64,000 nucleotides of DNA, taken from Arctopsyche grandis. Lineage: Eukaryota > Arthropoda > Insecta > Trichoptera > Hydropsychidae. The notes under the pieces were generated by a model. That model ran no database searches and had not been told where the DNA came from. It was given only the letters and a program-made list of their open reading frames with translations. Shown piece by piece: positions 1 through 64,000 of this stretch. Positions within the stretch are counted from its first letter, which is position 1, and every line of letters begins with the position of its first letter. The stretch lies in the NCBI RefSeq assembly GCF_051622035.1, contig NC_135365.1, forward strand, positions 14,178,001 to 14,242,000. Reading direction: 5' to 3'. The position numbers and the translations under genes were made by a program.

Positions 1-330
1 CGGCTCGTTGTGAGTTTTGAGCAATCATCCCCTGGGACCCGTTCCACGATTGCACATCGGTCGATTTAACGGTCCAGCGAGATCGCGGTGGCGAAACGGA
101 GTCGGAAAAGCGCTAATTGAACGCGTCGCTTTTCCTACGCGCATATTCACAAATTGCTCGGACTCGGCAATGGCGAACCAGTGGAACACTTGCGCAATCG
201 ATCGTCGACTGAAATGGTAAATGGTAAGTCGCAAAATGTGGCATTTATGCAACGTTTCCGAAATGCAGTTTTTCAGGCGATCGCGAGAAGCGAACGCGAC
301 GAGCCGCACCTCCACCCGGAGAAACTTTAA
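1..330 (+). other. CpG-rich block, possible 5' exon
   Basis: This stretch is clearly richer in CpG than the AT-rich DNA that follows, and it contains a good splice-donor-like GTAAGT at about 223-228. That is the look of an insect promoter or first exon. Short open frames cross it on both strands but none resembles a known protein. I infer a non-coding or 5'-UTR exon, possibly of a gene extending outside the window. Confidence 0.2.
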
Positions 331-1473
331 GGCCATCGCACACTACACAATACAACTTTTAACATTTATTATCGTTGTTACTTTTATTTCGTTTTCGGCT
401 CCCATATACAAGCGATGCGACCAACGTGCAAAAACTCGTATTTTGACCGTTTATATTATTTGATTCGACTGATTATGTTTACTTAATATATTCGCAACAT
501 CAATTCAATTCAAGGTGTACGACGCGCTTAATGGATTTGCATACAAATAGGTCTATTTCAAACAAAAAAAAAAGCATTTAATACCTCGCTATATCAACTT
601 CCTTGAGCTATACGTCTATTATCAGAAGTTATATTTACCTTGATGGCTATTTAAATTATAAAACGATTACAATAAAACCTGAACTATAGACGTCGCATTA
701 TTTTTTGTTCCCAAGACACATGAATATTGTAAAATCGGAATTAGCTAAAAGATCAAAGACTGATATTTCATTATTCATACATAGAAAAACAAAAAGAAAA
801 AGTTAAGTAGCAAATTGATTATAAGTATTAGATAAAAAAAAGATATAGATGTAATTATATATTAAAAGGTAAAGATTTAATTTTTTCGTTCCAAAAAGTT
901 AAATCATCTCACAATTAATTCACCTATCTATGCAGGAATCACACCATTTGTGACCCTGGTCGTAAAATTCTTATGTAACCTCATAATAATACCAAAAAAT
1001 TGGAATATATGATAACTGCATTCAGGAACGGCTCATTCTGAGGAGCACTGGTGCGGTAAACTAGCCAATCAAAATAAAAAAATTATATCAATATACTAGT
1101 AATAAGATAAACGAATCACAAAAAAAATTGTGAGTAAAATCTTCAAGAAGTTGTGCGTATTCTAAACTGATGAAACATATGACAGAACAATAATACAAAA
1201 AATTGTCTGTGCTGAGCTTGGTGCGTCAACGATCTATTTAATGTGTGCGTTTTTTATTTCTCGACACATGAAACAATTATATTTCCAGACAAAAACGGCT
1301 AATATGGAACAAAACTGCAAAGTCACGAATTTTTACGATCGATCACTTGTTCCAACAAGTAGTTGGTTATCGCCTTTGAGGGTGAAAGGATCTTTTTTTT
1401 CGCCTCAATTCTTAGAACTAGTGAACTCGCAATATGTTCACCAGTCGCCACTGAAAAAAACTGAAACCATAAA
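331..1473. other. Intergenic, nothing recognised
   Basis: AT-rich DNA with homopolymer runs. I see no coding exon, RNA gene or structured repeat. Confidence 0.4.
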
Positions 1474-1690
1474 CGTATAATGCTAACAACTGAGGGGTCA
1501 CGGGCTTAGCTCCAATCTAGTGCTGCTGAATGAGACCTCAAATATATCCAGATCGATCGTTTCCTATCAAGAGTTTGCCAATTTATCTGATTTATCAATT
1601 TATCCGAGCTATTTCTACCAAATATACCACCTACCCTCATTTGTCACCATTATTTGAATTTAATTTCAAATATATAATAATATTATAAAT
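1474..1690 (+). mobile_element. tRNA-derived SINE, 5'-truncated copy
   Basis: The segment contains the degenerate B-box region (GAGGGGTCACGGGCTTAGC) followed by the shared core of this SINE family (GATCGTTTCCTATCAAGAGT, then TTTGCCAATTTATCTGATTT). It ends in a run like TTTGAATTTAATTTCAAATA, as does the copy at 44692-44965. The A-box half is missing. The family has about eight copies in the window. Confidence 0.65.
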
Positions 1691-2184
1691 TTGTATAGAG
1701 TATTAATATTTACAAAGATATGCATAGGTGTCAACTAGTAATAGTTTTTTTTTTAATTAATTTTACCCGTAATTTTACCGTGGTAAAATAAAATCTAAAA
1801 AAAAACATTGGTGATTATTCTTTCGAACCTTTTTTTCATTATTATTTTAAGCTACACACTTTTTGTAATATATTTATTCAGTTTTTCTACTGAAAATATA
1901 TCATTGGTAACATTCAGGCATTTTTCAATATTCCAATATATCAAAAATCTTACTGTTGCGTACAAAACGCATATTATTTACATACATAAGTAAAGGTTTC
2001 ATTAGTATGTACATATGCATATGATTTATACAATATTATTTATTTAATCAATTAAATACCTAAAAATATAATCAAATATGACGATATATTAAATTTTAAA
2101 TAAAAATGTCTTCATTCTTTTTGCGTATCAATGGGTGTAGTTTAAATACCAGCGGTAAAAGAGTATCGAGAGTGTATCGAGTTC

Positions 2185-2502
2185 AGTATACGATCGCGCA
2201 TACACACAAGCGGCAGCTACGCGTCACATTAGTCGGTGTCTGGTGAACGACTCGTCGACACGTGAGTGCGTCACGCGCGAAAAACCTCGCAATTTTCACT
2301 GATTTCCCGCCGCGAACTCGCACCGGAAACGCGTCACGCTCGAGCCCTACATCCCCGCAAATTTTCCTGCGAAGGCAGCGCGTCGATACAACGCCTCTTT
2401 CCCCCGCAAAATAGTGATTTTCCCGAGGGGTAGTCCCGGCGCGCGCCTTGTTTACCGGCGACCACGTGGAAAAGTGTACCCGCCGCATGGAATATCCCGC
2501 AG
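2185..2502 (+). promoter_or_regulatory. Candidate initiator and first exon
   Basis: A TCAGT initiator with A at 2185 opens a CpG-rich stretch of about 320 bp. An ATG in good context (GCCGCATGG, ATG at 2487) follows, then a donor-like GCAG|GTATAC at 2502/2503. If used, the exon would encode only MEYPA plus one base (phase 1). An E-box CACGTG lies at 2463. No downstream partner exon with matching phase was identified, so this may be the 5' end of a gene with a long intron or of a non-coding RNA. Confidence 0.3.
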
Positions 2503-2504
2503 GT

Positions 2505-5500
2505 ATACTATCATTGTGTCCCACCACCGCTTCTCAAACGTTAATATTTTTACCATACACGCACAAAACACTCCCACACCCCTGCAGTGATGTGCCGTAG
2601 AGAAAATTGACACATCTTATGTGGATACGTGTATGTTTTCCGATCGATCAAACGTTCATGTGCATACACATGAGCACGTATTTATGTATATGAACGTATG
2701 TGAATTGCCCGAAAGTGGAAATTTAATTATTCATAAGCACCCCTGGTATATTCAATATAAATCATTTAGATTGCATTTCAATGCGTTCACTATGTAGTTA
2801 TTCAAGGCAAGTGATAAGGAAGTATTATTAAGAGATGCGATCTACCTGTATGATATATTGCGGCCGTCATGTTCGTACATGTACATAAAGGCCAGGATTA
2901 CAATATTAATAACAAAGTCTTTTGATTGAGTATTTGAATTGAAACTAAACGACCTCAAATTTTCGTAAGTTGTATACGAACCGGTTAAATTTAACTGTCT
3001 AAAATAATGAATTACTAAAAATTTGCAACAATTCTTCGAACTCGGCTAAATTGAGCTTGTCTGTACGTATTATTAGTTTAAATAAATTACATAGATAGCC
3101 AATTGCATGTTTCTAAGATAGACTTATCGATTAAATTTCAAATACTTGAAATAAAATAAACTACATAAACATCATTAAATTCTTGACATAATATTTCCCA
3201 ATGTTAACCATCACATAAACTCAATGACGGATCGTATAAACAATTTTATATCAGCATATGATCTCAAAACACGAATTCAAACATGTGAGTGTGCGTTTTG
3301 ATATTTAAAATTATACATACATCAGTAAGTAGTACAGATTTCAATTTCATCGCATATAATATTTTATTTTATGAATACATTTAATAACCTAAACCATTAA
3401 TTCATAGAGGTGGAGCCAAGACTCGTAAATTTCGTTGGCAAATGCACATTGCGTTTATTTATGCAATAAACTTGTTCACGGACGTTTCCGAACATAAACC
3501 CATTTCGAGATTTTACTGTCGATTTCTATAAATTTCAAAAGATTCGTATCTTTTCTACTTTCTACGCATGTAAACAAGATACTGAAAATACGTAAGATGA
3601 ACCTCATCCATCTGATAAATAAGTAAAAAATAACAACAATATTATTCCCTGTTTCAAAAAAAGTTTTCATCATTGTTAATTTAAAAATAATGGTAAGTCT
3701 TAAGGAAATACATAGGTCATTAGGTCCTACTGAAATCATAATAATTTTTATTATAATCATACATACGAGATAGGTATAATAATAAATTTACGGTAATTTA
3801 TTATGGTATTTATACTACGAATGGAATTGTTATGCATTTAGATAAACTTTTACGAGAGTTTAATAAAAAGTTTATATGTATATATAATATATATAATAAA
3901 TTAACATTTATTTCATGAAATAATAAAAAAGGTAGTATCCTCTTAGCTCCATTTAATATCCAATTTTAATATTCGAATAATAAATAAATATTGATGAACG
4001 TATGTAGATGCTTAGTTGTCAAAATAAGTATCAAATAATTTAAATCACATCAATTCAATAAATTGTTGTTTTAATTTTAAATTAATTACGATTAAAATAC
4101 GAGCCTCAAATCTCCCACCTGTTTTCAAAGCCAATGATATAATTTCCATACGTATTATACACATACGTACGCTCGTACTATAATTTATTCGGCCAAAGTA
4201 CACAGTGTGATGACGTCAATGCATTTTTTTTCATTTGCATTTAAAAATTGCACGCATTGGAGATTCGAAATCGCCAATTCGAACAGCATGCGAAAATGCA
4301 CTTTGTCTTGTGTATTATGCAATTCGTTGCGATATCGACGTGTCCGCCTCTCTATTGCAAATGCACATTCATTCGCTTGGGAATATTACATTCCCATAAT
4401 GCACTCGCGGTGCACATGCACCGACACCACTATCGATTTCATCACGAACGGATCGACAGACGCGACGGAAGACTCGAGATCAAATCCTGACGACGGACGC
4501 TTTTTGAGAATTGTGTCAATTTTGACACGAGCTGCAAACACCAACGTTTGCAATGTTGACGTCAACGTCGATGCATATTGATTAGTTTCACACGAACCGA
4601 ATACTTACGACGTCATAAAATATTTAACGTACATATTATATAATATATGTACATTGCATACTTACACATTTATATTGTACACACTGAGTGTATCTATATA
4701 CCCATATTTAAAATAAAACAAATCATTGATATATGTATGTAACCTTCGAGATTTGGCTTAAGTTCAAAACAGATCAACTTGTATCTAGTGTATCGGCAAA
4801 AATATATGTAATATTTCAGCGGTCGAAAATTTGATTAGTTGACATTTGAATTATTTGTTAATGTAGTAAAATAATCTAAAACAATATTGAAATATTTTAG
4901 CACTATAAGACTTTTTACAAGAATTTTACTATTAGCTCAATCTTTTAACCACCGATTTAGTTTATTTTTTCAATTATGATTATTTTGACTAATATTTTTA
5001 AGTTTGAATTACCTTTCAACTTTAGTAGATTATTTTGAAAGAACTTTCAACACTCGCCACTGTTGTCGGTAGAGTAAAAAAAGCAAAAAGCTCTGAAAAT
5101 TCACTTTCTAAGCAACTGTGTTTCGTAATGAGTAATTCTGAAAATTGTTGTATGTGTATATTTTAAGCCAAGTCTTTTCCAATAGTGAAGTTACGTGAAT
5201 GAACTGGGCATCAAGTCCTCTAAAAAAACTTGGGTATTTCAAATACATTTCCAAAATATTTGCTTATGATGTATTTATAATATTGCAAAGTTCAAGAAAA
5301 CTGAAATGTTTTTTCAGTACTACATTTTTTGAAAACGACTTTAAAGTTGAACGGTTACTTTGTCAATTATATTATCAAATACATTAACTCTAAATAGTTG
5401 TTCACCATTTTTAAATCGGTAGTCGGACGGTAATTACATTTAATGATATTTTGACGTTTTTTTTCAAAATAATCATTTAAGCCCCGATAATTGCCATTTA

Positions 5501-5640
5501 TTTCACTTATTTAAATTGTGTATGTTCTGTTTAACTTAATATTTTTAGACTGACAATAATTATTTTTTCATATTGTGTGTTAACAAATTCGGGCCCCTTG
5601 TCAAACTGGGCCCTCATGCTTCACATGACCCTGTTGTTAG
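2505..5640. other. Intergenic, nothing recognised
   Basis: Mostly AT-rich. Between about 4200 and 4600 the base composition is more even, with repeated TGCA/GCAAATGCAC-like words and no convincing protein; it could be a regulatory element. The end (about 5590-5655) resembles the right terminus of a hAT element (TACGCCACTG), but no matching left end was found. Confidence 0.35.
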
Positions 5641-5668
5641 GTAGCTACGCCACTGACTGCAGGTCGTA

Positions 5669-5760
5669 TGGTGAAAAGGTCACACTGTGAAAAGGTCACA
5701 GGGTGAAACGTTCACAGGGTGAAACGTTCATAGGGTGAAAAGTTCATGGTGAAATGACCG
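5669..5760 (+). repeat. Tandem 16-bp repeat containing AGGTCA words
   Basis: About six imperfect copies of a 14-17 bp unit (consensus GGTGAAAAGGTCACAG, drifting to GGTGAAACGTTCATAG) run head to tail. The first two units contain AGGTCA, the nuclear-receptor half-site. A similar GGTCACA-based sequence builds the inverted repeat at 57353-57630. Confidence 0.7.
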
Positions 5761-6028
5761 TGAACTGAGGTGACAGGGACGAGCATATGGTTAGCTCCGG
5801 CGACTCGCATTCGTCTCCTTGGCCCCCTATCGCCTTACACCTTTCATTCTCACATTTACTTGTTTTATCAACAATACAAGTCGAACTCTGTAGGCAATAT
5901 TTAATATACATATGTACATACATACATATGAAGATAGCTATGCACATTAATGTTATGGTGACATTATGTTATCTTCATTTGTGCAATATATTTTTTCAAT
6001 TTGTATCTAACATATATAACCCTAATAC

Positions 6029-6032
6029 ATAC

Positions 6033-6086
<54 letters not shown>
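6029..6086. repeat. (AT)n microsatellite, left flank of LTR element
   Basis: About 58 bp of uninterrupted AT dinucleotides directly abut the left LTR. A second AT run (9382-9448) abuts the right LTR, so the retroelement appears to have landed inside one AT tract and split it. Confidence 0.9.
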
Positions 6087-6091
<5 letters not shown>

Positions 6092-6287
6092 ATCCGGATG
6101 TGAAGGATTCCAAGTGAAACGCAGATTAAGTCAGAACTATGTATTTATTAACACATCTTCGGGCTTGCTCTCCAACAAGTGACCATAACAACACGCATCC
6201 GGTCTTTCCCATGCATACCACACTCATACTTTATCCCTTGCAGTTTGACCAACCACAATTACGGCTCGTTTAAAAATCATTCCTACA
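6085..6287 (-). repeat. 3' LTR
   Basis: Matches 9179-9381 without a visible difference. On the minus strand it begins TGTAGGAATG and ends near GGATCCTATA at the AT tract. The sequence just inside it (about 6288-6310) is only weakly purine-rich on the minus strand, so the polypurine tract is poor or displaced. Confidence 0.88.
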
Positions 6288-6351
6288 TTTCGGTCATTCC
6301 TGACTGTCATTCGCCCTCGGATGACATTCTGTCTTTTATATTTTTACAGCA

Positions 6352-6545
6352 TTTCATCTCACATTCTTTTACATTTCATCTTCTACTCTATACAATGTAT
6401 CATCTTACATTCTTTTAAAACATTTCCTCTATCATCCTCAACAATGTTTCATCTCACATTCTTTTACATTTCATTTTCCACTCTATACAATGTATCATCT
6501 TACATTCTTTTAAAACATTTCCTCTATCATCCTCAACAATGTTTA
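6352..6545. repeat. Tandem repeat, 95-bp period
   Basis: A unit starting TTTCATCTCACATTCTTTTA is repeated at a 95-bp offset (6352 and 6447) with few differences and partly again after 6540. It lies in the 3' non-coding part of the LTR element and is C/T-rich on the plus strand (A/G-rich on the element's strand). Confidence 0.85.
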
Positions 6546-6839
6546 ATCTTCCATTCCATAAAATCATCTTATATTCTTCTAAACATGCTTTCAATTGTCA
6601 CAATTACAATTTAAATCACAATTACAATCATCATCACAACTACATTTCAATACACTTATACGTCAATCATTTTACAATTTACATAACAATTACAATTATA
6701 ACAAATTAATCGTTACACATTTCACTACAAATCAATTTTTTCATTTCAACACAATTCAATCTTCAATAAAGTTACACATAACAATTAAAGTTACACATAA
6801 ATCATCACAATTACAATTTAAAATTATGTCAAGCAATAC

Positions 6840-7106
6840 AAAACATTAAAATCAATACCTTTACAATGACAAGTTAAATCTTTACATCGGAAACAATCAC
6901 ATTTTAAAACATTACTAGAATTAGCAATAAAACATTAAAATCAATACCTTTACAATGACAGGTTAAATCTTTACATCGGAAACAATCACATTTTATAACA
7001 TTACTAGAATTAGCAATAAAACATTAAAATCAATACCTTTACAATGACAGGTTAAATCTTTACACCAGAAACAATCACATTTTAAAACATTACTAGAATT
7101 ACATTT
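6840..7106. repeat. Tandem repeat, 89-bp period, three units
   Basis: Units beginning AAAACATTAAAATCAATACC start at 6840, 6929 and 7018, an exact 89-bp period, with one or a few substitutions each. The third unit breaks off near 7106. The period is not a multiple of three, so any reading frame through the array changes at each unit. Confidence 0.9.
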
Positions 7107-7226
7107 CAATACAGTTATCTTATATTCTTCTAAGCATGTAACCAAATTAAAACATGATTCAATATACAAAGCACTTCCCAAAAATACTAGAATAAGCAAT
7201 AAAACATTACACTTTTCAATCATCAA
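6993..7226 (-). CDS. Small cysteine-rich secreted-type ORF in LTR element
   Basis: A 77-codon ORF begins 95 bp downstream of the Gag stop on the same strand. Its N-terminus looks like a signal peptide: a charged start (MMIEKC), a hydrophobic core (NVLLLILVFLGSALYI) and then a Cys-rich remainder with about nine cysteines. The C-terminal third is read through the 89-bp tandem repeat and ends with a near copy of the leader core (NVLLLILVM). It resembles no family I know and sits where env or an accessory ORF could be. It may instead be an accidental frame of the repeat; coding status is inference only. Confidence 0.3.
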   Translation of the reverse strand: MMIEKCNVLLLILVFLGSALYIESCFNLVTCLEEYKITVLKCNSSNVLKCDCFWCKDLTCHCKGIDFNVLLLILVML

Positions 7227-7321
7227 ATTACAAGTAAGGCTTAACTAAAAACCCTCCAGATATTTAACTTATTCTCTAATTCACAAACGCACACTTCACT
7301 TCCATCGGCACAACTTAAATA

Positions 7322-9076
7322 CTATCCAATGCCGGTGGCGATTCTCTGTGACCGTCCGACGAACTCCCCGTCGCCCCACAGATTTCCTGCTAGTAATTTA
7401 CCATAAATGAAGTCAACACATATTGGTTCTGGCTCACTGATACATTCAATAAGTCTTTTATCAATCCATGGTTCTATTTTCTTTTCCATTGAATTAACAT
7501 CAATCCGACTACGACCGAGCTTGAAAGTGAATACAGTCTCTTTTGGTGTTGAAATTTTGACTGGGTCCCTTAATCCTTCTTGTGATTTAGCCATATCTTT
7601 CTCTTTGTCTTTATGTTTCTCCTTTTCTTTATTCTCATCTTCAGAATTCTTCAAATGACTATAATCCTTAGATCCTTTTCCAAATTGATCATCGGGTGGT
7701 TCATCTGTATTTGAAAACGGTATGTCTCCGTAGTCCCAAAGTCTTCTTCTTTGCAATCCATCACCGTCCATACTTTCATCAGCCAGGTTCACACCTCCAT
7801 CAGCCATGTTCGCATCGTCCTCTTCATCATTGGAAACAATGAGTTCTCTTTGAGCAGACATCTCTCGTGAAGCCCGTTGCTGCAAAGGTCTTTTTCTGTG
7901 CAAACCATCACTGTTCACACTTACATCAGCCAGGTTCACACCTCCATCAGCCATGTTTGCATCGTCCTCTTCATCATTGGAAACAATGAGTTCTCTTTGA
8001 GCAGACATCTCTCGTGAAGCCCGTTGCTGCAAAGGTCTTTTACATGCCTGTTGCCACACTTCCTTACGATCCCTCATGTCTTGCTCTTTTTTCCTCCTCG
8101 GCAGACTCCGTTCTAAGTTAACCTCCATCAAAACACACGGTTTTTTAACACATTTCACTTTGCTGCCGTCAATGCACATAAGAACGGATTCTGTGATAGG
8201 GCTACCCAACAGGGCGGCACCCGGGATACTGACTTCTTTTCTTATTTCTTCTTGTATTGTCAAGACAGTCTTTGTTTTGGTGCTGTTACATTGAGCTGAT
8301 ATGTGCCCAAACTCGTTGCAATTGAAGCAGCGGGTTCCTCTTTTCTTGAATCTGCAGTCGGCTGATAAGTGTCCACGTCCTCCGCAATTGTAACATTGTG
8401 GTCTCTCTCTTTCTCGGTTTCTTACGGGCCCCGCCACCCTGGGTTCGTCGTCCTCTCTAATTTTCTCGCACTGCGTAACTCGCGTCTTCAGCTCCTGGAT
8501 TGTACCGGCCCCGCTCAGCGTCATTTTTTCATACTTATCAAACCCAAGTCCACCAATTATGTACGCGATAATCGCCTCTTCCTCAATAAAACTACACTTG
8601 GCTGCAATCCCCTTCATCCTGTAAATGTAGCTTAAAATGTCTTCCGCTTTTCCCTTTTTTTCTAACCTCAGTTCTCTGTGCACGTCCGCACTATTCAACT
8701 GATGGCCAAACTCTCTGGTCAATCGTTCCTTAAGTATCGCCCACGTGACGATGCCCGTTTCCGAGTCCAAGAAGTCCTTGGCAGTTCCTTCACACAGCAT
8801 CCGCCCATACACCAACTGTTGTGTCTCCGTCCAGCCGAGGATTTGCGCGTTTTCTTCGAGGCGCTCAATCCACACTGCAATAGGGCTATTTCTGCCGTTA
8901 TATTTCGGCAGACCGAAACCAACCTCCAGATCTCGGAAATTGAACTGTGGTATCTCCCTCGTCGTCGTTGCCACTGGCGTCGTCGTGGATATCATCATCG
9001 TCGTGTGGCGTGTTCGCTGACGTGACGTCACCGACGTCACGGGCTTCGCCTTTAAGCTCGTACGCGATCTCGTCAT
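7322..9076 (-). CDS. Retroelement Gag with captured RBM25-like PWI domain
   Basis: 584 codons, intact. Residues about 45-230 form a Ty3/gypsy-type capsid region (LPKYNGRNSPIAVWIERLEE onward). Two CCHC zinc knuckles follow (CYNCGGRGHLSADC and CFNCNEFGHISAQC, about residues 235-275). After a linker comes a 49-residue acidic segment repeated twice (nt 7748-8041), then RRRLWDYGD, a Lys/Glu/Asp-rich stretch and, at about residues 515-565, a block containing EPWIDKRLIECISEPEP with CVDFIYGKLLAGN downstream. The PWI triplet is encoded near 7462-7471. This last block matches the start of the PWI nucleic-acid-binding domain of RBM25 in motif and spacing, but only the first part of the domain is present before a 20-residue unrelated end. 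Gag should package element RNA; the added domain suggests transduction of host splicing-factor sequence in place of pol. The Gag call is firm, the PWI call probable. Confidence 0.88.
   Translation of the reverse strand: MTRSRTSLKAKPVTSVTSRQRTRHTTMMISTTTPVATTTREIPQFNFRDLEVGFGLPKYNGRNSPIAVWIERLEENAQILGWTETQQLVYGRMLCEGTAKDFLDSETGIVTWAILKERLTREFGHQLNSADVHRELRLEKKGKAEDILSYIYRMKGIAAKCSFIEEEAIIAYIIGGLGFDKYEKMTLSGAGTIQELKTRVTQCEKIREDDEPRVAGPVRNRERERPQCYNCGGRGHLSADCRFKKRGTRCFNCNEFGHISAQCNSTKTKTVLTIQEEIRKEVSIPGAALLGSPITESVLMCIDGSKVKCVKKPCVLMEVNLERSLPRRKKEQDMRDRKEVWQQACKRPLQQRASREMSAQRELIVSNDEEDDANMADGGVNLADVSVNSDGLHRKRPLQQRASREMSAQRELIVSNDEEDDANMADGGVNLADESMDGDGLQRRRLWDYGDIPFSNTDEPPDDQFGKGSKDYSHLKNSEDENKEKEKHKDKEKDMAKSQEGLRDPVKISTPKETVFTFKLGRSRIDVNSMEKKIEPWIDKRLIECISEPEPICVDFIYGKLLAGNLWGDGEFVGRSQRIATGIG
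7748..8041 (-). repeat. In-frame 147-bp duplication inside Gag ORF
   Basis: Two adjacent 147-bp units encode near-identical 49-residue segments starting KRPLQQRASREMSAQREL and containing SNDEEDDANMADGGVNLAD. The length is a multiple of three, so the frame is kept. Differences cluster at the end of each unit (VSVNSDGLHR versus ESMDGDGLQR). Confidence 0.92.
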
Positions 9077-9158
9077 CGCGCGCGCGTCCTAACCTCAACT
9101 GTCAAAACTCCGCGTCGTCGTCTGACCGCTTCTGGCTGTCACTGGAATGTCTTCGGGC

Positions 9159-9177
9159 ATCCCGGACGAGGCCCCCA
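9159..9177 (-). other. Primer-binding site, proline-tRNA-like
   Basis: On the minus strand the bases just inside the 5' LTR read TGGGGGCCTCGTCCGGGAT. This is the complement of a tRNA-Pro 3' end (TGGGGGCTCGTCCGGGAT in well-known elements) with one extra C after position 7. It starts one base from the LTR edge, the expected place. Confidence 0.75.
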
Positions 9178-9178
9178 A

Positions 9179-9377
9179 ATATAGGATCCGGATGTGAAGG
9201 ATTCCAAGTGAAACGCAGATTAAGTCAGAACTATGTATTTATTAACACATCTTCGGGCTTGCTCTCCAACAAGTGACCATAACAACACGCATCCGGTCTT
9301 TCCCATGCATACCACACTCATACTTTATCCCTTGCAGTTTGACCAACCACAATTACGGCTCGTTTAAAAATCATTCC

Positions 9378-9381
<4 letters not shown>
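9179..9381 (-). repeat. 5' LTR
   Basis: Identical in my comparison to 6085-6287. It adjoins the primer-binding site on its inner side and an (AT)n tract on its outer side. Confidence 0.88.

Positions 9382-9448
<67 letters not shown>
9382..9448. repeat. (AT)n microsatellite, right flank of LTR element
   Basis: About 67 bp of AT dinucleotides continuing outward from the 5' LTR. It pairs with the tract at 6029-6086. Confidence 0.9.
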
Positions 9449-9450
<2 letters not shown>

Positions 9451-11639
9451 CGTCATAAGTAAAATCCATCATACAGTATGTACATACATATGTATCTATT
9501 ATATAAAAATACATACATATGTATATAAAGAAATTATTGCAATTCGACAGACCGGAATAGATGAAACACAAGTTACCCCCTTAGCGGAAGCGAGCTCGTA
9601 TGTAAAAATAGATGTTGCCTTCTTTGAATACAATGGAAATGCAATACGCAGAATCGGTCAAATTGTTGACCTCGTATGCTTTCGTTTTCTATTTCGAAAC
9701 GTGTATATACTGTGAATTTTGTGCGTAGATCCGCCATAATTTTGCGTATCACAAAGCAATACTGATCCATTGTATGAAACATCTTTGAACACATATGTAC
9801 ATATATGTACATACATACATACGTAGACCGTGAACTCAAATTTGTTAGTGATAGATTTTAGTATTTCATGTTTTAACAATGACGCAATTTAAGTAACCGC
9901 AAAATAACAATGCAACTGTGTATTAATATTATGACTAACCATTTTATTATTTTGATGGCACATATACTTTTGGTCAGCTATTGAACACAGTTGATCATTA
10001 AATTGTTTAAATTAAATTCGATATATTCAGTATCGAATATATCGAATTTGTTACATACTTTCACTAGATTTATCAAAATGTACATTCAAGAAAATAAGAG
10101 ATTCACACGCATGTTTTCAGCTTTAAAAAAAATCAGTTTATTTTGTGTAATAACATAATAGAACTTTATCGAATTGCAATCTATGCAACTTTCAAAAGAA
10201 ACTGAACATTTATTTAATATACTGACCAATTGATATACAGTGTATTCATTTTATTTATTATTAATGACCATTCATTATATTTATTATTGCTATCGACCAT
10301 TTATTATAAATAATTGATTAAAATTACTGAACAATTAAATAAACTCCTTTCATTCAAAAGTTTCAAACACATTTGTAATAACTAGAGCTTCGAATTATAT
10401 TTAGAATTCATGTTTCTCGCAAACATGTTTTCGTTATGATTTAAATAATTAAATATTTTGCCATTTTTCTGTCAAACATTTTCTTTTTCGAATAGCTTCA
10501 TGTTTTCAATAATTTCCAAAGATTCCTCTAGGTCTGCCTTCTAGGTCTAATTCTTCTTTTAGATAAGAACAATGACTTATTGCTAATTGATGTTGTCAAT
10601 TTTATATAGAACCAACCATATTAATAAATAAGTCTAATATATCATTCAAAAGAGTCGAAACGAAATGAAATGCCTCAAATTTAATCAATCTTTCATACAT
10701 ACATACATAAATATGTCAACAAAACATGAAAACTGGATAGATACTAATAATAGCAATAATGTACATATGTATTTAGTTTCACATACATAATACATGTCGT
10801 GCATTTATTTTAGTCGTATTGCAATACTACCGAATTAATTTTGAAAAATTTCAAAATTTCACATCTACGCTCTACTTGGTCGCGAAAGTCGTTCGACGAA
10901 AGCCCGACAGACCGTTTTCGAAATTTTTGGTGAATTTCCAAAGACACGAATTCTCGACGAAGTTACGATATTGTGCGTAATAGGCAATAATTGCGACACG
11001 ATACCTTTGTATTCGCCATCTTTTATGAAATCTCAAGTTCCATTTGGCTCAGCAACGATATTAAATTTAAATTCCGAAGTATACATATATAATGTTCGTA
11101 ATGCATACTAGAAATATGATCATCTTCCAAAATATTCAATATTCGATTGCCAATACTACTGACGTGTGTTTGAAGAACGCACGAATCACACCGGAGCCAA
11201 TTTAATGCTTTTACTTTCTTGTTTTCATTACATTGCTAGCTTCTTTTTTTTGCGCAAATACGAGGAATTTCCGCCACATAATGGACTCTCAGACATTTCG
11301 AAAACTTTGACCTTGAACTTACGATTGATGCTGAGCCAGTGCGACCTTGAACAATTTTCACCACGAGGCGAACGAAAAGTCAACGCGATAAACTTTGTTG
11401 GTTTGTTTCGATTTAAATATTACGACATGTCGGTTACTTTGTTCTTTTTCAAACGCCAATATGTAAACTTAAATGTCTAAATGAAATATGTATCTAATAT
11501 TATTATACTGACTTCCTCCTCTTTTGAGAGCCTGTTAACCTTTTGGGTCTGGACTGTAGGCTATTGGCAACAGACCACCACGATTCTATCCATCAAACCT
11601 TGAGTCTATGTCTAATTCTACTTCATCAATCGTCATCAC
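9449..11639. other. Intergenic, nothing recognised
   Basis: AT-rich, with several TACATACATATGTA-type palindromic runs (about 9478, 9784, 10690, 10758). A more balanced block at 10860-11060 contains no recognisable exon. Confidence 0.35.
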
Positions 11640-11772
11640 TAGAATTTGGCGTGGGTTCGGTGCTCTATAAGTAACAATAGACCTCCTTTATTTAAAAAAA
11701 AAGCAAAAAAGTATGGTTGACAATAGTGAACCATTTTTTGTGCGAAAAGCATCGTCCGAACGCTCACCTCTG
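11640..11772. mobile_element. Short hAT-like MITE, diverged copy
   Basis: The right end reads GAAAAGCATCG, then CCGAACGCTCACCTCTG, and the interior has ACAATAGACCTCC and CAATAGTGAACCATTTTTTG. All of these recur in the better-preserved element at 48846-48998. Its terminal repeats are imperfect and any 8-bp target duplication is decayed. Confidence 0.55.
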
Positions 11773-14230
11773 GTTATTATCAATGGTTTTTTAAAGAGCA
11801 ACCAAAATTTAAGCTTTCAGATTATCAAATGATACTTCATATAAAATGAAACAAATTTTAATGATAACAAAAGGGTTGTATAAAAATTAATGCATAAAGT
11901 CAAAATATTGTCTTAAATCTGGACGTAGACGACTAGTTCGAAATTATGTCATAAAATACAACACTAAATGTCAAAGTGTTGAATGAATTGTCTAATCAAA
12001 AACATTTTTTTTCACACAATTTTCCTGTAGCTATTTACAGAACAATTTCCAATATATTATATAAACATATGCCGATATGTCTACATATGTACATTCATCG
12101 AATTATACGCAAATTTCAACAATCCGAATAATATGACAATATCACAGCAATATTTAAAATTAAATCATTACCGAGTACGCTTATTTAGTCACTCAGACGC
12201 TACTCGGAAGATGCCACGTTAAGAGTAACTCGGTGTAGGTTTTACGCGTATCGTGTCAACCTGATGTAAAGGCAGAAACCAACTGGTCAAAACCCTATCA
12301 ACACGCATAACATCATTTAATTATTCCTTAATATTTTCATGTTACCCTAAGTCACCTTAGATCAGCGAACCCGCGTGCAACCCGAAGTAACATCTGGTAC
12401 ATATTAAAAATATCTACATATGTCAAAATCCTATAACGAATCTACATATGTATACTCGCTGGATATCCTACATAGAAAATCTATATAATTTTAGAAAGGT
12501 TATTATAAAAATATCATGAAACGGTCCAGAACTATTGTTTTCCGAAGGCTTGCAGGGGCCTCACAAGTGGAATACCCTAAGAGTCTTTCTTCTTCTAAAT
12601 CTGGCTCTTTCTGAATATATTTTTTTTCAACCCTTTTGCGCAAAATTTTTGACTGCCCTACATCACTGCCCTAAATCGACACCGTGGCTAACTGTGAACA
12701 TAAGTATATAAATATCCAAACGCATTATATAATATATGTATGTACGTAGATATACGAATATTAATTACAAACCACAAGCATATGTATGCTAACAATAATC
12801 AACAAAGGACTAGCCCAATTTTCAAATAATAATAAGCTAAAAAATACGCTCAATAAACGTCAGGAAGAAATACGAGGAAGTATGTATTTTCAAACATGTC
12901 TAATACGATATTTTTTCACCATCGTAATGGCGGACGTCTTTTCCACTTATAATGTTGACCAAACCGAGCAAAATGGCAAAGTTTGAAAACGATCGGATAA
13001 GAACCCAAACTTCGTCACACGACCAAATCGTTTGCAAGCTAAGAAGAGGTTAGTAATAAAAAGGTAGTAGATGCCGATTTTATTTTATCCGTCACAACAA
13101 TTAAATAAAACAAATTGACAAACTAACAGAAGACGGTCAATCTGGATTTAATAACTATCCAGATCTTACCAGCAGCAATCATCAAGAAAGCCATATAAAT
13201 TTTTCGATTGCGGTCAGGATTTAAACCGACGACCTTAACAATTGCTTAGTCAGTGAGTTACGCTGTGGCTTATTATTTATAAATTCAAACACCAAGATAC
13301 ATTTAACAACGCCAAACCATAGCAAAATTGTATTTAAACGACTGCACGTCTTATCTGTTGGATGAAGTATGTAATACATTAGAATTTTTATTTTTTAAGA
13401 AGATATGTATGTACATACATATGTATGTATGTATGTTGTATGTACATACATGTTGCACAAATCAATCAAAATTTAGAGGTCAAATTTTCTCATGAACACC
13501 AAACTACATCTATTTTTGCTTCACACATACATAGATAAAGTAAAAATGACGAAAAAATTCGAAGCTTGCGGTTAGTGGAATATAAAAACTCTTCGAGAGT
13601 ACTGTCGAAATTGGCGTGTTTCGATAGGGCACACAAAGCGTACAATTTTTTTCACCACAGTGTGAAATTGTTGCACGTGTTGTGGCCAAAAAAACGGAGT
13701 TTTGCGCGTGTGAAGAGGAGGAAGAGGGGAGAGAGAGAGGGTCTCTGGGTCAGTGGAGTATAGCCTCGTCAGGTAAAGGTGAGCGCTCACTCCGCGGTTA
13801 CGTAACGGGATTCCCTTTGTTGAGCTCGCCGAAAAGACGAATGTTGCCGAACATCGCGAACGAGTCGCAAAACCTGTCGTTATCTACCATAATCCATTTC
13901 GAAAATTTTAAAATCATTTCCCCAAAGCTTAAGAGGACTTGCCAAGTCCCAATAATACGGGCTACGGGCCTGTCTTCCTAAGGAGAAAAATCGCTTCGTT
14001 TCAATCACTTTTTAAATGTCGACATTTTCTATGGGCTCAAATCAAATCTTCACTCAATTAAAAAAAAAATACTCGTTAGATAACTTGCTTCATACTTTCT
14101 TCTTATTAAAAAAACAGACCACATTTATATTCAATGCCGCTTTTATCAACGTGAATGACAACCGATGATAAGATCTTTCCAATTGAGCTTCGTACAAAGA
14201 CTGACTATGTATATCGACATTTATTATTGC
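11773..14230. other. Intergenic, nothing recognised
   Basis: AT-rich with a long TACATA/TATGTA palindromic run at 13402-13450. The CpG-richer part at 13560-13870 is listed separately as a possible promoter. No exon recognised. Confidence 0.35.
13581..13620 (+). promoter_or_regulatory. Candidate TATA promoter
   Basis: TATAAAAA at 13581 sits at the edge of a CpG-richer stretch (to about 13870). A plausible start lies about 30 bp downstream near 13609, and donor-like GTAAAG follows near 13773. No coding partner was identified. Confidence 0.25.
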
Positions 14231-14693
14231 AATGCCAGTATACCGGTTTACCGGTAATTTTTCAAATTTACCAGTAATTACCGGATACTATTTTATCGCG
14301 AATTAAGTATACAAGCATAGGTAATCTGGAATTTGTTTATTTTCAGTATCAAATGTAGCAATTTCGTATTGACAAATTCACTGACAACACAGATCAACTA
14401 TGTAAATTGTAATAAATGCGATCATACGGTTGTTTCAATTATGATCCGAACAATTTTCAAACGTCCCAAATTTGAAGTAAATAAATATGATTGGCTAAAA
14501 CTTTTCATAAAATTTATTTATTATTACGAATTTACTTTAATGTAATGAATATGACATAATACACCTGAGATTTATTTTTAATTATTCACGATTCAATCTA
14601 CATAGTTTAACGTTTTTAGGAAAAGTAACCACATACAGTTATCTAAATCCACCTAAAAAAAACATTTACCGGTAATTACCGGTATACCGGCTA
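14231..14693. mobile_element. Inverted-repeat element with TACCGGTA termini
   Basis: The left end reads GCCAGTATACCGGTTTACCG. The right end, reverse-complemented, reads GCCGGTATACCGGTAATTAC. About 460 bp lie between them, all AT-rich without a transposase. The terminal repeats look like those of nonautonomous DNA transposons, but I cannot find a clean target duplication. Confidence 0.5.
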
Positions 14694-16554
14694 ATGAAAA
14701 TTGACGGTAAATTACTATACCTAGATTTGACGCAACTTTGCGTTACAATTAATTATCAAAACTAATTTTTATACATATTTATTGTGGACTTATTTTTTAA
14801 AAACATTTTATGTTTATATTTTTACTTTTTCTGTATACGAAATATGAATAGATAAAATTGAAAAATGTGATGATTGAGATTAAAAAATTTTCATTTTAAT
14901 GACAGTGGGAGATATGTACATATTTTGCGTTCAAATTTTCGAAAGCAAAAGACGAACAGCAATTCCACTGCATAAAGAGTATCTCTGTTCCATTAAATTA
15001 TTATCATGGAAAAGAGAAAGCCTCAAATCTCAAATTCACTTTCTATTAAAACCACACATGATAAATAATTGAAGCGAACATCGTTATGAAAGTAGTATAA
15101 TTTGAGACGTTCAGAAGCCACTGCTTTAAATATATGTACTTCTTTTGTTTTTTATGCATATCATTATCGATATATGAGATTGTGTCAATAGGATGAATGT
15201 GCACTAAGCATACTATCTTATCTCTGTACATACATATATGTGTATGTACATACATAGTTGACACAATATTGACAATATAAAGATCGATATTAAATGTCAT
15301 TCCAAAATCTCGCCCCTTGTCGGTCCGATCTTGATACTGAGTGAAAAGGGTAAAAATGCCAGCATCTTGAACTTTGCCAATCTGATATTGACACGATCAT
15401 ACACTTTAAGTGAATGAGTGGCAAAGAGACTTGAATGGGTGTGAGCGAGAAAGAAACCCGTTATAAACAGTACTGGTGCTCTCGAATTTAACGCGGCAAC
15501 TCCGTTCTCTACCACATTCTACTCATTTTAATTCATGTGTATATATGAAGATACATATAAATACATATATGTATGTATCTTAAAAATTTACGAAACTTCA
15601 AAAAATTCAAAAATTATTCACTTGACTTTGACGCACTTTGACGCTACCAGGAAAAATAATTGTGATTTTAACAAAGCGTCATTCTTAATGAATTCAAAAA
15701 CCTACACGCAATATTGCTAGAGCAAACTAATCGAGATCGCGCGTTGATGACATCGAGGAATCGCCTTATAAACTCGCTGTAGGGAATCGACCGGGTGTGC
15801 GTATCAGAGTCGGTCAAAGTGCATATTTACATACATATGAATATGGGACCAATATCTCACCGATATCCATCACTATCAACACGGTCGTGAATTGTCATAT
15901 AAAGATAGAGACAAAAGAATTATCAAAAAAAAAAAAAAAACAACTATGTGTACGGCGATCTATGTACATATGTACATATTTGTATTGGTCCGGAGCGAAA
16001 ATTGCGAATTTTGGATTTTCATCGATGAACCTGAAAACTTTCGCCGTATCAAGGGAACGTTAAAAAAAATATTTCGTTGATTTTAAACAATGTCCTTGGC
16101 CTCCAACCAATCGATTTATCTCGACAAATATTTAGAAAAAGTAGATTTTTTTTCATAAATCTGTTTTTCGAGAATAGTTTTGATTTTTTTTATTATTAAA
16201 AAAAACAAACGTTTAATATTCACATATTGAAGTTTATTTGGGTCGATTATGATAAGTTTTGACTGATTAACGACAATTCATAACGACCATACAAAGCGCA
16301 CCGCGCTCACAATGGGTATGTGTATAGGGGAAGCGTTATTTTCAGAAAATCGTCATGCTCCCGTAATTATTTTTAAAATTAAAGTCGTTAAGAGCTTCCT
16401 TGTCTTTCTTTTAATCTGAACCAAAAAAATACGAATTTTGAGACATATAAAGTAGCTAAAATGATCACTGTTTTGACATTATACATTACATTTTTACGTC
16501 AAAATAGATCATTTTGGCCTTATTATATTTCATAACATTCGTAGTTTTTTGGGT
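14694..16554. other. Intergenic, one possible promoter
   Basis: AT-rich. TATAAA at 15767 followed by GTATCAGAGTCGG near 15801 looks like a core promoter, but the next ATGs open only very short frames. Nothing else is supported. Confidence 0.3.
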
Positions 16555-16557
16555 TTA

Positions 16558-16850
16558 GGGCGGTTTCAGTGCGTATTTTTCTGGGCGTACACCGTCGTTT
16601 CGGCATACGCGCTTCCACGCGCGCTACATTTCGCGCTTCGAAAAACCGGACTCGCGTACACGGGCTTATTCCAGCGTGTTCGCTCCAACCGGTAGTGGTG
16701 ATTTAGTATCAACATGGATAATACGAGCTTATAAGCGCGTCTACGCTCGTACGAGTTGCGCGTATGGAAAACGACGCGCCTATACGCGCCTACATACACT
16801 TCAAAAAACGAGATTATACGCGCGTATAAAACGCTAGTCTGAAACCGCCC
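16558..16850. mobile_element. PIF/Harbinger-type MITE
   Basis: Perfect 12-bp terminal inverted repeats (GGGCGGTTTCAG and CTGAAACCGCCC) bound 293 bp of unusually CpG-rich DNA. They are flanked by the 3-bp direct repeat TTA (16555-16557 and 16851-16853). A TWA target duplication with G-rich termini is typical of PIF/Harbinger. No coding capacity. Confidence 0.8.
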
Positions 16851-16853
16851 TTA

Positions 16854-19800
16854 CTCTTAGTTAGTAATTCAATATTATACATTATTAAACAGAACCGTAG
16901 CTAAGTTAGTTTACGCCCGGGAGCATACACGTCACTAAATCCCCCCATTCTATTATCTTTTTTTAAACAATTTTCTAACACGTCCATTAAGTAAAATAAC
17001 ATAATTACCATTTTTCCATTTAACACAAACAACAAATAAATTATTATAAATACCCAATTTTTTCCAGGAATATGAAGCATGCGAAAATTTCTCCAAAATA
17101 TTATATTATTTTTAATATAAGCATATTATTTTTACATATTATGAAATATTACCAACTACCTTTTATCACCCCCCTCAATATGGCGCCCGGGTTCGTATAT
17201 CGCCCCCCTCTCTATCTTGCAATGAAATTGCCCCGTTATTAAGTGAAAAATATAATGCGATGTAAACGCGAAATCAAAGTCTGGAATCGTTTGAATTTTT
17301 CGCGATTTCGAATCCACAGTTCTCAAAAAAACTGTAAAACCATATTTAAAAAATGTATATTTACATATGTACATATATATATATGTACATACCTATGTAT
17401 ATATAAACTAGACTTATTCTCAAATTAAAAAATCAACAAATTTAGACGGGATCCGAGTGTTAATTGATAAATTATGTAAGAATGCTCGACATTGGAATAA
17501 ACTTTTCAAATTACGAACGAATACATTAAGAATAGGTATGTATGTATGTATGTACCAATTAATTCATTGCGGCAGTTTATTTTTTCGCGATGCAAATTCA
17601 CCGCAATAGTTAAATACGGAATCAAACACGTACATACATACATACAGACATAAGTGTAACCTAACGTTCAAGGTTCCGATACCGTTGCGGTTGAACTCCG
17701 TTTTAAATATTCATACATACATATGTACGTTCGAAATCGAACGTTTTCCTCGCAGTTGCGCCATCGCACATCGACCGAGCCTCGGGTGCATTTATTTGCA
17801 CCAGGTAAACCCGAGCACGTAGGTTGTATGTACATACATTCGTAGGTTCGGATCGGATGGGTTTCGAAACTTCGCAGGTGACATCACCGCGTCGGGATCC
17901 GTGGGATTCGAACGATAATAATGCATTTTGCGCAACGATAGATCATTCGGCGTCGTCGGGACTCGTGATCTCTCGTTGCCGTTACGGCCAATTTTTGTGC
18001 AATCGACGCTAAATTGCAGCATCTCGATCGCAAATTTGTAGATTATATTAACGCGGACGAATTCTAAGAGTGACTCCTTGCTGAACCGCTCCGTTGGCTG
18101 ATTGTCGATGCCTAATTTCTAGGATAAACATCATCATCACTAGACGCTACTGAAATAATACTTTCTTGTGCAAAATCTACTACGCACACACACACTAGGA
18201 GTAGGGAAAGAGGGGGGGAGGAAGGTTGTGGGAAGATCGTGTAAATCGGCGTTCCCGAGACAATACACGAGACCAATATTGACTTGGCTTAGTGGAATGT
18301 CTTAACAATTGGCCTCGTGTAATTGCAGTATAATCACCTTCCCATTTCAGTTTCATGCAATGTTTCAGCGTTGCAACTTACGTTAAGACTCAACAATATA
18401 AAATAAACAAAAGGTCTATTAATGAATGTATTTTTCCAAAACTAGTTCCATCTTATTCATTGTTGTTCAAATGTTATGCTCACAATCTAAATGCCAAGCC
18501 GCAATCTAAAATACTCGGCAGTTAGGGATTTCCATCGGGAAATTCTGCTATGGTTATAAAATCAGACATTGGTGTAAACCAATCTTTATAAACATTGACA
18601 CGGATTACACGAAAGACTTAGCAGATAGTATTCTTGTTTATTTTTTACATACTCAAAATACAACGCCTATCGGCGTTGGTCAACATTCAAAAGGTTAAAT
18701 GATCTTCAGAAAAATATCCAAAAGCAACTACATAACATGAAATGTGCATGACTTTCGTTTATAATACATACTAGAGTTAAAAACACTGTGCGACAACCCC
18801 TGCCACTAAACACTTCCACTGCGGAAGCCGCTATAATAGCTCCATCATATTTAGATGTTCATCTTCCCAATTCTTCGAGCAAAACTAAATAGTTGTTTAC
18901 ATTGCGCCTCAATATTGCTGCTCCTTCACTCAAATTCAACCAGAAAGGTCCTGACATTACATCATCATCGTCATCGGCCCAGTCTTGCAAATTTTCGATC
19001 CATGCACTCCGCAGCCCTTCTTGCAAAAATTTTGAGATTGATGATGCGAAATAACAATTTTGAAACTCTAAAGATTCTATTCAATCTGTTGAATAAACCT
19101 TTCACTATCACTTATTCTTAATACGATACTATTAAATTATTTAAAAATGAATACGTATCAAATTAATTTGTACACGAAAAAACAAATGATAATGCTTACT
19201 CAATTATTCGATTGGGTTTTCGTCGCAACTTTCGGAGACTTTTATGTAACTTATATGTTACTAAGAATGTCATTAAATTGTCAACCATCTTCCGACGCTT
19301 ATCAGCTTCTATACAAATGCCCTTACTATGTATATTTTGATCTCGCTCAGTTCTACAATTAACAAAAACACCGCATTCATTCGTATGTACATATGTATAT
19401 GACGATAAACAAAAGTCGAGATTCCGTTTTCTCGGCCGACAATGGATAAACAAGATTGAATCATCGAAGAGTCAAATGGCCGCTGATAAGACGACCGAGT
19501 AAACAAAGGCGTCTCTATTCACTCTCTGATGGACTTCTAGTAGATGCTGGTCTACGTGAGGTCGTCGAACTCGAGAGGGGGGGGGGTCTCTCGAGTACCA
19601 GCCATTTTTGCTTATTATGGATGGCGAGCAAATGGCATTTGATTGGAATTTGAAGGAAGAGAAAGTTGCAGACGGCCCCGGCCTACAGCGACGACCCGCA
19701 GAGGCCAATGATCGCCTCTCTTGCAACTCTCATTTTTCAAAGCGCACGATCTTCTCGGAACAACATCGCTCTAGCGAAAGAAGCAGTTGACCAAATGCCA

Positions 19801-20424
19801 AAACGGCCATTCCCAACCGACGGAATGCAATCGGAAAGCTCTCACCTGTTCGGAAGAGGGGCGGGAAACGGTGGACAGAGCTGAAGTCAACGCGTTTGCA
19901 TACGAAACAGAGAAAGTCATCAAGATGTAAAAAAAAAACAACAAGAAAGCATTATACATTCAATATATATACATATGTATGCAATTAAGCAAGCACGTAC
20001 AGTTTTAAATGTAAATACGAACCAAAATTCAAATCGGCTAAGAAGCAACCGAAACAATATGAGTGTCAGTGGAACAACACTTTGCATAAGAGTGTGATAA
20101 AAAATATGTACAGTAAATGTGATGAATCCCGAAAAAAATCATATCTTAAATACCTTTGACTGACGCAATTATTTATATTTCAATTATTCTAATAATTATA
20201 CAAATCAATTATCAACTCCCAGCTTATCGATATTAGATTTGATTTCAAATGTATAGATGATTGAACGTTAATTTCCTATATGCACACATAGATCCCGATT
20301 AATTAGGATAGACCTGTTCATAATATTACCCAAAAACCAACATAAGAACTTTTCATAAAGATTCCAAATTTTTAAAACCATTTTAAACTTATTGTCTGAC
20401 ATGTTAACCAGTAAAATACATAGA
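16854..20424. other. Intergenic with two CpG-richer islands
   Basis: Islands at about 17740-18060 (with CACCAG|GTAAAC donor-like sequence near 17802) and about 19450-19930 stand out from AT-rich surroundings. They could be promoters, untranslated exons or enhancers. Open frames there do not resemble known proteins. TACATACATATGTA runs are common (17352, 17537, 17628, 17711, 17824, 19383). Confidence 0.3.
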
Positions 20425-20711
20425 TCAGTAGTTCGTATGTAATTCTTTCGATTGTGTGGTCACGGGTTCTATTCCTGGTTTTGTTGCTGGATATGTGACT
20501 CGAAAGTCCATATTTTCCTTTCAGAATTCATCTGATTTCATTGGAAACGGTTTCAACAAATCGGAAATCCTGTCCTATTTTCTATCAAAATTTGAGTTAA
20601 CATCATCTCATAATTTGATGATATTTAAATTTTTTTTACATAGATGTCTCTACGATGATTGTAATGTTTGATGATCGATGTCCTTGAATAATACTTGTGT
20701 ACAATGTTGGC
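20425..20711 (+). mobile_element. tRNA-derived SINE copy
   Basis: The B-box-like GTCACGGGTTCTATTCCTGG is followed by the family's 3' region, including GAAACGGTTTCAACAAATC and a distal segment ending near GTACAATGTTGG. The A-box half is eroded. Confidence 0.65.
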
Positions 20712-20784
20712 AATATATGTACATACATATGTATGTATATCGGGTTAATAAAATAGGTGTAACCTGTATAAATAAATAAATATA

Positions 20785-21310
20785 CCAGCAACTTAGCTCA
20801 GTGGTTAGCGTGTAATGATTTCAACTGAGGGGTCATGGGTTCATTCCCTGGCCCGGTATTGCTGGAATTATGTGAACGGTCCGGACAAGATAAAAAAGTA
20901 TATTTTTTAAGTATTATATATTTTTTTATTGGTCTAATCGTTACAAGTGCTGACTACGAACTAATTTGTTAGTATAATTGATGTGCTTTTATATAATTAT
21001 ATTATCTCAAGCATTTGATGAGTGGTCAATACATTTTTGGATGTGGAATATTGGGTATATGTGACTCCAGCAGCCTTGGGTATATGTGATCTTGGGTATA
21101 TATGACTCCAGGTCAATAGTTTCCTATAATAGTTTGCCAATTTATCTGATTGCATTGTTGAAACGGTCCACCAACCTGTTATGTCTCTCGCAAATCTGAG
21201 TTTATTGCATTTCGAATTTTCTGATAATGATAAAAATACATATATGTATTTCTCAGAATATTAGTATTTTCGAATTTGTGGATAGCTGTCTCTATGATAC
21301 CGTATGTCTA
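20785..21310 (+). mobile_element. tRNA-derived SINE with intact A and B boxes
   Basis: TAGCTCAGTGGTTAGCG (20793-20809) matches the RNA polymerase III A box and GGGTTCATTCCC (20837-20848) the B box, about 45 bp apart as in a tRNA. The family core (TTTGCCAATTTATCTGATTG, then GTTGAAACGGTCC) appears only after 21120, so the copy seems to contain an insertion or rearrangement in its middle. Confidence 0.7.
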
Positions 21311-22546
21311 TCGATTTTTGTATGTAATTGGCCGGGAAAAGCGCATTGGGTTTACCTGTTATATTATACATATGTAAAATAAAAATAAGATATGGTATCA
21401 TCTCATAATAAACATTATACAATTTCTGTTTTATATTTTAAATCAATTCAGAAATATCTTTCTAACTACAACAAATTGCAAGTTTACTATGCAAACATAA
21501 ACCATGCCTTGAAAATATTATATGAATGCATCGTTTGAAATGTATCATCAAGTCGCCATACAAAGAACGGAAAACAACATTTAGATTTGACGCTCATTGA
21601 ACGCATCACTAGACGGAATCAATATTGCGTCAAGCATGAATTTTATCGTCAACCTTTTCCAAATTACGAAAGTCTAATTGGGATCAAAAGTAGAACAAAT
21701 CTTCGCGGGAATGTCAAATTGTAATGAGCGATTTTATTTTTCATTGAATGCATACATATCGCACACAGTGCGTGCATTAAATGACTTAATGGAACCGCGC
21801 GCGGCACAATAACCTGACGCGCTTTAATTCGATGTATTATCACTTCCGATGTAAAAATCGAAGATGACCATCATCAGATGTCGTCGTACGGAGCATTCGA
21901 GAGCCTACCAGGTCATTTTTTCTCCCAAGTGCGCAAGTCGCATATTGTAAAAACGTAAACAGACGGGACGCGATCGACGTGTCTTTTTTTTAGGCGCTTG
22001 TGCAAGTTGGCGACGGGGGACCCCCTCGTGGTTAGACTATTGCGAGAGACAGGTCAGTGCTCGGATCCGAGGAAGTCGCACTTCCAGTCCCAACAGTGAC
22101 GAAACTGCACTGAAACGAGAACGAATGCGAACACTTGAGCAACAACGGCACAACAGTCAACAACCGCTCCTGATTTCGTCATTGTTTTGCTACGCCACAG
22201 ATACTTGTCGTCCCTTCGTTGTAATCTACTCTAGCAACGAATCCAAAATTCTAGATTCACTCAGTAATGAAACTACATACATGGCCACACACTATGAAAG
22301 TAGCTATCATAAATTAGACCAAATTCATGTAACTATGAATACTATGTATTCCCGCATCGCTTTCTTACACAGATCCTGCTCCTTGTTTAAAAACATCCCT
22401 GTACACATCCATTTTACTTCCATTTATAAATTGCTTCCTCTTTTCAATTCCTGAATCCCCCTTTTTATTATATTTCTCCATGATGTCATTACGGGTTGCC
22501 GCTGAGCGACATCAACGATATTTAGTTGCCGCTGAGCGACATCACC
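21311..22546. other. Intergenic, CpG-richer part near 21780-22130
   Basis: The second half has more CpG, a donor-like ACAG|GTCAGT near 22052 and ATGs without long frames. It could hold an untranslated first exon of the small gene at 24878. The 20-bp word GTTGCCGCTGAGCGACATCA occurs twice near 22495 and 22526; a related inverted copy lies near 45481. Confidence 0.3.
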
Positions 22547-22840
22547 ATAAACTAGTAGTTAGCATGTAATGTTTTGAACAACGTGGTCACGGGTTCAAAT
22601 CCCCCTGGTTTCTGCTGGCCAGACCTTGAGTTTGGGTCTGGATATATCGATATGGCCGTCGCCATACTTAATTTGTTTCCATTGTTGTGTACATTGTGCA
22701 ACTTTTAACGATGCACTTCCCCATCTTGCAAGTACATAATATGAACAAATGTTTTTCAGATATACACCAAACACCACACACGACTGTGGCGGAAACTAAT
22801 TAAATATGGCGATAGCCATACCCCAATCTTACAACACTAT
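22547..22840 (+). mobile_element. SINE fragment joined to a short inverted repeat
   Basis: TAGTTAGCATGTAATG and GGTCACGGGTTCAAATCCCC are the tRNA-like head of the SINE family. From about 22650 the DNA forms an imperfect inverted repeat (ATATGGCCGTCGCCATAC against GTATGGCTATCGCCATAT in reverse complement of 22804-22822). Confidence 0.5.
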
Positions 22841-22899
22841 GACGCCTAAAGCCACTTCTTATTTTTCTTAATCTTCAATTATTATTATATTTCTCTTGG

Positions 22900-23116
22900 A
22901 GGAACCGTTTCAACGATAAAATAAATATTTCGGATAAATTGGCAGACTCTGCTAAGAAATGATCGACTTGGAGTCACAAAAATCTAAGTCTGAACTGCTG
23001 CACTACAGATTATACTCGGAATAAATTCCTTTCAATTGAGGTCAATCCACCGGATCGAACCCGACAACCTCTCGGTGGTTAGCATTAACGCAACCACCGA
23101 GCAATGCTGCTATGCT
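22900..23116 (-). mobile_element. tRNA-derived SINE copy
   Basis: On the minus strand the head has GGTGGTTGCGTTAATGCTAA, then CACCGAGAGGTTGTCGGGTT, and the core GATCATTTCTTAGCAGAGTC. The variant head GTGGTTGCGTTAATGC is shared with the copy at 44692-44965, suggesting a subfamily. Confidence 0.7.
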
Positions 23117-24709
23117 ATTGAATCTTATATCTAATTGATTACTTTGGCTTTAATGTTAAGTGCTATAAAACTTAACGATGTACTCTTAACGATCTGTTAT
23201 AGCATACTGCAGGAACTCTTTAAATTACTTAAACTCTAAAATAGAATACCTAAATACATAAGAATGAAACTTAAGATTACACATATAGGGCTGACATTGT
23301 TGAAACTGCATGTGCATAATCTCATATTTTCTTCTGAACCCACGTCAAATGCCTAAACAATACCATGTTTGTAACAATATATTTAACGTACATCGTTTTG
23401 CATCTGCATACATAAAAGCCAATCGACATTAGTGACCTCAAAGTATACCAACAAAACAAACATGGAGAAATTGTGCACATAGGAATCATGTTACCATGAG
23501 AAGTGAATAGATTGGCGCACGCAAGCACTTACGAAACACATGCAAGAAAATCTATGCACAATGAGTTTAGTGTCTTCTTTCATTTGAGACACATTTGCAT
23601 CGTGTGCTATTACGAAAATATTATGCTTAATGAAAATGCGTTCATCTCTCGGTTTATCGGCCTTTGTTATTGTAAAAGTAAAGAGCTGTCTACATATTAT
23701 ACATACATATGTACGTATATACACGATTTGGTCTTATTTCGGTAATCGTTAGCACATATTCTTATCTAGTATAATTCATTGGTGAGTGCTTTAACTGTAA
23801 TTTGAAACCTCTTCTTCTTAAAATCCTAACTCCTAGCTCTTTCTTCCGATTCCCTGCTTTTTCTACGTTTTGTTATTGTTATTTGAAGATGATCATAAAC
23901 GAAATATAATTGTGTCATTAAATCGATAATGTATGTACCTTCTCTTTTGAGAAACCATGTAGGCAGATAAAAATATTGAAAATATAAAGGCTCTCACTCA
24001 AAAAAATATAATGACTTCTAATTGGTCCAACCTTGAGAATGATACACGACTGAAATTTTAGGTTTTGACTTTTAATTGCGTGCAAATTGACCTTAGGACG
24101 TTGGGAAGAGCAGAAAATGGTCGTAGACATACATATTTGTTCTAAAAAATTAATCTTTGTTATCACTTTATATTCAAACTACCAAGGTCCAAATGACGAC
24201 AAATGCTATTCACATCGGCTTAGTAACATTTATTAGTACAAACATACATATGTAGTTTCCAATTAATCGATTTCCAATTAACTGAAGTACATTTGACGGC
24301 ATATATAAGGATGCGACTAACATCTAGTAATACATATTGATTTTTTATTTAATTTCTAAAAATATATTTCTATGTATTTTACGGTAATTTTTGCGATTTG
24401 AGGATCGTCGCTCTAGTCACGTAGCAGCCTCGTGTGCTTTCACGGTGGACACGAAGGCTGCGCAGGTCTTTCTATTTCTATGATTGATGAGCTCTGGCCA
24501 CATGACTATACCTAGAAGTGGGTCAGAGATGCCTGCTCGTCGTATAGGTCTTTCTTTTGACCCGTTCCGGGCCTCTGTCCCCATTTTAAGATGTCGATTA
24601 GTCAAACAAAATAACAAACCAAACCAAACAAAACAATGCTCATTATTTAGTACACACATTGAATATAATAGAAACTCACGTGCTGATTTTCTTCAATTTT
24701 ACATTTCAG
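23117..24709. other. Intergenic, nothing recognised
   Basis: AT-rich. TATATAAGG at about 24302 could be a TATA box for the downstream gene, but no initiator or first exon is clear. Confidence 0.3.
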
Positions 24710-24877
24710 GTCTTCATCGTGTAGTACGCGCGTTGAAAAACTGCGAATGATGAGCGTGACTATCGAAGACTCAAACATCTCAAGATCCGATTGAGATAAC
24801 TGTCCGTTCGCCGGAGAGGCTGATTTCGTCGTCTTTGACATTTGGGTGAATTTTGTATTGTTTTGAAAAGATTTGCA

Positions 24878-25518
24878 ATGTCGCACAATTGCAAATCGCC
24901 GTTTGCTACTACCCAGAGGGATGCCAATAACAACATGTACTCAGGAGGCGGAGGCGCCGGTTCACACGGATGCTCCGCGAAGGGATTCGGTGCTACAGCC
25001 CCAGCTGGAAATAACAAAGGATATCAAGTAAGATGCTTTTCTATTCTACATACATAGCATTAAATTTTATCCTAATTTTGATCTTTATCATACAAATTTT
25101 ACTGCAAAATAACTGACGTTGGCGAGGCAACTAAGCAAATCAACAAATATAAAAACAAAAGTATTTCGTTAAATGAAAACAAAATAGTGAGATATAAATT
25201 ATTAATTCAAAAATATTAGATTTTATTACCACTCATTGCACAATGCATAATAAAAATTTACATGTGTGCACTAAGAAAATTGTACATATAAATCTAGTTT
25301 TAAAGAGACATCTATTGTCGAAAAGTATTACTAAAAGTATTTGTTAATATGTAATATATTTCTTTACGTTTTTTTAACTATATATGTATATATATTAAAT
25401 TGTGTTTTTTTTATTATTTCAGCAGGTCACAGCCAAAGTTTTATTTGGAACTGTGGCCGCAATCAATGAATTGAAACTTCAGGAGCGAGCGGCGAGGGAG
25501 GCTCGCAGAACACACTGA
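24878..25518 (+). CDS. Small conserved-looking protein, two exons
   Basis: Exons 24878-25027 and 25423-25518 join in phase 0 to give about 81 residues. The N-terminal half is low in complexity (MSHNCKSPFATTQRDANNNM, then SGGGGAGSHGCSAKGFGA). The C-terminal half is a probable amphipathic helix (AKVLFGTVAAINELKLQERA) rich in Ala, Arg and Glu. The donor is CAA|GTAAGA. The acceptor is a tandem TTTCAGCAG, so splicing may include or skip one Gln. An acceptor-like CATTTCAG at 24709 suggests that the leader starts in an upstream exon. No signal peptide or membrane segment. I do not recognise the family; the clean splicing and the non-repetitive helix support a real gene. Confidence 0.6.
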
Positions 25519-26995
<1,477 letters not shown>

Positions 26996-27003
26996 ATCGG
27001 TAT

Positions 27004-27886
27004 TAGGGTTGCCAGTCGTCCCTATTTGCGAGCGGGACTGTCCCGAGTTCAACAGACAAATCCCGAGTTCCGCATTGCCTCTGAAAATCCCGACATTGTA
27101 TTTTGTATTTTACATGTATGTGTACAAAAATGTATGTAAATAGAAAAGGTTCGACCTCAAAAGTAACAAATTTCAATCCATTAAAGTCTTGTCCTTAAAC
27201 CAAACATGAAAATCCAATTTTCTTCAATTGCAGAATTAACAAGATTATTTAATATTATTATTTTCAATACCTTCTGTAGGAAAATGTCTGTTTATTAAAC
27301 AAATTTTACTGAAGAAAATGAGAAATGGACAATATTTTTTAAAGATCATTCCGCTTGCTATAATGTGGGCTATAATGTGTATAAAATTGTAGCCCACATT
27401 CTTTCAATTCTACATTCCTTTGCAATTTTCAAAAGAATATTCAGTCTAATGAGTGCAACCTGGAGAAAGGAGAGAAACAGATTATTATTAAAAACCGTAG
27501 AAGTTGAATTAATGCAATTATAATGACTTAAGAAAATTTATATTAAACAAAGCTGGCAAACATATTTTGAAACAAGCTAAAAGCTAAGAAATTTTATTTT
27601 ATGATTGTATAAATTTTTGCATTTAAAACAAAATGTAATTCCTGTAATTGTACCCAATATATTTTAATAACTGTGATTCCTGTGGGTTATTAAGTGACTA
27701 TTTTTAAATGTTCTCATCTACATACATATATATGTATATATGTACAAACACATTTATGTACATTATAATTTAAATTAAAAATATTTTTTTCTTAATTTCT
27801 TTATTCATTTTTAAACTTTTTTTTCTTTTGGATCGTTCGAAGTAGTGAATGTCCCGATCTGTGATTTTAGAAATCTGGCAACCCTG
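27004..27886. mobile_element. Nonautonomous hAT-like element, 883 bp
   Basis: The ends read TAGGGTTGCCAG and CTGGCAACCCTG, inverted repeats with one difference. They are flanked by a perfect 8-bp direct repeat ATCGGTAT (26996-27003 and 27887-27894). An 8-bp duplication and CAGGGTTGCCA termini are typical of hAT transposons. Short GTCCC/CCCGA words repeat near both ends. The interior is AT-rich with no transposase. Confidence 0.85.
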
Positions 27887-27894
27887 ATCGGTAT

Positions 27895-29083
27895 GGATAA
27901 AAATCCGTGATTTGACTATGAAAATTGATTATAAGTTAAACAAATAATATTCTTGTCGTTCAGTTTTTCGCCATTGACATTAGCAAAAAGCTCTCAGCCT
28001 AGAATTAACCCAATCATCATACCTTCAGGTTCCTTTACGTAAACCTACATAATAAATGTGTTCCAAACCTCGTCTTTTATACCTTTTATTTTGCCTTCAG
28101 TCGTGTAAATTAAATTAAGAAATGTTATCTTTTAAGAAATTGAATGTTTATCGGTTAAAAAACGACGCTGAGGAAACTCGCCAGTTTTTAAACTGCACTT
28201 CATCTCGAAGTTTTATTACAATTTGATGTCGTCATTTACGATTTCATTGATAAAGAGTAATATAAAAACGAAATTTATTCACTTCTCGGAAAAATGAAAA
28301 TCAAGATAGTGAGCTCTGAATGCAATTTATCGGATGATTTACCGTTCACTTTTTCCACTGTATATATAATAATAATAAAATTACTGATATTTCAATTGCG
28401 ACCAAATAGCAACGAGTTCGAGTTTACAACATGAACGGTAATCACGAACCAACGAGTAGGAAATCAAACGAACTTACCGCTAGCGCCTACGTTTCTTCCG
28501 AATTCGGCGAATCTACGTATTATATTAATGTATGTACGTGTAATTCGATATCATCATTCGTAAGTACACTTTCTATGTACCTACTAAGTATTTCGTTGCT
28601 AGAAGAAGAAGAGCAGTTAATAATGGGACGTTTCGCTCGTGTGAACGGTCTCCGTTGTCAGGTCGTTGCCACTGAAGCAGACGATTATTCAACTGCGGTT
28701 ACTTGCATCATCGATGTCAATTACACTACGCATCGGATCGCAAATTCATTTCTAAACGTATCAAAATGAAGGGAAGAAATATTCCAAGTCATGGAAAAGG
28801 TTAGTCAAATAGTTGTTCTATCTAACCATCTCACTATGGAAACGCTAATACATATGTACAATAACTACCATTCACCGAAATATTGGATTGAACAATGGAG
28901 GTATGTAATCGCATCCCCTACAGCACGATTAAATTTCGTAGTCTGTTTCCTTAATCTGTGCTTCATCATATTAATAAAACTTTTTGTTAATATTGAAAAG
29001 CAAAAAAAAGTTGAAATGTCTCTACAATGATGGTTTACCACCATACATATACATACATACATAGTACATATATACATATGTAT
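27895..29083. other. Intergenic, nothing recognised
   Basis: An open frame of 112 codons starts at 28431 after a TATATATAA at about 28361, but its sequence resembles no family. A donor-like G|GTAATC just after its start codon makes a first-exon role equally possible. Confidence 0.3.
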
Positions 29084-29894
29084 CAGCGGCGTGCCGTCAT
29101 TGGATTAAAAGGACTAAGGGCCGGGCCGCACCGTGCGACTTGCGAGCGACTTGGTTGAGAGCGACCAGACCAATGCATGCAGGTAGATGGGACATGCCAC
29201 ACCCGTCAACTTGTTTGTCGCACACATTTCCATGCATTTTTCTGTCCTGATCTAGTCCCCTAAAATCTTTTACCTAAAATTTAAAAATATCAACAATTCA
29301 ATTACAATAAATTGAAATTGCTGTCCATATTGATATTGTTCATTCGGATTAGCGGAGTTCAGAAACCGTAATCGGCCCTACCTGGGGTAGTGGTAGTAGT
29401 GGTGGATTGTTATGGTATGGTCCGCCACATCGTTCGCTTATACGGACTCGCCGTCTGAATTGTGTTCCCTTCGCAGTACTGGCGAATTGTTATGTATAGG
29501 CGTGCGTTTTATCATCTGGGCTTTTTTTCGTCTGGATCACTTATCAGGTGGGCATTCTATCGGGTGTATCTTCTTTCGTGGTGCCCTTGTCGTTGGATCT
29601 TATATCATTGGACCTTATGTCGTGGAACCGTGCCGCACGTTGAAGATATATATATTTTTTTAATTTTGCATTATTGATCAATCGTTCAACAAATCATTCG
29701 GAAGATTGGGTTTTGTAGAAAAACAATATGTTATTAAGAAATATAGGCTACTTAGGAATTAGGATATTTCTGTTAGCACAAAAATTATAAATTATACTCA
29801 TCACTTCAATACAGATTATCATAGTTCAAAAATTAAAAATATAATTTTTTGTCCATATTTAATTTCCTGTTTTAAAAGTCACAGCACGCCACTG
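29084..29894. mobile_element. Nonautonomous hAT-like element, 811 bp
   Basis: The left end is CAGCGGCGTGCCGTCA; the right end in reverse complement is CAGTGGCGTGCTGTGA. The flanks ATATGTAT and TTATGTAT agree at 7 of 8 positions. A GC-richer segment at 29350-29640 contains degenerate short repeats (GTCGTTGGATCTTATATCAT-like words); open frames there look like repeat products, not transposase. Confidence 0.78.
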
Positions 29895-30846
29895 TTATGT
29901 ATATGTATTTATACCTATTCAATAAATCAAAATGCTGTTATTAAAATAGACTATGCATAGACGAAACTGCACTTTGTTCACAAAAAATTTGCCTATGGCA
30001 CATTTCTTCATAAACACTTAAATAGTGATGAATTTTACATTAATTAAAAAAAGTATGTAAAAAAACGATTATTAAATATAAATTTTAGCCTGGAGCGCAG
30101 CTGTATAAGAAAATGTTATAGTAAATAACTATGTAATGATTTATATATAAGTATCTGTAAAAAAATACGCCTGTGGGGCAACTATATTTATATACTATAC
30201 ATAAAAACAATAATTCCAGTATATAATCTGTATTTATATACTGCAATAATCTATAAGCATAGTTTTTCTGTTCATAGTTTTCATTTATTTATCATTTAAA
30301 TAAATATTTTATTTTATTTACAATTTTTCCATAGTAACATTACAAAACTGCTCCAAGTCGACACTATAACTAAATAAAATAACGGTACAAGAATAAATAT
30401 GGCAGTAAAAAAAATAAGATGATAAAAAAAGATAAAGATAAAATATGAAACAAATAAATCAATATATTACAAGTTGTAATATATTGATTTATTTGTTTCA
30501 TATTTTATCTTTATCTTTACAACAAACAAAATATTTAGAATACATTTACGATCTCAAATTAAACAATCTTTCAACCAGATCAGCATATTAAATCCAAGTT
30601 AACAGAAATGTGGTTGAGAAGTTTGATGTCCCTGAAAAGAGAACAAACCGCGGCATCTAATCTACCTGAGCTGGTTGAGAACATTGAAACTCAATTCTGC
30701 AAGAATTTGAGGATTGTTAACCAAACCAACCAGTAACTTATAGAAATGTTTCCTCAAATATATGTATTCGTGACTTGTGGAATTTATAACCTATCAGGTA
30801 ACCTAGCAGGTAAAGGTTCCAGGGGGAATTAAACTACATACATATG
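29895..30846. other. Intergenic; contains one perfect palindrome
   Basis: AT-rich, with no gene seen apart from the 91-bp palindrome listed separately. Confidence 0.35.
30428..30518. repeat. Perfect palindrome, 45-bp arms, 1-bp centre
   Basis: Arms 30428-30472 and 30474-30518 are exact reverse complements around a single G at 30473. The arm begins AAAGATAAAGATAAAATATG and ends AATATATTACAA. Perfect symmetry with no loop implies recent origin or active maintenance. Confidence 0.95.
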
Positions 30847-31429
30847 CAGTGGTGTAGTTGGGCCATATTTTTCGAACGAATTCTGTTTCCGAATTCAGTC
30901 TCATATTGTCAATTGACATAAACGGTCCCCTATTTTATGCGATTAATAAATTGCAATTTTTTAAATGAAGTACAAGGTAATATTTCAAAGGAAAGAAGTT
31001 CCATTTCGGGATCTTCAAACGGAAATTCAAGAGCTTTACAATAAAAATCATTAAGAACAAATATTTGTAATCATATGAAAACAAATTCCCATTTAGATGC
31101 AGAAAAAAATTTAAAAACAGCCCAACAGCATCCCATTGAAAAAAATATAGACACTTTAAAATGATGCTGAAATCGAATCAACTAACAAAATTTTCAGAAC
31201 TGTACATATATTACAAAATACAAGATGTCGAAGAGGATGTATGTATGTAGTATGAATTTTTTTTTAAGTATATTAAAAACATCATATTTATTAATTGGCA
31301 TTTGATTTTTATATAAAAATTTGAACTACCAATACTAGGATACATATTTTTTAACTAACGAAAAAAGCGAGGGGGGGTCGTAAAAATTAAACACCGCCCT
31401 GTTACCTTTTATTTAGCACTACACCACTG
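30847..31429. mobile_element. Nonautonomous hAT-like element, 583 bp
   Basis: CAGTGGTGTAGTTG at the left matches the reverse complement of the right end, CAGTGGTGTAGTGC, at 12 of 14 positions. The flanks resemble each other (ATACATAT and ATACACAA) but an exact 8-bp duplication is not preserved. A run of Gs near the right end precedes ACACCGCCCTG. No transposase. Confidence 0.65.
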
Positions 31430-32507
31430 CATACACAATGTAGTAATACCTACAATAGTTTTTGCCTTTGCAAGTCATTAAACAAGTCAAGTCAATTAAA
31501 TAGTATCTTACTGTTGAGGTTTATAAAGTCACAAATCAACGCGATGATTACAATCAATAGTTGCATCCATAAATCAAAGCGTACCGTAACATTTTAAGCG
31601 CCCATAAATTTTCGCTAACGAATAATTCACATTAAATATTATAGTTAGCGGTAGAGTTTTTCCGTGTTAGACAGATCTTCTTTTATACCCCGCGTCTTAC
31701 GTTGGTAACTGATGATAATGATGATGATGATTGTAAAAATGACTCTTATAATGGCCGTTGTTGCAGACCGTCATAGTATAGTAATTCGGTTTCGTCCCAC
31801 CACGTCTTCGGGTTTACGACCTAACTTTTTTCTCTGTATCGGATTTTTTTTCATCTGCTGATTGTTAAAGAAGACATGCGAGTAGGGGACTTCAAACTCG
31901 ATTGTTTACATTTCAAGTTTTGCCATTTTTACATAATTAATAAGATGAAAACCAATCATTTGCGCCAGGATTTACCAACAAACCGGTATTTTCCTACAGT
32001 ATTAAAGTTTCCGTTAAAGTTAAAGTAAAAATTTTCCGACTATCGCATTTTATTAGAAGACAACTTCAAAATAATGTATGTAGGTTTCTTAACAAACATG
32101 TTTTCATTAAAATTTAATAAGTACAAAAAAATATTAAGAAACCAAGCATTTTCTCCTTCAACTGGTTTGTCCCCGAATCAAAATTATTTTTTTAATAATT
32201 AAACCGCAACCATTTTATACTTTCTACTATCATCTCCCATTTCCATCCTGCTGAACCAACAGTAATAAAAATGAAATTTGAATGAAAAATATATATTTGT
32301 AAAAATGTCAAAAGTTTTGTATTTTATTGAAAAATATACGATGTATAATACATGTATATAACAGGAAGGCCTAAAAGATAAACACCAATGCGGAATCCTG
32401 GCCAATTTATAAATAACGATAAACAATTTAAAGAGGCATTTTTACAAATCAGCAAATTCGAGAGACTGAAAAACTCCAAAATTTGCAAGAAATATATCAA
32501 GGTTACC
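31430..32507. other. Intergenic, nothing recognised
   Basis: AT-rich. A short more balanced part near 31680-31860 holds no exon I can support. Confidence 0.3.
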
Positions 32508-32678
32508 AATTTGTTGGGACCGTTTCAATTAAAATCAGATAATTGACAAACTCTGATAGGAAAAGATCGACCTGGAGTCACATATCCATATTCTAGCCAG
32601 CAGCACCGGGCAGGGATTGAACCCTTTACCATTAGGTTTGAAAGCATCACATGCTAACCACTAATCTATACTGCTGAT
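32508..32678 (-). mobile_element. tRNA-derived SINE copy
   Basis: On the minus strand: TAGTGGTTAGCATGTGATGC head, B-box-like GGTTCAATCCCTGCC, the linker GCTGGCTAGAATATGG and the core GATCTTTTCCTATCAGAGTT followed by CAATTATCTGATTTTAATTG. Confidence 0.7.
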
Positions 32679-32846
32679 AACTTATATAAATCTATCTGCC
32701 TGATATCGTATATCTGTTCGAAATAATAATAAAAAACATATGCTGTTGCATTAAGATGCCATCACCATCTGAACCTGAAGCATTAAGAAGTGCCTCTTCA
32801 AAGTTTTAACTTAATTAATCAGGCAACATGGAAAATTTGTAAATTT

Positions 32847-33128
32847 GTGCATGGTAAACGGTACATACTCACTTAATTTGCGCGAGCAGGGTACAACAGG
32901 AACAAGAGGAACAGGCTTTTCCTCCCGTATCAATACGGGAGGAAAAGCCTGTTCCTCTTGTTCCTGTTGTATCCTGCTCGCGCAAATTAAGTGAGTATGT
33001 ACGTGAGTATGTACCGTTTACCATGCACCCTTTTTTTATATTTCGACTTAAGATCTTTCGATTTTCGATCTTTGCCTTCTGATATTTGCGTTTTCTGTAA
33101 TTTAACATTCCGGCTCGTCACGGAGACC
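32847..33128. mobile_element. Foldback element, 5'-truncated copy
   Basis: The centre is a near-perfect palindrome of about 80-bp arms around CCGTATCAATACGG. The right side then continues with CGACTTAAGATCTTTCGATT and ends TGTAATTTAACATTC...GGAGACC. The matching outer left arm is absent, so the copy is truncated there. It shares the whole right arm with 39088-39488. Confidence 0.85.
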
Positions 33129-35126
33129 GACTATATTTTCTAGATTGTGGAAATTTTCTTCTACAAACAGTCTGAAAGTATTTCCTATATATTATAAATA
33201 TGTAGATATAACAATCGACTTCATGTTATGTAAAGTGGTCTTGCACAGTGTGACCGGTTCATTGCCATTCCCCTTGGGATTGGTAACCCCTGCAACGCAA
33301 ATCTCGCAGCAAAACAGGATGAAGGCATCGACACCTCATCATCAGCACCGGAGGTCGTCTAACTGTACTTCCATCAGCAGACTTCACCTGCTGATCGGAA
33401 ACCAGGATTGCTCGCGCATTCACGACAACAGTCGCCTCCTGCACGCTCGCCCTTGTGCAACCCATCGGTTTTTGTGTCTTCCACTTTATGATAGACATCA
33501 TTATTATTATACAAGTGTCGGCGACCAGTTGAGAAATCATCGGACAAGCGGATAGAAAGTGTCGTCATGAGGGCAAATATTGTGCGCGGTTGATTTGAAC
33601 GAGGATGTTTGGCAACGCGCCGCATCGGCGAATTTGAATATTTATTTTGTTGCATGTCGAAAACGTCAAAATAAATGGCAGATGATACACCAAGAAGTGT
33701 CTAAAACTATGATGCAAGAATCGAAAATGTTCAATTAGTAAGTATGTCCATTTATTTTGCAAGATGGTTTATGTCAATGACTGTCGACATATAATATAAT
33801 TTTGTATTACATATAATACCTTACAATTTCTTAAGTTTTCGTATGAAAACTATACATAAACACAGAAAAAACTTAATTTATAAAAATAAACATATTACTT
33901 TAACGTTTCCTGTTTGCTAAAATGTTTATCAAAAGTTTACATAGAAAATAAAGCTTTAATATTTGCTTACAACAACATATTTACATATGTACATACATAC
34001 ATATCAATGTATTGTTCAGTTTCCAAATTGTTTTTAATATACATATATGTATGTGATATATGTTACATCATTATGTTATAAATTGTATAAACACGTCTTT
34101 GGGTGGACAAACTATCAAACCACTTATCAGATATCATGATTACAATAACCATATTTTTTGGAGAAAATAAAGGACACATAAAGAATCGTTTTGTAACTTA
34201 ATATGCTAATGCTTTATAAGTTATGCTAATTCTCAATGCTTTATAAGTTTATAATATTCATTATAAAATTTAAACAATCATATTAACTATTAATTTTTGA
34301 AATTTAATTGTCATGTCATTAATTTTTATATTTTTCACAAGAATAAACCTTTTGAATAACGTTGGTTCACGTGGTAAGCTCATTTCAAAGTTGCATTTTG
34401 TATAAATGCACACTCCTAGTGTGTCTATTTTTAATAAGGTTTTTTCAGTGGTCCACATATTGTTCACTAATGAAAATATTTGTTCAATGGGGGCATTAGA
34501 TCCAGGGACACATTCAACGATTCAACAATTCAACGATTTTTAAAATTAATTCTTTATCTGTGAAATATACAAAAATTTCAACCCACCCATATTGACAGGG
34601 CTTATCACTTTTCGATCTTTTCATTTATTGATCTATCTCTCTATCATTTCTATAACAGAAAAAAGCACCGATTTTTTAAGGTTCGCCGGTAGGATCGTGC
34701 TAGTGATAATCGACTTAACAAAAAAATAAAGGACAAAGGCAATTTTAGAAAGTAAATGAATCTAAACAAAAGAATAAAGGACGCATAGTCAGCGTAATCA
34801 TAATACATCCAATTGGGACATATTTATGCGAGTATATTGTCTAACAACATCCAGTTTCTATAATCGTTATCGAATGAGGATCTTATTACAGGCACCCCCA
34901 ATTATTAAAAAGACATTAGATATGTGGTGATGAATTGAGTGTCATTAATATTAATATCCTTCTTAAGAGATACAGATCATTTAAAAAATATAAATTCATA
35001 CATTATTATTTTAACTGTTAGTCATGCATGTATATGTAGATTCAATTGTTTAATTATTTCATATTTAATTTAAATTTTTATTTTATACTGTAAAAAAGTC
35101 ATTTGTTTGCAACACAAAATTTTCAG
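33129..35126. other. Region upstream of peroxidase exon; start exon not found
   Basis: The first coding exon of the heme peroxidase should end in phase 2 and lies somewhere upstream of 35127, but I could not identify it. A more balanced stretch at 33240-33660 has several open frames on both strands without recognisable homology. Confidence 0.3.
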
Positions 35127-38100
35127 CTTCAATGCACGAACAGCAACCGCAACGCTAGCGATCATCTTTCATCTGATTCAAACTTGCACAACGCAATCGG
35201 ACATCTCCGAATCGAATTCGACAACGCAAATTTACCAATCGTCATCCAATTATACCGGATTGGACGATCCGAAACAGCCTAAATCCGACATAGACGTAAC
35301 GACGATCGTAATCGAATCGAATCGCGACGATTACGAAACTACGACCGAACAAATCGACGATATTTTAAAATCGAAACAATTACTGACTGAAGAGATCGCC
35401 TCGGTATCATCATCGCCGTCATCATCGACTACCGGAAAAGACTCTGCAAAATCAAGCCAGACTACAGAAGCGTATGGCGAAACCGAATCGACGAAGCTTA
35501 GCATAGAAGGTGAGACATCGACGAAAAGAGTAAAAGACGAAAGTCCGACAAAAACTACCAGAAAAAGTGAACAGAACGATGAAGATCGATACGTCACAAT
35601 ATCTTTCATCACTAACAATCCAAGAACTACGAAAAAATTAGAATCCACAACTAAAAGAAGCGAAAAGAGCACGGACATCAACGACGAGAGTACTACATTG
35701 TTCAAATTTTGGACGACTCAAAGCGAGACGAATGTCAACCAAAGAAGCAGTTCTTCAACTGCTTCGAAGCCAGAACCACTTTCAAATGCCCAATTCAATG
35801 TTAATTTTGTCAAAAATAACATACCCATTACCGGTCATTTGGTTACGGTGCAACCTACACAAGCCAATGAAAAAATCGAAATCCAATCGAAAATCGGCGA
35901 TGATTTCGATCTAGATTCCGAAGAGAGCGTTGAATTTGATTCGGAAGAGAGCGTAGAAGAAGATGTAGAAGACGAATCGAGCGAGGAGAATGTATCCAAT
36001 GAAGAAAAATACATCAAAGAAGCTGTCGAATATGGCATGAATAAAATGAAGCAGTTGTATGAAGTAGACGAACCGAAACTTTATAATATGGGTAAATCAG
36101 ATACTATATGCAATATAATAAATTGACTAAATGCGGATATGTAATATTAACATTTTGTAACTTATCAGGATTGTGGCTAGAAGCTGACAATCCAGCTCGC
36201 TATGTAGCAACATTCAATTGGCAATCAGAAGAAGCTAGAAAATATGCTCGATTTGGATATGCCGCTCTTCAAGCATCGACACATCTCAAACAAAAGTAAG
36301 TAGCGCTTTATTTTATCTTCATGTAAACGAAAAATATCGTAGTCCGGTGTTTTGAGTGATAAAATATGCGAAATATTATAATTTTGTCATATTATAACTT
36401 TCTATTGATCTTGATATTATTTTCGTAATATATTTCGTTAGATATATCATATATGTATATATATATACATATATAAATATTAAAACACCGGAGTATTTTC
36501 CCCTATGAATATAATCTACGATTTTACTTTTTGCGCATTTTGAAATCACAAAGAAAAATTGTTATTGAAAAGAAATGTGCTTTTGAAGTGTGTGAAGTTT
36601 GTAGTACAAAAACTTATCAGTATTACAATAATTATATCCGCGTTTTTTGCGGGAAAAAAGTCTCACTATTATAATTACTTATAATATATTCGGAATTTGT
36701 GCAATGGAAATCGTGGAAAATTTCTACGAAATTTTAATTGTTTCGTTCTCGTCAACTCGAATCGACTTTCTCTCCGTAAGAACTTACATTTTACAAATTA
36801 CACGCGCAACGCTTAATTAAATTAATTCACAACGTATACAACTATTTATATTGAAAAAAAACTTCAAATGATACAAACCATAAAAAGGTGAAATTCAACT
36901 CCGAAGAATTATTATATCCAATTACGATGACGAAAATCAATTCCAATCCCTTTTATAATACATACATTATTTTTTTCTTGCGTATAAGATTCGTAACGTA
37001 GCTCATTGGTTAGCGTATAATTCCAACTACTGAGGGGTCACGGGCTCGAGCCCTAATCTAGTGTTGCTGGCCAGACCTTGGTTATATGTACGTGAGTAAA
37101 AGTCGATCGTTTCCTATCAGAGTTTGCCAATTTTCAAATTTTCATTGCAACGGTTCCAACAAATTAGCAACCTACACCCATTTTCTCGCAAAATTTCAAG
37201 TTTTTTAGCACCCCGAATTTCGCTGATTTGTATAAATGCTGCAAATTTGTCCATAGATGTCTCTGCAGATGTTAATTGATGCTTATATTTGTCTTACAAT
37301 ACTTCTATACAATGTTTGACCATTGATGTCGTGTTTAATATAAATATATTAAACTTATATTACACTCGTCACATTGGAGCAATCTGTTAAGACGAGTGTG
37401 CGTGATTGTTTGAAAATAAAATATATTTATAAATTCATGTCTAAGCGTGCACTTCGTTCGTTAATGAACTTACTAGTTTGTTCATACACGAACCAATCTG
37501 GCCAGTTATAATGTATACAACAGAACAAATTGACAAACAAACTCCATAGTTTGCTCATGCTCAAACTACTAGGCAAAAGTTTAAGTATTCTCAATTTTTT
37601 ATCCCATCTTCTTTGTATGTACGTATTCTTACCCTAGCTTGCAATATTTTGAATACTAACACAAATGGGAATTATAGCAACGTCATAATGCGGTTTCCAA
37701 GTATTTCCTGTTTCAAATATTTGGCGCTTTAACATCTCAATGATTTTGAAAGCTCAAAAGATTTGACAGGTTATATATTTATGCAACACCTGGTGAGTAT
37801 ATTTGCAGATTTTGATTGTTAGCATTTAAACTACAACCAATGGTTCGTGTATGAATAAACTAGTATCTTCATGAACGAACCAGAGTGAACACTTGGCCTG
37901 TAACGTCTGTAACATATACATACACAATAAGATATGATAATAAAATATCACAATACTTATAATATAGAATTATTTAGCAGAAGATACAATGTTTGAATCA
38001 CTTTCAATATACAGATTTTGCTAAACAGATGAACAAATAATAGTGAAGTGTCAAAAAGCTTTAAACAATTTTCCACGTAACGTGCTATTCACGTATGATT

Positions 38101-41100
38101 TCATTTAACAACATTTTCAAACCTCAATTTAATGCTTCGACAGTTGCTTAGAATATACTTACACCATAAAATTATACGACTGCAGTGTATTTTCTCTTTG
38201 CAAATAATAATTTGCGGCGACGAAGCATTGTCGTTTTCCAGCTTCGTCGATAGCATTAAACGATTTTCCACTGAATTTAACACGTAAACGACCTGTTCGA
38301 TTTCGCAACAAAGCGAACTAAGGGAGAAGAGAGAGAAAAAAAAAAGAAAATGATCACTTTCGTTTATTTTACGTTATTATTAATACGCTGAGTGTGACCG
38401 GAGAGGCGTCACGGCGTATAAACCGATGTCGCAACATTTTGAATTAAGTGGTTGGCCGAAAATAGGAGAAAATTTAAAAACAGCATGTCAGAATTAGACG
38501 AATCGACGAAGCGATTAAATTCGTTAAAACCTATATACTTATGTGTGTTTACAGTAAATTAACAACGTTTTACCCAATTTAATGTTAGGGTAAACAAAGG
38601 CCAGGCTAACCGAGCGAGGCGCGCATCTAATTGCCAAGAGAAAATCTCATCACTTTCTTTTCGCATCTTCAACGTGACTTTTCACATCACTTATCATTTT
38701 TATTATTGTATACGTACACTGTGTGTTAGCACGTAATCGATTAATTAAAAAAAATGGAATTAACACGACTCATTTCGTTTTTATTTGCTTTAGAAATCTA
38801 TGTATTGTACGAAGCAGTGCGAATTCTTAAACCGCAGCGTGAATTTCAAAGCATTGTGTACTATGAAATTCACGTTTTTATGTTTTTCTTTAACCATAAA
38901 AGCCTCTTTACATATAAAACATTTAAATTTAAATTTTATGTTTAACTATTTTGCACGTTTACATTTGTTTTTTTTTATTATCATCTTAAAAATATATATA
39001 TTTGGTAAAAAAGAAGGAATCTTCGATTCTTTAAAAGCATGTGGTAAACATGGATAGGTTGCTTATAACCAAAATCGAAAAATGATGGGTCTACGTGACG
39101 AGACAGAGTGTTAAATTACAGAAAATACAAATATCGGAAGGCAAAGATCGAAAATCGAAAGATCTTAAGTCGAAAGATCAAAAAAAAATGGTGCATGGTA
39201 AACGGTACATACTCCCGTACATACTCACTTAATTTGCGCGAACAGGATACAACAGGAACAAGAGGAACATGCTTTTCCTCCCGTATTCTGCGCGCGCACA
39301 TTAATACGGGAGGAAAAGCCTGTTCCTCTTGTTCCTGTTGTATCCTGCTCGCGCAAATTAAGTGAGTATGTACCGTTTACCATGCACCATTTTTTTTATA
39401 TTTCGACTTAAGATCTTTCGATTTTCGATCTTTGCCTTCCGATATTTGCGTTTTCTGTAATTTAACATTCTGTCTCGCCACGGAGACCGATATTTGGTAA
39501 AAAAGAAGGAATCTTCGATTCTTTAAAAGCATGTGGTAAACATGGATAGGTTGCTTATAACCAAAATCGAAAAATGATGTACATATACATATAGGAGTAG
39601 GAACTCAGTGGACTGGTCATGTAAAGGTCAGTGTATGTAGTACTCTCTGCATACTTCGGAATGTCGCGTTATGTAGAAGATAATTATTACGAATGTGCAC
39701 ATCAGTTCGTTCCAAATGGTCATGAACTTGTCACGAGGAGGCTAGAGAGAAAAATAATAACCACATACATTTTACTACATCTCTATTTACTAAAATCTGA
39801 ATCAACTTCAGATTTTATATGATTTGAAAATTTTCTTCAAGATCGCTTATTTTCGGAAAATCAAAGCTAGACGTTATCTATATCTACATAACCGATTGTT
39901 ATTATAGCAATAAAAAGATACTTATATTAAGATGATCATGATCGTCATCATCATCTCATCATCACCATCCACTGCTGGATGAAGGCCTCTCCAACACGTT
40001 TCCATTCGTATCTGAGTTTTTTCACAATTCTCATAGTAAACACAGACAGTAGATCAGTAGCTATTAAAATAGATGTAAGATGTATTGTGAACATAATTTC
40101 GTAATAATAAAAAGCATTTAAAAATCAAAAAAACACTAAGGGCGAAAACAAACAAAGAGGCACGCGGCACGTGTTTTTTTAATAGTTTTACACATGTAAA
40201 AAAAACGCTAGCACGCATAATCTTTCCTGCGGCTCCCAGTCACCCCTGGAGTGTTTTCGGTGATATTTTATCATTGTATTGACATAGGTTTGACAATGAT
40301 CGATAACGGTGATTCCACAATTTGAAGCAATGCAGGTGAAACTTGTCGAAATAATAAAATCGTATCAACAATGAACTAAAGGAACGTACTTTCTAGCTGG
40401 AAGCCACTAGAACTAAAAAAAACACGTGCCGCGTGCCTCTGTGTGCTTTGCCCTAAAAAGTACGGTACGGGACGTGCTTGGGGTTTCTAGCTGTGATGGA
40501 TGTACATATCTTAATGTAATTGTAAATTATGTCGACAAGTTTCTCCTACATGGGAACCACCGCTTTCGATCAATATAAGGATAAAATATCACCGAAAATA
40601 CTCCAGGGGATGTCGCAGGACACCACAATACAGATTTGGCGGAGCAGCGTTTTTCTTTTTTTGCATGTACAAAACCATCTAAAAAAATACGTGCCGTGTA
40701 CCACTCTGTGTATCAGCACCTTCTTCCATTTCACCCTATTCTAATTTCGTCAACCCATCTTCCTTGCGCCCTTCCTTTCACCCTTTGAAATTCTCTTGGT
40801 TACCATTCTAGCACTTATTTTGCTCACCTTTTGTCCATTATAACTACGTGACCCACCCATTACCATTTCAATATCTTCACTCTCTCCACTATATCAACTA
40901 CCCTTTTCAAACTTCTCAACCACGTATTCCGTTTCCTATCTCTTCTCATTATGCCCAAGCATACAGCGTTCAATACTCCTGTGAGTGCATTAGACTTTGT
41001 GTAACATCTTGGGCGTTCAACATCCAAGTTTTACATCACTGGAAAGACGATATGGTACTAAAAATATTAAAGTTATTACTCACTCGCATAATTTTCTATC

Positions 41101-44100
41101 TGGGACCTGACGTGTCGATACATACTAAGAACAGTTATAATAGAAATTTAATCCACGCATTTTATGTATAAGTGAACCGTATTGTAGATGAATTATCATT
41201 TATGAAATTTTTTTCGTACGTATATGTTTATTTAAGAAAAAAAGTGTGAAAGCACATCGTGTTTGATCAAAGGTGCGTTTTTTTTTTCTCCCAACATACA
41301 TAGCTGTACTGCAAATTAGCTTAAATGTCTCCAGAATTTAACACGCTGCTTTCTACAATGTGTGGATCTGCATTCGACTCTCGATGGTTCTTTTATCGTT
41401 TCGAGACTGACACTCTTCGGTGTTTCTTTCATATCATCCATCTTCCGCCAAGAACTTTGCCGCCGTGACGAAAGTTAATAGATGAGGTCGCCAGCTTTCT
41501 AAATGTTCATTCTGAAGCTTTTGCGCACGACCGCAGTTTATTTTTACACGATCTTTGCTAATATTTACATTTGGCTCGAAAGTGCCACATACGAAAGTGT
41601 CTAATGGAATCTCCGAATACCTGTAAGTTTTAATTGACACCTTGAACTTCAGAGCTTTAAGAATCGCGATATACAAATGTACATAAACATTTTCTCGTAC
41701 CTCAAAGTGTCAAAAGCAATTAAGCTTTATTGTAGCTTTAAGGAAAACATCCTAATTAAAAGAAGGTGAAGATATCCTCAGAGTAATACAGTCTTCTCCC
41801 ATTTCTTCTTGTGATACCATTTATATTTCTGTTATGTTCGGCGTGGCCATATTTCCCTGGACTCAAAACGGGACGCTCCCCAAAAAAATAAAACAAATGT
41901 GTAGCACGTCCAAAAATTTTATAATTTTTCCCTCGAGTAACCTTTGTACTATTAAAATTGCCAAGTAATTATATTTTTTTTCAGAATGTACAATTCTTGT
42001 GTATGTACAAAGAAAATAGAAAATTGTATAATAATTGACCTTCATACGCCGCAGGCTGATTTTTTTTCAGAAACGTGTAAAATTGACAAATAAAATAGCT
42101 ACAAATGCTCCAAAAAGATATTCTCGGTTTAGTTGCAAAAAATATATGCGGCTATTGATTTCTTCTTTTGTTACATAACATAATTTTTACCAGAACGTAC
42201 GTTTTATTAATAAAAAAGAAAATGAAACGAGATAAAAAATTTAATTTAGTATAATATTATATTTTACAGTTATTTAAAAATAATTATGACAAAAATAATA
42301 TCATAAAGCGATTTTTTTTTAAATTAATCATGTAACAAATTATTTAAATGTTACTTTAAAATGAATACTCTGTATATGTATATTTACATAATAATATTTA
42401 TTTTTGGGAAACTAATTGATTTGGAACAATATGGAAATAAAAACAATATCGAAAAGATAAATAAATTCAGACGGACAAAACGGGAAAAACAAACAATTTT
42501 ACGAAAACTGTTCCGGTCAAAACGGGACGTATGGTCACCCTAGTTATGTTTCTATTTTTTTCATTCTTTTGAGATCGGAATTCCAATTCGTTAACAGCCA
42601 TCGTAGAAATCTTTCTTGAAATGTTCTTTCTTTCAATCAATATGCTTCTTCAAACTATCGAAGGATATACATATGTAGTATGTATCAATTTCGAGGATTT
42701 GTAATTTTCTCCCTAGTTTGATTGAAATTTTCGTTTAACATCAGTCACCCTCGTGAAATGCCTGAATCGGTACTTCGAAGACAGTCTTAAATGTCGTGTT
42801 TTGAAATCTATTATTATTTTAACATTCAAACAAAACTGTCCTAAATATTTGTCCTAAATTTCCCAGGCTTTGAAACCTTCTTTCCTTCAATACGATACTT
42901 CCTTTGATTGTTCCGGTTTAAAGTGGTGATAGACTGGTGGTTTGCGTTGCTCTCTCCATCTTCAGGGTCTTCAGTACGAATCTTGCCGAACAACTTTCTT
43001 CTCGTTTCATTTTTTCAAAACGCCTCTGCCTTAGCCTGATCTACTTCACAGATTGAACAAAACACTAAACCAAACCACCAACATTTCCAATCTTATCGCC
43101 ACTTTACAAGTAACATTTCGAAAAAGAGAAGAAGCCTGAAATGTCATATCACTTTCACTCACTGTATAATTTCAATCTCTGAACGCTTCGTGTCCTTAAT
43201 TCGTATCATATTTTGAATGGATTTAATTCAGATTGCGTGAAATTCTCGCAAAATTTTATCGATTTATCTAAAGAAAGTTTTACTTTGATGAAAAAATAAT
43301 AAAAACAATATAAAATATCTCGAATGAGGTCACTATTTCGATGTGAAAAATCCAATGATGTGGAGTGAAAGGCGAACCTATCACAATCTTTTAAGCCAAA
43401 ATTTCTTTCATGTAATTGACCTTCAACCGCGCTACAATGGTCCACGGAAGCAGTATTTTCTTTTTGAAACATGTTCATCAACCATAATAAGCACAATTTG
43501 AATGGACGTTGTTCACTACTGTGTATATATTCTTCTGCGTGACTCTCGTTAAACAGGTGCTATTTATTATAAACACAACACTCTTTTTTTCAAATTTAAA
43601 TACCTACACATATATTTCAATATTTTCGGTCGCATTACGATGTTTTAAACATGAGTTTTGTATACGTAAAATGTTTTATGTTGTAGATTTCGTTTTCTGG
43701 GACATGAAGATGAATTCTTAAACACAATTCAAAAGTCAAGAACACGTTTTTTAGCTGTGAAAGTAACAGCATGCAAATGAGCTATCTATTTTGTAAGAAA
43801 ACAATTAGATTCAATGGTAGGCTCATTTAGAACTTTTACATATTCCCAATGTTTATTATTTTTAAATAAAAGCTATTCAGAACAAACTTCTTTTTGCGGT
43901 CTAACACTTCCTAGTTTCACACAGAGATGAACTCGATACACCATTTTGAGCATCAGAATGACGAATCACTTTTGAATGTATGATTACGATCAATTAATTC
44001 ATTGTGTGTGAATACAGCTATTTTTGTTTGAATTAATTCACAATATCGTATTATTCCACACACTTATGCAATATTTTGTGATATGGAAAGGCGACATTTT

Positions 44101-47100
44101 TTTTATATTTATTGGATAGTTTTAGCAACACCGAAAAGATCGATTAGCACACGAGCACAAATGGAAAGCCATGAACTTGACAGCGACGGGACGGGATGGA
44201 AAGTAGCGCAATCTGAAATGGCGGGAAACGTACCTTTTTTCAAAAGTAACAATGAAATACTATTGCGACTATCTTTTGGTCCAGTCTACGCTCTAATTAA
44301 TCGCATTGTATTTTTTAGAATGACAAATATATCTAATAAAACGTGAATTGAAACACTTTCATTGTAAAACGACCATAGTGAAAATTTTAGTAAAAAGCAT
44401 CTGATAAATTTGATCTGATCTTGAGATTAGTATGAGATCATGTCGCACAGAACCATTTTTTTCACTTTTCGCAACCATTAATAGTTGATTAAATTAGATT
44501 CAAAACATGACACTTGATGCGTATCGGGGACATTTGTGACATAAATATATAATAAATTGTTTGTATGTGGTAAAATAAAAATAAAACTGGTTACACTTTC
44601 TACGAGTAAGAGTCGCGTGGATGTACTGAGAGCGATCTCCAGTTGTCTACAACTGATGGTTTTTCAATTATACTCAATTCTAATACATACAGGCAGCGGC
44701 ATAGCTCGGTGGTTGCGTTAATGCTAACCACCGAGAGGTTCACGGGTTCAAGCCCTGGGCTGACTTTGATTGAAAAGACTTTATTTGGAAGTATTTCTGT
44801 AGTGCTGCTGGTCATACTTGGATATTTATGCTCCAAGTTGATCGTTTCCTATTTTTGTTTGACAATTTATCTGATTTCATTGTTGAAACAGCTCCTTATC
44901 AAATTTTCAAAAACTATCCTACCCACGATGTCACCACTATTTGAATAGAATTTCAAATGTATGTCATACATATATATAATATCGCTATTCCGTATGTGTG
45001 TATGTCTGTCTGTCTGAGATAACGCTCGCCGTACTATAATAATCGTTTCGATTCGATATACATATGTACGTCACAGCTAAACCACTGCCAAAACGTATAT
45101 TAGAATAAAATAACAAAAGAAAAAAACTTCCATATATACTGATCGCTACTAATGTTTCCACTTCGTAGAGAATTTACTGCCATCGATTGAAAATTTATTT
45201 AATTAATTAATTAATTAATATTTTTTTCAGTCTGTGTTTTATGTATATTGTTTATATGTAGGTAGGTTGGTAGGTAGTTTTTACCATTTTTTTCATATTA
45301 CACAATTGAATATAAATATTAAATTAAATATATTTAAAAGGTATTTGAAAAAAATTCGACTGCGTGGGGAACACGACACATTTCTTTTAATTTTTTTTAT
45401 TTAATTATTTTTTTATTCTATAACTGTACATATATATGTATGTATGTATGTATGTATAAGATTAATCTTATGTAATGTATCGCTCAGGGGCAACCCGTAA
45501 TATCATCATGTGACAATATAAACTTTATGAATGAAAAATACCGAAATAATATCTTTAATCTTCTTGCTTAAGTTTAATTGTCGACATCCGTTGTTCGTAA
45601 TTTAAAGACACTTTCCATAAAATAAACGTAATTAATGAAACTAACTGCTCAAATTCGAATGTTCGGACTGGAAATTTAAGTTTTTGCATTAGATTCTGAA
45701 ATAATCGATGACTGGTGTAATTTGAGTCTAGAAAAAAGGTTGGCGATGACTATGACACAAAGCAAACCGCGAGTATATATACGTTGAGTCTGTTTTCGAT
45801 TTCATCAGTATACCGCGTATCGGCACGCGACCAGCACGTTTTCCCGATAGCTGAAGCTGTAGTTTTTCCTGTGCAAGATGAAAATGCAGATTCGAATAGT
45901 GCATCAAAATTTTCCGAAAAATAGCGGTAATTTTTTTAATGGTTTCTTAAAATCGGTGTAGTGAAAAATTGGATCTGCTCGTATGCATGAAATATTATTA
46001 CACTATTGAATTGACGTGATATGTGTATATTCTTTTATTTTATTTCCATCTTTTAACTAAGAAAGACAACCATTAAAGTTATTTATGATGTCAAATCTCT
46101 GAACAGTGTTTATATTGATCTTCGAAATAACAGCCGTAATTTCTAAAGACATCAGGATATATGTACATATGTACTTATTTAATATAGTATTATTCCTATC
46201 ATAATTCCTTAAATTTTCATGTGTTGACAGAAATAGTTAAAACTTTCAAATTAATAGACATTATTTATATGTATTATTAAAGCCATATGCGGATCTATGG
46301 GTACTATGCTTCCCCCCTTGGACGAACTAAATTTCATACATATGTATGTACATATACTTTTTTTTTCATATTTACATAAATCATTCACAACATATTTTGA
46401 TTTGTATAAATATATTTTAGTTCTTCCCATTTTAATTTTATATAATTGCACATTTGTTTTATTACGTCTCTTCCAGGTAAATGGACTAAACTAAATACAA
46501 GATAAAAGTGGCCTTTCACTCTATTATCCATGCAAAAAATAAGTCCTTATAATTTATTATCTAGTGTTTTTAACAAAATCTTTTTATATACTATTTTTTT
46601 TATTTTGAATACCCCCCCCCCCCCCCCATTGACAATTTTATGGATCCGCTACTGATTAAAACCCTTTTAAAGGTCAATAAAGTAGACCTATAAAACCCTT
46701 AAACACGGTTACCCCTCAACGAATACAGTCTAAAAGCCCTTTCTTCACAGAACAAGTACACATGTATTTTAAATTAAGATTTTTTTTAATCATTCATCAA
46801 TTATCAATATTATTATTTGTCTATTAATTCTAAATTCTTAGCATAGTAGATCTAACACAAATATATCGGTGCACTTTGCGCTTTTGTAAAAAAAAAACTC
46901 GTTTTTCATTTCTATTAGATTTTTTTACCAAATATATTATAATAGAAATCATCTAACCAAATACTATTTGGTTAATGGATGGAAAGTTTTTCTTCGTTCA
47001 AATTAAATGCAAATGCATTCAAAGCTTTCTGTTAAATAACATATTTCACACAAAAATTACATTTAACACAACATTCCTATGTAATATGTAATTTCAAAAA

Positions 47101-50100
47101 GGGGGCTATTCCTTTTTGAAATTATTATTGTATTTTTAGTATTGCAATTGATGTTTCTTTTTTCCATACAATTAATCAGTTTATCTCGACTTTATAAGGA
47201 TAATACATACATACATACATGTAAATATCGATGGCTTGTTGTACAGATTTCACATGTCCATTTTTGCATTTATATAGAATTTTAAGTTCATAGATACTGG
47301 AATAATTGAGGTTTTTCCATACAATATCTGTGTACTACACCATCGATATGTATTTAAGTCATACTTAAAATAAAAATTAAATGTATTGAGATGCTTAGAA
47401 AATGGAATAGGAAATCGCAGTTGGATTTTCTAATAAACCTATGCACTTAAGATGCAAAAAAATTGATCTTGAACTGTCAACATTGACTTTTAAAACTGGT
47501 TTTCATCTGGGTCGATTTCTAAACAATCTACGCTTTTACGGAAAGAAAATCTCGCATTAGGAAAACGAGTCGACTTTCTACGCGTAGGACGGCTCGTTAT
47601 GGTGGAGTCGCTTTTTCAATCTTAGAAACCTTGAACTGTACTCGTTCGATTAAAATTTGAATGTCAACATGAAAAGAGAAAACGCGCGGAGAAAGTCAAC
47701 TTTGATATATGTATTATTATTATTGTACGTGCATACTTATTCTTGGGCGCCATATGCAACATTGAAATGCGTAAACAGGTTTCACTGCTTCTCGTTGTCG
47801 TGCATACACATTCCCATTATGCTTAATTCTTCTTTTTTTTTTTTGTTCACTATCTAAAATAAAGTTACGACACCTCTGCTTCACTTTCTTCCAAATTAAT
47901 ACGTGTATCAACTTTCTTCGGAATTGTATCGGCAAATAACTGCTTTTAATCCGAATCACGTACGTACACGCTGTCCGGTGACCCAGCGAGAGTGATACGG
48001 ACGACCGTTTGGCATTCACAGTTGCTTTCTAAACAGATTTACGACTTTGAAAAGTGAATCCGACTCCTTGTGCGTCATAATCAATTGTGATTTGTCCGCA
48101 GGTTAAATGATGAGCTGGAAGGAAGAGTCGCTGGCGGGGAGTCAAATTCGAACGCGAATCTTCCGAGACTTGCAGCACTAAAGAAATCTGCCCTCAGAGA
48201 ACAATGTCCGTTGAGAGGCGTGCCGAGATGCCCATCAGCTTCTAAAAGGTCAGTGCTTATTATTACATTTGTGTAATTTGAATGTATCAACATATCAATC
48301 GGACTAAAGCAAATAAGCAACCCAATCTATGAAGACCTTTCCAAAAGAAATACGTACACAGTGAAATACCATTTTCACTGTGTACGTATTTCAGTGGTAA
48401 CTACGCGAGCTTTTTTAGAGCGTAGTTATTATTAGTCACCGGACCTAGAAGGGGCCGCGTATTGTTTAAAGGTTGTAAATGCATTGTTAAAGGTTTGCCG
48501 AACCTTTTTTACAAAAGATTTTCAACAATGGAACAATGGATAGCACTGTGACTATCCTACCTCTAGTTATTATCCTACTGGCCTATTTTTTCTATAGATG
48601 CAGTTGACAAGGGTTTCATTATAAAATATAATTTATATTTTAATAAAATGGATTTAACGACATATGTAGGTCCGTTCGTCAGTAATAAGTAAAGAGCGGC
48701 GGTCAGGTTTCCGTCATAAAATAACAATAGACCTCTCCATTGTCCGAGAAAGCAGGAGAGCAAAAAAATGGTTGACAATAGAAATTGGCAATAGTGAACC
48801 ATTTTTTAGCCGGAAGCAACCTGACCGCCTTGTCTTAGTAATGAACAGAGGTAGGCGTTGGCTCGATGCTTTTCGCCCAAAATATGGTTCACTATTGTCA
48901 ATTTCTTAGAAAAACCATGCTTTTTTGCTCCCTTGCTTTGAACATTAATGGAGAGGTCTATTGTTATTTGAAAAGCATCGAGTTAACGCCTACCTCTGGT
49001 AATTAGCATTATTTCTTGTTTTTAGCTAATCAGCTCCTTTGAGAGTATTGTTTTAAAGTAAAATGAACATCCCTGCTGGCAGAAAAAAGTATTTAGTTAT
49101 TTTCTGTGAAATTATTATAAACAGTAATTTCACACAAAAAATAGGTTCATCATTGTCTATTACAATGGCCAACCTTTTTTTTGCTCTCTAGCTTTGTATT
49201 TCATTGTAACAGACAATGGTGAACCCATTTTTTGTCCAAATAGCACTGGGTCTTGCCGATCTCTAGTCTCAATGAACGGCCATAGCAGGTACTGATATAC
49301 CATTAGTAAAGGGCGAATAGGGAGCGTGCTTTTTCCAGGAATCAGGGCGTTTTGTGTCTATTTACAAAGCTAGAGTGCAAAAAAAAGGTTCGGCGAACCT
49401 TTAACAAAGCACCGCGAACAATTAACAATGAACGGCACGCTTCCGGTCCGCTCACTAACCATAAGTATTCATTGCAGCTATTTCTTTTCTAAAGATGCGA
49501 GAATATCAATTTCTTGACTGGTATTCGTCCTTTATTAGTCTGAAAAAGAGGTTCACGCCCAAAATATAAATTACGCGCTAAAAAAGCTCGTGTCCCCACC
49601 ACTGAGTCGTATGTATGTACATACATTAGTGTGTAATAAGTAGAGGTAGGACCGGAAGCGTGCCGTTTATTCTTCAATTGTTTGTGAAAAAGGTTAGGCA
49701 AACCTTTAACAATGCATTTACAACATTTGAACAATAAACGGCCCCCTCAGGGTCCGGGCTTTAGTAATAAGCACTTATTTAACTTACACAGGTATCGTAC
49801 ACACGATGGTACATGCAACAACCCAAGAAGAGGACGCTGGGGATCCGCCCTTACCCCGGTGGAGCGCTTCTTGCCCCCGTCTTATACTGATGGAGCTGGT
49901 GAAGCTCGTGGAGTAAGAGACGATCGTCTTCCGAGTGCTCGGCTAGTGAGCGAGCATGTCCACACGGGTCGTCCTCGCGATGCTTCTGCTATCACTCATC
50001 TGCTCATGCAATGGGGACAATTCCTTGATCATGACATCACATCGTCGTCCCAGGCAAGGTCCTTCAATGGTTCAGTGCCGCGATGCTGTCTTGACCGTGG

Positions 50101-53100
50101 ACGACGATTCGTACCAGCCCAATTCTTGGTGAGATATACAAAGCCTATCTCCTTAAAAAAAAACTTATTTTTTTCTTATCATCAGCATTGAAAATACTAT
50201 TCGATTTCAGCATCCAGAATGTATGCCTATAGAAGTACCGGAAGATGACCCCTTCTACGGGCCACTAGGTATCCGTTGCTTGGAGTTCGTTCGCTCAAGT
50301 CCAGCTCCAAGAGTCGACTGCGAATTTGGCTGGCGAGAGCAAATGAACCAAGTCACCGCTTACATTGATGCCTCGCCCATTTACAGCAGTTCAGCTCGAC
50401 AAGCTGATAAATTAAGGCTGTTCAGAAACGGTATGTAGGTATTGTCTAAATACTTCAAGCTAAATAAATAAAATCAAGCTGCATTTCCAGTGTTTCATTT
50501 ACTGTTATAGGTTTACTACAGTATGGACGAGCACAAGCTAGAAGACCGTTGCTACCACCAAGAGAAGACGATGAAGAAGCACTATGTCAAGGAGGTGCTG
50601 TGGATGCTTCATGTTTCAAAGCCGGGGATGGCAGAGTGAACGAACATCCAGGCCTCGTAGCCATGCACATTATATGGTTGAGGAAGCATAACCGGTGAAT
50701 ATGCAATATAAAATATTATATGCTATTTACATTTAATTGTTTACACAAATTTTTTTAATAAAGCTTGGCCACAGAACTCGCACATCTCAATCCTCATTGG
50801 AGCGATGAAAAATTATATCAAGAATCAAGAAAGATTATTGGCGCTTTCATTCAACATATAACTTTTAGAGAATTTTTGCCAATTGTTTTGGGTGAGAATT
50901 ATTAATTTATTACCTACGTATATTGTAAATTAGTTTAAATGCTTATAAACGAATATTTATATACATTTAGGTTCTGAAGTGACACGACTATTCGATTTAG
51001 ACTTAGTCAAAAAAGGATATTACAAAGGTTATAGTAGTAAAGTGAATCCGAGTCCTGCCAATTCTTTTGGTGCAGCTGCTTTCAGATTCGGCCATAGTCT
51101 CGTTCAAGATTCTTTCATGAGATATGATCATTTTCACAGACCACTACCCAACAGTTAGTGATATTTTCTATTTTATTTTTCTAATTTTTTTACAATTGCA
51201 ATTTATTTACAACGGAATTTTAATTTTCGCAGATGTTTCTCTCCACGATGAACTGACTAATCCTTCAAATATATGGAGTTTTGGTGCCGTAGATAGACTA
51301 GTTCTAGGCATGTGCAATCAACCATCACAAAAAAGAGATGAGTTCATCACTCCGGAGTTGACAAATCATTTATTTCAAACGTCTCGATTTGAATTTGGAA
51401 TGGATCTTGCTGCAATTAACATCCAAAGAGGCAGAGATCATGGTATTCCAACATACGTTGAATGGCGTGAACCCTGTGGTCTTACACCCGTAATGGAATG
51501 GTCGGATCTGCTAAAAATTATGCCAGCAAGTACTGTTAGAAATTTGAGAGATGTTTACATGTAAGATTATATTATGTATATCAAGATTTTTTTGCTGTTG
51601 AAAATATTGACACTATCTTAACAATATTGTTACAATTTAGAGATGTTGACGATATTGATCTATTTACTGGAGGAATGTCAGAGCGTCCTGTAGTCGGAGG
51701 TCTTGTTGGACCAACATTTGCTTGTATTATAGCACAACAATTTTCTAATATTCGGAGAGGAGATCGATTTTGGTAAGTTTATCATTATTTTTAATTCAGT
51801 TTTAAAGTGTGCTTGTGACTTTTTTATGTATGGTATTTTTATTTTTATAGGTATGAGAATGGAGGTTTTGAGTCCTCATTTACACCTGCACAATTACAAC
51901 AAATTAGAAAAGTAACGCTCGCCCAAATTCTTTGCCAAACATTAGAGAGCATAGAAACGGTACAACCTTTTGTATTTTTGACTGCAGACAACTTACGGAA
52001 TGAACGATTACCTTGCGGAGCAAAAATACTGAACAATTTTGACTTGACTCCTTGGACTGAACGCAGACTAGACTTTTCTAATGACATAAATGACATTGAC
52101 AGAGGAAGTTTCATTAAAAGTTCTTCTACAAAACCCCATAATATCCACAAAACTTCCACACCACCGACAATAAATCCTAAATTGACAACTGACTCGACGT
52201 TGAACAAATTTACCTCTTCTGATTCTAATAAAATCGATGACAAATTAGATTTTTCTGACAACATGAAATCGAAAATCAATACCGATCCAACTGTACATTT
52301 TATAACTAATACGACCGACTTACAAAACGACTCTCTTCTTTCAAACTTGACTTCGACACCGACTGTCAAAATAGACGACAAATTAGAGACCTTGTTTAGT
52401 GACTTACAAAAAAATCTCAATAAAAACATACTGGCAGACGCTGACAAGCTACAAGTTGACCAAAGATCTTTTCCTAATGTGAAAAATGTAACGCAACTTC
52501 AAAACAACAAAAATAATTCTTCACTTAACCATACTGACGAAATAAATTCAAGACCGAACCAAAAAGACAATAAAAAACAATCAAACAATGACTTTTCAGA
52601 CGACGAGGAAAGTTCTGTAAAAACTTTAGGCTTTTTATTGAATAGTGACTCCCAATTACCATTCTTTGACAGACTCTTCAACAGACAATCGACGACTACT
52701 GAAAAACCGTTGACCCGACCAAGACCAAAGCCTCAAATAGAGTATTATCATTCAACTCAAAGTCCAAACAGATATACGTATTTAATAAACATTGTGCCCA
52801 AAACCACAACACCAAAATACGTATCGAGCTTTCCACAAAAAGAAACTATAAAAATCACAGTTCAAGGGTCTACACCTTCTAAAATAAGACCCCAAACTAA
52901 TGTATTTCCATATAACAAACGACCCGTATACGATAACAATAAATTGGAGTATCGACCTATGACTACCTTCCACCAAATTGTAAATCAAGATCCATACAAT
53001 AACAATGCACGACCACAAAGTTCAAATTCGAAACCACAATTTTCCACCACTTATAATCGTCCACAATCGAATAATCCATTGAGTGATTTTCCTGATAGTT

Positions 53101-54608
53101 ACTTCAATTCAGATCAACAAGACAACACAGATTCCTTCCAAACTGGATATAATAGACCAAATCGACCATACAGACCGAACGCAAATGCCTATACAACTGA
53201 GTATAATCCTTACACTCTTGTAACCTTCAGCCACGTCGAAACCACCAAACGATATAATTCATTCAACCCTAATGATGATTATTTCATACCAAACAAAGTA
53301 CCGACAAGACCGACTTTGAGCAACAATGAAGCTAACTATGGACAGAACTTACGACCTTCAAACAAACCAGCTAATACTGGAATAACGATTTATATTGAAA
53401 ATAGTCCGCCAAAAGTAGATCCTATAAATACTTTTACTTCCAATAATGGTTACGGGTCTTCAAATTCCAAACCAATTATTCAAAATTCTTTTGATAATGA
53501 AGAAATCATTCCTCTTTTTACTCGCCCAAGCTACCAAAAACCTTTACTAAACAGACCATTGACGAACTCAAAACCGACTTACCAAGGCACTACATCTTTC
53601 AGTACCATTCGACCGACAAATGACAATTACGACAAACCACTCCAAAGCGAATATGGACAATTTTCAAACACATACAACTCTCAACAAACAAATACGCAAT
53701 ACCCTCAAGTTAGTTCAACAAATAACAAAAATCCTTTTTATGGTTACGGAACAAACAAATATCCAGAGAATAAAAATCCACCAAATAAACCTAGACCGAC
53801 AAACGTCAATATAAATCTGGCCTCCGAGTATGGCAATCAACAGCACACAGATATTTCCATTGTTATTGATCCAAATTTACAAAATAAACCTCAGTTGAAA
53901 CCACAAAGCACTTATCAATCATTCCATAAATCCTACAGTACAACTAAAGCGCCTACTAAATATTTTTATATTGGTAATGTACTACACAAATATCCAGAAG
54001 ATGATGAAAATGGAAAAACATTTACGCCAAAAACTCCTCAAAGCAATTATAAGAGCGATCACATTGTAAGAGAAAATTACAATAATATTTGGAAGCCAGA
54101 TAAAAATGAACACACCTTATATTATGGTTCGCCAGATGAAGATGAAAAAAAAATAAAAGCACCGAAAGAAAATGAATCTCTTGAAAATAGCAAAGATGAA
54201 CCAAAGCAAAAAACAATTGGAAATGGAAGAGGTGATACACAGGGCACATTTCCATTAAAGCGTCCAATTACACAGAGATTGAAATTACCAAAACCGGCCA
54301 ATAATAAAGTTAAAGACAAAGTATTTTTTGATGTCATACCGAGTGAAAACAGGTAATACATTTGAAATTCTCACGTTAATGTTAAATTATAGGTTATTTG
54401 AAATTTCATTAAAGTATCTATGTACTTTATCATTTACAGCCCAATGACATGGATAACATTTAATGAAAAACCTGAAGAATCTTCATCAGATAATCCATAT
54501 AACATCATGCCAAAAATAGCTGAAGATCCAAACGCATCAAAGGAATTACCAAGACCAATGAGTTTAAATTCCAAAAGATTCATTCACAGACAAGTTGACA
54601 AACAATAA
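35127..54608 (+). CDS. Secreted heme peroxidase with long disordered tail
   Basis: Twelve exons join in phase: 35127-36091, 36169-36295, 48102-48248, 49792-50128, 50211-50430, 50511-50694, 50764-50891, 50971-51153, 51233-51560, 51641-51772, 51851-54352, 54440-54608 (1806 residues plus a missing start). The first visible exon opens with a hydrophobic stretch ([14 protein letters not shown]), probably a signal peptide completed upstream, then about 300 Ser/Thr/Glu-rich residues. The animal heme peroxidase domain follows. Its key residues are present: distal His in WGQFLDHD (codon 50030), Arg and Glu in [10 protein letters not shown] (50633, 50642), proximal His in FRFGHS (51093) and the signature [13 protein letters not shown]. 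After it come roughly 800 residues rich in Asn, Pro, Tyr, Thr and Lys with no fold. No Ig or LRR repeats, so not peroxidasin. It should oxidise extracellular substrates with hydrogen peroxide; natural substrate unknown. Intron 3 is 11.8 kb and full of transposons. Confidence 0.93.
36990..37345 (+). mobile_element. tRNA-derived SINE, nearly full length
   Basis: Inside peroxidase intron 3. A box GTAGCTCATTGGTTAGCG, B box GGGCTCGAGCCC, then GCTGGCCAGACCTTGG, the core GATCGTTTCCTATCAGAGTT and a long distal part with CATAGATGTCTCTGCAGATG. This is the most complete copy and the best guide to the family. Confidence 0.8.
37346..38997. other. Intron 3 sequence, nothing recognised
   Basis: AT-rich intronic DNA. 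The word CGAACCA/TTCATGAACGAAC recurs near 37480 and 37850 but no gene or complete element is seen. Confidence 0.3.
38998..39087 (+). repeat. 90-bp direct repeat, left copy
   Basis: The sequence from ATATTTGGTAAAAAAGAAGG to CGAAAAATGATG is repeated at 39490-39579 with no difference that I can see. The two copies border the foldback element. Confidence 0.93.
39088..39488. mobile_element. Foldback element, 401 bp, complete
   Basis: The terminal inverted repeats start GGTCTACGTGACGAGACAGA and (right end, reverse complement) GGTCTCCGTGGCGAGACAGA. The whole element folds on itself, with arms of nearly 200 bp around a short loop containing TCTGCGCGCGCACAT. Its inner arms match 32847-33128. No coding capacity. 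The class is unclear; the ends do not match hAT or PIF/Harbinger. Confidence 0.85.
39490..39579 (+). repeat. 90-bp direct repeat, right copy
   Basis: Second copy of 38998-39087, separated from the end of the foldback element by one base. Confidence 0.93.
39930..40020. mobile_element. Remnant of a dispersed arthropod repeat
   Basis: An ATCATC run is followed by ATCCACTGCTGGATGAAGGC and CTCTCCAACACGTTTCC. The words CCACTGCTGGA and AGGCCTC after ATCATC runs are common in dispersed repeats of many arthropod genomes. Only this fragment is present. Confidence 0.5.
40140..40453. mobile_element. PIF/Harbinger-type MITE, 314 bp
   Basis: Termini GGGCGAAAACAAACAAAGAG and (right end, reverse complement) GGGCAAAGCACACAGAGGCA begin long imperfect inverted repeats containing GGCACGCGGCACGTGTTTTT. 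A 3-bp TAA flanks each side (40137-40139, 40454-40456), fitting the TWA preference of PIF/Harbinger. No transposase. Confidence 0.8.
40461..40720. mobile_element. Diverged partial MITE related to 40140-40453
   Basis: The right part reads CTAAAAAAATACGTGCCGTG then TACCACTCTGTGT, closely following the right end of the adjacent MITE (AAAAAAACACGTGCCGCGTG, CCTCTGTGTG). The left end is not clear. Confidence 0.4.
40738..40947 (-). pseudogene. RTE-like LINE C-terminal fragment, broken
   Basis: Read on the minus strand the frame gives [20 protein letters not shown], then WVGHVV, MDKR, and GRWVDEI, interrupted by at least four stop codons. The order W-[AV]-GHV-x-R-MD and RWxDEI is the usual C-terminal end of insect RTE-type reverse transcriptase proteins. 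The rest of the LINE is absent. It lies within peroxidase intron 3. Confidence 0.7.
40948..44691. other. Intron 3 sequence, nothing recognised
   Basis: No exon that could join the neighbouring peroxidase exons is needed, since 36295 and 48102 already match in phase. Open frames here, such as 41434-41676 on the minus strand, resemble nothing I know. Confidence 0.35.
44692..44965 (+). mobile_element. tRNA-derived SINE, well preserved
   Basis: A box CATAGCTCGGTGGTTGCG, B box GGGTTCAAGCCC, then the linker GTGCTGCTGGTCATACTTGG and the core GATCGTTTCC...TTTATCTGATTTCATTG. It ends TTTGAATAGAATTTCAAATG. It shares its variant head with 22900-23116. Confidence 0.75.
45774..45955 (+). promoter_or_regulatory. 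TATA plus initiator promoter with short first exon
   Basis: TATATATA begins near 45774 and a TCAGTATA initiator has its A at 45807, about 31 bp apart, the ideal geometry. An ATG follows at about 45875-45880, and [16 protein letters not shown] can be read before a donor-like GCG|GTAATT. The exon would end in phase 1, which does not match peroxidase exon 3 (phase 2), so it is not a simple alternative start of that gene. It may drive an unknown nested transcript in intron 3. Confidence 0.4.
46284..46654. mobile_element. Nonautonomous hAT-like element, 371 bp
   Basis: The left end is CATATGCGGATCTATGG and the right end in reverse complement CAGTAGCGGATCCATAA. The 8-bp flanks ATTAAAGC and ATTAAAAC differ at one position. 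A run of about 16 Cs lies near the right end. AT-rich interior, no transposase. Intronic. Confidence 0.75.
46663..48101. other. End of intron 3, nothing recognised
   Basis: AT-rich up to about 47500, then more balanced to the acceptor TTTGTCCGCAG at 48101. No additional exon is supported. Confidence 0.35.
48347..48392. repeat. Hairpin, 20-bp perfect arms
   Basis: GAAATACGTACACAGTGAAA (48347-48366) and its exact reverse complement (48373-48392) flank a 6-bp loop. It lies 99 bp after peroxidase exon 3. It may be the core of a small transposon remnant. Confidence 0.9.
48450..49770. mobile_element. Nested cluster of short hAT-like MITEs
   Basis: Intron 4 of the peroxidase is filled with small related inverted-repeat elements. 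Recurrent words include CAATAGACCTCTCCATTG, CAATAGTGAACCATTTTTT, GGTTCGGCGAACCTTTAAC and GGTTAGGCAAACCTTTAAC, in both orientations. One element (48698-48829) has GGCGGTCAGGTT ends. The cluster runs to within about 20 bp of the acceptor of exon 4 (49791). Confidence 0.6.
48846..48998. mobile_element. Short hAT-like MITE, 153 bp
   Basis: Ends CAGAGGTAGGCGTTGGCTCG and (reverse complement of right end) CAGAGGTAGGCGTTAACTCG match at 18 of 20 positions. The 8-bp flanks share GTAAT only. Same family as 11640-11772. Confidence 0.65.
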
Positions 54609-54901
54609 AAATAATCTAAACTCAAATATGATGTATTGTAAATTAAAATAAGAATAATATTTATTTTAACATTAATTTTTAGTTCATTTAAAAGAAAACC
54701 CTAATACTATTTATTACATGGTTAAGTATTGCAACTGCGACTCGCCAATTTAGGAACAGTAATCCACAGGATTTAGGTATTTTTATATAGATGAGAACTT
54801 GTTTCAAAAAAATTACTTAGCTTAGGTGTGTAACAAATTTATTTTTATATTCTAGTCACTATTTATCTATAATTCAAAAATTAAACGTATGGATCATACT
54901 A

Positions 54902-55795
54902 CTATTCCTTGAAAATATCTTTTAAGTCTGTCTGATCCTTTTTAGCTTCTGCAAACGTTGAAGCAAATGATTTTTTTGTTTCAGTATCACGACTGGCTTT
55001 TTCCAACCAGTCCTCTCTTTTAACACCAATACTTTCTTTCAATACATCCATGGCTTGAAAATATAAAGACTCTTCATTTTCATTATCAGAATTTTTCATT
55101 GTTTCATGAATATCTAAAAGTTGTTGAACATTTGTCTTGCTTTTTGTATCAGAGAGATTCACAGTTCCTATTGGTTCGCCAGACTTATGATATTTACTGA
55201 AAACCGATTGAAAAATAAATCAGTAGATATAAAACAAATCAACAACACTTCGAAAATGTAAGCAAATACAGATGACTTTAAAAATGAAATACTAACGCTC
55301 TTATGATATCTTCTTTGTAATAAATTGGTCTAATCGTAACTGCTGAAATAGTGCGATCGAAAACAGGTTCCCTAGTTGGGGGAAAAGCTCTATATATATC
55401 CCACCAAATAGGTCTATCTTCGGGATGCATTGCTTTGCATCGAAGTAAACCTTCCACCCTGAGGAAAACAAAAAATAGATAAATTCAAGAAATATTCAAT
55501 ATATTTCAAAAATATTATACATCAAACATGCAGTTAACCTCCTCAGATTCTAAAATAAAAACGTTGTTTAACCTAAATTCAGAACAGTTCAATTTTTAAA
55601 TGTGTAAATTTTATACGTTTTTTGAAAACAAGGCATTTTGCATATCAAAACTGAACATGGAATCAATTTAATGGGATTGTAACCTATAATAGATTTTTTT
55701 TCTTAATTTGTGGTGGAAATAAATCACATAAATCACAAGACAAATACATACCGAGTAAATATAGTACCAATTCTTTCTAAGCGACTGTTGGCCAT
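54902..55795 (-). CDS. mRpS23: Mitochondrial small ribosomal subunit protein mS23
   Basis: Three exons on the minus strand, 55795-55752, 55458-55297 and 55196-54902, join in phase to 166 residues. The start MANSRLERIGTIFTRVEGLL and the block PIWWDIYRAFPPTREPVFDR are characteristic of MRPS23, followed by YYKEDIIRAKYH and a Lys/Glu-rich helical C-terminus. It is a nuclear-encoded protein of the mitochondrial 28S subunit. It ends 293 bp from the peroxidase stop (convergent). A TTTATT at 54838 on the plus strand provides an AATAAA signal 59 bp past the stop. Length is typical of insect members. Confidence 0.93.
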
Positions 55796-56049
55796 TATAC
55801 TGCTGCAAAAGCACCAAGTCAATCAAACCACGCAACTGTCAAACTGGTGGCCCTAATACCACAAATGTTTGCCATAAACAAAAATATTTAGTCTATTTTT
55901 GTCGGTATTTAAATATGAAATGTAAGTATTTATATTAAATGGCCAGTATTCATCGTTCAGTATACAAATAGTCGGCTTAAATAATGAAAAGGTCAGTATT
56001 TATATTAAATGGTAAGTATTTTAATATAAATAGTCAGTATTAATTTTAA
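55796..56049. other. Upstream of mRpS23, short repeated words
   Basis: About four spaced copies of a TCAGTATT(T/A) word alternating with TATTAAATGG occur at 55920-56035. They may be remains of a tandem repeat. The mRpS23 promoter should lie at the left edge. Confidence 0.4.
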
Positions 56050-57208
56050 AGGTCTGTTCATACTTAACAGCACTGCACGGCTTCAGCACTGCACGACTCC
56101 GTTTCAAATATGTCATTTTATTACATTTCTATTCATATCTACCTACACGTCGCGGTCACGTCACGTTTACAGCAATTTGGCCGAGTGCAAGACAAAATCG
56201 GCTTACTTATACATTAGAGGCCATGACGATACGGCACAATATTGCTTACGTCGTATTGTCGAGTACTTGCAATAAGAATGCATACATGTGCATTCGTAGC
56301 TACGCGTCAGAATACAAGTCGGCAAAAATGTTTCAACGTTTATCGAACGAAAAATTATGTATAATCGCGCTGTTGTTGGAAGAAGAAACTCAAGAAGGCA
56401 ATAAAAAAGCAAGGAGGCGTTTTGATGTGCATCCCATGTTAAAAAATAGAAAAACCGAAGGAGAGTTTTGGACACTGTATAAGGAGCTTGTGGATGATGG
56501 ACAAAATTTTTTTAAATATTTCCGTAAAAAATAAATTCTTTTTTAAATATTTGCGCCAAAACCATGTTGAAAGATTGAACAGCTGTCAACTGTCACTATC
56601 GATAATTGGTCCAAAACAGCAAAGCGGCAGACTCATGGCACGTAATTCACGTGTATATTTCCACGATGGCCAAAAAACGGATGTTGCTGTAAGGTATGAA
56701 CAGGAAATGTCGGGTACTGCTGTAAGCCTGCCGTGGCGTAAACGTGACGGTTGGTATGAATATACCCATACAAAATGCACTGTTACGTATACTAAACAGA
56801 GCCACCGAGTAATTGCGATCGGATTAGGCCGGGTAGCGTCTTGAGAGACCGTGTGACCGGGGTAAGTGGTTTTAAGGATTAGCGACAAGCTAAGTGCATG
56901 AAAGCTAAACAATGATTGCACTTCTCATACCGTGGGAATACATATCCGAATACGTGACTATACAGTAGGTAAACAGATTAGACGTCCTGAGAGATCTACC
57001 TCTTATAAGGCGGTACGTAGGCGATATCATGTCATTCTGGACGGAGCGCTGTCAGTGCGTATATCTCCTGAATCATCAATAAATGCTGAACGATAGCTTA
57101 GCAGGAGCTGTAATGTGTGTGTATAAATGCTGGGTGACCAGTGGCTGTGGTACGGCCGGCCGGATACCTGCTGAAGTCGGTACGTGCTGACTAGGTATTA
57201 ACAGACCT
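56050..57208 (+). mobile_element. PIF/Harbinger-like element, internally degraded
   Basis: The left end GGTCTGTTCATACTTAACAG and the right end in reverse complement GGTCTGTTAATACCTAGTCA begin imperfect inverted repeats of about 40 bp (both continue into GACTTCAGCA/GGCTTCAGCA). TAA lies next to both ends, with one extra T on the right. Near the left end is an ORF for the N-terminal part of a Harbinger-type transposase. The catalytic DDE part is missing, so the 1.16-kb copy is nonautonomous. Confidence 0.7.
56223..56534 (+). pseudogene. Harbinger transposase N-terminal fragment
   Basis: 103 codons. The region KKARRRFDVHPMLKNRK, then EGEFWTLYKELVDDGQNFFK and YFR, follows the conserved N-terminal pattern RRRFWVHP...R...GEF..LY..L..D...F..YFRM of PIF/Harbinger transposases and their ALP1-like relatives. 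The frame stops right after YFRKK, where the nuclease domain should continue, and the DNA downstream does not resume it. Confidence 0.72.
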
Positions 57209-57352
57209 TTAATGGTGGGTTTTATTTTGAGAAATGTATTACTTTTTGGTTGGTATCAATACAAGGTTGGTATGATATTGATAGACAATTTCATACAACA
57301 GGAATTGCTATTTATTCTGGCGAATGAACGTCAGGTTTGGTTCGGTGATTAT

Positions 57353-57630
57353 TAGTCAAATGTGAACCGGTCACAGGACAACCGGTCACACGTGATCACC
57401 CGTCACACTGGGCACACCCTAAAACTGATCACACCCGAAAATTGGTCACATCCAAAAATTAAAAATTGGTTGAATTCTTGGGTGTGACCAGTTTTTTTGT
57501 GACTAATTTTCGGGTGTTACCAGTTTTCTCGTGACCAGTTTTAGGGTGTGACCAGTTTTAATGTGACGGATGATCACTTGTGACCGATCTAGAGCGACTG
57601 GTTGTCCTGTGACTGGTTCACATATGACTA
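57353..57630. repeat. Large inverted repeat built from GGTCACA units
   Basis: Ends TAGTCAAATGTGAACCGGTC and (reverse complement of right end) TAGTCATATGTGAACCAGTC start arms of about 110-140 bp around TTAAAAATTGG. The arms are themselves tandem copies of a 14-17 bp unit like AAAACTGGTCACACCC. Both flanks carry CGTCAGGTTT in direct orientation. Probably a MITE; class unknown. Confidence 0.75.
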
Positions 57631-58362
57631 GTAGTCCGTTTACCGTCAGGTTTTTATGCTGATATTTGATAATTTGACTATTTTGTTAATAAAATACTAG
57701 CCGAAAACGGATTTATATAGTTACCGAAATTGATTAAATATTTATTTAATATCGTTATTATTATTTATGAGTAAATTCAAATCATCAATAATACAAAAAA
57801 CCCAAAATATACCTAAATTGCAACTCATCTATTTGACTGGCATTTTTTTTATTTGAAAACAGAACAAAATTCATTTTGTTTAATCAGCAGAAAATTACCA
57901 TTGAAGATGTGTAATTTACGATGATTCATCAATCAAATATAAGCCCACTTCAAGAACAATGAAGTCGACCAATAAAGCTCTCAACATGAAGCCCCCCCCC
58001 CAACAAAAACAGACTGAGACTGAAGACGGATGCTAAACAATCTGATTAAAAATCTGCAAAATTACTGATTTTCTAATCATATCAATTAATAAATTGTTAC
58101 ACAATTTTTCTTATTAACTTAAATATGATGAAACCAAAATCATTTATTCTTAGAAAAGATAAGTTATTAACGGCATTGTTTTTTTTAACATTCATCGATT
58201 TCTATGATTCATCATACACTCCTAAAATTCTTATCAGGATGAATGTTCCTAATCTTATCAAACGCTATAATAATTTTGATAAGATAGTACTATTTCGACG
58301 TTACCATAGACGTTACCTGTAGCCTCAGTGGACAAGTTTCCTTTGGATATTTTTAAAAAGAA
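57631..58362. other. Intergenic and promoter of small membrane gene
   Basis: AT-rich. CCTCAGTGG with A at 58327 is a good initiator 36 bp upstream of the next gene's start codon. A 65-codon open frame at 58125-58322 is AT-driven and unconvincing. Confidence 0.4.
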
Positions 58363-58833
58363 ATGGCAGCTAAACGATCCTTCCTGTTCTATTTGACAGT
58401 AATTCTAGGTAACAAAATCGGTTAAAACCCATTTCATCAAATATTGAACACACTGAATTTCTGTAGTTATTTCACATCTAATTATTTCAGTTGTAATAAG
58501 CATATTCGTCCAAGAGACAGAGGCAAGGAGGAAGATACTTCGGGGGCGAAAGACTGTGACTAAAACTTATGCCCGTAAGATACTGTCAATATTTCACCCT
58601 AAATACTGCTTATATTTAATTTTAGGAATGATTGATAAATAAAATTATAATATTTTTCTTTTCAATCGATAGGAGGTAATGCAGTACCAGCATGGGCTGT
58701 GACATTGATGGTCGGCATAGCGATGATTATTTTTGGTGGAATATTATACGGAATTATGAGAAAAGTTGTGTTAGGAGATAATTCCGATCCTGGCCGGGTA
58801 ACTTACTCTCCAACTATGACAAGTGAACCGTAG
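58363..58833 (+). CDS. Small two-helix membrane protein, unknown family
   Basis: Exons 58363-58408, 58491-58574 and 58673-58833 join in phase (1 and 1) to 96 residues. MAAKRSFLFYLTVILVVISI is a signal peptide or first membrane helix. A basic segment follows (ARRKILRGRKTVTKTYARGN), then a hydrophobic span (PAWAVTLMVGIAMIIFGGIL) and a short tail ending TYSPTMTSEP. The donor and acceptor sites are good (CTAG|GTAACA, TTTCAG, ATCGATAG). An initiator lies at 58327 and AATAAA at 58980. It looks like a type I single-pass protein if the leader is cleaved. I do not recognise the family. It is convergent with U2af50, whose stop is about 570 bp away. Confidence 0.75.
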
Positions 58834-59400
58834 CTTTTTTACAAATCAGAGCTGGCGATTAAGCTGTTCAAAATTATCTAAGCAGCAACATTGTTGAAAT
58901 CATTTTTTTTTACCAATATATTACTTATATATTATAGAATATATTATAGAATACGCATTAAATCTTATTAACAATGCCTAATAAAAAAAATTAAAAATTT
59001 TTTGTAATTATTACTCAAAACTCCTTACTAAATACATACATAATGTATAATATTTATAAGCAAGAGAAAAAAACACATTTACATACATGTCCAGTTTATT
59101 GACAAAATTGTGTAAATATTAATGAAAACATTCATTCTCTGGAAATGAACGAATTACATTACATCAAGTTGAAATATAATCAAAATTTACATTATAAAAG
59201 TTACTAATTTCCCTTTGAAAATGGGTTTTAGTGCTTAAGTTTTAGTGAAATATAAAATCATTGTGTATTCACAAAGAAACGTCAAGGAAATTATTTAAAT
59301 CAATTCATATATGTATTGTTTTCATTACACCTCATCATTCTGCGTTTAAATTGCAAGTGCAATGAAATAATTTATACAAATAAGTTATGAGAAAATTTGT
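58834..59400. other. Convergent 3' UTRs
   Basis: Space between two convergent genes. AATAAA at 58980 serves the plus gene; TTTATT at 59095-59100 gives an AATAAA for U2af50 about 300 bp after its stop. Confidence 0.5.
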
Positions 59401-63572
<4,172 letters not shown>

Positions 63573-64000
63573 GACAGCCGCCTTGCTCGAACGAACGAAA
63601 CGCACGACGCCGGCTGCTGCTGATTAAACACCGAATTTTACGACCATTGTCATTAATTTATCAGAAAATAATGCATTTCAATTAAAGCTCTTTCTTTTCA
63701 CTATTTCATGGCTACAAATGTTTTTAAATGAGAGCATATTTTAAATACCATATTAAGTGACTTTCAAAATTTTTCAATTCTTTAAATTTCTTAATTAAAA
63801 AATAAAATTTTAAGCACAAATGCTCATATTTACAAAGTTTTTATTAGTTTTTTTTAATCTGTTCGATTCTAGTTTTTTCATAGAAATGCCTTAAAAAATT
63901 GTTTTTTCAAAAAGATTCATTAATTTCAACGTTATCAATCATTAACTTGTACACTTGCTTTGTGAACATTAATGGAAATAATAATTTCCCTTATTAAAAA
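63573..64000. other. U2af50 promoter side and upstream DNA
   Basis: The 60 bp next to the U2af50 start codon are CpG-rich (AACGAACGAAACGCACGACG), consistent with a housekeeping promoter. Beyond 63650 the sequence is plain AT-rich. Confidence 0.45.

Follow-up and report, generated by a model that had tools for sequence, protein, structure and literature searches.

Gag fused to a spliced fragment of the host RBM25 gene in a pol-less LTR element of the caddisfly Arctopsyche grandis

Capture of host genes by LTR elements is known mostly from single retrocopies, from oncogenic retroviruses, and from a small number of plant elements, Bs1 among them. In the oncogene-transducing defective retroviruses, sequence derived from a host mRNA is fused to gag, pol is lost, and a helper is needed. 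In plants, TR-GAG elements are non-autonomous LTR retrotransposons that carry gag only. The element described here, from the caddisfly Arctopsyche grandis, is of the known kind represented by Bs1 and the transducing retroviruses and is an unusual variant of it. It resembles the transducing retroviruses in the fusion of gag to host mRNA-derived sequence and in the loss of pol, but it is a genomic retrotransposon family of an insect, and its cargo is a truncated splicing-factor domain. It resembles TR-GAG elements in having LTRs and gag and no pol, but differs in its animal host and in the captured host domain on its Gag. Bs1 of maize, as described in the portions consulted of two reports (PMC7264820, PMC5408686), is likewise an LTR retrotransposon with transduced pieces of host genes; in contrast to Bs1, the caddisfly element belongs to an animal, is apparently of the Ty3/Gypsy type, has RBM25 as its donor, retains a capsid and two CCHC knuckles, and is present as many young copies in which the captured tail occurs with three gag types. 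Retrocopies formed by LTR-mediated retroposition, as presented in part of one of these reports (PMC5408686), share with it the joining of a spliced mRNA to the cDNA of an LTR element at a microsimilarity, but the caddisfly chimera became a mobile family rather than a single retrocopy. No Gag-RBM25 fusion was found among the titles and abstracts listed in the open-access literature.

The window analysed is a stretch of 64,000 nucleotides (contig NC_135365.1, positions 14,178,001 to 14,242,000 of the forward strand, assembly GCF_051622035.1). It contains, on the minus strand and set in a (TA)n repeat, an element of ~3.3 kb without pol, the sole long open reading frame (ORF) of which is a single, intact Gag-RBM25 fusion of 584 codons plus stop (9076–7322). 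The two LTRs are identical across a 204-nt exact direct repeat (9179–9382 and 6085–6288); trimmed to the LTR ends of other copies (TGTAG...CCTATA), the repeat yields a 5′ LTR at 9180–9381 (TGTAGG...CCTATA) and a 3′ LTR at 6086–6287, both on the minus strand. Directly after the 5′ LTR lies a primer-binding-site-like sequence, TGGGGGCCTCGTCCGGGAT (9159–9177, minus strand); at this position some other copies read TGGGGGCTCGTCCGGGAT, and the form TGGGGGC(C)TCGTCCGGGAT is found after the 5′ LTR in copies. The sequence TGGGGGCTCGTCCGGGAT presumably resembles a tRNA-Pro primer-binding site. Across loci L001–L058 the site differs, with, for example, CTCG, CCTCG, CTTTG, or CTTCG after GGGGG, and our guess is that this variation stems from the copying of primer ends that belonged to different tRNAs. 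A stretch that is weakly purine-rich by eye precedes the 3′ LTR, where a polypurine tract would be expected. The 3′ noncoding region (6747–7301, minus strand) is homologous by blastn to the DNA that follows the pol stop codon of a pol-containing relative, L060, and is overlapped by three 89-nt repeats (6840–7106). Elsewhere, the window contains an exon-like ORF (49712–50191) with a motif that we take to be haem-peroxidase-like, and a 792-codon Pro/Thr/Asn-rich ORF (51978–54356) lying in a strong strand composition skew.

An earlier note on this DNA, made from the letters alone, had described an intact 584-codon Gag frame with a capsid and two CCHC knuckles that continues into an RBM25-like block, and our analysis confirms that description. 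In particular, a capsid-like domain (residues 41–210; 8447–8956, minus strand) is indicated by AlphaFold, in which its pLDDT is mostly 70–88, by structure alignments, in which capsid structures are the best matches to the predicted Gag fold (VIA-align, two rows), and by a sub-threshold Retrotrans_gag match (E 4e-4). Two CCHC zinc knuckles follow (residues 222–266; 8279–8413, minus strand; PF00098, 6.3e-10, in two stretches), and repeat analysis identifies the acidic linker as a tandem 147-nt duplication (7738–8031, minus strand). The combination of capsid and CCHC is a Ty3/Gypsy gag feature, one that is common to other retroelement groups too; the pol order protease, reverse transcriptase (RT), RNase H, integrase is present in L060 and absent in the window element, which is therefore a derivative and not an autonomous member of Ty3/Gypsy. 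The window element has what is expected of a gag-only non-autonomous LTR element, namely an intact gag, no pol, and multiplication, and we classify it as a probable non-autonomous LTR retrotransposon of Ty3/Gypsy type, the type label resting on Pfam matches and domain order.

The C-terminal part of the ORF contains captured host RBM25 sequence (residues ~457–564; 7386–7707, minus strand), which takes in the initial ~30 positions of a PWI domain as well as a charged stretch. The best PDB match of the ORF is human RBM25 (PDB 3v53; 7.9e-8 for residues 507–564, and 4.9e-13 by profile). P0011, a public protein that carries the tail on a different gag (type C), matches RBM25 in the PDB at 1.9e-10. 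The Pfam PWI profile (PF01480), which the earlier note had proposed as a check, did not deliver a significant match: the E value is 0.11, below the cut-off, and only positions 2–30 of 72 are covered. Its further claim that only the first part of the domain is kept agrees with this coverage. After position ~30 the sequence is pol-derived; a complete 72-position PWI domain is absent by sequence, and a whole domain in the tail is rejected. Compared with RBM25 (RED120), the source of residues ~457–564, as covered in the consulted part of PMC10639069, the element has no RRM that could be seen, part of the charged region only, and that same portion of the PWI domain.

A search of the host genome for the PWI family returned six places, among them the intron-bearing host RBM25 gene (C3:10888720), so that a parental gene is present in the same genome, as the earlier note had proposed. 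In this gene, an exon ending in KSLIDKIPTQKDALFAFKLDCNQ is followed by an 87-nt GT-AG intron and by an exon beginning with IDVPLMEKKIRPWINKKIIEYIGEPEPTLVDFICSKVLAG. Window positions 7707–7386 align at the DNA level with these two exons (C3:10888403-10888814), and the intron is precisely missing at 7504–7505 (minus strand), where the host reads CAG before the intron and ATTGAT after it. At the protein level, 64 of 108 columns are identical over residues ~457–564. The absence of the 87-nt intron indicates that the sequence comes from spliced RNA of the RBM25 gene or of a near relative. The alignment begins at the acceptor of the next upstream host intron, which hints at a second splice junction there, with just 26 bases beyond that acceptor read; in all, 501 nt of host RBM25 were read, from DNA, and one splice junction was read fully. 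Two other genes were rejected as donors: L059 (C1:1500977-1502480), a PWI gene with a sequence that is SRRM1-like and not RBM25-like, and L063 on C5, which is ZC3H14-like. In L059, the PWI domain is also split by an intron, after position 33.

These alignments bear on the view that the block is an ordinary Gag or accessory domain with a chance likeness to PWI. The sub-threshold Pfam score is in keeping with such a likeness, but the PDB profile match, the 64 of 108 identical columns, and the DNA alignment across a host splice junction are not, and we consider the view almost certainly wrong, the host exon alignment refuting it. The earlier note had also named pol-containing relatives as the place where an ordinary Gag domain should recur. 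In the one such relative examined, L060, no RBM25-like match was found in the last third of the frame, so that the block is absent there; this part of the comparison extends as far as that single relative.

L060 came to light when the genome was searched with P0012, the type C relative. Its frame runs uninterrupted for 1264 codons and matches gag, CCHC, protease, RT, RNase H, and integrase; in gag, L060 shows 78% identity to P0012 and 30% to the window Gag. The end of the window ORF (7325–7395, minus strand, including a 10-nt overlap with the RBM25 sequence) aligns with the pol 3′ end of L060 (L060 4245–4389) in a shifted frame. Specifically, the window ORF terminates in LWGDGEFVGRSQRIATGIG and L060, in the shifted frame at its pol end, reads GKLWCDGGSIADNIIGRSYEAMAGIG, the shared stretch corresponds to the ~20 last residues, and the coding part scores above 500 of 500 shuffles. 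Past both stop codons, blastn aligns the window with L060 in two segments, each at 71% identity, one of 374 columns (E 1e-54) and the other of 276 columns (E 4e-41). The retention of the pol 3′ end and of related DNA after the stop indicates that most of pol was replaced and that its last bases now code in another frame, which bears out the pol loss claimed in the earlier note. Part of the protease, with 26 of 35 residues identical, also survives in type C.

The junction between RBM25 and pol is an overlap of 10 nt (7386–7395, minus strand), at which the host reads TACTAGCTGG, L060 reads TACCGGCTGG, and the element reads TACTAGCAGG; the element tracks the host up to TACTAGCAGG and L060 thereafter. 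Host and L060 share 8 of these 10 bases, with a chance of about 0.0004 for one fixed place. The similarity fits template switching but does not prove it; template switching at microsimilarities is the published model of LTR-mediated retroposition (PMC5408686, in the portion consulted). A decayed copy of the tail, L062 (C11:1140000-1140300), has the same pol-end junction, GKLWGDGRSIPDNII. Its PWI part is nearer to the host than that of the window (dN 0.094 vs 0.193), and L062 is perhaps an early witness of the capture.

The Gag-RBM25 fusion, the spliced donor sequence, the loss of pol with its 3′ end remaining, and the many recent copies are direct observations, and the earlier reading of structure and origin is supported. 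We are confident in the following account of how they came about, namely that this is a non-autonomous Ty3/Gypsy-type element with a Gag fused to a piece of RBM25 by template-switch capture, dependent on borrowed enzymes and bearing a tolerated or mildly useful tail. A particle would have held both element RNA and RBM25 mRNA; RT acting there would have jumped, near the pol 3′ end and at a short match, into the RBM25 mRNA, and would later have returned to the element further upstream. The resulting chimera would make Gag and form particles, and RT, protease, and integrase would come from pol-containing relatives, which would mobilise it in trans. Further template switching would swap gag cores. 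The tail would be a translated, charged, mostly disordered extension of Gag, tolerated or mildly useful, and not a working PWI domain.

The first genome search gave at least 140 match rows (from the best 75 of 660 candidates scored), and 58 loci were read, taken from the best-scoring places, so that the sample leans towards intact copies. Both LTRs are present in 48 of the 58 loci, and one LTR alone was found within the fetched stretch in the other 10; the LTR pair is identical in 28 of the 48. At sites other than plain (TA)n, a 4-nt duplication, TACA or TGTA, is readable in at least 11 of the 48 two-LTR loci; this count is a lower bound, since some LTR ends were wrongly placed (e.g., in L014, L019, L025, and L041). 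The members of two pairs of loci, L029/L030 and L036/L037, probably do not represent separate insertions. The second pair lies within C9:3090043-3286333, where eight listed copies in ~200 kb all have two TGA and one TAG in the gag frame, probably an old insertion multiplied by local duplication.

Local arrays such as that at C9:3.09-3.29 Mb are what would be expected had a host RBM25-like gene been fused to Gag at the DNA level, as a domesticated gene, and then duplicated. That origin is highly improbable, given the LTR pairs at 48 of 58 loci, the target-site duplications in 11, the spread over many chromosomes and (TA)n sites, and the missing donor intron; a single domesticated gene is rejected by the LTR pairs and target-site duplications across copies.

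The copies carry the tail on three gag types. In 49 of the 58 loci there is a tail-ending ORF of more than 450 codons, 42 of type A and 7 of type B (left out of this set, which was used for dN/dS, were L023, L036, L037, L039, L040, L042, L043, L045, and L046). For type C, the evidence consists of two public proteins and genome coordinates rather than of its DNA. Among the best 82 of 473 candidates, at least 29 places match both the type C gag, from residue 1 onwards, and the tail, in frames of 581–610 codons, one of the 29 places having a stop. The tail of P0011, which is of type C, and that of the window are 61% identical. The other public gene model, P0012, is without part of the tail, and the matching genome places have one open frame of ~584 codons across the gap, which is probably a false intron in the annotation. 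When the type C tail was compared with proteins, P0011 and P0012 alone were returned among 12 candidates, and an alignment that included the human RBM25 piece returned the same two alone at E ≤ 0.001 among the best 8000 candidates by shared words. The tail search itself gave 12 proteins, all from A. grandis, as predicted proteins sharing 5-residue words, a result that says little on other caddisflies. Relatives of the gag, 41–43% identical to type C, are present at C13:11921500, C4:15929835, C182:235001, and other places; they have open frames of ~699 codons, too short for gag-pol, without a tail match among the matches listed, and are possibly another cargo-bearing or gag-only family.

Silent divergence differs along the ORF. 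Between types A and B, dS is saturated in the gag core, 0.019 to 0.056 in residues 394–564, and 0.08 in the last 20 residues; within type A, dS reaches 0.36 in the knuckles, compared with 0.20 in residues 267–393, 0.10 in the gag core, and 0.03–0.05 in residues 394–564. Silent divergence between the A and B tails is thus far below that of the gag core, indicating that the parts recombine. Types A and C have in common tail features that are derived relative to the host, namely RDPVKISTPK with a five-codon loss and GRS in place of DCN, a pattern suggesting that the capture happened once and that gag cores were exchanged afterwards.

Constraint is likewise uneven. Among copies, dN/dS is lowest in the knuckles (0.06–0.07), followed by the Lys/Glu-rich part (0.10), the type A gag core (0.19), and the PWI-like part (0.37–0.57); it is about 1.0 for the acidic linker and 1.2–2.7 for the last 20 residues, the values for the tail resting on small numbers of changes. 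In an earlier set of 18 copies, the ratio was 0.91 over the tail and 1.13 over the PWI part. Between host and window, over 101 codons, dS is 0.29 and dN 0.20 (ratio 0.69; PWI part 0.74), and comparison of the host with five other copies gives 0.91–1.00 for the PWI part, values that offer no argument for a conserved function. The decayed L062 gives 0.36 against the host over 35 codons. There are three coding indels relative to the host, of 6, 6, and 15 nt; of 317 noncoding indels, 51 have a length divisible by 3, counted pairwise against L001 such that one event may count many times. That the ORF indels among copies are all multiples of 3 follows by construction, since only open frames entered the set. 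Neutral simulation leaves the 106 captured codons free of stops with a probability of 0.07–0.28. The PWI half has low pLDDT in the AlphaFold model of the whole protein. We read this as a frame that was apparently kept while the details of PWI relaxed.

Two further readings of the tail turn on these values. One, to which we give slightly less than an even chance, is that of a passenger tail: any template at hand took the place of pol, and the frame is open mainly through youth and through RNA decay upon a premature stop. The low tail divergence (dS 0.02–0.06 at residues 394–564), the relaxed PWI constraint, and a no-stop chance in the captured part of up to 0.28 accord with it, but the type A and C tails are both open at identities down to 61%, the indels relative to the host preserve the frame, and the early, decayed copy L062 has a dN/dS of 0.36 over its 35 codons. 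The other, which follows the role suggested in the earlier note and which we think unlikely, is that the tail was selected as a working RNA- or spliceosome-targeting module, bringing Gag or element RNA to nuclear speckles or keeping genomic RNA unspliced. It draws on in-frame indels relative to the host where noncoding indels are mostly out of frame, on the dN/dS of 0.10 in the Lys/Glu-rich part among copies, and on the occurrence of the tail with three gag types. It is opposed by the PWI match at positions 2–30 of 72 only with low pLDDT, by a PWI dN/dS against the host of 0.7–1.0, and by the report, in the part consulted, that the RE-rich part of human RBM25, and not PWI, bound G-quadruplex RNA (PMC10639069).

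The donor, the splice and capture junctions, a pol-containing relative, and many young offspring are all found in one insect genome, and capture, pol loss, and spread can therefore be read from sequence. The fusion also offers a natural Gag variant with which to ask whether a splicing-factor tail alters the location of Gag and the RNA that it binds. A more far-reaching reading, which we put forward as doubtful, is that the tail is a transferable Gag module, captured once from RBM25 mRNA in an L060-like lineage and recombined onto different capsid cores since it was beneficial; it might, for instance, tether Gag to RNA that is nascent or spliced, or serve as a decoy for host RBM25. If true, a retrotransposon particle would have gained a domesticated cellular splicing protein as one of its structural components.
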